Position numbers and translations under genes: made by a program | Notes under the pieces: generated by a model | What the model was told of the DNA's origin: nothing | The model's database searches: none | The model's input: the letters and a program-made list of their open reading frames with translations, nothing else | Origin: Alphaproteobacteria bacterium | Lineage (GTDB): Bacteria > Pseudomonadota > Alphaproteobacteria > Bin65 | Length of the DNA stretch: 47,488 bases | Assembly: GCA_021776685.1 (NCBI GenBank) | Contig: JAJFFJ010000119.1 | Coordinates: 1 to 47,488 of the forward strand | Direction: 5' to 3' | Shown: piece after piece, positions 1-47,488 of the stretch | Layout of the letters: each line of letters begins with the position of its first letter | Numbering within the stretch: position 1 is the stretch's first letter

Positions 1-1
1 G

Positions 2-430
2 CAGACTGTGCGCACACGGGATGGCTGGCTCTATATCATGTGCATGATGGACAAGTTCTGGGAGGCACTGCTGCCGATCATCGGCCGGGAGGTGCTGGCC
101 GAGGACCCGCGCTTTGCCACCGGTGTCCTGCGCGGCCAGAATCGCGCCGCGCTGACCCCCCTTCTGGATGAGGCCTTTGCCGGGAAGACCACAGCCGATT
201 GGATCGACGTGCTGAGCGGCGTGCTGCCTGTGGGTCCGGTCTATGACGTAACGCAAGCGCTGGAGAACCCGTTCGTGGAGCAAGTCGGCATGATCGCCAC
301 GGTGCCCCACCCCGAGAATCCGGACCTGAAGCTGCTGGCTAATCCCCTCAAGATTGACGGCCAGCGGCCGGCTCAGCAGGTCTGCGCGCCGATGGGCGCG
401 GACAATGACGAGGTCTTGGGGAGGAACTGA
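2..430 (+). CDS. CaiB/BaiF family (class III) CoA-transferase, C-terminal part
   Basis: The reading frame is already open at the window edge, so only about the last 142 residues are visible. Class III CoA-transferases move CoA between acyl groups in the cytoplasm. The segment has the features of the family's C-terminal half: a WLYIMCMMDKFWEAL stretch, a DPRFATG motif, and the 'PVGPVYDVTQALENPF' region in which the substrate loop precedes a final PLKIDGQRP block. The catalytic Asp of the family lies upstream, outside the window, so the substrate cannot be inferred. It is followed by a long gap and then by genes on the opposite strand, so it is the end of its transcription unit. The family call is firm; the substrate is unknown. 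Confidence 0.85.
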   Translation, partial: QTVRTRDGWLYIMCMMDKFWEALLPIIGREVLAEDPRFATGVLRGQNRAALTPLLDEAFAGKTTADWIDVLSGVLPVGPVYDVTQALENPFVEQVGMIATVPHPENPDLKLLANPLKIDGQRPAQQVCAPMGADNDEVLGRN

Positions 431-768
431 CCTCTCCGGCACAACCGACACCGGATTTCCAATTGAAAAACCCAGTAAAGGATATAAGTCCTAGTCTTCG
501 CTTTTGACAATTTCAGAATAGCACTGAGGAAAGATCACACCTTGGAAGGGCATCGCGGGGCTGCCACCGGGCGCGCTCCCCCACATTCCCCCACAAAACA
601 CCACATCTAGTAAAATTTTAGATGGGCCCGGGAGGCGCTGGGGGATCAGGTTAAGGGTGCATCCCTGCGGGCGCGCAGGGCGGCGGGTCGCTCGATATGC
701 CGCGCCTGGCGTAAGGGTGCCGGGGATAAGGTTTAAGCTGTTGAAGGATCGCCGGGCGAGTATCCGGA
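431..768. other. Intergenic region between convergent transcription units
   Basis: No convincing gene is seen. The stretch separates the plus-strand CoA-transferase from the end of the minus-strand tad operon. It holds an imperfect AT-centred palindrome near 606-626 (CATCTA..TAGATG arms) and a GC hairpin near 664-681 (CCCTGCG/CGCAGGG arms) without a T-run. Either could act in transcript ending, but neither is a textbook terminator. Confidence 0.4.
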
Positions 769-1743
769 TCAGGCGCCCACGCTGCCGAAAGCGTCGGAGA
801 TGCGCATGATCGCCGGGCCCATCAGGATGACAAACAAGAAGGGCAGGATGAAAATGATCATCGGGACGGTCAGGATCGCCGGCAGCCGCGCGGCCTTTTC
901 CTCAGCCTTGGACAACCGCTCAGTGCGCATTTCGTTGGAAAGCACACGCAGCGCCTGGCTGAGGGCGGTGCCGTACTTCTCGGACTGGACCAGCGTGTTG
1001 ACCAACGAGCTCAGCTCCGGCAGGCCGGTGCGGTTAATCAGGTTCTCATAGGCCTGGCGGCGCTCGTTGAGAAAGTTGAGCTCGATCGACAACAGGCCCA
1101 AATCGTCGGCCAATTCCGGCGAAGACTGGCTGATCTCACGGGTCACCCGGTTGACGCCGGCGTCAAGGCCAAGACCCGCTTCCGAGCAGATCACCAGCAG
1201 GTCCATCGCATCGGGCAACTGTTTGCGCATCTTCTTCTGGCGCTTGGTAGCGATGTTCTTGAGGTAAATGGTCGGAAGGAAGTAGCCGAGCGCCACCGCA
1301 CCCACGGTCAAGGCGACATCCATGATCAGATTCGGCTTGTCACCTTGATTGAATACCAGATAGGCGGCCATGCCGGCACCGCAGAGCACCGGCATGATGG
1401 CGCGCCACAGATTGTAGATCGAAACCGCTTCCTTGTTCCGGAAGTTGGCCTGGGCCAGGAGATTGCGGGCGTCGTCAGCGTTCTTGGATTTGGTAAACCG
1501 GGAGAACCATGCCGCCATGGTCTTCATCAGCCCGACGGCCATCTTGTCCCGTTCGGAGCGGGTGGTGGCCAGCGCCTGCGCCTTCATCTCGGCGCGGCGG
1601 TTCGCCATCTTCTTGAGGCGTGGCGTCAGACGGTCCCGTTCGACAAAGGTCTGCCAGATGATCACACAGATCAGCAGCGCCGTGCCGCCCGACAGGACAA
1701 GGGCCATCAATTCCGCATTGATCTCGGTGCCGAAGATTTCCAT
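769..1743 (-). CDS. tadC: TadC, Tad pilus inner-membrane platform protein
   Basis: A 324-residue type II secretion F-domain protein. It is one of the two polytopic inner-membrane proteins on which the CpaF ATPase is thought to act during Flp pilus assembly. There is an N-terminal membrane segment (about residues 10-28), a central pair of hydrophobic stretches (about 115-160) and a strong C-terminal segment (about 285-310, AILTVPMIIFILPFLFVILM). The cytoplasmic part has the family pattern DAMDLLVICSEAGLGLDAG followed by an Arg- and Glu-rich helical region. It lies 5 nt after tadB and is the last gene of the minus-strand cpa/tad operon. A tadD (TPR) gene, which often follows, is absent. Length and order fit the family well. 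Confidence 0.93.
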   Translation of the reverse strand: MEIFGTEINAELMALVLSGGTALLICVIIWQTFVERDRLTPRLKKMANRRAEMKAQALATTRSERDKMAVGLMKTMAAWFSRFTKSKNADDARNLLAQANFRNKEAVSIYNLWRAIMPVLCGAGMAAYLVFNQGDKPNLIMDVALTVGAVALGYFLPTIYLKNIATKRQKKMRKQLPDAMDLLVICSEAGLGLDAGVNRVTREISQSSPELADDLGLLSIELNFLNERRQAYENLINRTGLPELSSLVNTLVQSEKYGTALSQALRVLSNEMRTERLSKAEEKAARLPAILTVPMIIFILPFLFVILMGPAIMRISDAFGSVGA

Positions 1744-1748
1744 AGGGG

Positions 1749-2756
1749 TCAGACCTCGAATTTGATCATTTTCATCATCGTGGCAATGCCGATCGCCATC
1801 CAGACACCGCCGACCGCGAGCATCTGATGGCCACGGTCGTCAATGAACAGCTGCATGATGTATTTTTCGTTGAGCGTGTAGACGATCAAGGCGATGACAA
1901 AAGGCAACGCGCCGATGATGTAGGCACTCGCCTTGGCTTCAGATGAGTAGGCCTTGACCTTGAGCTTGACCTGACGGCGCGCACGAAGGACGTCGCCCAG
2001 GTTCTGAAGTGTCTCGGCCAAATTACCGCCCGTCTCGCGCTGGATCGCCATCGAGACCACAAAGAATTTGAACTCCGGCAGGTCCACGCGGGTCGCCGAG
2101 GCCCACATGACCTCGTCGATATTCTGGCCGATGCGGATGGCGTCAGACATGCGCATGAATTCTTCCGCGATCGGGCCCTTCATCTCGGTGCCCACAACCC
2201 GGATCGACTCGGTCACCGGCAGGCCGGATTTCAGGCCGCGGACAAGCACGTCGGTCGCTTCCGGAAATGACGCAAGGATCTTCTTCTGCCGCTTGGCAAT
2301 CATCTTTCCGATGATGAAATGCGGCAGGCCGATACCAGCCCCAATGGCCACGAAAACGGATGGCATGGGGCCCATGCCAAGGATCTTCAGGGACAGGAAG
2401 CCGAAGCCACCGGCGATCATCAGATTCCAGAGCGTGTACAGGCTGATCGGAATTTTCTTGCCGGTGCGCTCCAGGCGCGCGCGCAATTTGGCCGGACGCG
2501 GCGCGACAGTCCGCAGGATTGTATCCAGAAGTTTGAACTTCATCTCGCCGTCCGAGCGGCGAACGCTGTCGAATTTCTTGACGGCGTTGTCCACGGCGCG
2601 GCGGCCCGTCTGGATGCGCGAGATCCGGTCCTGCAATTGGCGTTTGCTGCCACCGGCAAAGTAGACAGCGATGGCGCCACCAACAAACAGCGCAAACAGC
2701 CCAAACATCAGGGCGCTCAGCAGGATCGGGTCCATTTGGCGAAGGGTATCGAGCAT
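1749..2756 (-). CDS. tadB: TadB, Tad pilus inner-membrane platform protein
   Basis: A 335-residue T2SSF-domain protein, the partner of TadC in the inner-membrane platform. It begins with a membrane helix (about residues 12-33, ALMFGLFALFVGGAIAVYFAGG), has a second hydrophobic pair near 110-150, the conserved FPEATDVLVRGLKSGLPVTESI stretch with its VRGLKSG core near 190, and a C-terminal hydrophobic pair. The 'RETGGNLAETL' motif typical of TadB is present near residue 240. It starts 9 nt after the cpaF stop and ends 5 nt before tadC, so translation is probably coupled along the operon. Confidence 0.93.
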   Translation of the reverse strand: MLDTLRQMDPILLSALMFGLFALFVGGAIAVYFAGGSKRQLQDRISRIQTGRRAVDNAVKKFDSVRRSDGEMKFKLLDTILRTVAPRPAKLRARLERTGKKIPISLYTLWNLMIAGGFGFLSLKILGMGPMPSVFVAIGAGIGLPHFIIGKMIAKRQKKILASFPEATDVLVRGLKSGLPVTESIRVVGTEMKGPIAEEFMRMSDAIRIGQNIDEVMWASATRVDLPEFKFFVVSMAIQRETGGNLAETLQNLGDVLRARRQVKLKVKAYSSEAKASAYIIGALPFVIALIVYTLNEKYIMQLFIDDRGHQMLAVGGVWMAIGIATMMKMIKFEV

Positions 2757-2765
2757 AGCGGTTCC

Positions 2766-4229
2766 CTAGACGGCTTCCAAAAGGGCCCGATCGAGCCCGA
2801 AATATTCTGCGCGACTTGTAAAGTGCGGGCGCAAACCAGCAGATTCCCAACCACCAATCATATTGCCGTCAGCATCCAGACCGGTGAATTGGTACTTGAA
2901 CAGCTCCTGCATTGTGATGACTTCACCCTCCATACCAATCACCTCACTGATGCTGGTGATGCGGCGCGCACCGTCACGCATGCGGCTGATCTGGACGATC
3001 AAATCTACGGCAGAGCTGATCTGCATTTTCATCGCCTGGCTGGGCCAACTTACGCCCGCAAGCATGATCATATTCTCAAGACGCATCAGCGCTTCACGGG
3101 GTGTATTGGCGTGCAATGTGCCGAGTGAGCCATCGTGGCCCGTGTTCATGGCCTGCAGCATGTCCACCGCCTCGCCGCCGCGCACCTCACCCAGAATGAT
3201 GCGGTCGGGGCGCATACGCAGGGAGTTCTTGACGAGGTCACGCATGGTGATTTCGCCCTGGCCTTCAAGATTGGCCGGCCGGGTCTCAAGACGCACAACA
3301 TGGGGCTGCTGCATCTGCAACTCAGCAGCGTCCTCAATGGTGACGATGCGCTCACCCAGATCAATCTGCTGCGAGAGGGCGTTCAACAATGTCGTCTTAC
3401 CAGAGCCGGTACCGCCGGAGATCAGGATGTTGAGCCGGCAGCGCGAGGCGATGCGCAGCACAATGGCCATCTCGCGCGAGCAACTCATCATGGCCTCGTA
3501 ATCATCGAGCGTGAACTGGCGCTGGCCGAATTTACGAATGGAGATCGTGGGGCCGTCGATCGCGAGCGGCGGGATGATAATGTTGACACGACTGCCGTCT
3601 TCAAGGCGCGCGTCCACCAGTGGCTGGGATTCGTCGATGCGCCGGCCAATGCGCGAAACGATCCGCGTGCAGATGTTCATCACATGGGCGTTATCGCGGA
3701 ACTTGACGTCTGAAAGCGTCAACTTCCCCATCTTTTCCACGTAGATCTGGTCAAAGCCGTTGACCATGATGTCCGCGATGTCGTCGTCGCAAAGCAGCGC
3801 CTCAAGTGGACCAAGCCCCAACATGTCGTTGAGGATCATCTCCACCAGCTCACGCTGCTCCTGCATATTTAGCCGGATCTTCTGCTCCAGCAGGATGTCG
3901 CTCAACAGATCGGCGATCTGGCGCGCAAGTTCCTCCCGCGGCAGCTTGACAGCTGTGGAGACGTCAATCTGGTCCATCAGGATGGGCTGAACCACATCCT
4001 TTGCCTTCTCCATGGTCGATTGATTCGACGGCGTGGAGACTGCCTTGGGTTTGGGCTGAGGCGGCGCTGCTGTAGGCGGAGGCGCGGGCGCCGACGGCTG
4101 AGGTGCTGGTGGCGCGGGATCAGCGGTTGGCGCACCCGTCACGTCAGGCGGCGCCGCTTCCGACGCCACTTGAGGTTGAGGTGCCAACCCGGCGCCGCTA
4201 GCGCCTCTTCGCCCGAATCCGTTAGACAT
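2766..4229 (-). CDS. cpaF: CpaF/TadA, Tad pilus assembly ATPase
   Basis: A 487-residue secretion ATPase of the VirB11/TadA family that powers Flp pilus extension and probably retraction from the cytoplasmic face. Residues 1-70 are a low-complexity Pro/Ala/Gln-rich tail. The ATPase core follows: Walker A at 271-280 (SGGTGSGKTT), Walker B around 343-351 (RIILGEVRG) and the His box near 365-377 (HDGSLGTLHANTP), all intact. The N-terminal domain shows the usual MVNGFDQIYVEKMGKL and DGSRVNIIIPP patches. It lies 10 nt after cpaE and 9 nt before tadB. Identification is secure; the Pro-rich tail is a lineage-specific extension. Confidence 0.96.
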   Translation of the reverse strand: MSNGFGRRGASGAGLAPQPQVASEAAPPDVTGAPTADPAPPAPQPSAPAPPPTAAPPQPKPKAVSTPSNQSTMEKAKDVVQPILMDQIDVSTAVKLPREELARQIADLLSDILLEQKIRLNMQEQRELVEMILNDMLGLGPLEALLCDDDIADIMVNGFDQIYVEKMGKLTLSDVKFRDNAHVMNICTRIVSRIGRRIDESQPLVDARLEDGSRVNIIIPPLAIDGPTISIRKFGQRQFTLDDYEAMMSCSREMAIVLRIASRCRLNILISGGTGSGKTTLLNALSQQIDLGERIVTIEDAAELQMQQPHVVRLETRPANLEGQGEITMRDLVKNSLRMRPDRIILGEVRGGEAVDMLQAMNTGHDGSLGTLHANTPREALMRLENMIMLAGVSWPSQAMKMQISSAVDLIVQISRMRDGARRITSISEVIGMEGEVITMQELFKYQFTGLDADGNMIGGWESAGLRPHFTSRAEYFGLDRALLEAV

Positions 4230-4239
4230 CTAATTCCTG

Positions 4240-5502
4240 CTACTTCCTGCGTTTCTTTTTGCCGGCGTCCGGTTTCGCGTCCGGACCGATGCGCTTACAA
4301 ATGTCGCTGCGGATAGCGGCAGCCATTTTCGATTTTGCTGCCGTTTCAACCACCGGCTTGCCCGCCCGTACGGCATCGATCGCCGCCTTGCGGTCTTCCG
4401 GCACTTCGACATCGATCTTGTGATCGACGGTCTTCTCAAAGTTCTTTCGGTCAACTTCGGCCGCTTTTTCAGCTCCGATGCGGTTGACGACAATGCTGAG
4501 TTTGTCATTTTCGACAACGGTACGCGCAGCAGTCAGCATCCGCATGGTATCGCGAAGTCCAAACAGGGTCAGATCCGACACAACCACCAGGTGAGAGGCC
4601 TCGCCAATCGCCTTCCAATTCTTGACAGCGATTCCTGGCGGCATATCGACCACGATGTGATCGAAGTGAAGGCGCAACTCGGAGACGAACTCGGCGACGG
4701 AATCTGGGTCCAGGTCCACACCACCGGTCAGGCCTTCCTCAGCCGCCAGCACAAACAGCTTCTCGTGCACCTTGGCCGCAGCGCTTGACAGGAACATGCT
4801 GTCGATGCGGCTGGGATTTTCCAACAGTTCACGCAGGCCATTGCCTGCTTCAACATCCAGCAACAGGGCGACGGTGCCGAACTGAAGATCGAGATCTACA
4901 AGGGCGACCTTCTGGTTCATCTCCTTGGCCAGGACGGTTGCCGTGTTCATCGCCAGCGTGCTGGTACCGGTGCCGCTGCGGGCGCCGACAAACATCGTCA
5001 CCTTACCGCCACCGCCTTCGACTGGCGTCTGACTCAGGTGCGCGTGAGCTTTCTCGATCGATGTCTGAAATGCTTGTGGCGTCAGCGGCTTTACCAGGTA
5101 ATCCAAGACGCCGGCATCGGTGAGTTGCCGAAAAAGATTGATGTCATTGACGCTACCGATAGCGATCACGACCGTGCCGGGTTCGCACACTTCTGCCAGC
5201 GCGTCGACGTGGCCCATCGGATCTTGGACCGTGGAAATGTCGACCACCAGCATGCGTGGGCATGCGGACTGGGTCAGGTGCGAGACTGCATGCTCAATGC
5301 CGCCCTGGGCCACGCGCGTTTGCGCCTCAGCACCCAACACGGAAGCAATCGCCTGATAGGTGTGTTCGTCGTTGACGAACGCCAACCCATCCATGGTCGC
5401 AGTTGCCGCAACGGGAGTCTCCGCGCCCCCGCCGTCCAATTGGGGGGCTTCGTCGACCTGTGCGTCTTCCTGGTAGACTGCGGTGGTCACATCACTGCTC
5501 AC
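4240..5502 (-). CDS. cpaE: CpaE/TadZ, pilus localisation ATPase-like protein
   Basis: A 420-residue TadZ/CpaE family protein, which places the Tad machinery at its site in the cell (the pole in Caulobacter). Residues ~25-150 resemble an atypical receiver domain with a 'VLDYLVKPLTPQAF' end. The rest is a MinD/ParA-like fold. Its P-loop is GARSGTGTST (near residue 175), a deviant Walker A in which the signature Lys near the start is replaced, as is common in this family. The switch region reads VDMPPG. The C-terminus is a basic GKKKRRK tail. The start overlaps the cpaD stop by 4 nt. Confidence 0.92.
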   Translation of the reverse strand: MSSDVTTAVYQEDAQVDEAPQLDGGGAETPVAATATMDGLAFVNDEHTYQAIASVLGAEAQTRVAQGGIEHAVSHLTQSACPRMLVVDISTVQDPMGHVDALAEVCEPGTVVIAIGSVNDINLFRQLTDAGVLDYLVKPLTPQAFQTSIEKAHAHLSQTPVEGGGGKVTMFVGARSGTGTSTLAMNTATVLAKEMNQKVALVDLDLQFGTVALLLDVEAGNGLRELLENPSRIDSMFLSSAAAKVHEKLFVLAAEEGLTGGVDLDPDSVAEFVSELRLHFDHIVVDMPPGIAVKNWKAIGEASHLVVVSDLTLFGLRDTMRMLTAARTVVENDKLSIVVNRIGAEKAAEVDRKNFEKTVDHKIDVEVPEDRKAAIDAVRAGKPVVETAAKSKMAAAIRSDICKRIGPDAKPDAGKKKRRK

Positions 5503-6224
5503 TTGCTCGAGCCTCCCTGGGTGCCTTCCGTGGTCGGAAGCTTGTCGAGCTTGCCGGCCCGATAGTCCGTAATCGTCTTGGCTGCGGTCACACCGTCAAA
5601 CCCACCCAGCGGTCGTCCGCCAACGAGGTCTGCCGGATTGTCGATATGTGCCCGGAGAGATGATCGGGTGACACAGCCGTAGCGCCATTCGTCGGCGCGG
5701 GGCAAAGTTCCTCCAACCGCCGTCCTCCACTCGTTGCATGAGGAGACCACCGCTCGCCGCACGCCCATCAGGACAACGGCCGAGTTGCGATGCTTTGCGC
5801 CTGGAACGGCTCGCACATTGCTTGCCGACAGTCCCCGTTGCGCAAGGGCGACGGAGATCGCGCGACGGCGTTCCTCCACCAACTTGCGCGCCTTGGCATC
5901 GCTGGGATAGTCCAACAGAACCGTTACCCTGGTGCCACGCCCGCCATAGCGAGTGCCAAGCCTGGACAGACCCGCTCGAGCGCCAGACGTCAATTTCGAC
6001 GAGCCGGGCTTGAACGCTGCGACATAGGTCAGTTGGGTCCACTCAACGCCGCCGTCACGGACACGGCTGGCACGCGACGGCACAAATACCGGGCTCCAAC
6101 GAGCACGCTTTTCGTTGTATCGCGCCTTGGCGTCATAGTAGCCCTGCTGAAGTCCATCCGAGCAGCCTGCGACGAGGACGACCGAACCGAGGAACAGTGC
6201 TTTGGGAAGCTGTTTTCCAAACAT
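5499..6224 (-). CDS. cpaD: CpaD, Tad pilus lipoprotein
   Basis: A CpaD-family pilus biogenesis lipoprotein of 241 residues, associated with the outer-membrane secretin. The start at 6224 is chosen over an in-frame extension that would run into cpaC, because it gives a lipoprotein signal: charged MFGKQ, a hydrophobic core, and the lipobox LVAGC with Cys21. The family features SVALAQRGLSASNV and a GCVTRSSLRAHIDNPADLVGGRPLGG block near the C-terminus (core NPADLV) are present. The gene sits between cpaC (10 nt) and cpaE (4-nt overlap). The family is divergent, so the assignment rests on both motifs and position. Confidence 0.9.
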   Translation of the reverse strand: MFGKQLPKALFLGSVVLVAGCSDGLQQGYYDAKARYNEKRARWSPVFVPSRASRVRDGGVEWTQLTYVAAFKPGSSKLTSGARAGLSRLGTRYGGRGTRVTVLLDYPSDAKARKLVEERRRAISVALAQRGLSASNVRAVPGAKHRNSAVVLMGVRRAVVSSCNEWRTAVGGTLPRADEWRYGCVTRSSLRAHIDNPADLVGGRPLGGFDGVTAAKTITDYRAGKLDKLPTTEGTQGGSSK

Positions 6225-6234
6225 TGCTGTCTTC

Positions 6235-7680
6235 CTATTCGAGAATGAAGCCGGCCGGTCCGACCAGACGTTTCGGTGACGTGACCCGGCGACCTTTTTT
6301 GCGGCCGAGAACAATACGTTTGATATCCGTGTGCGCGGCGCGGTTGCGGGCGCGGGCGAGTTGCTTACGCATGCCCGGACGGACCACATAGGGCGTCACG
6401 ATGATCACCAGTTCGGTCTCGTTGCGCTGGAACTGCTCTGAGGTGAACAGCCTGCCGACAACCGGCACATCACCCAGCCACGGAACCTTTGAAAGATCCT
6501 TGGTGACGTTGTTCTGCAACAGGCCGGCGATCGCAAAGCTCTGGCCACTGCTGACGTCTACCGATGTTTCTGCACGGCGTGTCGTCAAGGCAGGGATAGA
6601 CGTACCCTGAATGGTGATCGCGCCGGCGCTCGACAACTGGCTTACCTCGGTTCGCACCCGCAGGCTGATCCGGTTGCCGTCATGGATCACCGGAATGAAC
6701 GCCAGTTCCACACCGAACTTCTTGAATTCGATGCCGATGGCGCCGCCATCCTGCGGCACGGGGATCGGGAACTCACCGCCAGCCAGGAAGCTTGCAGACT
6801 TACCTGTAAGAGCAGTCAGGTTCGGCTCAGCGAGCACCTTGATCAGCCCTTCGGTCTCCAAGGCATCGATAACGGCATTAACGCTGTAGGGACCACTCGT
6901 ATAGTTGAGGCCGAGAGAGTTCGAGGTCCGCTGGTTGACTGTGCGTCGCAAAGCAAACGGCGTTGCAGGCGGAAAGGCGCCGGCCGCGGTCGTCGCCAAA
7001 CCCGTGGCCGCTTGAAGGATCATGGTGCCACGCTGCATGAGCGCGTCCCAGTTGATGCCCAGCTGCCGCATTGCTACGCGGGACATCTCGACCACGCGTA
7101 CCCGAAGGTTGACCTGGTTGGGACCGACTACCTTTAGCTGGTTGACCACACGACGGGGGTCGCCAGCCACTCGGGACGCCAACTCCATCGCCTTCGCCGC
7201 TTCGGATGGCGATTCGACATTGCCCGCTAGAACAATTGCGCCATCCACTGAGCGGATCTTGATGCGTCGCTTCGGCAGCACCGCGCGCATGGTACGGCGC
7301 AGGCGTGACAGATTGTGGTTGACCGAGACCAGCGCGTTGATCAGCACCTTCTCGTCACCATCGACCGCGATCAAGGTCGTCTCGCCGACACCCTTGGCAA
7401 ACAGATACACGAGGGTCGGACTCTTGACCTGGATATCCGCAATCTTCGGGTTGGCGATAAACACCACCTTGGCCGGGTTGGGCAGCCGAATGAGCCGGCC
7501 CTTGTTGATTTCCAGACCGTATGCCCTGCGGACGCCCACCTGGGCCGAAGCACTGTCAACCTTAACGGCGGCAATCGACAGACTGACCAGCAGTCCGAGC
7601 AAAGCCATCGCGATGATAGGCCAGCGCCAGCCAGCAGCTACGCCGTGCGGCGCGCTATGTGAAAACGTATTCATGCTCAT
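6235..7680 (-). CDS. cpaC: CpaC/RcpA, Tad pilus outer-membrane secretin
   Basis: A 481-residue secretin that forms the outer-membrane channel for the Flp pilus. It has a cleavable signal peptide (hydrophobic core about residues 20-38, likely cut after SASA), then the pilus/secretin N-terminal domain (INKGRLIRLPNPAKVVFIANP) and a BON-like segment. The C-terminal secretin domain has the family signatures VPWLGDVPVVGRLF and ETELVIIVTPYVV. The first ATG overlaps the cpaB stop by 4 nt; a second in-frame ATG two codons later is possible. It is complete and the usual length for Tad secretins. Confidence 0.95.
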   Translation of the reverse strand: MSMNTFSHSAPHGVAAGWRWPIIAMALLGLLVSLSIAAVKVDSASAQVGVRRAYGLEINKGRLIRLPNPAKVVFIANPKIADIQVKSPTLVYLFAKGVGETTLIAVDGDEKVLINALVSVNHNLSRLRRTMRAVLPKRRIKIRSVDGAIVLAGNVESPSEAAKAMELASRVAGDPRRVVNQLKVVGPNQVNLRVRVVEMSRVAMRQLGINWDALMQRGTMILQAATGLATTAAGAFPPATPFALRRTVNQRTSNSLGLNYTSGPYSVNAVIDALETEGLIKVLAEPNLTALTGKSASFLAGGEFPIPVPQDGGAIGIEFKKFGVELAFIPVIHDGNRISLRVRTEVSQLSSAGAITIQGTSIPALTTRRAETSVDVSSGQSFAIAGLLQNNVTKDLSKVPWLGDVPVVGRLFTSEQFQRNETELVIIVTPYVVRPGMRKQLARARNRAAHTDIKRIVLGRKKGRRVTSPKRLVGPAGFILE

Positions 7681-8738
7681 TCGTCCTCTCCCTCATCGTC
7701 GCCTTCTTCGGCGTCGGGATCCTTTTCGACCTTGTTCTTTTTGCGAACGGTGCCAGCGTTGTCTGACTTGCCGCCACGCAGGACAACCACCTGCTGCCGG
7801 GTCGGTTTCTGTTGCTTGGCGAAACTGATCAGCCGGCTAACATGCTGATCCATTGTGAAAGTTCGCCCACGCTTTGGGTTGCCGTCACCCGAATCGGTCT
7901 TCAAAGTTTGATCGGTGTTGGCCGCCGTGATCAGATGATTTTGCTTGGTCGTCGGGCGCGCCAGGCTGTTCAGGCTAAGGGTGATTGCACCCTTGGTCAG
8001 TGCGACAGCAATCATCTCCGCCTGTTTTGGCGTAAGTTCTACCGTCGCTGTGCTGAGCTTGATCTTTTTGCGCCGGGTCTTGCGCGCAGATTTACCTTTT
8101 GATCCCTTCGGTCTCTTTGTGACAACGGCGCGTTGCGGTTGACCCAATTCCTGGTTGATCGCCAGAAGGCGAACGCTGACCAGCAATGTTTCAGCAACCC
8201 TTGTCTTGGACCGTCGCGCCCCACCGGGAGTCTGGATCGAGTAGACCCAGATTAGGTCCACCCTGTCCCCTGGTTGGGCCAATCCGGATACACCAGAAGC
8301 GGAATTGATCTTGATCGATACGGCGCGCATACCAGGCTTGAGCACCGCAGCGAGAAAGCCGCGCTCGCCCGGCAGCACGAACATCTGGTCGGTAATCGGC
8401 TGGCCGGAAGGAATTTGCAGACGCACAACTGCGCCTTCCAGCTCCTTCACCCGCCGACGTTGTTGTGATGTCGGGCGGCCTATCCGCGTGATGTAGGCAG
8501 GGCTAACGCGCCCAGCCGGCCAAACCTGCCAACGCACATTGGCCGGGCGGACATAGGCGCCTGGTTGCATGGTGCTCTGCGCGACCAGGACAAAGGTCAG
8601 CTTCTTGATGCGCTTGGGCTTGACCTTGACAACCTTGGACTTGTTGCGCTCGGCCTTCAGGAAATTGCTGACGACATAAACCGTGCCGCCGGCCATCGTG
8701 AGGGCCAATACCACCAGAACAATAAGGCTTTTACGCAT
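7677..8738 (-). CDS. cpaB: CpaB/RcpC, Flp pilus assembly protein
   Basis: A 353-residue CpaB/RcpC protein, thought to work in the periplasm with the secretin. It has an N-terminal signal anchor (about residues 4-25), then the SAF-like region with PGAYVRPANVRWQVWP, then a 'PGMRAVSIKINSASGVSGLAQPGDRVDL' RcpC core in which GLAQPGDRVDL is the best-conserved part. The tail is unusual: strongly basic around residues 210-225 and ending in an acidic run of Asp/Glu over the last ~17 residues. It follows cpaA by 16 nt and overlaps cpaC by 4 nt. Confidence 0.93.
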   Translation of the reverse strand: MRKSLIVLVVLALTMAGGTVYVVSNFLKAERNKSKVVKVKPKRIKKLTFVLVAQSTMQPGAYVRPANVRWQVWPAGRVSPAYITRIGRPTSQQRRRVKELEGAVVRLQIPSGQPITDQMFVLPGERGFLAAVLKPGMRAVSIKINSASGVSGLAQPGDRVDLIWVYSIQTPGGARRSKTRVAETLLVSVRLLAINQELGQPQRAVVTKRPKGSKGKSARKTRRKKIKLSTATVELTPKQAEMIAVALTKGAITLSLNSLARPTTKQNHLITAANTDQTLKTDSGDGNPKRGRTFTMDQHVSRLISFAKQQKPTRQQVVVLRGGKSDNAGTVRKKNKVEKDPDAEEGDDEGEDE

Positions 8739-8754
8739 CAGAAATTCTCCAGAC

Positions 8755-9306
8755 CTAGAAGGTCAAAATGCCACTGGCGATATAGATCCCTGCCGCCGCA
8801 ATCGCGACGCCATATGGAATCCAATGACCTCTGAGATGAACGAAGCGCATCCCCGCCAGCGCTGAACCGAAAGTACGAGCGCCCGCCAGGGCGCCGGCGC
8901 CACCCGCCTGGGCGGCTTCGGCTTTGGCAAACTTGAGTGACGTTAAAAATGCGGACAGCGGGATCAGCAACACGCCGACACACGCCGTCACGACCATCAA
9001 CGTCAGATAATTCTCGAACCCCGACCACAGGCTTACCGCCACAAGTAGTTTCACATCGCCGCCGCCCATTGCGCCAAACCGGAACAGGATCAGCCCTGCT
9101 ACGAAAAGCACACCGGCTGCCATTAGGGAGGCAGCCCAGGCGACGTTCTCGGGGCTACTAACTACATAGGCAGGGTAAAGAATGAGTATAGAAGCGACGA
9201 TTCTGTTCGGAATTTTGAAGAAACGGAAATCGGTATAGGCCGCGGTCAGCAGCAAGCCGCCGTAGATGAGAACCAGCACATTCGTCATTTCGCCTGGTGT
9301 AAGCAT
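8755..9306 (-). CDS. cpaA: CpaA, type IV prepilin peptidase (A24 family)
   Basis: A 183-residue polytopic membrane aspartic peptidase that cleaves the leader of the Flp pilin and probably of the TadE-like pseudopilins. The two catalytic Asp residues are visible: Asp26 in YTDFRFFKIPN and Asp84 in the GGGDVK motif. Four to six hydrophobic segments cover most of the chain. It is the first gene of the cpa operon. An in-frame ATG six codons downstream (MTNVL) is an equally good start. No methyltransferase domain is present, as expected for the short CpaA type. Confidence 0.93.
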   Translation of the reverse strand: MLTPGEMTNVLVLIYGGLLLTAAYTDFRFFKIPNRIVASILILYPAYVVSSPENVAWAASLMAAGVLFVAGLILFRFGAMGGGDVKLLVAVSLWSGFENYLTLMVVTACVGVLLIPLSAFLTSLKFAKAEAAQAGGAGALAGARTFGSALAGMRFVHLRGHWIPYGVAIAAAGIYIASGILTF

Positions 9307-9680
9307 CTGTCTCAGTCCGCTTTCTCAGCCAGCTTCTTGGCTTCTTCAATCATCGTTGCAGGTGGGTTCTCGATCGTCCTGGCGTCATTTGCCGTCAGGC
9401 AAGAAAGGCTTTTGGGGCAAGCTGGCGTCTGACTTGACGTCGCCGAATTTTGTTTAGCTGCGCCCCGCTGGCGCCGTTGGAAATCGAGAATTCCCCCTGA
9501 TTGAGCTATCTTCTGAGCGGCAGAGTAGTGCGAAGGGAGTTAACCTTTGGTTACCCCGTGGAGGATGATTGCGGGAAGTCTGCCCGACGCGGCCAGCATT
9601 CGAAGTTGGTTTTCGACGGTGAGGCACATGGGCGAGATTGGTGCGACACCCAAGCCCCGCGCGGTGCAGGCAGGCCCCTC
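9307..9680. other. Upstream region of the cpa operon
   Basis: No gene of standard form is seen. Part of it must hold the promoter for the minus-strand cpa operon, and the right part is transcribed downstream of the pilin terminator if read-through occurs. A short minus-strand frame ending at 9312 (MIEEAKKLAEKAD) has no credible start or family and is not called. One CtrA-like box is listed separately. Confidence 0.4.
9540..9554. promoter_or_regulatory. CtrA-box-like motif upstream of the cpa operon
   Basis: TTAA, seven bases, then TTAC, i.e. one mismatch from the alphaproteobacterial CtrA consensus TTAA-N7-TTAA. It also forms a small inverted repeat (TAACC/GGTTA). It lies about 235 bp upstream of cpaA. 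CtrA controls pilus genes in Caulobacter and the window carries a TrcR homologue, which makes the site plausible. A single near-match can arise by chance. Confidence 0.35.
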
Positions 9681-9717
9681 AAAAAAAAAGAAACCGCCAA
9701 CAATGTCGGCGGTCTCC
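9681..9717 (-). terminator. Rho-independent terminator of the Flp pilin gene
   Basis: On the minus strand a GAGACCGCC/GGCGGTTTC hairpin is followed directly by nine T residues. It lies about 70 nt after the pilin stop codon and separates the highly expressed pilin transcript from the cpa operon downstream. Confidence 0.85.
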
Positions 9718-9784
9718 TTTACTTGGCTTTCTGCGAGGCGGATCCTCCTGGGAGGGTGTCCGCCCGCAGAATCTTGGTTTTGGC

Positions 9785-9979
9785 TTACGGAGTTGGCGCC
9801 GGCGCCGGGGCAGAGGCCGCACCGGTCTGCATCTTCGAAGAGACGTCAGAGAACAGCGCGGACAGCGAGGAGCCCATGGACTCCAGAGCAACAATGCCAG
9901 CAACCGAAACCAAAGCGGCAATCAGGCCATACTCGATGGCCGTCGCGCCGGACTCGTCTGCAAGAAACTTCTTAAACAT
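9785..9979 (-). CDS. Flp-type pilin (major Tad pilin)
   Basis: A 64-residue Flp-family pilin precursor. The start at 9979 gives the classic layout: a short charged leader MFKKFLADESG, then the prepilin peptidase site and ATAIEYGLIAALVSVAGI, with the family's Glu-Tyr pair inside the hydrophobic N-terminal helix. Cleavage by CpaA is expected after the Gly of DESG. The C-terminus is an Ala/Pro-rich tail (SAPAPAPTP), common in alphaproteobacterial Flp pilins. It is on the same strand as cpaA but separated from it by its own terminator, so the pilin is probably transcribed alone at a higher level. Confidence 0.93.
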   Translation of the reverse strand: MFKKFLADESGATAIEYGLIAALVSVAGIVALESMGSSLSALFSDVSSKMQTGAASAPAPAPTP

Positions 9980-10331
9980 AGTGAAACCCTCCACATTGAA
10001 TTTTGCGACCGGCACCACTGCCGGGGCACGGCGCTATCTTCCACATCGGGCGCTAAGGGAATTTCAAAGGATATGGATAATAAATTATAAAAATTCGGCG
10101 CGCAGGCACGACACATAATAATAGGGGAAATATTTTTGCCGCTGATCACCCCGCAGGACATCATCGGCCAACGATCAATAGCCTCAAATACGCCACCCAA
10201 TGATTAACTGAGTGTTTTTTCGCCGTCTTAACGCGGCCCGCCCAGATTGTAGGCAATCATAATAAGGCCAGAGCCCGGGGATAGGGGCACGGCCAGCAAG
10301 AAATGCACATTACACTGGGAGTGTTAATAGC
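9980..10331. other. Divergent promoter region between pilin and TadG-like gene
   Basis: An AT-rich core around 10080-10135 (AATAAATTATAAAAATTC and AATAATAGGGGAAATATTTTT) fits promoters for both divergent genes. The pilin ribosome site AGGG lies just upstream of its ATG. No exact TTAA-N7-TTAA site is seen here. Confidence 0.4.
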
Positions 10332-11765
10332 ATGTTCGGGCTCATCCGGCGGCTGCTGCAGTCGCAATCTGGCTCCAATCTGGCCTACACCGCAGTCATT
10401 ATTGTCCCTCTGATCGGCGCAGTCGGCCTCGGCACCGACGCCGGCCGCGGCTTCATGGTCAAAGCAAAGCTTTCACAGGCCTTGGATTCAGCCGCACTGG
10501 CCGGCGCCAAAGTGGTCCACGACGACGACATGCTCAATCAGGATGTCAATCAGTTCTTCAGTTCGAATTTTCCAAACGGGTACCTGGATGCCGTGGTCAC
10601 CGGCCCCACAATCACGGTGGATGACCAGGCCGAGACCGTCACCCTGCGCGCGTCGGCCACCGTGCCGACGACCTTCATGCGCATCTTCGGCATCAACCAG
10701 ATCACCGTATCAGCCGAAACCGAGGTGACACGCAAAACCTCCTATCTTGATCTTGTCATGTCCATCGACATGTCGGGCTCGATGGGTTGGAGTGCGCCCG
10801 GGGGCGGCACACGAATTGCTGCTGCCCGTGCAGCAGCAGTCGAACTCGTGAACGTGCTGTATGGTGACCTGGAAACCAAAGATCTGCTGAAAATTGGCAT
10901 TGTGCCCTGGAACGCGAAAGTGAACGTTACGATGAACGGCGTCGCTTATTCCGCGGGTTCGAGCCAATGGAACAGCGTCGACTCGTTCAAGAACCCCCTT
11001 ACCAGCGCCAGCCAAAGCCAAGTTTATCAACCCAACAACACGGCCGTCCCGCTTCTTTCCCAGCCACCCGCCAACTGGAAAGGCTGCGTGTACGCCCGGT
11101 ACAAGAATAATGGGGTCGCGGACGACGGTGACTCCACGGCCGGTGATTTCACCCACGCCAATGGCGACTGGGTTGCGTGGGAGCCGATCGGCACAGAAGG
11201 CGAGCCGGTGTCACCGGGCCAATGCAGTGCGGCCGGGGGAAGCGGCAACGAATGCACACCCTGCCTGTCCCACGGCATCGTTCCCTTGGCACAAAGCAAG
11301 TCGTCGACCATGTCATCGATCAACGCGCTGGTCTCGCCAACCGGGTCGACCAATATCGCCCAGGGCCTGGTGTGGGCCTGGCGGGTTCTGATACCCACGG
11401 CGCCCTATACCCAGGCAGACCCCGATCCGGACGGCCCGCGCACCCAGGCCATCGTGTTGCTGACAGATGGCGAGCATGTGGCCGCTTACGGCGACGGCTA
11501 CAAACGGACATGGGGCGGCGGCTCAACGGCCCAGGCACAGATGAATGCACGGCTGCTGGAAATTGCCGGCAACATCAAAGCTCAAGGTATCCTGATCTAT
11601 ACGATCCAGTTCGCCAACGGCGGCGGTGCGCTGCAGGATCTGATGAAGCAGGTGGCCAGCGAACCTGGTGCGCCCTACTACCACTACGCTCCTGACAGCA
11701 ACGCTCTTAAGACAATTTTCACCGAAGTTGCAAATCACTTAGCAAAGCTTCGCATCTCAAAATAG
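10332..11765 (+). CDS. TadG-like pilus protein with von Willebrand A domain (copy 1)
   Basis: A 477-residue TadG/TadE-type protein. Residues 1-20 form a short basic leader ending in GSNLAYT; a hydrophobic helix follows (17-36) with the pattern LAYTAVIIVPLIGAVGLGTD, as in pseudopilin-like Tad proteins. Residues ~140-475 are a vWA domain. Its MIDAS metal site is complete: DMSGS at 146-150, the Thr region PTGSTNIAQGL, and LLTDGEH. An inserted segment has paired cysteines, including a CTPC motif. Such proteins are predicted to anchor or tip the pilus on the cell surface. It is followed at 87 nt by a close paralogue, so the pair is a tandem duplication. The metal-binding prediction is strong; the exact role is inferred. 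Confidence 0.88.
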   Translation: MFGLIRRLLQSQSGSNLAYTAVIIVPLIGAVGLGTDAGRGFMVKAKLSQALDSAALAGAKVVHDDDMLNQDVNQFFSSNFPNGYLDAVVTGPTITVDDQAETVTLRASATVPTTFMRIFGINQITVSAETEVTRKTSYLDLVMSIDMSGSMGWSAPGGGTRIAAARAAAVELVNVLYGDLETKDLLKIGIVPWNAKVNVTMNGVAYSAGSSQWNSVDSFKNPLTSASQSQVYQPNNTAVPLLSQPPANWKGCVYARYKNNGVADDGDSTAGDFTHANGDWVAWEPIGTEGEPVSPGQCSAAGGSGNECTPCLSHGIVPLAQSKSSTMSSINALVSPTGSTNIAQGLVWAWRVLIPTAPYTQADPDPDGPRTQAIVLLTDGEHVAAYGDGYKRTWGGGSTAQAQMNARLLEIAGNIKAQGILIYTIQFANGGGALQDLMKQVASEPGAPYYHYAPDSNALKTIFTEVANHLAKLRISK

Positions 11766-11852
11766 CAACAATAATAATAAGCCAGACCACGCACTAACCA
11801 TCGGAGGAGGGGCGGGCTTGGCACCCGAAATTGTTCCTGGGGGAACTTTGAG

Positions 11853-13274
11853 ATGTTTAGGCTTTTCCGACGCCTTTTCCGTAGCGAAGAGGGGTCCAAC
11901 CTCGCCTACACCGCGTTCATAGCAATTCCACTGATTGGCGCCGTCGGCGTCGGCACTGATGCCGGCCGCGGATATATGCTGCGCGCAAAGCTGAGTCAGG
12001 CACTGGATTCCGCAGCTCTCGCCGGCGCACACAAGACCCACGACAACACTGAGATGGAATCGGATGTTCGCCAGTTCTTCAACGCGAATTTTCCGGCCGG
12101 CTACATGGACGCCACCATCACTGGGCCCACGTTCAGCTATGACAGTGATGAAGATAAGATCACTGTGACGGCCAGCGCATCGATTCCAACATCCTTCATG
12201 CGCATTTTCGGCCACCAGACAATCTCGGTCAGCGCCTCCACAGAGGTGACCCGCCAGACGAACTATATGGATGTGGTCATGTCGATCGACATGTCCGGTT
12301 CGATGAGCTCATCGGCGCCGGGTGGCGGCAGTCGCATCTCTGGTGCACGAACAGCAGCGAAGCTATTGGTCGATCATTTGTTTGGCGACCTCAATACATC
12401 AGAACTCCTCAAAGTCGCTGTGGTTCCCTGGAACGGCAAGGTCAACGTGACGGTCAACGGAACGCCCTACAATCCGGGTTCGAACAATACCACCACCGTC
12501 GATTCGTTCACCAATCCGCTGACGAGTGCCACCCAGAACATCGTCTACAATACAAACCATTCACCAGTACCGCTGTTGAGCGCTCCGCCAAACAACTGGA
12601 GTGGCTGCGTTTATGCGCGGTTCAAGGACAATGGCGTGGATGACGATGCCGACCATGTGGATGGTAGTGTCGCACATGCGAACGGAGACTGGGTTGCGTG
12701 GGAACCGGTTGGCGCCGAGGGCGAACCCAAGTCCCCCGGCGTCTGCACCGCCAGCCCTTACTCGTGGGATGAATGCACGCCCTGCCTGAACAAAGGCATC
12801 TATGCGCTGGCCAGCAACAAGAACCAGGTAAAAGCGTATATCAACGGCCTGACCCAACCTACAGGCACCACCAACATTGCCCAGGGGCTGATGTGGGCGG
12901 CCCGCGTATTGAGCCCCGAGGCGCCATTCACAGAAGCCGATCCGGATCCGGACGGCCCACGCACCCAGGCAATTGTGCTCCTCACCGATGGCTCCCATGT
13001 ACGTGACTATGGCGACGCCTATAAGCGAAGATTGAACACGTCAGAGCTTGACGCACGCCTGCGTCTGATCGCCTCCAACATCAAGGCGAAAGGCATTCTG
13101 GTCTACACGATCCAGTTCGCAAACGGTGGCGGCAGCAGCCAGGAGCAGCTGATGAAGGATGTGGCCAGTGAGCCGAATTCACCCTACTACCACTTCGCGC
13201 CCACGTCCTCGGAGCTGGCCAGTGTGTTCATCGCCATCTCCAAGCACTTGTCGAAACTACGCATCTCCAAATAG
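11853..13274 (+). CDS. TadG-like pilus protein with von Willebrand A domain (copy 2)
   Basis: A 473-residue paralogue of the preceding gene, colinear over its whole length. The N-terminal helix (GSNLAYTAFIAIPLIGAVGV), the MIDAS site DMSGS at 146-150, the GTTNIAQGL and LLTDGSH motifs and the CTPC cysteine pair are all kept, so both copies look functional. Differences cluster in the C-terminal third, for instance a shorter loop after LLTDG. The ribosome site is GGGGGAACTTTGAG before the ATG. A strong terminator follows 37 nt after the stop, so the two genes form a closed plus-strand unit. Confidence 0.88.
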   Translation: MFRLFRRLFRSEEGSNLAYTAFIAIPLIGAVGVGTDAGRGYMLRAKLSQALDSAALAGAHKTHDNTEMESDVRQFFNANFPAGYMDATITGPTFSYDSDEDKITVTASASIPTSFMRIFGHQTISVSASTEVTRQTNYMDVVMSIDMSGSMSSSAPGGGSRISGARTAAKLLVDHLFGDLNTSELLKVAVVPWNGKVNVTVNGTPYNPGSNNTTTVDSFTNPLTSATQNIVYNTNHSPVPLLSAPPNNWSGCVYARFKDNGVDDDADHVDGSVAHANGDWVAWEPVGAEGEPKSPGVCTASPYSWDECTPCLNKGIYALASNKNQVKAYINGLTQPTGTTNIAQGLMWAARVLSPEAPFTEADPDPDGPRTQAIVLLTDGSHVRDYGDAYKRRLNTSELDARLRLIASNIKAKGILVYTIQFANGGGSSQEQLMKDVASEPNSPYYHFAPTSSELASVFIAISKHLSKLRISK

Positions 13275-13311
13275 GGGCAGGAGCACCAGCTCCCACCCCC
13301 CGCATTCCTCA

Positions 13312-13347
13312 AGGCGGCGCCTGTAGGCCAGGCGCCGCCTTTTTCTT
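13312..13347 (+). terminator. Rho-independent terminator after the TadG-like pair
   Basis: An AGGCGGCGCCTG/CAGGCGCCGCCT-type stem with a short loop, followed by TTTTTCTTT, 37 nt after the stop of the second TadG-like gene. Confidence 0.88.
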
Positions 13348-13815
13348 TGAGCCGCCTTTTCATTTAGTGGTCTTTTCTCTGGGCGCCCTTTTCTCCGAAA
13401 TGACAAGCCCCTTACCGCCATCGGCGATGCCCACTGTTGCGGACCTTCAATGCGGCAGTGGCCAGCTTCGACGGGAATGAAACAGGCTCCATTTCACTCG
13501 GGAAATACGGCAAGCCTCGCGCTGGCATCTAAGACGCGCCAGGGACAATCGACCCCGCCTCTGAAATTGGGAGGCCTGGACCTGGCTCGACGTCTTGCTC
13601 GACCAGGGATCCCGTTCGAACCCGGGCAGCCGAGCCTAAGATGGCGAAGGGGATGTTCATCTGATCCGACCAACCACCAGGATAGTCCTGCGTCGGTTGA
13701 ACGGCCATGCGCCCGAGGCCCAGGTTACCGATGATCCGGCGGTAGCTCACCTTGGTGAGGTTGCCGGAAGAAAGCGTCGGGCGGTCAGTGATGCGAACGA
13801 AACCCAATTGCGAAC
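13348..13815. other. Non-coding stretch with degraded coding-like sequence
   Basis: No intact gene is seen. Frames are open on both strands for 60-95 codons, but none has a credible ribosome site or a recognisable family. It continues leftward from a decayed tadE copy and may be the far end of the same degraded duplication. Confidence 0.35.
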
Positions 13816-14000
13816 GCACCGGACCAGACGGTGCATCCGGTGAATGGCAACAAAAATGAGATGAGGAACCGAGGCGCTGATCGTTGAGATCAGCGTCCCA
13901 GTCAATGGATCCAGGGGGGCCGTGCCCCCGAACCGCGGTTGGGAAAATGCGATGCGATACACATTGGTGATCCCGATGAAGCTGCCGAGGATCAGCGGGC
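13816..14000 (-). pseudogene. Decayed 3' end of a TadE-like gene plus its downstream hairpin
   Basis: The minus-strand peptide IAFSQPRFGGTAPLDP (about 13906-13960) matches the C-terminus of the intact TadE-like protein at 14299-14853 (IAYFRPRFGATVPLDP). The DNA match runs from the stop region to GCTGCCGAGGATCA near 13990, then breaks off. The matching block downstream of each stop also contains GAGGCGCTGATCGTTGA and a GCACCGGACC...GGTGCATCC hairpin (13816-13834 here, 14182-14202 in the intact copy). Only the tail of the gene remains, so this is the scar of a tandem duplication. Confidence 0.75.
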
Positions 14001-14169
14001 TGGCAGCAGGGTCGGGAGGATCAGCGGGGGCGCCGCCCCCTCACCCCAGATGCGGACGAACGGCCAGACGCAAGACCGTCTCATCTCTGGAGGCCCCCAT
14101 TCCGCCTTTCGGGATTGGTGCGCCGAGGATTCCTGGGCTGTCCGCTGGCAATCGGCGATGCCGATCATG

Positions 14170-14202
14170 CGCAAAAGTGAATGCACCGGACCGGCCGGTG
14201 CA
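14170..14202 (-). terminator. Possible terminator hairpin of the tadE pair
   Basis: An 8-bp TGCACCGG/CCGGTGCA stem about 100 nt after the tadE stop on the minus strand, followed by a weak T-rich stretch (TTCACTTTTG). The hairpin is conserved in the decayed duplicate although the surrounding bases differ, which supports a function. Confidence 0.5.
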
Positions 14203-14298
14203 TCCTGTGAACGGTATTGCTGATAAATTTAATAACCGAGGCGCTGATCGTTGAAGTCGGCGCGCCGGTCTGCTGATCGTTAAGATCAGTGTCGCGGT

Positions 14299-14853
14299 CT
14301 AGGGATCCAGGGGAACTGTGGCTCCGAACCGCGGTCGGAAATAGGCAATGTGATACACATCCGTGATTCCGAGGAAGCTGCCGAGGATCATCGGGTTGTA
14401 GCGATAGTGGACTTCGGCAACGACGACGCTTTCGCCGTCACGGAGAGTAAATCCGGCAGGCAGAGTGGCGACGTTGCCTTCGACGCCGACCACACTGTTC
14501 TTCACAAGTGTTCCACCACCGGCCCGTTGCCAGACGATCGTGTCGTCGCCATTGGTCTGGGTCACCATCGAGACAATGACGAGGCCGTTGGCGGTGAAAT
14601 CATAGGGCGTCATCACTTCCTTTGTGGAACTGAAAATATTGCCCAGTTGGCCGGTGGAAACGGTCTCCGCGCGCGCAACAAGATCACTGGCGGTTGTTGC
14701 CGCACGGTCGAGCTTTTGCCGGACGAGAACGTAGCGCCCAAATTCCATGCCGCCAGTCAGCAACGCGATGATGACCGTCATCGAGATCGCGAATTCGGCG
14801 GAAATCGAGCCGCGCTCCGATCCGCGAAACCGTCTAATCAGTGAAAGCAGCAT
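14299..14853 (-). CDS. TadE/TadF-like pseudopilin
   Basis: A 184-residue TadE-family protein. Residues 1-14 are a basic leader; GSISAEFAISMTVIIALLTGG follows, whose core (SAEFAISMTVIIALL) is the single hydrophobic helix with the conserved Glu of Tad pseudopilins. The rest is a periplasmic domain rich in beta-type sequence. Such proteins are minor pilins processed by CpaA. The ribosome site is GGAG upstream of the ATG. It is 29 nt downstream of a second TadE-like gene and forms a two-gene minus-strand unit with it. A decayed copy of its 3' end lies further downstream. Confidence 0.85.
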   Translation of the reverse strand: MLLSLIRRFRGSERGSISAEFAISMTVIIALLTGGMEFGRYVLVRQKLDRAATTASDLVARAETVSTGQLGNIFSSTKEVMTPYDFTANGLVIVSMVTQTNGDDTIVWQRAGGGTLVKNSVVGVEGNVATLPAGFTLRDGESVVVAEVHYRYNPMILGSFLGITDVYHIAYFRPRFGATVPLDP

Positions 14854-14882
14854 CTGTCTATCTCCGTGGCGAACGATCCCAT

Positions 14883-15458
14883 TTAGAAAGGCTCGTTCTG
14901 TACGACGACGACCGCCGTGAATTCGATCTTGCCGTTTCCGTCACCAACGAGGGGCGCCAGGAAGGGCGTCATCAGGGTGTAGTTGTAGGTGATCTTGTAG
15001 GCGACGATGTCGCCCGGACCGCCGGCGCCATCTTCACCGACATCCGCGTCATAGACGCCATTGCCGTTTTCATCGATGAACGGTTCACCGTCGTCATACT
15101 TACCGTTGGCGTTCTCGTCGGTGAATTTCTCGCCGTCACCAACCCGGTCAAATGCCGGATAAATTTTCGTGGTGATTTTTGTGTCTTCGCCACTGAGGAA
15201 TCCCAGCGTGTGTTCCTGGACGATCTGGGTGATGTGCTCTTCTCGGGTCTTGCCGTCAGGCACAAACCCTGTGATGCCGTATCGTGCCGCTTCGCGCAGG
15301 CCGCCTTCGGCCATCACATTGATGAAAAGCATCATCAAAAGCTCAAGGAAGACAAATCCCACGGTTGTCGCTACAGGCGCGACCAGGGCCCACTCAACCA
15401 TAGCTGCGCCACGATTACAGCGCAGGAACTGGTATGAAAATCTTGCCGCTCGACGCAT
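14883..15458 (-). CDS. TadE-like pseudopilin with calcium-loop insert
   Basis: A 191-residue TadE-family protein. The leader RCNRGAAMVEWALVAPVATT shows the family's N-terminal pattern with the Glu in the hydrophobic helix (residues 18-47). The periplasmic part carries two consecutive acidic loops, DENANGKYDDGE (114-125) and DENGNGVYDADV (129-140), shaped like DxNxNGxxD calcium-binding loops of dockerin or thrombospondin-3 type. Calcium binding is inferred from the pattern only. It is the first gene of the minus-strand tadE pair. The start follows GGGGAAACCCAC. Confidence 0.83.
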   Translation of the reverse strand: MRRAARFSYQFLRCNRGAAMVEWALVAPVATTVGFVFLELLMMLFINVMAEGGLREAARYGITGFVPDGKTREEHITQIVQEHTLGFLSGEDTKITTKIYPAFDRVGDGEKFTDENANGKYDDGEPFIDENGNGVYDADVGEDGAGGPGDIVAYKITYNYTLMTPFLAPLVGDGNGKIEFTAVVVVQNEPF

Positions 15459-15559
15459 GTGGGTTTCCCCAATAGGTTGGTTTCAACCGGCGAACTAATA
15501 GTGTCCGGCAAAACTTGAATGCGTCTGAAAATCTAGTCGCCGCGCTTTAACAATCCCCT

Positions 15560-15756
15560 AGTCCCGATGGCTAACCAATCGTGGACTCAGATGGTTAATG
15601 GCTGGTTTGGCACGGAAACCAGCCGTTCATGCTGGGTTCAGGTTGGCAGCGGCATAGTCGCTGCGTGTCACGTTGGCGGGCCCGTTTGGTATCAGCATCG
15701 CTGTTCCCTACCCGCCGATTTCTTTGAACGGCAGGCTTCGGCCTGCCGTTTTTTTT
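15560..15756 (+). ncRNA. Candidate structured small RNA ending in a terminator
   Basis: No protein gene lies on this strand between 13274 and 16270, yet there is a strong plus-strand terminator at 15727-15756. The 160 nt before it fold into a series of stems: TAACCA/TGGTTA (15572-15597), GGCTGGTTT/AAACCAGCC (15600-15624), GCAGCG/CGCTGC (15646-15664) and GGCGGG/CCCGCC (15675-15716). It lies next to rpsU. It lacks the SRP RNA core motif and is not a tRNA. A 6S-like RNA or a lineage-specific sRNA is possible. The 5' end is a guess. Confidence 0.5.
15727..15756 (+). terminator. Rho-independent terminator on the plus strand
   Basis: A perfect CGGCAGGC-TTCG-GCCTGCCG stem with a stable UUCG tetraloop followed by eight T residues. 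There is no matching T-run on the minus strand, so it does not serve rpsU. It is the 3' end of the candidate small RNA. Confidence 0.9.
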
Positions 15757-15870
15757 GCCCAGGTCTTTTCGGAGAGCGGACAAACGGTAATGGCCGGCCC
15801 AGGTACCTGGGCCGGCTTATAGTCTAAATTGACCTGACGAAACGGATCTGTGCCGGGCTGACGCCCGAAA

Positions 15871-16077
15871 TCAGAAGCCTTCGCGCTCCAGGCGCTTACG
15901 GGCCAGTTTGCGGGCGCGTCTAATCGCCTCCGCCTTTTCCCGCGCGCGTCGCTCGGACGGCTTCTCATAGTTGCGGCGCAGCTTCATCTCGCGAAAGACA
16001 CCTTCGCGCTGCATCTTCTTTTTCAGGGCCTTGAGGGCCTGGTCAACGTTGTTGTCCCGTACGATTACCTGAACGAT
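15871..16077 (-). CDS. rpsU: 30S ribosomal protein S21, apparent ATC start
   Basis: A 68-residue S21 protein of the small ribosomal subunit. Family blocks are all present: [37 protein letters not shown] and the basic [16 protein letters not shown] end. The conserved N-terminus VQVIVRDNN is preceded by ATC, and an in-frame TGA stands seven codons before that ATC with no ATG, GTG or TTG between. A GGAGA ribosome site lies 7 nt before the ATC. The first internal ATG would remove the conserved first 21 residues. I therefore call ATC as the start, unless there is a sequence error. It is divergent from a COQ9-family gene, the arrangement after which that family was first named. Confidence 0.88.
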
Positions 16078-16269
16078 GGGTCTGTCTCCATGTCATATGC
16101 CAGCGTGGACTGGCCAGCGCCCCGCTGCCCACTGGCGATTGCGACGCGATTTGTCTAGGATCAAAAAGCGGCCGTTCGGTTTCCCGAACCAGCCGCATTG
16201 CCAAATTAGTATCACAATGCGCTGGAATTGTGAAGGCCTACGCAACTTCCTGCCGCACCGAGCAAGACC

Positions 16270-16950
16270 ATGAGCGATCATACCCACAGTCCCGACGCGC
16301 AGAATGACGCCCGATTGGAGCGCTTTCTGGACGCTGTCGTCGGGCACGTCCCGTTCGATGGCTGGTCCCGCCGGGCGATCGAAAAAGCCATAGAAGACCT
16401 CGGAATCGCATCGGAAGATGTAGGGACCCTGCCTGCAACCAGCCTCGGTGCCCTGAAGGAATGGAGTTTTCTTGTGGACCGCCGGATGCTGGCGCGCATA
16501 GCGGACGAGTTCGAAGCGACGGACAGAGTACGGGACAAAGTCGTATTGGGAGTCCGGGCTCGGCTTGAACTTCTCGCCCCTGACAAAGAAGCAGTACGCC
16601 GCGCGGCCGTGATCCTCGCACTGCCCCAAAATATGCTTGCCTCAATGCGATGCGTGCACCACACCGTCGACGCGATTTGGTATGCTGCCGGCGATACGGC
16701 CACAGACTACAACTACTATACCAAGCGCGGCCTGTTAGCCTCGGTTTATGTACCGACCCTGTTGTACTGGCTTTCGGACAGCTCACCGGACAAAGCCAAT
16801 ACCTGGCAGTTTTTAGGCCGTCGTATTGATAGTGTGATGAAGATACCGGGCAGCCTATCGAGCCTGCGAAACCGTTTCGGCTCGCTTTCGGGGCCAGCGG
16901 AATTTCTGCAAAAGCTCAGGCGATCACAACGCTGGACATACCGCTACTGA
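16270..16950 (+). CDS. COQ9-family protein (ubiquinone biosynthesis)
   Basis: A 226-residue COQ9 family protein (also known as 'rpsU-divergently transcribed' family). COQ9 binds lipids and helps present ubiquinone precursors to the hydroxylase COQ7. The family's core is visible: the N-terminal FLDAVVGHVPFDGWSRRAI, the middle VHHTVDAIWYAAGDTATDYNYYTKRGLLA (core DYNYYTKRG), and a C-terminal LDRRIDSVMKIPG-like segment reading LGRRIDSVMKIPG. Divergent placement from rpsU, with 192 nt between the two starts, agrees with this. Full length for the bacterial members. Confidence 0.92.
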   Translation: MSDHTHSPDAQNDARLERFLDAVVGHVPFDGWSRRAIEKAIEDLGIASEDVGTLPATSLGALKEWSFLVDRRMLARIADEFEATDRVRDKVVLGVRARLELLAPDKEAVRRAAVILALPQNMLASMRCVHHTVDAIWYAAGDTATDYNYYTKRGLLASVYVPTLLYWLSDSSPDKANTWQFLGRRIDSVMKIPGSLSSLRNRFGSLSGPAEFLQKLRRSQRWTYRY

Positions 16951-16971
16951 CTGCATTTGCTCGCGGGCCGG

Positions 16972-18030
16972 CTAGGTACGTGGGCGCAGCATCGTGATGT
17001 GCCCCATCTTTCGCCCGGCGCGGGCTTCGGATTTTCCATAGAGATGCACGCAAGTGCCCGGCTGTGAAAGGCTATCGGATACCATCGATGCTTCATTACC
17101 GAGAAGATTGAGCATTTCCGCATCTGAATGGCGTTGCGGATCGCCCAGCGGCAGATCCACAACTGCGCGCACCAACTGCTCAAACTGGCTCACGGTGCAG
17201 GCATCGATTGTCCAGTGTCCGGAATTATGCGGCCGCGGCGCGATTTCATTGACCATCAAGGTGCCATCTTCGAGCAGGAAAAATTCGACGGCGAGCAAGC
17301 CAACCAGATCGAGAGCAGACGCCAGCCTGGCCCCTATTTCCTGCGCCTGTGAAGCTACAGCAGGAGAAATCGCCGCCGGCGCCAGCGTTCGTCGAAGGAT
17401 GTGGTTTTCGTGATGATTTTCCATCACATCATAGGCGCGACAGGCACCGTCTAGGCCACGGCCAACAATTACCGAGACTTCCTTTTCGAATGGCACAAAG
17501 CCTTCGAGAATACAGGGAACGCCGCCCACCTCCTCCCAGGCAAGCGGCGCATCGCCGGATTGGTTGAGGCGGGTCTGACCCTTACCATCGTAGCCCAGCC
17601 GTCGGGATTTTAGGATCGCCGGCCCGCCAATATCCTGGAATGCCCTACCCAGTTCATCGAGTGAACCGACCTGGCGATACGGCGCCGTTGCGATGCCCAA
17701 ATCGTTGGCAAAGGTTTTCTCCAACAGTCGATCTTGGGCAACTTCAAGACATCTCGCGCCGGGACGCACGGCGACCAACTCCGTTAGCGCCCGGACCGCA
17801 TCCAGCGGCACGTTCTCGAACTCGAGTGTCACCGCATCAACTTTTGCTGCAAGCACCGCCGCCGCCTGCGAGTCGTTCCAGGGCGCAACAATGGTTTCAG
17901 CGGCCACCTGGGATGCAGGCGAATCGGCGTCAGGGGTCCAGACCACACAGGGAATTCCAAGCCGCGCTGCCGCCATGGCGGTCATGCGCCCCAGCTGTCC
18001 GCCGCCCAAAATTCCAAGCGTGGCGCCCAT
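16972..18030 (-). CDS. purK: 5-(carboxyamino)imidazole ribonucleotide synthase PurK
   Basis: A 352-residue ATP-grasp enzyme that makes N5-CAIR from AIR, ATP and bicarbonate in purine synthesis. The start at 18030 puts the nucleotide-binding motif LGILGGGQLGRM at the N-terminus; an open extension upstream runs back into purE and is rejected. Family motifs seen: VVWTPDADSPASQ, ILKSRRLGYDGKGQ, the ATP-grasp EVSVIVGR block and MVNEIAPRPHNSGHWTIDA (core NEIAPRPHNSGHW). It follows purE by 34 nt in the normal purE-purK order. Confidence 0.95.
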   Translation of the reverse strand: MGATLGILGGGQLGRMTAMAAARLGIPCVVWTPDADSPASQVAAETIVAPWNDSQAAAVLAAKVDAVTLEFENVPLDAVRALTELVAVRPGARCLEVAQDRLLEKTFANDLGIATAPYRQVGSLDELGRAFQDIGGPAILKSRRLGYDGKGQTRLNQSGDAPLAWEEVGGVPCILEGFVPFEKEVSVIVGRGLDGACRAYDVMENHHENHILRRTLAPAAISPAVASQAQEIGARLASALDLVGLLAVEFFLLEDGTLMVNEIAPRPHNSGHWTIDACTVSQFEQLVRAVVDLPLGDPQRHSDAEMLNLLGNEASMVSDSLSQPGTCVHLYGKSEARAGRKMGHITMLRPRT

Positions 18031-18064
18031 CCCTGGCCGGCCTAGGTCCGTTGACGAGAAGTCA

Positions 18065-18559
18065 TCACGCCGGTTTGTCCGCAACACCCTCGGTCTGGGC
18101 GCTGCGCCAGGCGTCAAGCCGGTCGGCGAGCCCGGAATCAGCCAGCGCCAGTATCCCGGCCGCGAGCAGCGCCGCATTTTTTGCGCCAGCCTCACCTACA
18201 GCGAGGGTACCCACCGGCACGCCGCCTGGCATCTGGACGATCGACAGGAGAGAATCCAGCCCGTCCAGGGTTTTGGATCTGACAGGGACCCCAAGCACCG
18301 GCAACGGCGTCATCGATGCAATCATGCCCGGAAGATGTGCGGCCCCCCCTGCCCCGGCAATAACCACTTTGAAGCCTGAATCCCGAGCTTTGGTCGCAAA
18401 TTCAACCAGGCGGGCCGGTGTCCGATGGGCGGAAACGATCCGCGCCTCATAGGGGACCGCCAGCGCGTCCAGAATATCGGCAGCAGCTTTCATGGTCGGC
18501 CAGTCGGACTGGCTACCCATTACTATCGCGACGTCGGCATGCTCCACGGTTTGCCTCAT
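18065..18559 (-). CDS. purE: N5-CAIR mutase PurE
   Basis: Class I PurE, which converts N5-CAIR to CAIR. Motifs are intact: [17 protein letters not shown] (CO2/phosphate loop GSQSD), [15 protein letters not shown] (the SAHR active-site His), and [15 protein letters not shown] start it at 18559 ([10 protein letters not shown]); an in-frame ATG six codons upstream is also possible. The C-terminus is the usual helix that swaps between subunits of the octamer. It is the first gene of the purEK unit. Confidence 0.94.
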
Positions 18560-18697
18560 CCAATATGCAAAAAACACCCTTACACGCTCGAGCGATTGGC
18601 GGCAACAGCGCGCAATTTTGCGGGAAAGTTAACGGTTTCTTGGTCCTTGGCGACTAGTCTCGGGCCAACATCATCAGCATGTTGAACGGTTTCAGAT

Positions 18698-19411
18698 ATG
18701 GACCAACAGGCACCGGACCGCACTCTGCCACCAGCAGAGGCCCAAGCAAGCGGCGCAACTGACCAGGAACCTCGGGATTTTGATTGGCTCGATGATGATC
18801 GGGTGCCGACGGAAGAAGTCTTTCGCCGGCGGTTCCGTCTTGATCTGCCGCTGCCCCGCCGTCCGAAGGACATGGCGGACGAAATCAAATACTTGCGTTC
18901 GGCCCTTGAGGGCGCCTACCGGCGCATCGCCTATCTGGAAAATCTGGCGGATACCGACCCGCTGGTGCCAGCCTTCAACCGGCGCGCTTTCCTGCGTGAA
19001 CTCAACCGTGCGGTGGCGTTCTGTACTCGCTATGGAATCCCTAGCTGCGTCGTCTACATGGACATCAACGACCTGAAGCGGATCAACGACGAGCTTGGCC
19101 ATTCGGCTGGTGACACCATGATATCGCATGTCGCACAGATGCTGGTACGCAATGTTCGTCAATCAGATGCGGTTGGACGATTAGGCGGCGATGAGTTCGC
19201 CGTACTGCTCATGCACACGGATGAACATAACGCGTTTCGCAAGGGAGAATCCCTGTCGAAGCTGATGACGGATACCCCCATGGAATGGGGTGGTGAAGGC
19301 GTCGATGTGTCCGTTTCCTGGGGCGTCCATGCGATCAAGCCAGGTGAATCCGCAGAGGACGCTCTGTCAGGTGCTGACAAGGCTATGTATAAGACCCGAG
19401 CCGACCGCTAG
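18698..19411 (+). CDS. GGDEF-domain diguanylate cyclase
   Basis: A 237-residue cytoplasmic protein with a single GGDEF domain making cyclic di-GMP. The N-terminal ~90 residues are acidic, then helical (IKYLRSALEGAYRRIAYLENLADTD, core YLRSALEGAYRRIAYLENL), a likely coiled-coil dimerisation segment feeding into the DPLVPAFNRRAF start of the domain. The active site RLGGDEFAVLL is intact, and RQSD five residues before it matches the RxxD inhibitory site, so product feedback is expected. There is no membrane or receiver domain, so the input signal is unknown. Confidence 0.9.
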   Translation: MDQQAPDRTLPPAEAQASGATDQEPRDFDWLDDDRVPTEEVFRRRFRLDLPLPRRPKDMADEIKYLRSALEGAYRRIAYLENLADTDPLVPAFNRRAFLRELNRAVAFCTRYGIPSCVVYMDINDLKRINDELGHSAGDTMISHVAQMLVRNVRQSDAVGRLGGDEFAVLLMHTDEHNAFRKGESLSKLMTDTPMEWGGEGVDVSVSWGVHAIKPGESAEDALSGADKAMYKTRADR

Positions 19412-19419
19412 ACCGCGTC

Positions 19420-19632
19420 TCACGCAATAATATCCGGCAGCAATATATTTTCGATCCGCGCGATCTCATCGCGCAGCATCAGCTTGCGCTTTTTCAACCG
19501 CTGAACTCGAATTTGATCGAAGGGCGCTTCTTCGGCGACCCGCGCAATCACGTCATCCAGGTCGCGATGTTCGACCCGCAGGTCTTCCAGTTTTTGCTGC
19601 CATTGGTCCGTATCCTGTTCTGAGTCATTCAT
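19420..19632 (-). CDS. YdcH/DUF465-family small protein
   Basis: A 70-residue protein starting at MNDSEQDTD. It has the DUF465 layout: a helix with VEHRDLDDVI, a short linker with an acidic-hydrophobic EEAPFD, then RVQRLKKRKLMLRDEIARIE. Predicted as an antiparallel helical hairpin; function unknown. A longer in-frame start at 19845 would overlap the divergent neighbour completely and is rejected. A second member of the same family lies at 20422. Confidence 0.8.
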   Translation of the reverse strand: MNDSEQDTDQWQQKLEDLRVEHRDLDDVIARVAEEAPFDQIRVQRLKKRKLMLRDEIARIENILLPDIIA

Positions 19633-19729
19633 GGGATACCAGTCGCGTCTGCCCCGTTCCTCAACGTGTGGACATTCTTGCCGCCCTGTCGTTGGCATCG
19701 ACAGTTTATCGAGATAGAACAGGCGCGCA

Positions 19730-20326
19730 ATGAGTTCTGGATTTCCTGACGACGCATTCTGGGATTTTTCGCTGACGGTGTATGGCACCGACGGCGTGCC
19801 CCCTGCATGCCTGGAATTGCAAGAACGCCACCAGATCGACGTCAATCTGCTGCTTTGGTGCCTGTGGTGCGGTGCGGACGGATACCCGGCGCTGAACGCC
19901 GAGGATCTCGCAAATGCTGAATCTCAGATCGGCGACTGGCATCACACAGTGGTGCGTCACATTCGTTGGCTGCGCCAGCACTTGAAGACCCCTTATTCCG
20001 GCGTTGAGGACAGCTTGCAGCAATCGCTTCGCGCCCGTCTTCAGAAGATCGAGATCGACGCGGAACATCTTGAGCAACTCTCGCTCGCCGGGATTGCGCG
20101 GAAAATGAAACCGGAGGGACCTGCAGACCTTCACAAAAGGATTGGCGTTTCCGCCGCGAATGGCGCGCTCTATCTGAGGGCAGCAGGCGCCGCATCAGAA
20201 GGCGAGGATGCTGCCGCCTTTGCAACAATTCTGACCGCCGGTTATGCAGATTTCACGGCAGATGTGGTGTCGGCCCACGCCCATGATGCGATGGGTGCAG
20301 CGATGGGTGCAGCAACATCCGCGTAA
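19730..20326 (+). CDS. TIGR02444/DUF2390-family protein
   Basis: A 198-residue protein of a conserved uncharacterised proteobacterial family. The signature N-terminal block is clear: AFWDFSLTVYG, VPPACLELQERHQIDVNLLLWCLW (core LQERHQIDVNLLLWCLW). The remainder is helical, with an Ala-rich C-terminus. It is divergent from one YdcH-like gene and followed by another. The function is not known. Confidence 0.85.
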   Translation: MSSGFPDDAFWDFSLTVYGTDGVPPACLELQERHQIDVNLLLWCLWCGADGYPALNAEDLANAESQIGDWHHTVVRHIRWLRQHLKTPYSGVEDSLQQSLRARLQKIEIDAEHLEQLSLAGIARKMKPEGPADLHKRIGVSAANGALYLRAAGAASEGEDAAAFATILTAGYADFTADVVSAHAHDAMGAAMGAATSA

Positions 20327-20380
20327 CCGCCAGACCGCCAGGAATCGACGTGTAGCTAAATGGCTGCTAAAATACAGATG

Positions 20381-20420
20381 TGAATGTAAGGAGGAAGACG
20401 TGAATGTAAGGAGGAAAAAG
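20381..20420 (+). repeat. Tandem 20-bp repeat duplicating a Shine-Dalgarno site
   Basis: Two adjacent copies of TGAATGTAAGGAGGAA plus four variable bases, at 20381-20400 and 20401-20420. Each copy carries a perfect AAGGAGG. Only the second is correctly spaced (7 nt) from the GTG start of the YdcH-like gene. Confidence 0.85.
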
Positions 20421-20421
20421 C

Positions 20422-20589
20422 GTGGCCCAGCAGGAACAGCTTGAAGCCCTAAAGGCTCAGCACACGAAATTGAAAGATGATATCTCTGACGAATATGCGC
20501 GCCCCAACCCAGACGACCAAAGAATTGCGGCGCTGAAGGTTCAAAAGCTTGGCATCAAGGATCAGATAGCAGATATGGAGCGCACCTAG
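20422..20589 (+). CDS. YdcH/DUF465-family small protein (GTG start)
   Basis: A 55-residue protein: MAQQEQLEALKAQHTKLKDD, then ISDEYARPNPDDQRIAALK and VQKLGIKDQIADMERT. The RPNPDDxRIAxLKxxKLxIKDxI pattern is the DUF465 signature. The GTG start at 20422 has a perfect AAGGAGG 7 nt upstream, which is itself duplicated. Predicted helical hairpin of unknown role. It is the second family member within 1 kb and closer to the consensus than the copy at 19420. Confidence 0.82.
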   Translation: MAQQEQLEALKAQHTKLKDDISDEYARPNPDDQRIAALKVQKLGIKDQIADMERT

Positions 20590-20594
20590 CCCCG

Positions 20595-22151
20595 CTAACC
20601 CATCAGGTCTTCTGCCATCTGACGAAGCTTTTTGCGTTGAATTTTCGTTCCGTTTGCGCTTTCGGCAACGGGAAAGCGAGCAATCTGCTGCGCACCTATC
20701 GGCACCTTGAATTTTGCCAAACGCGCCGCGCAATGCGCCAACACCCTCCCTTCATCGAAGTCATTACCTGACACCAGCACAACGAAGGCAAATGGGCGGG
20801 CCCGGCCGTCGTGGGAAACTGCCACCACCTGCGCTTCGGCTACTTCCGGCAGATCTTCGATCTGGCTGGAAATTTCCGCCGGATTGACCAGGAATCCTCC
20901 CAACCGCATTGCATCGCCCATCCGGGCCAGAAAAACAAAACCGTCTGGTGTCTGGTAGCCGAGGTCGCCGGTTCGGATATAGCCGTCGTCGGTGATAGCC
21001 TCGGCCGTCGCCTCCGGGTCGCCGAAATACCCGGCCATCAGGCTCGGACCACTCAGTTCCAGTTCCCCCTGCTCGCCCGGTGCAAGCAGGCGCCCGGTAT
21101 CAGAATCCCTTACCCGCACTCTTGCCTGGGGCGATACCAGCTTGCCGCCGCCCAACGCCCGCTGTTCCGGGCTGTCAGTTGGGGCCTGCCCGGCGAACAG
21201 GGCCTGCACTTCACTCATCCCGTATAAACCCACCAGCGGCAGACCGCGGGCTTTACCCATGCGCATGGTTTCATTGGCATCGCGATTAAAGGATGCAAAA
21301 CCACAGCGCCTGAGCGACGGGAAAGGATGTGGTTCTTCTTCCTGCGCAACCAGCGCCTCCAGCATATCGTCGGTGGCATTCATATGTGTGACCCGGTGGC
21401 GGCGGATCAGGTTGGCGGCGGCTGAAGGATCAAAAGACGGCAGCATCACTGTAGGTCGGCGGGCTGCCAGGGTCGCCATCATCTGTGCATAGCCAAACAC
21501 CCCGCAGAGAGGCACCGCGAGCATGAAGCTCGCATCGGAGTCGTCATAGCTGAATGCCTGAACCACATCATTGGCGTGGTGAACGGTGGAGCGGTGATTG
21601 TGAAGCACAAATTTTGGTGCACTGGTGGTGCCAGAGGTGGTGAAAATCGCGCAGCCTTCCTCGCCGCCTGCCGCATACTCAGTCAGCGCTCCCTGCGCCT
21701 TCAACTCGTCAAAAGCGACAACCTCCTGTTCACCGTCCCAAACACCCGGGTTTCCTCCAATCACCACCAAATCCTTCAGCGCCGTAAGGGCCGCCACGTT
21801 CACGCCCTTCAGAATGGCCAGGAAGTCGATACCCCTGAAGCCTGGCCACAGGATCAGAATTTTTGCCCCGGCGCGCCCCACGATGTCCTGCACCTCTGCG
21901 CTTTTGAAGCGGGTGTTAACGGCGACAGCAATGGCACCGATTTGTGCACAGGCAAACAGCACCTCCAGCCATTCCGGACAGTTAGGCAACCAAACGGCAA
22001 CCCGGTCGCCTTTCTCCACGCCCTTCGCACGTAATCCCGCGGCGAGCCTTGCGGCGCCCTCGCGAATTTCTTCGGCATAGACGGGCTCAGCTTCAAATAT
22101 GAGTGCGGGTCCAGCACCCCACGGATGAAGGAGTGAATCAAGTTGATGCAT
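20595..22151 (-). CDS. AMP-forming acyl-CoA synthetase / ligase
   Basis: An ANL-superfamily adenylate-forming enzyme that activates an acid with ATP and joins it to CoA. Motifs: phosphate loop CAIFTTSGTTSAPKFV, GLYGMSEV in the place of the family's YGxTE, GYIRTGDLGY, and the C-terminal KFKVP and NGTKIQRKKLR with the catalytic Lys. The frame is open back to 22271, but I prefer the ATG at 22151 (MHQLDSLLHPWG), which has GGGAG upstream; the longer form starts at a GTG without a ribosome site. The substrate is not evident. It is divergent from prpE. Confidence 0.85.
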   Translation of the reverse strand: MHQLDSLLHPWGAGPALIFEAEPVYAEEIREGAARLAAGLRAKGVEKGDRVAVWLPNCPEWLEVLFACAQIGAIAVAVNTRFKSAEVQDIVGRAGAKILILWPGFRGIDFLAILKGVNVAALTALKDLVVIGGNPGVWDGEQEVVAFDELKAQGALTEYAAGGEEGCAIFTTSGTTSAPKFVLHNHRSTVHHANDVVQAFSYDDSDASFMLAVPLCGVFGYAQMMATLAARRPTVMLPSFDPSAAANLIRRHRVTHMNATDDMLEALVAQEEEPHPFPSLRRCGFASFNRDANETMRMGKARGLPLVGLYGMSEVQALFAGQAPTDSPEQRALGGGKLVSPQARVRVRDSDTGRLLAPGEQGELELSGPSLMAGYFGDPEATAEAITDDGYIRTGDLGYQTPDGFVFLARMGDAMRLGGFLVNPAEISSQIEDLPEVAEAQVVAVSHDGRARPFAFVVLVSGNDFDEGRVLAHCAARLAKFKVPIGAQQIARFPVAESANGTKIQRKKLRQMAEDLMG

Positions 22152-22374
22152 ACAGTGTGCAGCTCCCAAGCCTAACATTGCCGACTGCGACTTGTTCTTG
22201 TCGAACCTCATGCCAGCGTGCAATCTAGTGTCCGTCAAGTGCGCCGCACGATTCGTCGGAATTTCCGTCACGAATGGGCGAAGCGATGACGGAAGCGATG
22301 GATACCCTCATCGACAGCCCAGACACAATGGGCGGGCCCAGCCAGCCTAGAGAACAATCACAGGGGAGCACCTT

Positions 22375-24282
22375 ATGGCCGGCGACTATCGCGCGATTCA
22401 CAAAAGATCGCTCGACGATCCTGACGCGTTTTGGTCGGAGGCAGCAGAAGACCTCCACTGGGAAAAGCGCTGGGACCGCGTCTTTGACGACAGCAACGCT
22501 CCATCGTACCGCTGGTTCTCTGGCGCACGCTGCAACACCTGCTACAACGCGCTCGATCGCCACGTGGACGGCGGCCGTGCGGAACAAGCGGCACTCATCT
22601 ACGATAGTCCGATCACCGGTCGGCAGCGATCTTATACATACCGGCAACTCCGGGACGAAGTAGCTCGGTTTGCAGGCGTGCTGGCGTCAACCGGGGTCGC
22701 AAAAGGCGACAGGGTGATCATCTATATGCCGATGATACCCGAAGCGGTTATTGCCATGCTGGCGGTCGCGCGTCTGGGCGCCGTCCACTCGGTGGTGTTT
22801 GGCGGATTTGCATCCAACGAACTGGCCGTGCGCATTGATGACGCAACGCCGAAGGTCATCGTCTCCGCGTCCTGCGGACTGGAGCCGGGCCGTGTCGTTG
22901 CGTACAAGCCGCTTCTGGACGACGCGATTGCGATGGCGTCCCATAAACCTGACCGCAGCATTGTTCTGCAGCGGGATGAAGAGATCGCCCTACTGAATCC
23001 CGAACGGGATCTGGATTGGGATGATGCCATGTCCGCTGCGGAACCACATGAGTGTGTCCCCGTTGCGGCCACAGATCCGCTCTACATTCTCTACACCTCG
23101 GGCACCACCGGGGAGCCAAAAGGCATCGTCCGGGACAATGGTGGTCACATGGTGGCGCTGAACTGGTCGATGAAGAACATTTATGGCGTGAACCCGGGTG
23201 AAACATTCTGGGCGGCGTCAGACGTGGGCTGGGTGGTCGGGCACTCTTACATCGTCTATGCCCCACTCCTGCATGGAAACACGACCATCCTTTTTGAGGG
23301 AAAACCGGTAGGTACGCCCGACGCTGGGGTCTTCTGGCGGATCATTTCTGAGCACAATGTCCGGGTCCTGTTCACCGCGCCCACCGCCTTCCGCGCAATC
23401 AAGCAGCAGGACCCCGCCGGCGAGTTCGTAACCCGCTACGACATGTCTGGCTTCCGTACCTTGTTCCTCGCCGGCGAGCGGGCCGATCCGGACACCATTC
23501 AATGGGCGGAGCGGCACCTGGACGTGCCAGTGATTGATCATTGGTGGCAGACCGAAACGGGCTGGTCGATTTGCGCCAATCCGATGGGCATTGAGAAGCT
23601 GCCGGTTAAGTATGGCTCACCGACCCTGCCCATGCCCGGATGGGACATGGCGGTTCTGGACGACAACCAGCAGCCAGTGGCGGCCGGCGACATCGGCGCG
23701 CTTGTGGCAAAATTACCGCTGCCGCCCGGAACATTGCCGACGCTCTGGAATGCGGAGGCGCGGTATCACGAAGCTTATATGGCCGACTTCCCGGGCTACT
23801 ACAAAACCGGCGATGCCGGCTATATCGACGAGGATGGCTATGTCTTTGTCATGACCCGCACGGACGACGTGATCAATGTGGCGGGTCATCGATTGTCCAC
23901 CGGGGCGATCGAAGAAGTGCTGGCCGATCATCCGGAGGTCGCTGAATGTGCGGTCATTGGCGTTGCCGATCAGCTCAAGGGCCAGATACCTGTTGGTTTT
24001 CTTGTGCTGAATGCTGGCTGCGAGCGCCCTGACAGCGATATTTTGGACGAATCTGTAAAGATGGTGCGAGATCGCATTGGACCCGTCGCCGCGTTCAAGA
24101 CAGCCACCATCGTCGGCAGACTGCCGAAGACCCGTTCCGGAAAAATCCTCCGTGGTACAATGCAGAAAATTGCAGACAACGAGGCGTGGAAGATGCCAGC
24201 GACCATTGATGACGCGGCGATCCTCGACGAGATTACCGTGGCGCTGCAAGCCCTCGGCTACGCATCTGGCGCAGCAGCCTAG
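22375..24282 (+). CDS. prpE: Propionyl-CoA synthetase (PrpE-type)
   Basis: A 635-residue AMP-forming acyl-CoA synthetase of the acetyl/propionyl type. The N-terminal ACAS-like segment FWSEAAEDLHWEKRWDRVFD, the phosphate loop YTSGTTGEPKGIVRD (240-254), DHWWQTETGWSI, and the catalytic-Lys motif PKTRSGKILRG near 585 are all present. The IVRDNGGH variant after the phosphate loop is characteristic of PrpE rather than Acs. The lysine is the usual site of regulatory acetylation. The ribosome site AGGGGAG is 7 nt before the ATG. The stop overlaps the convergent trcR stop by 4 nt. Confidence 0.9.
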   Translation: MAGDYRAIHKRSLDDPDAFWSEAAEDLHWEKRWDRVFDDSNAPSYRWFSGARCNTCYNALDRHVDGGRAEQAALIYDSPITGRQRSYTYRQLRDEVARFAGVLASTGVAKGDRVIIYMPMIPEAVIAMLAVARLGAVHSVVFGGFASNELAVRIDDATPKVIVSASCGLEPGRVVAYKPLLDDAIAMASHKPDRSIVLQRDEEIALLNPERDLDWDDAMSAAEPHECVPVAATDPLYILYTSGTTGEPKGIVRDNGGHMVALNWSMKNIYGVNPGETFWAASDVGWVVGHSYIVYAPLLHGNTTILFEGKPVGTPDAGVFWRIISEHNVRVLFTAPTAFRAIKQQDPAGEFVTRYDMSGFRTLFLAGERADPDTIQWAERHLDVPVIDHWWQTETGWSICANPMGIEKLPVKYGSPTLPMPGWDMAVLDDNQQPVAAGDIGALVAKLPLPPGTLPTLWNAEARYHEAYMADFPGYYKTGDAGYIDEDGYVFVMTRTDDVINVAGHRLSTGAIEEVLADHPEVAECAVIGVADQLKGQIPVGFLVLNAGCERPDSDILDESVKMVRDRIGPVAAFKTATIVGRLPKTRSGKILRGTMQKIADNEAWKMPATIDDAAILDEITVALQALGYASGAAA

Positions 24283-24935
24283 TCGTCTTTTCCCGTGCCC
24301 AGGAACTGCGCGTATGGATCCTGTGCGGGCGTGTCGGCAGATTCAGGCACTTCAGGGGCCGGGTAGTGCGGCGCGCCAGAGGCAGCATCCTCGGGCGTCT
24401 TGCCATCTTTCTTGAGCTTGGCGCGCGCTTTCTCCACTGCCGCATACAAATCAACATAAGTGCACAACCCGATGTCCACAGGATCCCGGGCACGGATGTT
24501 GCTCGTGTTCCAGTGGGTTCGCTCGCGCACCGCAGTAATTGTCGACTTTGTGGTGCCAAGGAGCCGGCCCACCTGGGCATCGGTCAGTTCAGGATGGTTC
24601 TTCAGTAGCCAGGCGATTCCGTCCGGCTTGTCCTGACGCTTTGAGATGGGCGTGTACCGGGCACCCTTTGCGCGCTTGATCGGCTCCGGCATATCGGTTT
24701 TCAGCAATTCCAGGGACGCCGTCGGATCCGCCTCGCAGCGTTTAATCTCCTCGGGTGTCAGCTGGCTATTCTGCAGCGGGTCCATGCCCGCCATACCGCC
24801 ATTGACTTCGCCATCTGCAATGGCCTGCACTTCAAGTTCATGCAAACTGCAAAATTCGGCAATTTGAATGAAAGTTAGCGCTGTGTTGTCAATCAGCCAG
24901 ACCGCAGTTGCACGCGGCATCATTAGTTGTGTCAT
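24279..24935 (-). CDS. trcR: TrcR/DUF1013 cell-cycle transcriptional regulator
   Basis: A 218-residue DUF1013 protein, homologous to Caulobacter TrcR, which associates with RNA polymerase and influences cell-cycle gene expression. The strongly conserved N-terminus is present (MMPRATAVWLIDNTALTF, QIAEFCSLHELEVQAIADGE), as is the helix-turn-helix-like DAQVGRLLGTTKSTITAVRE and HWNTSNIRARDPVDIGLCTY. The tail after ~185 is disordered and Pro/Ala-rich. GGAGG lies 4 nt before the ATG, with a stable hairpin immediately upstream of it. The gene is limited to Alphaproteobacteria and supports the assignment of the window. Confidence 0.93.
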   Translation of the reverse strand: MTQLMMPRATAVWLIDNTALTFIQIAEFCSLHELEVQAIADGEVNGGMAGMDPLQNSQLTPEEIKRCEADPTASLELLKTDMPEPIKRAKGARYTPISKRQDKPDGIAWLLKNHPELTDAQVGRLLGTTKSTITAVRERTHWNTSNIRARDPVDIGLCTYVDLYAAVEKARAKLKKDGKTPEDAASGAPHYPAPEVPESADTPAQDPYAQFLGTGKDD

Positions 24936-24949
24936 AGAACCTCCAGGCG

Positions 24950-24968
24950 GTTCGCCCTAGAGGCGAAC
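24950..24968 (-). promoter_or_regulatory. Hairpin in the trcR leader, next to the ribosome site
   Basis: A 7-bp GTTCGCC/GGCGAAC stem with a 5-base loop. On the minus strand it ends 6 nt before the GGAGG of trcR, so it could affect ribosome access. No known riboswitch is recognised. Confidence 0.35.
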
Positions 24969-25154
24969 GGATGGTCTGATACGTGAATTGCGGAGAGTTA
25001 GCGAAGTCATATAGTCAGGCGGCGCGCCACGTCCAGCGCCAACTTGACAACAAATTGGCGCTGCGGGCCAAATATATCGCCGTCTGGTGCCCATACAGTC
25101 CCGGTGCGGTCATTGTTCCACCAACCCAACCATCCAGCCAGGGGAGTCATTGCC

Positions 25155-25337
25155 ATGGATATCGACGACCTCGAACCACGAAAGCCCGTTCTTGCCCCGC
25201 TGGACCTTGAAAAGATGTCTGTGGAAGAGCTGAAAGATTACATCGCGAAGATGGAGCAAGAAATAATCAGGGTTCAGGCTGCAATCTCCGCGAAGGAAAC
25301 CCACCGAAACTCCGCCGAAAACGTCTTCAAGACCTAG
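25155..25337 (+). CDS. DUF1192-family small protein
   Basis: A 60-residue protein starting at MDIDDLEPRKP. DUF1192 members are short alphaproteobacterial proteins with exactly this shape: an acidic DDL-EPRK start, the LEKMSVEELKDYIAKMEQEI helix, and a C-terminal helix with AISAKETHRNSAENVFK. The start at 25155 is preceded by GGGGAG; an extension to 25044 lacks both conservation and a ribosome site. Function unknown. Its stop is 5 nt from the convergent TerB-like gene. Confidence 0.82.
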   Translation: MDIDDLEPRKPVLAPLDLEKMSVEELKDYIAKMEQEIIRVQAAISAKETHRNSAENVFKT

Positions 25338-25342
25338 CTACG

Positions 25343-25750
25343 TCAGGCTATTTGGTGCCGCGCCCGGGAGCCACGCTCGATCGCAGCCGCCACCAGCCGG
25401 TCAAGATCCAGGCTGTAGCGAAGCAGCTCAAGCAAACGCGCCTCTTCCTGCTTTACGGTGCCATCTGCAGCCGCCACATCGCAGGCAAGCGCATACGCGG
25501 TTTCACGCAGGTTTGCTGGCAAAGCCTGCCTGATCACTTCAAGAGCGTTATCCAGGCCATCTTCATCGCCCAGCAGCGCCGCACAATCCCGCGCCACGTT
25601 GGTTAGCGAATTTCGGTCAAAATCCTGGAACACGGGGAGATTTTCGACCATCTCCCCGATCGTGCGAAGTTCCGCGTCGGTCATATCGTTGTCTGCCGCG
25701 GAGATCAGCACCATCGTATAGATCAGGGCTGCGTGATGATTGATTGGCAT
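25343..25750 (-). CDS. TerB-like (tellurite-resistance fold) protein
   Basis: A 135-residue all-helical protein of the TerB-like superfamily. It has two repeats of the metal-binding-type pattern: ISAADNDMTDAELRTIGEMV and VAAADGTVKQEEARLLELL, where ADxxxxxxE motifs bind metal in TerB. The family is widespread and mostly uncharacterised; a role in tellurite resistance is not implied by a solo gene. It is complete and has normal length. Confidence 0.8.
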   Translation of the reverse strand: MPINHHAALIYTMVLISAADNDMTDAELRTIGEMVENLPVFQDFDRNSLTNVARDCAALLGDEDGLDNALEVIRQALPANLRETAYALACDVAAADGTVKQEEARLLELLRYSLDLDRLVAAAIERGSRARHQIA

Positions 25751-25896
25751 AGAAGGGATCTTTCAGGGCTAGGGGCAGCACAACCGATCGTGCGCTGACT
25801 CGCTGGCAGGTAGGCACTGGACGCTGGTGCGTCAACTGGGGGCCAGTATCTGGTGACGGTTCGCCGCGGGACGGGATATCGTTTCGCAAGTAAGAC
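25751..25896. other. Intergenic stretch before the transporter remnant
   Basis: Nothing is recognised here. Tandem CAAATTCAAGT-type repeats (25909-25920 region) lie just at the left edge of the transporter remnant. Confidence 0.3.
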
Positions 25897-26249
25897 GATT
25901 CAAATTCAAGTCAAATTCAAGCCGTCCTTTCAGTCACTCTTCCGGTCTTCGCCATCATCGCCTGCGGATATCTGGCGGCAAGGAGCAGATTGCTCAACCA
26001 GCAGCCATCGGAGGCGCTAAATAGCTTTGCCTACTGGCTCGCGCTGCCTGCACTGTTCCTTAAGGCGATGGCGACCACACCTCTGGCCGAAATTTTCGAT
26101 TGGCCCTTCCGGCTGCAACTCTTAGCTTCGTCCTGGCGCAAAAACACAGCGTCTTCGAGCAACGTTCGGCTAACGTCGTGCTGATCACACCCATCCTGGG
26201 CGCCGGTACGCTAACAATCTTATTCGGTTATTTCGGGGTGGCCAGATGA
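25897..26249 (+). pseudogene. AEC-family (auxin efflux carrier-type) transporter with internal deletion
   Basis: The frame ending near 26123 reads LPVFAIIACGYLAARSRLL and FAYWLALPALFLKAMATTP, which is the N-terminal pair of AEC transporter helices. In a shifted frame the next codons read FVLAQKHSVFEQRSANVVLI and continue to a stop at 26249, which matches the family's C-terminal end. The family is about 300 residues long, so some 200 central residues are missing. There is also no start codon after the in-frame stop near 25892. It is therefore a dead gene made by an internal deletion. Confidence 0.7.
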
Positions 26250-26458
26250 GCAGGTATTTTCCGATACTGTGAGGGTCATCACACCCAGCCAGCGCAGAAT
26301 TCCACATAATACAGACGGTCACAGAGTCACATCCCGCCATATAGCCGGGGATAGCCATTGGCTCCCCGGGGCATTCACGTATAAATACGCGACCTCTTGG
26401 ACAGGCGGGGCTGGCTGGAGCAAACACGCAGGCAATCGAGATAGTTGAGAAGCGCCCG

Positions 26459-27013
26459 TTGAAAAGAGGAAATCGACAAGAAGACGCCGCCATTGTGGTG
26501 CGGCTGCTGGACGGCGAGGTTTCCGCATGGGACCAGTTTGTCGAAACCTATTCAGGCGCAATTTTTGGCGCCGTGGCGAACACGCTGCGTAAATCAGGCC
26601 GCAACATGGACGACAGCACGGACATCGCGCAGGACGTTTATGTCCGTCTGTGCAAGAACGATTTTCGCCTCCTCAAGCAATATGATTCCGAACGCGCCGG
26701 GCTGAAAACCTGGCTGGGCGTCATTTCCAGCAGCGCGACCATCGACCACCTCCGGAAGCTGAAGGGCAGCAATGTTCCTCTGGATGACCTGCCTGAGGAA
26801 GTTGGCTCCGTGGAGCCGGAAACCCACGATCCGATCAGGATTCCCGACGGCCTGCTATCCGCCAGACAGGCGCTGGTTCTGCAATTGCTTTATGACAAAG
26901 ACATGGACGCTGGCGAGGTTGCGGCGATGCTTGGCATTGATTCGCAAACCGTACGTAGCACCCATCACAAAGCGCTTGTGAAATTGCGAAAATATTTTGC
27001 ACTGGAAGACTGA
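26459..27013 (+). CDS. Sigma-70 family (ECF-like) RNA polymerase sigma factor
   Basis: A 184-residue sigma factor with only regions 2 and 4. Region 2 spans about residues 20-85 (WDQFVETYSGAIF, DIAQDVYVRLCKND, LKTWLGVISSSATIDHLRK), and region 4 about 130-180 (LSARQALVLQLLYDKDMDAGEVAAMLGI, core LVLQLLYDKDMDAGEVAAML, then RSTHHKALVKLRKYF). It starts at a TTG with no strong ribosome site. A gene for a membrane protein follows at 61 nt and is its likely anti-sigma partner. The regulon is unknown. Confidence 0.87.
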   Translation: MKRGNRQEDAAIVVRLLDGEVSAWDQFVETYSGAIFGAVANTLRKSGRNMDDSTDIAQDVYVRLCKNDFRLLKQYDSERAGLKTWLGVISSSATIDHLRKLKGSNVPLDDLPEEVGSVEPETHDPIRIPDGLLSARQALVLQLLYDKDMDAGEVAAMLGIDSQTVRSTHHKALVKLRKYFALED

Positions 27014-27074
27014 AAATTGAGGGATACACAAGCCCTGCCCCGCGTAATAGGGTTTGAAACGGGGAACCTGAGAC

Positions 27075-27683
27075 GTGACACACACAAACGAAAAAAGCGA
27101 TCAGGACCGGGGAATATGGGAACAGTACCAACGGACATGGCCAGCGAACCTGCGTGAGCAGGCGGCCGTTGATCCGGATGGTGAAGATGCGAACCAAATC
27201 GCAGCGTTCCTGTACAACCGGCTGAGCAAGCGCGAGAGAAGCGCAATTGAGCAACGGATGGCCCACGAGCCGGCCTTCCGCGACGCGGTTATCGCTGCCC
27301 GGGATTCGGGCATAACCGACGATACCGACCTATCTGCAGCACCGGCGGAATTTACCGCTTGGGCCAAGAACCTTGGGCCGGTGAACGCTTCATCCGAACG
27401 CTCTCCTACCCGTATGCCACCGGGCTCAACCTGGGGCGGATTCTTCCTGAAGCCGGTCATGGGATTTGCATTTGGTATGGCGGTTCTTGGCATTGTTGCC
27501 GGTTTCGGCATCTTCAAGGCGATTGAAGGTGACGGCGGCACAGGCCCTGTGGCGAACAAATCAACACCCGCGCCCAACCTGAGCCGCACCGCCAACGGCG
27601 ACAAGCTTGACCCGGACAAGAACAGCATCTTCTCGTCGGACCCGGATATGATCTTTGACGGGCTGGATGTCGATCCCGAATAG
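27075..27683 (+). CDS. Putative membrane anti-sigma factor
   Basis: A 202-residue protein with a GTG start. The N-terminal ~95 residues are cytoplasmic and include IAAFLYNRLSKRERSAIEQR and a following AHEPAFRDAVIAAR, resembling the helical start of anti-sigma domains. One membrane helix follows (about 125-147, FLKPVMGFAFGMAVLGIVAG) and then a Pro/Asp-rich periplasmic tail. The zinc-binding His-Cys-Cys pattern of ZAS domains is absent; the segment contains no Cys. The role is inferred from its position directly after the sigma factor gene. Confidence 0.6.
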   Translation: MTHTNEKSDQDRGIWEQYQRTWPANLREQAAVDPDGEDANQIAAFLYNRLSKRERSAIEQRMAHEPAFRDAVIAARDSGITDDTDLSAAPAEFTAWAKNLGPVNASSERSPTRMPPGSTWGGFFLKPVMGFAFGMAVLGIVAGFGIFKAIEGDGGTGPVANKSTPAPNLSRTANGDKLDPDKNSIFSSDPDMIFDGLDVDPE

Positions 27684-27773
27684 GCAGCTGGTGTTTGCCA
27701 GGTCCTAAGCGCCGCATTGACCTGTTTTGCGGCCAGGCATAGGGTCCGCGCGCACTCACAAACAGGCATCATC

Positions 27774-29360
27774 ATGACCAGCGCGACCAACACGGTGGCC
27801 GAGGCGAAAGCGTGGCCGTTCCAGGAAGCGGCCCGGCTGCTTAAACGGGTCAAGAGCACCACCCCGGACAAAGGCTATGTGTTGTTCGAAACGGGCTATG
27901 GTCCTTCAGGACTGCCGCACATCGGCACATTTGGCGAGGTTGTTCGGACAAACATGGTCCGCGGCGCCTTCGCGGCCATGAGTGACCTGCCCACCAGGCT
28001 CTTCGCTTTTTCCGACGACATGGACGGCTTACGAAGCGTCCCGGACAATGTGCCAAAGCAGGACATGCTGAAGGAATACCTCGGCAAACCGCTGACCGCT
28101 GTCCCGGACCCGTTCGAAACCCACGAAAGCTTTGGCCACCACAACAACGCTCGGCTGCGCAGCTTTTTGGACTCTTTCGGGTTCGACTATGAATTCCAGA
28201 GCGCAACGGACTGCTACAAAAGCGGCCGCTTCGACGAAACGCTGCTTCATATTCTTCAGGACTATGAGCGCGTTACCAACGTCATCCTTCCGACGTTGGG
28301 GGAGGAACGACGCAAGACCTACAGCCCCTTTCTCCCGGTCTGCCCAAAGACCGGCCGGGTGTTGCAGGTTCCAGTCGTAGAGCGCGATGCAGACGCAGGC
28401 ACGATCGTCTACCTGGACGAGAGTGGCGCCAAAGTGGAGACACCCGTCACCGGCGGCCATTGCAAGCTCCAATGGAAGGCCGACTGGGCCATGCGATGGA
28501 TAGCACTGGATGTCGACTATGAGATGTCAGGGAAGGACCTGATTGAATCAGTGAAACTATCCAGCGCCATCTGCAGGATCCTGGGCGGCACGCCGCCAGA
28601 GGGATTCACCTATGAGCTGTTCCTGGACGAAAACGGCGAGAAGATATCCAAGTCACGCGGCAATGGACTGGCTGTTGAGGAGTGGCTGGCCTATGCACCC
28701 CAGGAAAGCCTGTCACTGTTCATGTTCCAGCAACCGCGACGGGCAAAACGGCTGTATTTTGATGCCATCCCCAAGAATGTGGACGACTATCTCACTTTCC
28801 TTGGCAAGTTTGCGGAGCAGGACGAATCCCAACGTCTGGAAAATCCTGCCTGGCATATTCATGCCGGTTCGCCACCGACCAATGACAGTCCCCTGGGTTT
28901 TGGACTTTTGCTCAATCTTGCGAGCGTCTGCAACGCCGAAGACAAGGCTGTCTTGTGGGGTTTCATAAGCAAATATGCACCCGACACCTCGCCAGAAGCC
29001 AACCCGACCCTGGACAAGCTGGCAGCCTTCGCGGTGCGCTATTATCAAGATTTTGTGCGCCCGCAGAAAAGCTATCGGCCCCCGACAGATATGGAGCGGG
29101 CCGCAATGGAGACTCTTGCCTCCGAACTGGAAGAGCTACCCGCGACGGCAAGCGCAGAAGAAATTCAGAATATCGTATACGCGGTAGGCAAAGCACATGA
29201 CTTCGAGAACCTGCGGGATTGGTTCAAGGCGCTCTACGAAGTTCTGATGGGACAATCTCAAGGTCCAAGAATGGGCTCCTTCGCAGCGCTATATGGGCGT
29301 GAAAACACAATCGACTTGATACGCCGAGCCTTAGCGGGTGAGCAGATGGACGCCGCTTAA
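27774..29360 (+). CDS. lysK: Lysyl-tRNA synthetase, class I
   Basis: A 528-residue class I LysRS, the archaeal-type enzyme used by many Alphaproteobacteria instead of the class II LysS. The class I signatures are visible: PHIGT near residue 49 (HIGH motif) and [11 protein letters not shown] (KMSKS motif) near 288. The fold's [20 protein letters not shown] and [16 protein letters not shown] regions also match. I start it at the ATG at 27774, as the upstream extension carries no conservation. The gene sits alone between the sigma/anti-sigma pair and the phasin. Confidence 0.95.
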
Positions 29361-29364
29361 AGAT

Positions 29365-29385
29365 TTTTGTGCACTGCACAAAAAA
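29365..29385. promoter_or_regulatory. PhaR-like operator 1 upstream of the phasin gene
   Basis: A perfect inverted repeat TTTTTGTGCA-C-TGCACAAAAA, containing TGC-N3-GCA as reported for the PHA regulator PhaR. It lies 5 nt upstream of the predicted -35 box. Confidence 0.6.
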
Positions 29386-29390
29386 ATTCG

Positions 29391-29418
29391 TTGACATTCC
29401 CATTTAGAGCTCTAAATT
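29391..29418 (+). promoter_or_regulatory. Predicted promoter of the phasin gene
   Basis: TTGACA at 29391-29396, a 16-bp spacer, and TAAATT at 29413-29418. The region is AT-rich against a GC-rich genome and lies exactly between the two TGC-N3-GCA palindromes. Confidence 0.65.
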
Positions 29419-29426
29419 CTGCTTTA

Positions 29427-29440
29427 TTGCAGTGCACAAA
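29427..29440. promoter_or_regulatory. PhaR-like operator 2 downstream of the phasin promoter
   Basis: TTGCAGTGCACAAA, with TGC-N3-GCA at 29428-29436 and the same TGCACAAA half-site as operator 1. It would overlap the transcription start, which fits repression that is relieved when PhaR is titrated by PHA granules. Confidence 0.6.
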
Positions 29441-29521
29441 ACGTGCGCTGCGGCGCAACAACCAGAGACTGCCGAGCTGGGGCTCGACAGGACCGCAAAC
29501 GCAGAACACAGGAGAGCCACA

Positions 29522-30112
29522 ATGGCATTCGACAAATTCGCAAATGTCGATCAGTACGAGACCGCGGTGAAAGCCGGCCAAGAGACCTGGACCAAAGCCG
29601 TAGACGCTGGTCGCACCGCCACCCAGAAAGCCCTGGCCGACGGCCAGGATGCCTTCGTCAAAACCTATGACGAGGCCGTCGCCATGGCGTCCGAGCAAGT
29701 CCAGAAGTCTTGGCCGAACATCGCCGGCCAGTTTGCAGAGATGACCGCTTGGCACAAGCAGCAGATGGAAGCTGTTTTCAAAACCACTGATCTTGCCCAG
29801 AAGGGCGTCGAGAAGGTCGCTGGCGAGATGGCCACCCTTAGCCAGGAAGCCTGGGACAAGGGCGTTGCATCAACCAAAGCCGCGATGACCGCGAAAGACC
29901 CGCAGTCGTGGGTTGAGAGCCAGACCGAGCAGTCGCGTACTGCGTTTGACGACGTTGTCTCCTACAGCACCAAGCTGTCGGACGTCGCCGTGAAGGCCGC
30001 AAGCGAGATTGCAGCACCGTTCCAGGCGGAATTCAACAAAGCCGCCGCCAAGGCAACGAAGGCCCCGGCCAAGAAGGCTTCGGCCAAGCCGGAAGCCAAA
30101 GCTGGCGCCTAG
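29522..30112 (+). CDS. Phasin-family PHA granule protein
   Basis: A 196-residue phasin that coats polyhydroxyalkanoate granules. The start at 29522 (MAFDKFANVDQ) follows AGGAGAGCC; an earlier in-frame start lies inside operator 2 and is rejected. The chain is helical and lacks Cys, with the Phasin_2-like central region FAEMTAWHKQQMEAVFKTTD and YSTKLSDVAVKAASEIAAPF. The tail is a Lys/Ala-rich histone-like repeat (KAPAKKASAKPEAKAGA), as in phasins that also touch DNA. Two PhaR-type sites flank its promoter and a terminator follows. Confidence 0.9.
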   Translation: MAFDKFANVDQYETAVKAGQETWTKAVDAGRTATQKALADGQDAFVKTYDEAVAMASEQVQKSWPNIAGQFAEMTAWHKQQMEAVFKTTDLAQKGVEKVAGEMATLSQEAWDKGVASTKAAMTAKDPQSWVESQTEQSRTAFDDVVSYSTKLSDVAVKAASEIAAPFQAEFNKAAAKATKAPAKKASAKPEAKAGA

Positions 30113-30132
30113 TCCCCGGACTACAGCCTGAA

Positions 30133-30169
30133 TAAAAAAGGCCCGGCCAAATTGGCCGGGCCTTTTCTG
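30133..30169 (+). terminator. Rho-independent terminator between phasin and aminotransferase genes
   Basis: AAAAGGCCCGGCCA/TGGCCGGGCCTTTT stem followed by CTGTTTT. A-runs on the left and T-runs on the right make it usable from both strands, which fits the convergent genes on either side. Confidence 0.9.
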
Positions 30170-30188
30170 TTTTCAACAGATGGTCGCG

Positions 30189-31088
30189 TCAGGCAGCCAC
30201 CTTTTTAAGCGGTGATGGTTGATTCTGTGACCAACCAAAATACAGGTCATGGGCGCGCCGCGCCACAGGACCAGGCTGAAGATCCCGATCCTCTATGCGA
30301 GTGCACGGCAATATCTTGGCATAGTTACCCGTGCTGAATAGTTCGTCTGCGCCCAGGATATCCTGCGGCGTCACCCTGCGTTCCTCAACGATGTAGCCAT
30401 CTTCCTGCAACAGTTCGATGATCCGCTGGCGCGTGATTCCGTTGAGAAAACAACCATTAATCACCGGTGTTGAGACCACGCCGTCCTTCACCATGAACAG
30501 ATTGGCAGTAGCGAACTCCGCCACATTGCCATTGGCGTCCAGGACTACGGCCGCCTCGTATCCCTTCTTGATCGCTTCCTGCATACAGCGGGCTACATTG
30601 GGATAAAGACAGGAGGCCTTCGCTTCTGTCGGCGCCGACTCCGGCGTAGGCCGACGGTAGGACGAGAAACAGGCGGAGAATGCAGATTCGCTTTCGGGCA
30701 ACGGTGATTCGAATATTGTCAGGGCAAATTGCGTGCTTTCCGGCGCCGGCACCACAAATCCTTCACCCGCCCAAAAGGTCGGTCGCACATACAAGGCCAC
30801 ATCGTTCGAAAATTTTGCAATCCCCTCCCACGCTAACGCCTGAATTTCTTCCGCTGTTATTTGGGGTGCGAGTCCCAGCGTGGTCGCCGAAGCAATAGCG
30901 CGCTCACAATGGCGATCCAGATCGGGTGCAACACCATTGAAAACCCGTGCCCCATCAAAGACGATCGATGACAGCCATGCGCCGGGGCTCATTACCGTAA
31001 ACAAAGGCACATCGCCTTCCAGCCATTCGTCTTTGTAAAAGGTGCGAATCTCTTTTCCTGAATCTTCGCCTTTGAAAAGATTGCTCAT
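30189..31088 (-). CDS. ilvE: Branched-chain amino acid aminotransferase (class IV)
   Basis: A 299-residue fold-type IV PLP aminotransferase. The PLP lysine is in the TEAKASCLYPN segment; the GNVAEFATANLFMVKDGVV and GITRQRIIELLQEDG blocks are standard for branched-chain aminotransferases. The 'SSYRRPTPESAPTEAKAS' lead-in indicates the IlvE/BCAT group rather than D-amino-acid aminotransferases or ADC lyases. It would catalyse the last step of Val, Leu and Ile synthesis or the first step of their breakdown. A single gene with no ilv neighbours. Confidence 0.88.
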   Translation of the reverse strand: MSNLFKGEDSGKEIRTFYKDEWLEGDVPLFTVMSPGAWLSSIVFDGARVFNGVAPDLDRHCERAIASATTLGLAPQITAEEIQALAWEGIAKFSNDVALYVRPTFWAGEGFVVPAPESTQFALTIFESPLPESESAFSACFSSYRRPTPESAPTEAKASCLYPNVARCMQEAIKKGYEAAVVLDANGNVAEFATANLFMVKDGVVSTPVINGCFLNGITRQRIIELLQEDGYIVEERRVTPQDILGADELFSTGNYAKILPCTRIEDRDLQPGPVARRAHDLYFGWSQNQPSPLKKVAA

Positions 31089-31219
31089 ATCGTTCCGCTC
31101 TAACTCAGCCTCTCGCGATTGTAGATGGCCAAGATTGCATTCAACCGCAAACCTCTGAGTAATAATAGCTGGTCAAACCAACGATTGCCAATTAGCACGA
31201 TCAGTCTGGCAGTCCCTGG

Positions 31220-31507
31220 TCATTCACCATCCATCAGACGGTTGGCCCAGCGCCTTTGATCGGCGAGCAAAAGGCCGGCTTCAGCTAATCGCCTCTCCCC
31301 AGAAAGATGATTTGCGCCGGTCCGCCTGCGCAGTTTCGCGAGGCCCACGCGGACCTGGCTCAGCGCCTGTTGAAAAGTTGCAAGCTGAGCTTTCGGCGGC
31401 GAGTAATGGCCGTCGCCTGCTTCCTTCAATCGATTGATAGGTATCGGCCCGTCATTGGCCAAATGAATCTGATCAATGGCAACGCGCCAAGCCGGCCTCT
31501 GATCCAT
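31220..31507 (-). CDS. Hypothetical protein next to the S24 repressor
   Basis: A 95-residue basic protein starting at MDQRPAWRVAID, preceded by a near-perfect AGGAGG 7 nt upstream, which decides this start over one 7 codons earlier. It is helical (ATFQQALSQVRVGLAKLRRR) with no recognisable domain. It lies downstream of the repressor gene on the same strand, 105 nt after its stop, and may be a phage accessory or regulator. I do not recognise the family. Confidence 0.55.
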   Translation of the reverse strand: MDQRPAWRVAIDQIHLANDGPIPINRLKEAGDGHYSPPKAQLATFQQALSQVRVGLAKLRRRTGANHLSGERRLAEAGLLLADQRRWANRLMDGE

Positions 31508-31611
31508 CGAACGCCTCCTGCATGTCACTCATCAGACATACATATAGGGCGCTGCAAGCCAAATTGAAGGAAAAAATTCTTATTATAGCAACTTGGTGCC
31601 GAGGTGACGGG

Positions 31612-32241
31612 TTATTGGCTCGACCAGAGAACACGATGCACAAACAAAACCTCATCTGCTTCCAAGGTCCTGTCTTGATGTTCGGGATTGAGCGAATGAA
31701 GCTCGAGCTTCCGCGCCGTACGCCGGTACAGCTCCTTCGCCATCACTTCGCCCTCAGTGGTTTTCACCACCACACGGTCGCCCCGGCGGGTACCAGCCTG
31801 AGGCGAAACAATCACCACATCGCCATCGCGATAAACTGGAGCCATGCTGTCGCCAGAAATTTCGAGCGCATAGGCATGCGGATCGCCGATATCCGGAAAT
31901 GTCACTTCATCCCAGCCAGATCCGGTGGGATATCCTGCGTCATCGAAAAAACCTGAATCGCCGGCCTGTGCATACCCAATGACCGGCACCCGCTGGACAA
32001 TTTTGGGCGTTTGCTCCCCTTGAACATAGCTCAGAAATTCGTCCAGGGACGCGCCGGTCGCACGCAAAACTTTCGACACGCTTTCAGTTGATGGCCAGCG
32101 CTGTTTGCCGCTGGCGCCCACACGCTTGCTCTTGTTGAAGGTCGTGGGATCCAGGCCCGCCTTGCGAGCAAGTCCGGAAGGTGACATCCCATATTCCGAC
32201 GCAAGCCGGTCGATCGCCTGCCAAACATCCCTGTGGCGCAT
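31612..32241 (-). CDS. LexA-like S24 transcriptional repressor (HTH plus self-cleaving peptidase)
   Basis: A 209-residue phage-repressor-type regulator. Residues ~1-70 are a helix-turn-helix domain (LASEYGMSPSGLARKAGLD followed by TTFNKSKR). Residues ~85-205 are the S24 peptidase: an Ala-Gly cleavage site in IGYAQAGDSG, the nucleophile in EISGDSMAPVYRDGD, and the general-base Lys in EGEVMAKELYRR. RecA-stimulated self-cleavage after DNA damage is known for this class. GGAGG is 7 nt before the ATG. A TCCTA..TAGGA inverted repeat overlies its promoter region, and related motifs occur upstream of the phage genes, which suggests autoregulation and control of the island. Confidence 0.88.
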   Translation of the reverse strand: MRHRDVWQAIDRLASEYGMSPSGLARKAGLDPTTFNKSKRVGASGKQRWPSTESVSKVLRATGASLDEFLSYVQGEQTPKIVQRVPVIGYAQAGDSGFFDDAGYPTGSGWDEVTFPDIGDPHAYALEISGDSMAPVYRDGDVVIVSPQAGTRRGDRVVVKTTEGEVMAKELYRRTARKLELHSLNPEHQDRTLEADEVLFVHRVLWSSQ

Positions 32242-32272
32242 GAGGTCCCTCCCGAGGGTCGGATGAAATAAC

Positions 32273-32295
32273 TCCTATAATCCGACGCCGTAGGA
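32273..32295. promoter_or_regulatory. Inverted repeat in the repressor promoter (candidate operator)
   Basis: TCCTA, 13 bases, TAGGA, about 32-54 nt upstream of the repressor ATG. It overlaps a GATTAT -10-like box on the minus strand. The half-site is shared with AAATAGG motifs at 32411-32475 and 33269-33285. Confidence 0.5.
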
Positions 32296-32410
32296 ATTTA
32301 AGGAACTTCGCCAAGGCCGTCAAGCAATCTCCCGCCTATCCCGAAGGTTTCAGCACGGCCACCGACGAAACAATGGCAGGAAGCGTTAACGCGAGCTGCG
32401 CGGGAAAAAA

Positions 32411-32475
32411 CCTATTTCTGATAAATTTCCTATTATTCTCTTGAATATGGTTAAAATATTATTATTTTCCTATAT
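32411..32475. promoter_or_regulatory. AT-rich promoter region with three CCTATTT-like motifs
   Basis: CCTATTT at 32411, CCTATTA at 32429 and CCTATAT at 32469, all on the same strand and within an unusually AT-rich 80 bp ahead of the first phage gene. Each is the complement of the AAATAGG-type motif inside the promoter at 33264. Probable operators for the S24 repressor. Confidence 0.45.
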
Positions 32476-32498
32476 CCTTTATCAATCTGGATACCGAA

Positions 32499-32864
32499 AT
32501 GCCACCACCCCGCCGTTCGCCACCTCGCTACGCCCAACTGGAAACTGTCCCTTTTCTCTCGGCCGAAGAGGCCTGGATCTGGGGCATGCAAGGTTTGCTC
32601 GCCCGGCAGGACGGCGCGAGGCCGGTGGCCGGCATGGCTCTCTACCCCCGTCCTTGTGAGCCGGATGACCTTGTTCTGGTGCTGCAACGGCTTCACCGAA
32701 GAGGTCGGGTATCATCAGGCCATATTCGCGTGATGATAGACTTTGGCCGGCAACTTACGCCGCCCGATGAGCGTTGCCGCGAGGAAGAACTGGCAGCCCG
32801 TCTTTGGGAAGAGGCGCTAGACCAGATGCTGAAACCACTCAAAGCCAAAGGGATCGTTCAATGA
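32499..32864 (+). CDS. Phage-type hypothetical protein (121 aa)
   Basis: A 121-residue soluble protein beginning MPPPRRSPPRYAQL. It contains AEEAWIWGMQGLLARQDG and a basic LVLVLQRLHRRGRVSSGHIRVM stretch (core LQRLHRRGRVSSGHIRV), then an Arg/Glu-rich helical end. Its stop overlaps the next start as ATGA, so the two are translationally coupled. I do not recognise a named family, but its place before a portal gene is typical of small non-structural genes in podovirus-like prophages of Alphaproteobacteria. Confidence 0.6.
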   Translation: MPPPRRSPPRYAQLETVPFLSAEEAWIWGMQGLLARQDGARPVAGMALYPRPCEPDDLVLVLQRLHRRGRVSSGHIRVMIDFGRQLTPPDERCREEELAARLWEEALDQMLKPLKAKGIVQ

Positions 32865-33274
32865 AACTGGCCCAGCTTCGGGATGAAAATCCTTATGCTG
32901 AGGCCATCGTCGCGTTTTCCGGTCGAACCGATCTGCCACTTCTCAAGCTCCTCCGTCCCGGCTTCCGTCACTGCTTTGCAGCGGTTCAATCAACCGACGC
33001 ATGCCTCTTGGTAGAGCCCCTGGCCCATCGGCTCGAAATCTCAGCCCATCCCCATTTGACGGTCCAGGACCTGGCCGACGCATACCGCCGCTTGGGATTG
33101 CGCGTGGTGCGCGTACATCCGAAGCCTGTCCTTCGACGCCCTGCGCATTTCCGCCCCTTTAGCTGTGTGGAGCTCATCAAGCGGCTACTCGGACTGCGCA
33201 TGCCATTCGTTGTCACGCCCCGGCAGCTATATCTCCGCCTCAACTCAATCCAGGAAAATATTCTTGACAAATAG
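32861..33274 (+). CDS. Phage-type protein, possibly a permuted papain-fold (NlpC/P60-like) enzyme
   Basis: A 137-residue protein starting at MKLAQLRDENPYAEA, overlapping the previous stop by ATGA. It has a conserved-looking His segment (LRPGFRHCFAAV), a middle beta-type region (ACLLVEPLAHRLEI), and a Cys segment PFSCVELIKRLLGL. A His before a Cys in a 'F-x-C-V-E-L-I-K-x-L-L-G' context is what circularly permuted NlpC/P60-like proteins show. That suggests a hydrolase or a dead relative; this is inference from motif order only. Confidence 0.5.
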   Translation: MKLAQLRDENPYAEAIVAFSGRTDLPLLKLLRPGFRHCFAAVQSTDACLLVEPLAHRLEISAHPHLTVQDLADAYRRLGLRVVRVHPKPVLRRPAHFRPFSCVELIKRLLGLRMPFVVTPRQLYLRLNSIQENILDK

Positions 33275-33292
33275 GAACAAATAGGGTATATT
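33264..33292 (+). promoter_or_regulatory. Strong sigma-70-type promoter with operator repeats in the spacer
   Basis: TTGACA (33264-33269), a spacer of exactly 17 bp, and TATATT (33287-33292). The spacer holds two direct AAATAGG repeats (33269-33275 and 33279-33285) 10 bp apart, i.e. one helical turn. This is the best consensus promoter noticed in the window and the repeats are placed to let a repressor block it. It drives the small phage gene, the portal-amidase fusion and the holin. Confidence 0.75.
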
Positions 33293-33369
33293 CAAAATAA
33301 TCGCAGCCAGAGTCTGCCCTGGCGGCGCTCCCCAAAACTGTCTGAAACCGCCAATCCAGGAGAAGTCCC

Positions 33370-33582
33370 ATGGGTTCCCTGTTCCGCGCGCCCAAAGCGC
33401 CGCCGCCTCCGCCGCCACCCGTCCTCGATACGCCCGACCCCGAAGCTGACGCGCGGAAAGCGCGCCTCGAAGCTCTGATACGGCGACGGCGCGGCCGGGC
33501 AGGCACCATCATCACTGGCCGCAAAGGGATCCTGCGGGCCGACACCCGGAATCAATCGGGCAAACAGCTTTTGGGTGAATAG
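33370..33582 (+). CDS. Small phage protein preceding the portal gene
   Basis: A 70-residue protein: MGSLFRAPKAPPPPPPPVLD at the start, then ADARKARLEALIRRRRGRAG and a C-terminal QSGKQLLGE. Short Pro-rich, Arg-rich proteins ending in KxLLGE occur just before portal genes in podovirus-like phages. AGGAG is 8 nt before the ATG. It ends 1 nt before the ATG of the next gene. Confidence 0.7.
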   Translation: MGSLFRAPKAPPPPPPPVLDTPDPEADARKARLEALIRRRRGRAGTIITGRKGILRADTRNQSGKQLLGE

Positions 33583-33583
33583 C

Positions 33584-34753
33584 ATGACCACTGAACAGCT
33601 CGACCGACTTGCAAACCGGTTTAAAAAACTCAGCGCTGACAGGGTCCCCTACGAAAGCCTGTGGCGGGATTGCTATGCCGTCGCGTTGCCCTATCGCCAA
33701 GGCCTGTCGCCCTCCATGGACCAAGGGGCTGGAATGGCGCAAATCTATGATGCCACAGCACTCGATGCGGTCGATCAATTGGCCGCCAGCCTGTTGGCCC
33801 AACTGACGCCGCCATGGTCCCGCTGGTTCGGCCTGGGCGCGGGGAATGATCTACCCCCGGCCGAACGGGTCACCATCGGCAAGGAACTGGAGGCGATTTC
33901 TACAACCCTGCAGGCCCATTTCGACAGGTCCAATTTCACCGTCGAGATTCACCAGTGCTTTCTGGACCTCGTGGTGGGTGGCACCGCCAGCCTGCTTTTC
34001 GAAGAATCACCAAGTGGCAGTGACTCTGCCTTCCGCTTCCGGGCGGTGCCTCTTTCGCAGGTCTATGTTGCGGAGGGATCGAATGGCCAACTTACAGTCA
34101 CGTTTCGCCGGAGCCATCTTACCGTCGCCGAATTTCGCGAGCGCTTTCGCAACGTCACCTTGGAAGATGACTCCCTGGTAGAGTCGCCCAACGGGCGCCG
34201 GATCGAAGTAATCGAAGCTGTGGAACCCCATGGCGGCGCCTTCCGCTACACTGCCTTCCGCCCAAACGGACGAGACGGCAAACCAGATTCCCTCCGCACC
34301 GGCGAATTCAAAAGCCCACCCTTTATCAACTTCCGCTGGATGAAGGCGCCCGGTGAGGCCTGGGGCCGGTCGCCGATAATGAAGGCCCTGCCAGACATAC
34401 GAACGGCGAAAATCGAAAACCTCGGCTGGCTCAACCAGGACGACGGCAGGAAGGCCTGGCGGGAGGAAAATGGCAGCCGTACGCCCTCGGTAGCGCTTGA
34501 GGACTGTTTCCGCGCCATCCACCCCCTGCGTGGCGGACGGGCATACTGGTGGCCGACCTATCCCGTCGGGCAGATCGAGGCGCTCTACGATCTATGCACG
34601 GCCCTTTGCGAAGCCTACCCGTCCATCCAGTACATGGTCGGCCACGATGAGGTGAGCCGGCAGAAGTACGATCCTGGCCCTGCGTTTGAGCTGGACTCAT
34701 GGCGAGCGGTGTTTGGCATAAAGGGCGTTCCGGAAGAAGAGCTGGCGGCATGA
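33584..34753 (+). CDS. Chimeric ORF: truncated phage portal (head-tail connector) fused to amidase C-terminus
   Basis: A single open frame of 389 residues from the ATG at 33584. Residues up to ~276 match the N-terminal half of podovirus head-to-tail connector (portal) proteins: RDCYAVALPYRQ, a WSRWFGL patch, FDRSNFTVEIHQCFLDLVVGG, and EAWGRSPIMKALPDIRTAK. A portal normally runs on to ~500 residues or more. From about 34410 the sequence instead reads IENLGWLNQDDGR, then YWWPTYPVGQIEALYDLC and VGHDEVSRQKYDPGPAFEL (ends), the C-terminal half of an N-acetylmuramoyl-L-alanine amidase with its zinc-ligand His and the KxDPGPAF motif. The amidase N-terminal half, with the other zinc ligand, is missing. 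The join is in frame, and the gene is followed at once by a holin. A deletion between two phage genes is the likely origin. Confidence 0.8.
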   Translation: MTTEQLDRLANRFKKLSADRVPYESLWRDCYAVALPYRQGLSPSMDQGAGMAQIYDATALDAVDQLAASLLAQLTPPWSRWFGLGAGNDLPPAERVTIGKELEAISTTLQAHFDRSNFTVEIHQCFLDLVVGGTASLLFEESPSGSDSAFRFRAVPLSQVYVAEGSNGQLTVTFRRSHLTVAEFRERFRNVTLEDDSLVESPNGRRIEVIEAVEPHGGAFRYTAFRPNGRDGKPDSLRTGEFKSPPFINFRWMKAPGEAWGRSPIMKALPDIRTAKIENLGWLNQDDGRKAWREENGSRTPSVALEDCFRAIHPLRGGRAYWWPTYPVGQIEALYDLCTALCEAYPSIQYMVGHDEVSRQKYDPGPAFELDSWRAVFGIKGVPEEELAA

Positions 34754-35196
34754 TCTGGGCTGCACTGATTGGCCCTGTGGCCAAGGTGGTTGAGAAGGTG
34801 ATCGACAGGATCGAGGACCCCAACCTGAAGGCCAAGCTGGGCGCGGAAAAGGACAAGCTGCAGGCCGCGATCACCATGGAGCTGATGAACAACGAGGCGG
34901 CGATCAACGCGGCCGCGTCGGACATCGTGCTTGCCGAGGTTCAGGGCAAGAGCTGGCTGCAGCGCAACTGGCGGCCGACCATGATGTGGATGCTGATGTT
35001 GATGATCTTCATCAACTACATCGTTGCACCGATGTTCCAGGCCGTGGGCGTCAATCTCAAGGTGGACGTGCCGGAAAATGTCTGGACCCTGCTGGGCATC
35101 GGCATGGGCGGCTACGTGGTCGGCCGCTCCGGCGAGAAGATGGTCAAGACCTGGGCCCAGGCCCGCAGCACCCAACCGACAGGAGACTCTCAATGA
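34750..35196 (+). CDS. 3TM holin (gene-transfer-release type)
   Basis: A 148-residue holin. Its start ATG overlaps the stop of the portal-amidase fusion as ATGA. It has an N-terminal amphipathic part (IWAALIGPVAKVVEKVIDRI), a helical middle, and membrane helices around residues 78-100 (MMWMLMLMIFINYIVAPMFQ) and 110-128 (VWTLLGIGMGGYVVGRS). This is the layout of the 3TM holin family found next to endolysins in gene transfer agents and related phages. Intact and full length. Confidence 0.85.
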   Translation: MIWAALIGPVAKVVEKVIDRIEDPNLKAKLGAEKDKLQAAITMELMNNEAAINAAASDIVLAEVQGKSWLQRNWRPTMMWMLMLMIFINYIVAPMFQAVGVNLKVDVPENVWTLLGIGMGGYVVGRSGEKMVKTWAQARSTQPTGDSQ

Positions 35197-35330
35197 TTGA
35201 CTGGCAGGCCATTCTAATCAATTTGACCAGCTATCCCGTTGAAGGCCGTCACGGCCGCTATATGAACGGCCTCATCCATGGCTCCATTGTCATTGCTCTG
35301 CTCTGGCTTGTTGCAACAGTGTCTTTCTGA
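35193..35330 (+). CDS. Small membrane protein at the end of the lysis module (45 aa)
   Basis: A 45-residue protein whose ATG overlaps the holin stop (ATGA), with AGGAG 9 nt before it. It starts MIDWQAILINLTSYPVEG and ends with one hydrophobic helix (MNGLIHGSIVIALLWLVATVSF; core SIVIALLWLVATV). Its size and position suggest an accessory lysis protein such as a holin modulator. No family is recognised. Confidence 0.6.
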   Translation: MIDWQAILINLTSYPVEGRHGRYMNGLIHGSIVIALLWLVATVSF

Positions 35331-35337
35331 TTCGACC

Positions 35338-36369
35338 CTATGCCATCTCCGCGACGATCTTGCCAAAGACGTCGCGGGATCGAAGCCGCTCGATCGCAAC
35401 CGGAAACTCGTCGAGATTGATGGTTGAATCGATCACCGGCGTAATGCCGGCTGCCATTTTGTCCAGAGAGTCGACGCAGTTTTGCACGCTGGAGCCGAAT
35501 GACCCGAAGATGCGCAGCTGTTGCTGAAAGACCGAGTAAAGATTGGTAGATGCCTGGATACCGCTGGTGGAGCCGCAAGTCACGAGGCGCCCGCCTTTCC
35601 GAAGCGAAAGCAGGCTGCCGGCCCAGGTATCAGGCCCCACATGCTCAAAAACCACGTCGACACCCTGCTTGCCGGTCAGCCGTCGAACCCGGCCTTCAAA
35701 CCGTTCTTCCGTGTAGTTGATGACGTGGTCAGCGCCGAGGGCCAGGGCCTTCTCCGCTTTGGCGTCGCTGCCAACGGTGGTGATCACTTTGCACCCGATC
35801 GCTTTGGCCATCTTAATCGCGGTCGAGCCAATCCCGCTGCCGCCCGCGTGCACCAATATAGTCTCACCCGCCTCAAGTTTGGCGTTGTCGAACAGCATGT
35901 GCTGAACGGTTGCGAACGTTACCGTAACGCAGGCAGCCTGTACCAGTGAGACGCCATTAGGAACGGGAATCACACGGGACGCGGGCGCCACCAGAAGTTC
36001 CCGGGCCATACCATCCACATGAAATCCCATTATGCCGGCGATATTCTCGCAGAGATTTTCTTGGCTCTTGGCGCACCATCGGCAGTCGCCGCAAAAGAGG
36101 CCGGGATAAACGATCACCGACTGGCCGGGTGATAGCCCTTCGACTCCATCGCCAATCGACTCGACCACTCCCGAGGCCTCGACACCCACGGTCAATGGCA
36201 ACGTGCGCTTTGCAAAAGCCATACCGCGGAGTCCAAAGAGGTCAATATGGTTCAGCGATACAGCCTTGATGCGCACGAGCACATCGCCAGGCCCCGGCGC
36301 AGCCGGCGCCTCAATATCCTGAAAAGCAAGCTTCTCTTCTTCGAGCAGCTGCAGCGCACGCATGGGCAT
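35338..36369 (-). CDS. Zinc-type alcohol dehydrogenase/quinone reductase of the lipid A VLCFA cluster (AdhXL-like)
   Basis: A 343-residue medium-chain dehydrogenase. The start at 36369 (MPMRALQLLEEEKL) is chosen over an open extension into fabF1. It has the catalytic-domain pattern SLNHIDLFGLRG and TVGVEASGVVESIG, four Cys for structural zinc in CGDCRWCAKSQENLC, and the NAD(P) Rossmann motif VHAGGSGIGSTAIKMAK. In rhizobia the matching gene (adh2XL) lies in the acpXL cluster and is needed for 27-hydroxyoctacosanoate on lipid A. Here it is the last gene, 40 nt after fabF1XL. Confidence 0.85.
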   Translation of the reverse strand: MPMRALQLLEEEKLAFQDIEAPAAPGPGDVLVRIKAVSLNHIDLFGLRGMAFAKRTLPLTVGVEASGVVESIGDGVEGLSPGQSVIVYPGLFCGDCRWCAKSQENLCENIAGIMGFHVDGMARELLVAPASRVIPVPNGVSLVQAACVTVTFATVQHMLFDNAKLEAGETILVHAGGSGIGSTAIKMAKAIGCKVITTVGSDAKAEKALALGADHVINYTEERFEGRVRRLTGKQGVDVVFEHVGPDTWAGSLLSLRKGGRLVTCGSTSGIQASTNLYSVFQQQLRIFGSFGSSVQNCVDSLDKMAAGITPVIDSTINLDEFPVAIERLRSRDVFGKIVAEMA

Positions 36370-36409
36370 TGACCTGTCTGTCGAGATTGTTGCGGAAGAA
36401 ATTAGGCGA

Positions 36410-37678
36410 TCAGGCGTCGGCGTGGCCCAAGACCAAGCTGACATTCTGGCCGCCAAATCCAAATGAGTTGGACAGGACGAATTCGACCTGTTGGGCACGT
36501 TTTTCGTTGGGCACCACGTCGATGTCTATGGCCGGGTCCGGCTCATCGTAGTTGATGGTCGGAGGCAGGATCCCATCACGCAGTGTCATGACACTGAAAG
36601 CGGCCTCCACCGCGCCCGCGGCGGTCAGACTGTGGCCAATCATCGACTTGTTCGAACTGACAGCCACCCTTCTCGCCGCGTCGCCATAGACATTCGCAAT
36701 ACCGAAACACTCCATCTTGTCGTTCTCCTGCGTCCCGGTGCCGTGAGCGTTGATATAGCCCACATCTGCCGGCGACAGGCCAGCGTCATTGATTGCGCCT
36801 GAGATCGACCGGATGATTGCCTCCCCGTCGGGATGACTGCGCGTGCGGTGAAACGTGTCGGCAGCCTCGCCGATGCCATAGACGTAGGCCAGAATTTCCG
36901 CGCCGCGTGCCTTGGCGTGTTCCGCATCTTCCAACACCAGCGCAGCCGCGCCTTCCGCCATCACGAAGCCGTCGCGGTTCGCGGAAAACGGCTTTGCCGC
37001 CTGTTCCGGTGGATCGTTCTTGGTGGACAAGGCAGAGAGCAAGGCAAATCTGATCAATGTTTCTTCGTTGATTGACCCATCGGTTCCCACACATAGGGCA
37101 ACCGGCGCCTCCCCTCGTCGTACGGATTCGACGCCCAGCTGAATGGTGGTAGCTCCGGAGGCGCACGCTGTCGTCAGAGTGATAGGCGAGCCCGTGATGC
37201 CATGCTTCTCCGCGATCCGGTCGGAGATGGTGCCGTTCATGAAATCCCGGTGATGATCAAACAACTCCCGGGGCGCCGCTTCATATGGCCCATGATCGCT
37301 GTAATAGCTCTTAGGCCCCATATGCACCTGGGCTGAAAGTTTTTCGCGGGTAGCCCAATCATGCTCGATTGGCGGCGCTGCCAGAAACAAGTCGCCCGGG
37401 AAGGCGCCGTTACCGGCAAACCCGGCCTGGCCCATGGCTTCGTCGACGACTGCGTCCGCCATTGAGTAGCTATGGGACGGAATCGTCAGTGGGTCCTCAC
37501 CCATAAAGTCCACCGACCCTGCGATCTTGGTCCTCAAGCCTTCGGTGGAAAACCGCTCGATCAAGTGGATGCCGGAATTGCCATTCTGCAGCCGCGTCCA
37601 GTTTTCAGCGACGCCACGTCCCAAAGCCGTAATCATGCCGATGCCGGTAATGGCGATGGGCTTGGTCTTGTCAGGCAT
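36410..37678 (-). CDS. Beta-ketoacyl-ACP synthase, catalytic (FabF1XL-like)
   Basis: A 422-residue KAS II-type condensing enzyme starting at MPDKTKPIAITGIGMIT. The catalytic triad is complete: Cys172 in TACASGA, His312 in INAHGTGT and His349 in SMIGHSLTAAG. It overlaps the preceding KAS-like gene by 8 nt. In the rhizobial acpXL cluster FabF1XL and FabF2XL elongate acyl-AcpXL to C28. Only this copy has a working active site, so it should supply the condensation activity of the pair. Confidence 0.88.
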   Translation of the reverse strand: MPDKTKPIAITGIGMITALGRGVAENWTRLQNGNSGIHLIERFSTEGLRTKIAGSVDFMGEDPLTIPSHSYSMADAVVDEAMGQAGFAGNGAFPGDLFLAAPPIEHDWATREKLSAQVHMGPKSYYSDHGPYEAAPRELFDHHRDFMNGTISDRIAEKHGITGSPITLTTACASGATTIQLGVESVRRGEAPVALCVGTDGSINEETLIRFALLSALSTKNDPPEQAAKPFSANRDGFVMAEGAAALVLEDAEHAKARGAEILAYVYGIGEAADTFHRTRSHPDGEAIIRSISGAINDAGLSPADVGYINAHGTGTQENDKMECFGIANVYGDAARRVAVSSNKSMIGHSLTAAGAVEAAFSVMTLRDGILPPTINYDEPDPAIDIDVVPNEKRAQQVEFVLSNSFGFGGQNVSLVLGHADA

Positions 37679-38879
37679 CTGCTTTCTCCACCAGGGCCAT
37701 CGCTTCACCCGTCAAGTGACCCCATGACGTGACGAGATACTGGGAAACAGGTACGTCGTTGGCGGCTGTTTCCAAGGGCGCATCAGCCAACGGTGCACAG
37801 ATCGCGCCGCGCTCCAGCATCGATACCGCCAAAACCATGTTCTGCAGGAATGCAGCATCCATGGAATGGCCACAGGCCTGCGCCGTGCCGCGAACAGGCG
37901 CACCGCCCAATTCACCTGCGATTTCCTTCAGGAAACTCTTTTCTTCACCTGTCACCGGCCCAAATCCGGAGGCCCCGCTCAAAATCCCTACTTCGCCTTT
38001 TCTGATTCCAGGATGAAGCGAGCCAAACTGTTGCCGTGCATTTGCGACGGCTGCGCCCTCCCGCCGATGCGACCGGCCGCTCTTCACATCTCCAAGGACG
38101 GCGCGCACCTGTACGCCCCTGGCGACAGCTCGTTCGCGGCTTTCCAGGACCAAAAATGCCCCAGCGCTACCAGGTACAATTCCGGCATCCGGTCTTTGCC
38201 AAAGTGGCGTCATATCTCCGGTCAGCAGAATGTTTCCTGCGTGATAGGTAAACATCATGTCTGGCCGCGACCCGTTGTACCCGGCGCCAACCAGACAGAT
38301 ATCGACCTGTCCCGCGCGAATCCGGCTAGCCGCAATTCGCAGCGCATCAACCCCAGCGGATTCTTCGCCCATAAACGTGCGGCTCGAGCCCGAAACCTTG
38401 TGGATCAATGAGATGTTCCCCGCAAATAGGTTGGGCAGCTGTGCGAGAAAAAGCGTAGGCCGGAGCCCATCGGCCAGTTGCTGGTTGAGAAAGGCCCCCC
38501 GGTCATTGTGTCCCGGAAGTTCAGCCAATATTTGCTGATCCAGTTCCCAGTCCCGTTCCCCGCCGCCGGCGGCAACTACGAGGTGGGTCTCTCCTAGAAG
38601 ATCTTCATCGTCCTTCAGCCCTGCCATCTCCAGAGCCAGACCGGCCGCGTAGGTGCCATACTGCATCATCGGTTCCATGGCCCGTTGATCGCCGCGTTTC
38701 GGCACCTGTGAGGCCAGATCATAATCTCCTACCGGCACAACGTGAAACGGCGCATAGGCATCGGATTCCACCAGACCGGCCGTTGCCGATGGATCATTCA
38801 GCAGGGACCACCACGCCTCTGGCGTTTCGCCTAGCGGCGAAATCAGGCCATATCCGGTGATGCAAACCTCTCGGTTCAC
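37671..38879 (-). CDS. Beta-ketoacyl-ACP synthase homologue lacking Cys/His (FabF2XL-like)
   Basis: A 402-residue thiolase-fold protein, colinear with ketosynthases. At the position of the catalytic Cys the sequence reads TFMGEESAGVDAL, with Glu172-Glu173 in place of Cys-Ala. The first His region reads LSGASGFGPVTG, so that His is gone too; only the last one remains in ACGHSMDAAF. This resembles the chain length factor of type II polyketide synthases. It is expected to pair with FabF1XL and set the chain length rather than catalyse. It lies between fabZXL and fabF1XL. Confidence 0.82.
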   Translation of the reverse strand: MNREVCITGYGLISPLGETPEAWWSLLNDPSATAGLVESDAYAPFHVVPVGDYDLASQVPKRGDQRAMEPMMQYGTYAAGLALEMAGLKDDEDLLGETHLVVAAGGGERDWELDQQILAELPGHNDRGAFLNQQLADGLRPTLFLAQLPNLFAGNISLIHKVSGSSRTFMGEESAGVDALRIAASRIRAGQVDICLVGAGYNGSRPDMMFTYHAGNILLTGDMTPLWQRPDAGIVPGSAGAFLVLESRERAVARGVQVRAVLGDVKSGRSHRREGAAVANARQQFGSLHPGIRKGEVGILSGASGFGPVTGEEKSFLKEIAGELGGAPVRGTAQACGHSMDAAFLQNMVLAVSMLERGAICAPLADAPLETAANDVPVSQYLVTSWGHLTGEAMALVEKADA

Positions 38880-38922
38880 GGGGCACTCTCCATCTCAAGA
38901 AAACTGCGGCGGGCGACGACTC

Positions 38923-39378
38923 TCACGACGACACGCCAAGCCGAGAAGCGTACTCGCGAACAATATCCCGAAGGTCATCAGTTGGGAACGGCATCGTTCG
39001 GAATCGCAGCTCGGCGTCAGCCACGCGTTCCTCGCCGCGCAGGATTTCCCCATTTGTTACGGCGAAGCCGGAGCCGTCATGCTCCAGCGCCCCCTTCACG
39101 ACAAGTTCTGTTCCAGGCTCAACAAATGTCCGTATCCGGGCGCGCGCCACCTGAATCAAGAAAGGTAGCCGGTCGAAGTCGAAACGTGACAGCAACATGT
39201 AGCCCGAAGTCTGCGCCATCGCCTCGATCAACAGGGTCCCGGGCATAAGCGGGTGGCCGGGGAAATGGCCTTCGAAGATCGTCGAGGATTCGGGAACTGT
39301 CGCAATACATGTCACGTGTTCTCTGTCAGCATCGATCGTCTCGACCCGATCAACCAGCTGAAAATACTCGATGTGCAT
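38923..39378 (-). CDS. 3-hydroxyacyl-ACP dehydratase (FabZXL-like)
   Basis: A 151-residue hot-dog dehydratase. The start at 39378 (MHIEYFQLVDRVE) is 33 nt after the acpXL stop; a longer frame would run into acpXL. The FabZ active-site stretch is intact: IFEGHFPGHPLMPGTLLIEAM (core GHFPGHPLMPGTLLIEAM), with the catalytic His and Glu. It belongs to the acpXL cluster, where it dehydrates 3-hydroxyacyl-AcpXL during very-long-chain elongation. Confidence 0.88.
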   Translation of the reverse strand: MHIEYFQLVDRVETIDADREHVTCIATVPESSTIFEGHFPGHPLMPGTLLIEAMAQTSGYMLLSRFDFDRLPFLIQVARARIRTFVEPGTELVVKGALEHDGSGFAVTNGEILRGEERVADAELRFRTMPFPTDDLRDIVREYASRLGVSS

Positions 39379-39410
39379 ATGTATTGCGTCCGGGCCGTAG
39401 CCCGTCCTGG

Positions 39411-39701
39411 TTATGCAGCTGCGCGCAGCTCTTCGATACGGATGACGAGATTCTTCATGACGAAGAAATCGTCGCCGTCGCGTGTGCCTTCGTTGACCTC
39501 TTCCATCCACTGTTCGACCGGCATTTTAATGCCGAACTTCTTGTCGATGTCGAACACGATGTCTAGGAACTCCAGGCTATCGATGCCCAGATCATTGACC
39601 GTGTGGGACTCAGGCGTGATTTCGCTCTTATCCACCTCGCTCAAATCCGCAATGATTTCGGCGACGGCATCAAACGTCTCTTGATTGAACTCGGCCGTCA
39701 T
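39411..39701 (-). CDS. acpXL: Specialised acyl carrier protein AcpXL
   Basis: A 96-residue acyl carrier protein. The phosphopantetheine Ser42 is in [13 protein letters not shown]. It is longer and more divergent than housekeeping AcpP, with [15 protein letters not shown] before the Ser and the diagnostic [17 protein letters not shown] and [16 protein letters not shown] after it, very close to rhizobial AcpXL. AcpXL carries the C28 acyl chain that LpxXL transfers to lipid A. First gene of the five-gene minus-strand run and 188 nt after lpxXL. Confidence 0.94.
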
Positions 39702-39889
39702 AAAGAAGGCTCCATCTAAAATAAGGGTCCCCTGCCAAACAGGTAGTAGGCGTTCTCGCCCATAAAGCAGCTAGGAACAGCCACTCCGGCAGATTGGTGG
39801 GCCGCCGCGGCGCGGCCAGTGGGACTGGTTCGGCCTGTATATCGGGTCGCCAAATGCCGCTCAAGAATCATAGGTGTGGCAGGAAGCCG

Positions 39890-40867
39890 CTAGGAATACA
39901 GGTGTTTTGGCCAGCGGCGATGTTGCCACAGCCACTGCTCGGGATGGGCGCGCACCCAGTCCTCTATTTGTTTGTTGACTGCGGTCATAATCGCAACCTG
40001 ATCGGCCTTGGCGTCACCGGTCCTTTCGTAGGGAAGCGCCGGCGTTATGGTGAAGCGGAACTGCCCGCGCGGCAGGCGCACCACACAGGTGCCAAAAATC
40101 GGGGCGTCGAAATCCAACGCCAGCTTCGCCAGCGTATGACCGGTCATTGCGGGCTTGCCAAAGAAAGGAATTTCCAGCCCACGGTTCTGTTTCTGGTCAA
40201 CCAGAAAGCCCAACCGCCCGCCTGCCTGCATCACCCGACCAGCCGCGATGGCGCCCTCGAAGCCCTTTGGTATGAGCGAGACCATACCCGCCCTCATGCG
40301 TTCTATCTTGCGGGCGATATAGGGATTGTTCGGCCGGCGAAAGACGACAGATGTAAAGACACCGAAACGGGCAGCGAATAGCGGCAGCAGTTCCCAATTT
40401 CCCATATGCGGAGAGAAAATGAGCGCGGGACCGGGCAATGTCTGCAATCGCGCAAAATTCTCAGCGCCGACAATCTCGATCTTGTCGCCCTTAAGGGTGA
40501 TGGTCTCTCCAGCATCTGCCGCCGCCAAAAACCCCTCGATTCCTATTGCCGACACTTCATCATAAATCCGGTCTTCCCAGATCCTGTCGAGATGGATCAT
40601 CTCACCGGCCAACCGTCCAAGGTTTTCCCAGGACCCGCGGGTTATCTTTCTGCGAGACGCTGTGTCGAGCTCCGGTAGGGCAATTTCCAGATTGCGCCGT
40701 ATCCTTCGTGAATAAAGCAGGCGCGGGCCTGCCCAGCGAAAAATTCTACCCATGGTGCCTGATGCCCAGGAAAGGGGAACCAACCGCATTAGCGAAAAGG
40801 TCAGCAGCAGCGGCGCCGCCTGAAGCGCATAGGCAAGTTTTTCAAGTCGTCTGATCCTTCGCCGCAT
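39890..40867 (-). CDS. Lipid A very-long-chain acyltransferase (LpxXL-like)
   Basis: A 325-residue lysophospholipid acyltransferase of the LpxL/HtrB type, a monotopic inner-membrane enzyme. The HX4E catalytic motif is HMGNWE (His154, Glu159). The substrate-side motif region RRPNNPYIARKIE and FLVDQKQNRGLEIPFFG also match the family. Its place directly before acpXL marks it as LpxXL, which moves 27-hydroxyoctacosanoate from AcpXL onto lipid A. In rhizobia lpxXL sits at the other end of the cluster, so the order is rearranged here. Confidence 0.87.
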   Translation of the reverse strand: MRRRIRRLEKLAYALQAAPLLLTFSLMRLVPLSWASGTMGRIFRWAGPRLLYSRRIRRNLEIALPELDTASRRKITRGSWENLGRLAGEMIHLDRIWEDRIYDEVSAIGIEGFLAAADAGETITLKGDKIEIVGAENFARLQTLPGPALIFSPHMGNWELLPLFAARFGVFTSVVFRRPNNPYIARKIERMRAGMVSLIPKGFEGAIAAGRVMQAGGRLGFLVDQKQNRGLEIPFFGKPAMTGHTLAKLALDFDAPIFGTCVVRLPRGQFRFTITPALPYERTGDAKADQVAIMTAVNKQIEDWVRAHPEQWLWQHRRWPKHLYS

Positions 40868-40973
40868 GGGCGCGTTTTCCCTGCGAAACAGCGGGGTAAT
40901 TGACCGCCCGCCCTGTTTGCACTGCTGCTAATCTATATGCCACCATACCGTACCGATATTAGGGAGGCTGTTC

Positions 40974-41975
40974 ATGAGTACCAGATGCAAACATATGTCG
41001 CCGGTGTCATTTCTCGGCGCAGCGGCGATCGCTGTCCTGACCGGGGCAACCGCGCCGGTCACGGCGGAAGAGGTAACCTATCTGTTCCCGGCGCCGCCAA
41101 TCCTGCCAGCCTTCGGGCCGATTCAAATCGCCAAGGCCAATGGTTATTTCAAGGCCGAGGGCCTTGAGGTCAAATTTCGCCGGGCAAAAGGTGGCGTCGA
41201 TGTCGCCAAGCAAGTCGGCGTCGGCAATGCCGACCTTGGCGGCGGCCTCGCGGACGGCCCAATCATCGTGCGCGCCCAGGGCGTACCGGTGCGTGCAGTG
41301 GCGGCGTTCGGCGGCCGCGGCTTTATGCAACTCGTTGTCCGGGCCGACTCGGGCATCAAGACCCCCAAAGACCTGAAAGGGAAGACTATCGCGGTCATGT
41401 CCTACCAGGACACCACCTTCTATGCGCTGCGCGGCATGCTCGCGAGCCAAGGCCTGAAGCTCAAAGATGTGAAGGCAATCGCCGTCGGGCCGCGTGCAGT
41501 TTCGGGAATGGTGATCAAGGGTCGCGCCGTTGCCTGTGCTTGCGTACCTGACTGGATCCCACCTTTCCACCGCGCGAAGGTGAAAGTGCTGATCATCAAA
41601 TCCGAAGACTATTTTCCGCACATGGCCCAGGCGATCCTGGCATCAGACGCGATCTTGAAGAAGCGCCCGCAAATGGTGATCAAATTCATCCGTGCTTCCA
41701 TGCGCGGCATGAAGGACATCATGGACGATCCGGCCAAAGCGACGAAGTCATTCGTCAAGGCCGTGCCGTTCTGGAAAGGCAAGGAAGCCTACATCACCGG
41801 CGTCTTCCGCTATTACGCGCAGTTGGTTTACCCAAGCACGTTGAAACAGGGGGTTATTGACGCGAAGCGGCTCGCCAAGCTTCAGGATTTCTATGTGTCC
41901 CAGGGTATCGTGCGGAAGAAGGTGCCGCTCGACCAGCTTTACACCAACAAATATGTCAAAGCCGCAATGAAGTAA
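40974..41975 (+). CDS. NMT1/SsuA-type periplasmic solute-binding protein, orphan
   Basis: A 333-residue ABC-transporter binding protein with a signal peptide (hydrophobic core about residues 10-26, cut near TAPVTAEE). The family core is visible: AFGPIQIAKANGYFKAEGLEV, VGNADLGGGLADGPIIVRAQG-type middle (core NADLGGGLADG) and DLKGKTIAVMSYQDTTFYALR (core DLKGKTIAVMSYQDT). No permease or ATPase gene is adjacent, so it must work with a transporter elsewhere. The ligand could be a thiamine precursor, sulfonate or aromatic compound; the sequence does not decide. GGGAGG precedes the ATG and a terminator follows. Confidence 0.85.
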   Translation: MSTRCKHMSPVSFLGAAAIAVLTGATAPVTAEEVTYLFPAPPILPAFGPIQIAKANGYFKAEGLEVKFRRAKGGVDVAKQVGVGNADLGGGLADGPIIVRAQGVPVRAVAAFGGRGFMQLVVRADSGIKTPKDLKGKTIAVMSYQDTTFYALRGMLASQGLKLKDVKAIAVGPRAVSGMVIKGRAVACACVPDWIPPFHRAKVKVLIIKSEDYFPHMAQAILASDAILKKRPQMVIKFIRASMRGMKDIMDDPAKATKSFVKAVPFWKGKEAYITGVFRYYAQLVYPSTLKQGVIDAKRLAKLQDFYVSQGIVRKKVPLDQLYTNKYVKAAMK

Positions 41976-41998
41976 TTTCGGCTTTATCAGCAGTCTTT

Positions 41999-42031
41999 GA
42001 GCCTCGGCATCCCGCCGGGGCTCTTTTTTTT
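41999..42031 (+). terminator. Rho-independent terminator of the binding-protein gene
   Basis: GAGCCTCGGC/GCCGGGGCTC stem (one G-T pair), 5-nt loop, then eight T residues, about 25 nt after the stop. It ends 3 nt before the convergent amidase stop. Confidence 0.88.
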
Positions 42032-42034
42032 GCG

Positions 42035-43318
42035 CTATATGTGCGCTTCCACCCAAGCGGCCGCCGCAAACAAACCAGCCTCGTCCTCGTGCTGACCCAC
42101 AAGCTGAATCCCCACAGGGAGGCCGTTCGGTCCTTTACCTGTGGGAAGGGTGACGCAGGGCACGCCGATGAATGTCCAGAACCGGTTGAAGATGGGATTA
42201 CCGGTCCAACCGAGGCCCTCCGGCGCTTCGCCCGGTTGAGCGGGTGTGAGAACCACATCGACTTCAGTGAGACGCCCAGCCATTTCAATGCGCGCCTCAG
42301 CACCAATTTGTCGGGCGGCATAGTATTCCGCAGGCGACAGGGTTTCGCCATGCTCAATCAGCGGCGCCAAAGATTCTGAAATCAGCGCGGCATGCTCGAC
42401 CCATTCGTAGGCAAAGGCCTTAGAAATCTCGTAGCAAGCAACCTGATAGTGGGCTTCCAACGCATCATCAAAGAGAGCCGGCACTGGCAAATCTACGATT
42501 TCTGCACCTGCTGCGCCGAGTGCATCAGCCGCTGAGTCCAATACCTGCATGGTCTCCGGCAAAACTTCACCCCACCCCGGCCCACGGCTGATGCCAATAC
42601 GCGGGTTAGGCGGGGCGCCTACATCGAACGCAGCAGCTTCGTGACCGGTCAGACCGGCCAGCAACAGGGGCATGTCATGGGCAGAGCGGCAGAATGCGCC
42701 AACAGTATCAAGAGCCTCTGCCTCAGCTTTGACGCCGGCTCGCGACACAAGGCCAAACGTCGGCTTGAAAGCTACAGTACCGCAATAACCAGCCGGTCGT
42801 ATGATCGAGCCAAAGGTCTGGGTCCCCAGCGCCGCTGGCACCATATTGTCTGCAACTGCGGCCGCCGAACCTGCAGACGACCCACCCGGCGTGAAGTCTG
42901 GGTTATGAGGATTGGTGGTGATCGTCGGGTGAACCGCAGCCAGTTCCGTGGTCCGCGTCTTGCCAACAATTACAGCCCCTGCACGCTTCAGCATCGTCAC
43001 ACAAGACGCATCTGCTCTGGGCTGGTGGCCGTCATATATGGGCGTGCCATATTCAGTCGGATAGTCCTGAGTATCGATGATATCTTTGATGGCAATCGGA
43101 ATGCCATGAAGAGGACCACGGCGTTCTTCCGCGTCCCGTTGCCGGGCTTGGGCGAGGGCAACCTCGGGGTTCAGGAACGCCCAAGCCTTCACCACGTCTT
43201 CGCGAACATCAATCCGATCCAGGCACGCACGGACAACCTGTTCGGAAGATGTTGCGCCTTTGCTCAGGAGCTCACTCAATTCCGTCACGCAAAGTTCATT
43301 CAGCCGCCGATCAGACAT
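42035..43318 (-). CDS. Amidase signature family hydrolase
   Basis: A 427-residue amidase of the Ser-cisSer-Lys type. Catalytic Lys78 is in IPIAIKDIID, the cis-Ser in TPGGSSAGSAAAV (147-148), and the nucleophile Ser171 in GTQTFGSIIRPAGY. The sequence GSIIRPA is a variant of the usual GGSIRIPA but keeps the Ser. The C-terminal FIGVPCVTLPTGKGPNGLPVG matches the family (core GVPCVTLPTG). The substrate is not determined. GatA is unlikely because gatC/gatB are absent and the GatA-specific tail is missing. Confidence 0.87.
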   Translation of the reverse strand: MSDRRLNELCVTELSELLSKGATSSEQVVRACLDRIDVREDVVKAWAFLNPEVALAQARQRDAEERRGPLHGIPIAIKDIIDTQDYPTEYGTPIYDGHQPRADASCVTMLKRAGAVIVGKTRTTELAAVHPTITTNPHNPDFTPGGSSAGSAAAVADNMVPAALGTQTFGSIIRPAGYCGTVAFKPTFGLVSRAGVKAEAEALDTVGAFCRSAHDMPLLLAGLTGHEAAAFDVGAPPNPRIGISRGPGWGEVLPETMQVLDSAADALGAAGAEIVDLPVPALFDDALEAHYQVACYEISKAFAYEWVEHAALISESLAPLIEHGETLSPAEYYAARQIGAEARIEMAGRLTEVDVVLTPAQPGEAPEGLGWTGNPIFNRFWTFIGVPCVTLPTGKGPNGLPVGIQLVGQHEDEAGLFAAAAWVEAHI

Positions 43319-43622
43319 CTACCCTCACCCAATATCGTCATCGCAGATAGGCCGCGCATACTGGCACCCAGACGCCATATTTCGCCAGTGACAGTCGCGC
43401 AGAATTCATGATCCACCGCTCGCTTGCGAAGCCGGCCAACTATTCAGATGCATGAGGGGGAATGGTGCCAGGGCTGGCATCACATCAAGCTAAAAAGCGC
43501 CCCAATCTGTTGAGTTTAATAATTGCGACAGACCGAAATACCAACAGAAATACCAACATTTTCTAGCGGTGAGATGGCCCGTCTTCCCTACAAAGGAGAA
43601 ACATTCGGTGCCAAAGCGGTAA
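43319..43622. other. Intergenic stretch upstream of the amidase
   Basis: No gene is seen. It must hold the amidase promoter. A perfect 12-bp tandem repeat, GAAATACCAACA twice, lies at 43535-43558. An AAAGGAG ribosome-type site at 43599-43606 is followed by a GTG that opens a five-codon frame only. Confidence 0.4.
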
Positions 43623-43786
43623 ATGTCCGAATCTCATCCAGAACCGGACATGCATGTCGATGGTCCACAAGGTCCGCTTATAGCCAACAGCGGCCCTCCG
43701 ACAGCACGGCCTCCTTTTGATATCGTTACCCGCGTCTTCGCCGGAGATTTACTACAGACCGCCCCAGGCTCCAGCGTCATACGGGC
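43623..43786 (+). pseudogene. Possible 5' gene fragment cut by the IS6 element
   Basis: An open frame from an ATG (MSESHPEPDMHVDGPQG) runs 55 codons into the left end of the IS element and then through unrelated IS sequence. The peptide is rich in Pro and has no recognised family. It may be the start of a gene whose rest was removed when the IS moved. Evidence is weak. Confidence 0.3.
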
Positions 43787-43803
43787 CGGCATTGACACGT
43801 TAA
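43787..43803 (+). repeat. Left terminal inverted repeat of the IS6 element
   Basis: CGGCATTGACACGTTAA, a perfect complement of 44579-44595. The functional end is probably the GGCATTG typical of IS6-type ends. Confidence 0.9.
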
Positions 43804-43842
43804 CTACTGCTGTCAGTCGCCAGCGGAGGGGCACATCATGGA

Positions 43843-44538
43843 TCATGCCGGGAGGCAGCTCTGCCGCCAGACGTCAAATGCCTCGGCCCGAAACTTCTTG
43901 AAGATTGCGCGAGGTAGAAGATGACGTTGGACATAGAAGGCGTTCTGGACGGCGGCGTGGATCGCGAGGAAACGTTGGGCTGATCCAGCCGACTTGAACC
44001 GTTGCTGCTTTCGTTCCCTTCGTCGAACCGGTTGGTGTGAGTTTTCGGCTCGATTGTTTGCTCGCAGTCCCTGATCATGGATCGCACTTAGCCGCTCTAT
44101 GCGTATGGCGGCGGGGTACGATTTCAGCTTATCCGTCGTAATTCGCTTCGGCGCGAAGCCCTGCTTCTTCAGTAGCATTCTAAGCAATCTCCTCGCCGAT
44201 CGAGCGCAACGTCGTCTCTGAACCAGGAAGTCGAGCACCTCGCCTTCATCGTCGACCGCCCGCCAAAGCCAGTATTTTCGATCACGGATCTTGATGACCA
44301 TCTCATCGATGTGCCAGCGCGCGCTGGCGCGTGGACGGCTGCGTCGAAGATTGCCGGCGATCAGACGCCCGAACTTTAGAAACCAGCGCCGGACAGTTTC
44401 GTTCGAAACCTCAATGCCGCGCTGGGCCAGGAGTTCTTCGACGTCGCGGAAGGACAGCGTGAACCGGGCATAAAGCCAGATCGCGTGCTGGATGATTACA
44501 GGTGGAAAGCGATGCCGCTTGAACGATATCGGTGTCAT
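43843..44538 (-). CDS. IS6-family transposase
   Basis: A 231-residue DDE transposase of normal IS6 length. An N-terminal helix-turn-helix region (SFRDVEELLAQRGIEVSNET followed by VRRWF) is followed by the DDE domain: Asp78 in ARWHIDEMVIKI, Asp136 in RITTDKLKSYP, and Glu165 in NNRAENSHQPVRRRE. No frameshift or stop is seen, so it should be active. The C-terminal Cys-containing end LPRAIFKKFRAEAFDVW is usual for this subgroup. Confidence 0.93.
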   Translation of the reverse strand: MTPISFKRHRFPPVIIQHAIWLYARFTLSFRDVEELLAQRGIEVSNETVRRWFLKFGRLIAGNLRRSRPRASARWHIDEMVIKIRDRKYWLWRAVDDEGEVLDFLVQRRRCARSARRLLRMLLKKQGFAPKRITTDKLKSYPAAIRIERLSAIHDQGLRANNRAENSHQPVRRRERKQQRFKSAGSAQRFLAIHAAVQNAFYVQRHLLPRAIFKKFRAEAFDVWRQSCLPA

Positions 44539-44578
44539 TCAGCGAGGGTAGCGACACCCGACAAACGCGTCGAGCCGC

Positions 44579-44595
44579 TTAACGTGTCAATGCCG
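44579..44595 (-). repeat. Right terminal inverted repeat of the IS6 element
   Basis: TTAACGTGTCAATGCCG on the plus strand, the exact complement of the left end at 43787-43803. Confidence 0.9.
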
Positions 44596-44988
44596 TTTCA
44601 TGGCATCAAGCGATCGATCGACTCCCGGCCCCTTGCCGTACCAGTAACCCACAACACCATCCACTGACGGATCGGGATGATCGTCGATCATTTGAGTGCC
44701 CATAAGCGACGTTGCGGCAAGTTCCTCATTCTGTGCGGGTAAGTGGCGGACTTCGTACTTGTCCAAGAACGGTTTGGCTGATCGTAACGCGGTATCTATG
44801 CCACCCAATGGAGAACCTGGATAACCGGTGATGAAGCTTGCTGTATTCAGACCGTTGCGTGCATCACGACGTTTCTGATCAAACAGAAGACGCACTAGCG
44901 CATGGGTCCCTGAGAGGAAAACTAGGCCATTTTCCAGCTCATAGCGGTCATCAAGCGACGGAACATCTTTACGGTGAGAATCTGGCAT
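44596..44988 (-). pseudogene. Indolepyruvate ferredoxin oxidoreductase, 5' fragment truncated by IS6
   Basis: About 131 N-terminal residues of a fused indolepyruvate:ferredoxin oxidoreductase, which converts aryl-pyruvates to aryl-acetyl-CoA. Seen: GLVFLSGTHALVRLLFDQKR, ITGYPGSPLGGIDTAL, LPAQNEELAATSLMGTQ and VVGYWYGKGPGVDRSLDAMK, all from the pyrimidine-binding start domain. The family has over 1,100 residues; the frame is broken by the right end of the IS. The remainder is not on the other side of the IS, so about 90 percent of the gene has been lost. Confidence 0.85.
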
Positions 44989-45314
44989 AAAGAGTAATCC
45001 CTTGGGTTTCTAAGTCCGGGCTCCGCCGCGTGGCGCTAAGTCGGCCGTTAGGGATGCCTTTTGAGGTTCGCCGATCCGTCGGCGACTGGCCCAGCAATCT
45101 TTGATGAAGATCAGCGGTTGTTCGTAGTGGTGAACATCACGTACCGCATCCAAAAGCCGCAGGGGCCAAATTCAACCTCAGGGCCAGCCTAGACGGCCCC
45201 GCTGATAAGTGTGTGATCGCCCGCTTTGTGACCAATTGGGCGACAACTGACGGTGAGGTGAGATTGCGGGGGTTGCTCGGCGCACTGGCCCGCGTAACCC
45301 TGCTGCAGCCTTAC
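44989..45314. other. Gap between the truncated oxidoreductase gene and the isomerase gene
   Basis: No gene is recognised on either strand. It holds the former promoter of the oxidoreductase gene, and parts look like degraded coding sequence on the plus strand, but no family could be assigned. Confidence 0.35.
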
Positions 45315-45926
45315 CTAGCTGGCCCCAGAAAATCCACCAGCTAGAAATTGATCCAGTGAAGCGATCCGGTCCTGGCCCCAGAACTTCTCTTTCCCATCGA
45401 CGATGTAGAATGGGACGCCGAAGCAGTCATCCTCGACCGCCTCTTCAAGATTTCGGGCGTAAGTTTCCGACACCTCCGGCAAATCAAGATTTGCAATGGC
45501 GGGATCAAAGCCAGCCGCTGTCAAACATTCCGCAATCACACTGTCTTCCATGATATCCCGGCCGTCGCGCCAAACCGCACCGGTGAATTGATGCACCAAC
45601 TGACCCAGATCACCGCCCCCTACCTTTTGCGCGTTGATCACAGCATAGGAGGACCGTTCCGAATCAAAACCCCGGTAAGGCGGGTCGAGATCCATTTCCA
45701 ACCCTAATGTTCGGGAAATCCGGCGCAATTCCTGTACCCGCATGGCGCGGCGGGCCGGATGTCTAGCCGGGGCCGCAATGCCGCCAGTCCTGTCAAACAG
45801 CGGATAGGCGTTGAGTGGCTTATATTCGATGGTCGCGCTATGTTTGGCCGCAACTGCCTCCATCCGAGTGCCTGATAGGTAAGTAAAGGGTGAATTCGTA
45901 GCAAGATAATAGGTGATATGGGCCAT
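45315..45926 (-). CDS. 2-hydroxychromene-2-carboxylate isomerase-like (DsbA/kappa-GST fold) protein
   Basis: A 203-residue thioredoxin-fold protein. It has the N-terminal YYLATNSPFTYLSGTRMEA (Ser in place of the DsbA Cys pair, as in HCCA isomerases), the helical insert with FTGAVWRDGRDIMEDSVIAEC (core WRDGRDIMEDSVI), and the diagnostic C-terminal end FGVPFYIVDGKEKFWGQDRI. Family members isomerise 2-hydroxychromene-2-carboxylate with glutathione in aromatic degradation, or act on related compounds. It is close to an aromatic-2-oxoacid oxidoreductase remnant, which hints at a former aromatic catabolic locus. Confidence 0.83.
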   Translation of the reverse strand: MAHITYYLATNSPFTYLSGTRMEAVAAKHSATIEYKPLNAYPLFDRTGGIAAPARHPARRAMRVQELRRISRTLGLEMDLDPPYRGFDSERSSYAVINAQKVGGGDLGQLVHQFTGAVWRDGRDIMEDSVIAECLTAAGFDPAIANLDLPEVSETYARNLEEAVEDDCFGVPFYIVDGKEKFWGQDRIASLDQFLAGGFSGAS

Positions 45927-46370
45927 TCGCTGTTTCCTTTCTATAAAACTTTGGGGCCAGCTTAACGGCTGGCAAGAGGCAGCACCGCGCGAACCTGCAA
46001 GATGATGTAGGCACCTACCGAGCGCTCTAGAGGTGTCCGTAGAAAATCTTGATTACTTCGTCTCGCGGTGCACAGGGTTTTTCCGGCCGCTTTCCCGGCC
46101 ACCGCGCTGACCAACACCCGCGTTGGGGAGTCGACATTGCGGGGCGCCCTCTCGCATTGCGGATCCGGGTCCAAAAAACTCCCAATATCGGATCAGGCTC
46201 GCGGCAAGTGTTTCAAGATCACTATTGCTCGTCAGCGAATCATCAGTTGTCCGGTCAATTGCCTGATTCATAATTTCGCTCCCTGATACCGATAGGGCGT
46301 TGTGAATCTGAATATGCTACTTGGAGCGGAATAATTGAAATTTTGAATCATTGGCGTTAGCATAATCTGT
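45927..46370. other. Divergent region between isomerase and LysR genes
   Basis: Apart from one short minus-strand frame listed separately, nothing is recognised. The 46290-46370 part is AT-rich and should carry the LysR promoter and operator. A TTGAAATTTTGAA-type motif near 46336 is the most repetitive element. Confidence 0.35.
46053..46271 (-). CDS. Hypothetical short protein divergent from the LysR gene
   Basis: A 72-residue frame: MNQAIDRTTDDSLTSNSDLE, then TLAASLIRYWEFFGPGSAMR, then a Gly/Arg-rich end. The ATG has GGGAG 8 nt upstream and sits where a LysR target gene would start. The second half does not look like real protein, so the gene may be truncated or frameshifted after about 40 residues. 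No family recognised. Confidence 0.35.
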   Translation of the reverse strand: MNQAIDRTTDDSLTSNSDLETLAASLIRYWEFFGPGSAMREGAPQCRLPNAGVGQRGGRESGRKNPVHRETK

Positions 46371-47273
46371 ATGGATACCAAAAATGTTGATCTGAACCTG
46401 CTGGTTGCCCTAGAAACGCTGTTGGCTGAGCGAAATGTCACCAGAGCCGCGAAACGGCTAAACATTTCTCAACCTGCCTTGTCCGCCCGACTCAACCGAT
46501 TGCGCGTTCTGTTCAACGATCCGTTGTTGGTTCCGAACCGACGGGGGATGAACGTCACTGAGCGGGCGCTATCACTTCAAGAACCGTTGCGGCAGGCACT
46601 TGATAGCGTTCGGGGTGTGGTAACCGACCAAAGGGCGTTCGATCCGAAGACAGAATCAGCGTCACTCACAGTGGCTGGGTCCGACTATGCTCACCACGCC
46701 TATTTGTTACCTTTGGTCGATGCGCTTCGATACGAAGCACCTGGAATTCGATTCGCTTGGAGCCATCTCAACTTCGAAACATTTGACGCCCAATTGGAAC
46801 GAGGGGAAATCGATTTCCTGCTTATGCCGCCAAAGGCTGCGTCGGATCGATTGAGGTTTCGGCACCTGCTTGACGAACGGTATGTCGTGATTACGCGAAT
46901 GAATCACCCTAGGGTGGGTCGTCAACTAACTCTGTCCAAATTCTGCTCACTTGAGCACATTGTTCGCTCTCCGAGTGGTGGAGGCTTTAGCGGGCCTACT
47001 GATGAAGCATTGGAGGCCCGAAACCGGACAAGAAACGTTGTTCTCTCCGTTCCGAGCTGGCTCATTATTCCGCAGATTGTCCGATCGACGGACCTGGTCG
47101 CCGTCGTGCCAGAGCGCCTTGTCGCCTATCAAAATGACGAACTCGATATTTTTGAGCTGCCTCTCCCGGTACGCGGGTTCGCGGTCGCGATGCTCTGGCA
47201 CGACCGCGTGGGCGAATCGCAAATTCATTTGTGGTTTAGAAATCGGATTGCAGAACTAATCAACACCGTGTGA
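46371..47273 (+). CDS. LysR-family transcriptional regulator
   Basis: A 300-residue LTTR with a NodD-like N-terminus: VDLNLLVALETLLAERNVTR and KRLNISQPALSARLNRLRVLF (the winged helix-turn-helix), then NRRGMNVTERA. The C-terminal part is a type 2 periplasmic-binding fold for the effector (LTVAGSDYAHHAYLLPLVDAL, IDFLLMPPKA). It is complete. Divergent from a short frame and the isomerase-like gene, one of which may be its target. The effector is unknown; an aromatic compound is plausible from the neighbours. Confidence 0.92.
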   Translation: MDTKNVDLNLLVALETLLAERNVTRAAKRLNISQPALSARLNRLRVLFNDPLLVPNRRGMNVTERALSLQEPLRQALDSVRGVVTDQRAFDPKTESASLTVAGSDYAHHAYLLPLVDALRYEAPGIRFAWSHLNFETFDAQLERGEIDFLLMPPKAASDRLRFRHLLDERYVVITRMNHPRVGRQLTLSKFCSLEHIVRSPSGGGFSGPTDEALEARNRTRNVVLSVPSWLIIPQIVRSTDLVAVVPERLVAYQNDELDIFELPLPVRGFAVAMLWHDRVGESQIHLWFRNRIAELINTV

Positions 47274-47488
47274 GAGCTCACATTTTTTGTCGAGGAAAGC
47301 CGTTGCGACTTGCAACTTCATGAGTTGTACATCGCAGCGCGCCGGCAATTTCTGTTGTTTAGTACGCGTCGAAATTCGTTTTCGAACCTGAAATGTTCGG
47401 AGGCAACAATCCAAGCGTTAGAAGGGGCGACTTTCGAACACTGCTTATTGTGCGCTCAGGACCAAGCTATGGTCGACAGCGCCAAGTC
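47274..47488. other. Right edge of the window, no gene seen
   Basis: AT-richer sequence after the LysR stop, without a terminator or a recognisable gene. It may be the upstream region of a gene beyond the edge. Confidence 0.4.

Follow-up and report, generated by a model that had tools for sequence, protein, structure and literature searches.

The closest described counterparts of the element considered here are small RNAs (sRNAs) of Sinorhizobium meliloti, for the finding of which orphan terminators were used together with other signs (PMC2573895). These sRNAs are intergenic and non-coding, each with a Rho-independent terminator that belongs to no gene, and the share of false predictions is stated there to be unclear. 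Our candidate is likewise intergenic, of similar size and non-coding in sequence, and carries a strong Rho-independent terminator belonging to no coding gene, but it differs in being predicted from sequence and in showing no conservation that could be found within its family. A literature search for alphaproteobacterial small RNAs adjacent to rpsU returned a single paper, on enterobacteria. Our essential contention, held with moderate confidence, is that the locus is best read as a plus-strand gene for an sRNA that is specific to this lineage and ends at its own intrinsic terminator, because the terminator is both strong and orphan, the sequence has a non-coding character and the long hairpin preceding the terminator is biased towards the plus strand.

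The window, by which we mean the whole stretch of DNA analysed, is one entire contig of 47,488 bases in a 4.54 Mb genome of 158 contigs, and it was compared with 10 related genomes, which belong to three other genera of its family. To the left of the candidate is a Tad pilus locus, whose minus-strand TadE-like genes reach position 15458; the last of these (14883-15458; PF07811) is transcribed away from the candidate. To the right is rpsU (15871-16077, minus strand; PF01165), which is convergent with it, and beyond rpsU stand COQ9 on the plus strand and then purK/purE on the minus strand. In the intervening gap of 412 bases (15459-15870), which tadE leaves leftward and rpsU enters from the right, the plus strand has no evident gene; since both neighbours lie on the minus strand, a plus-strand transcript would have no other evident use. 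A perfect 24-base palindrome, GCCGGCCCAGGTACCTGGGCCGGC, occupies positions 15793-15816 between the terminator and rpsU.

The terminator itself (15726-15756, plus strand) reads GAACGGCAGGC-UUCG-GCCUGCCGUUU followed by eight U residues, with a hairpin at 15726-15751 of 11 base pairs, seven of them G-C, and a tail that extends to 15756. A strict scan, requiring a Watson-Crick stem of at least 8 pairs and at least six T in eight, picked out three positions in the 47 kb (13311, 15727 and 30136, the last on both strands), while 30 sequences drawn from an order-2 Markov model put the chance level at 0.03 per strand (stems of at least 9). A loose scan of 14000-17500 found three sites against 3.7 in shuffled sequences, so it is the quality of the terminator and not the number of such hairpins that exceeds chance. 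Read on the minus strand, the hairpin lacks a U tract, which makes it unlikely to be the terminator of rpsU. The sequence-only reading, in which a plus-strand terminator with a UUCG loop was said to have no protein gene to end, is borne out on both counts: the terminator is real, and neither open reading frames, Pfam matches nor codon statistics place the end of a plus-strand protein gene there.

The sole open reading frame that passes through the terminator starts at an ATG and runs for 86 codons (15567-15827), and one might suppose that it is translated into a small protein, with the terminator serving as an internal attenuator. Weak matches to it were indeed obtained in nine genomes besides its own among 385 of the class (E 0.0014 to 0.01 per genome), but the seven such loci that we inspected were short, mutually unlike and in some cases interrupted by stops. 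Furthermore, GC-content hardly varies among the three codon positions (0.57, 0.55, 0.57), the codon log-likelihood score is -0.05 compared with 0.11 to 0.29 in four genes nearby (the training set included three of them), and no stretch resembling a Shine-Dalgarno sequence precedes the ATG. With a non-coding composition, no Pfam match and no credible homologue, and with a frame that crosses the terminator, a protein product was rejected, and we consider translation of this frame extremely improbable.

Turning to the structure of the stretch ahead of the terminator, four good stems had been claimed within 160 nt; three of these are robust, while the fourth is a weak 5-bp hairpin at 15559-15573. 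The first robust element is a long imperfect hairpin (15575-15646, plus strand) of 30 pairs, five of them G-U, with a GGCACGG loop at 15609-15615; it is followed by a second hairpin of 8 bp with an AUA loop (15646-15664) and a third with the base GGCGGG...CCCGCC (15672-15719). Between the third hairpin and the terminator is a predicted single-stranded UUCUUU (15720-15725, unpaired probability >0.6). The whole stretch folds with a z-score of -5.69 when the terminator is included and -3.28 when it is not, the latter being equalled or bettered by 8 of 380 sliding windows of equal length on both strands (20 shuffles each). When the 5' arm (15560-15598) is removed along with the terminator, the z-score rises to -1.65 and 16 of 200 shuffles fold equally well; the two stems other than the long hairpin are ordinary, and the fold without the terminator and outer 5' arm is unremarkable.

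The fold signal comes from the one long hairpin. Its z-score (86 bases from 15575) is -5.1 on the plus strand with 300 shuffles and -1.4 on the minus strand, and among 1186 sliding windows only four have as low a z-score and 11 as low an energy, although the test window was fitted to the hairpin and the comparison windows were not. The G-U pairs indicate that the fold is a property of the plus strand and not simply a palindrome in the DNA, and, the terminator apart, nothing speaks more strongly for a plus-strand RNA than this predicted strand-specificity. It also bears on whether the stems might instead belong to a minus-strand transcript, either the 5' leader of tadE or the 3' part of the rpsU transcript; such a transcript could cross the region, given that both neighbours are on that strand, yet the minus-strand fold is weaker (z-score -2.30 for 15560-15725, besides the value for the long hairpin) and only on the plus strand does the terminator have a U tract, so that we find this explanation scarcely credible.

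No known RNA family accounts for the stretch. A search of the whole window with Rfam 15 produced no match at gathering threshold, SRP RNA included, and ARAGORN found no tRNA or tmRNA; the absence of an SRP or tRNA identity, already suspected from the letters, agrees with this, while the 6S and alphaproteobacterial sRNA families that had been proposed for comparison did not reach threshold. A permissive search of 410 bases returned 14 matches at E ≤10, none near gathering, and the best of them rest mostly on the terminator; none was accepted. Among these, the suhB/mmgR family (RF00519) matches weakly at 15687-15763 (19.2 bits against a gathering score of 41, E 0.12), mainly through the terminator and a C-rich stretch, but that stretch is single-stranded in the model and partly paired within the third hairpin of the candidate. 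Xoo2 (RF02241) matches at 15676-15755 with 23.2 bits (gathering 45, E 0.021), again mainly by the terminator. BASRCII26 (RF02603) has a hairpin, GGCAGGCUUCGGCCUGCC, in common with the candidate and scores 24.4 bits (E 0.00035) where gathering is 218; essentially this hairpin alone matches, and it stands at the 5' end of the model but at the end of the RNA in the candidate.

The 6S RNA is a rod with a central bubble, and the candidate, although of a like length class, is a row of separate hairpins; we rejected 6S (RF00013) as its identity, the model having no match in this genome even at E 10. As a separate matter, 6S RNA was detected in none of 11 genomes (this one and its family), while a Caulobacter control was positive, which implies that 6S has either been lost in the family or diverged too far for the model; its absence may reflect the reach of the model in this family as much as the locus.

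In considering whether the RNA has relatives, we began from the proposition that, as its neighbourhood (rpsU, COQ9, purEK) is conserved, the RNA might be too. BLAST against 61 genomes (60 others) recovered the copy in this genome and one match confined to the terminator, and against 11 genomes of the order the same copy and one match of 18 bases; plasmids and phages yielded nothing, nor did an exact 25-base core among viral contigs. A covariance model of 147 positions, built from the single sequence given twice (effective number 0.56), gave matches at E ≤0.1 in four of 385 genomes of the class (384 others), one of the four being the genome of the candidate itself, under stricter filters by which only 8 candidates were scored in most genomes. 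With all candidates scored, seven of the 11 family genomes had matches at E ≤5, again including that of the candidate, and 11 of the places matched were foreign; none of the foreign family matches was on a contig with an rpsU or tadE locus. Six of the best foreign matches were inspected, and every one falls within or overlaps a long open frame, although DNA of this kind has many such frames. When the model was run on 47 loci around rpsU-COQ9, tadE and aroQ, it found eight matches, none above 14.5 bits; one overlies the end of rpsU in a family locus (L004).

Two of the matches to the model (L054 and L062) contain a common stretch that reads, we presume, like a membrane pyrophosphatase. The likeness of the window to it extends over 12 residues only and an intact H_PPase is present elsewhere in the genome, and a fossil of a pyrophosphatase gene was consequently dismissed as coincidence. 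On the basis of these searches there is no credible homologue of the RNA in the genomes covered, hence no covariation to draw upon, and the idea of an RNA with a structure conserved in relatives fails for those genomes.

The neighbourhood is conserved on one side only. Among 43 loci fetched by COQ9, rpsU stands divergently beside it in 41; purE or purK is within the retrieved stretch in 11, and a tad gene in none (flanks of 1.5-3 kb). The claim of a conserved neighbourhood therefore stands for rpsU-COQ9 and not for the tad side, and the argument from it to a conserved RNA fails, neither BLAST nor the covariance model having produced a credible relative. Of the 10 other family genomes, three have homologues of tadE (51-52% identity), and there tadE faces what we take to be aroQ-accB(-accC) divergently over 0.3-0.7 kb; the junction of tad with rpsU is thus not common to them, and none of the three tadE-aroQ gaps has a comparable terminator. 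In our genome aroQ has its homologue on a separate contig, next to a gene that is presumably decarboxylase-like, and these comparisons suggest that the border of the tad locus has been rearranged.

Such a possible history gives rise to the main rival of the sRNA reading, namely that the tad and rpsU loci were brought together by a rearrangement in this lineage and the terminator is a relic at the junction, left over from a plus-strand gene that was once convergent with rpsU, and that the hairpins are due to chance or decay and serve no RNA function. It gains from the different placing of aroQ in the relatives and in this genome, from the ordinary character of the fold apart from the terminator and outer arm, and from the long plus-strand open frames (called genes by eye only) that end approximately 75-294 nt from rpsU in five of nine family loci, L004 among them. 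However, a comparable terminator was found in none of those nine loci when up to 600 bases beyond rpsU were scanned, no protein remnant could be detected in the stretch, neither the terminator nor its U tract shows decay, and the long hairpin favours one strand; on this evidence we regard a relic as possible but unlikely. Of 32 other rpsU loci, two have a hairpin with 5-6 T after rpsU.

Several other features of the window deserve description in their own right. The position at which rpsU would begin (16075-16077, minus strand) is an invariant ATC in the window and nine family loci, that is 10 of 11 genomes, the eleventh having given no locus; it is preceded 7-9 bases earlier by GGAG and followed by GTT or GTC. 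In the window an in-frame TGA comes shortly before it and no ATG, GTG or TTG intervenes, whereas four of the 10 have a TTG in frame 6-18 codons upstream, before the GGAG. Outside the family, GTG or ATG is found one codon later in all 32 loci. Judged by sequence, rpsU appears to start at AUC across four genera; a conserved AUC start would be unusual and may point to translational control of rpsU (bS21). Literature searches found nothing on an AUC start of rpsU; one paper deals with bS21 and the Shine-Dalgarno sequence of rpsU in Flavobacterium (PMC9976891). Elsewhere in the window, at 9685-10018, a gene that by eye resembles a Flp pilin (9785-10018, minus strand) has a long hairpin behind it, together with a U-rich terminator; the fold there has a z-score of -7.8, the lowest of 1186 windows, and no Rfam match at E ≤1. 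Two similar TadG-like genes lie in tandem on the plus strand at 10332-13274; the second has VWA and Tad matches in Pfam, and the first was identified by inspection.

In its 5' arm the long hairpin overlaps candidate upstream sites of tadE (15547-15598, minus strand), arranged as TTAACCAT-N16-TTAGCCAT-N16-TTAA with a 24-bp period and located at 15598, 15574 and 15550 respectively; we take TTAACCAT to be CtrA-like. If these sites are real, the first arm of the RNA overlaps the control region of tadE. An alternative is then that 15547-15598 is regulatory DNA to which a regulator of tadE binds, the CtrA-like half sites forming a direct repeat on the minus strand and the stems being a by-product. 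TTAACCAT is found upstream of tadE in three of four genomes and TTARSCAT-N15-GTTAA in all four, and a degenerate form of the pattern occurs once in the 4.5 Mb genome and in none of the controls, but it was derived from the very sequences in which it was counted. An unbiased test with a 28-column block in three sequences gave 12 invariant columns compared with a shuffle mean of 12.05; an operator common to four genomes was accordingly not accepted, being visible by eye and no better than shuffles, and the sites remain candidates. CtrA does drive pilin genes in Caulobacter, with the consensus TTAA-N7-TTAA (PMC11264516). That spacing is unlike the 24-bp period seen here, and our literature search found no paper joining TTAACCAT, CtrA and the pilus. 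Regulatory DNA would also leave the terminator unexplained, and as the whole explanation of the locus we think it improbable.

In proposing how the sRNA might operate, transcription would proceed from the plus strand, beginning between approximately 15555 and 15600 and ending at the terminator at 15756, to give an RNA of about 160-200 nt. A weak promoter-like sequence, CTGAAA-N18-AACAAT (15525-15554, plus strand), would place the start near 15561; it is in the top 0.18% of window positions by an ad hoc score, for which approximately 0.5 would be expected in 281 positions, and a promoter scan picked up none on the plus strand, this candidate included. Hfq commonly acts on sRNAs at a U-rich stretch and at the U tail, and UUCUUU together with the terminal U tract forms a candidate Hfq-binding module. 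The RNA might then act in the ordinary trans-acting manner, with Hfq holding this module and the exposed GGCACGG, GUGUCAC and CCCGUUU available for pairing with targets. Duplex energies computed against seven nearby start regions were within 1.5 sd of shuffles except for purE, at nearly 3 sd below; with seven regions tried and mono-nucleotide shuffles, we do not trust purE as a target.

As the 5' half of the sRNA lies over the candidate tadE sites, it may, speculatively, be co-regulated with the Tad pilus genes. An extension of this thought, which we offer as a long shot, is that the sRNA gene is newborn from the joining of tad and rpsU, that its promoter region is common with the regulator sites of tadE, and that its production either accompanies or replaces that of the Tad pilus, the RNA adjusting the pilus or another target post-transcriptionally.

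The locus is an example of how an orphan terminator and a conserved gene next to it can give a false impression of conservation. The RNA would be of an ordinary kind and opens no long-standing question; if transcribed, it would represent one more species-specific bacterial sRNA, situated beside a pilus locus, and would be useful for annotation.
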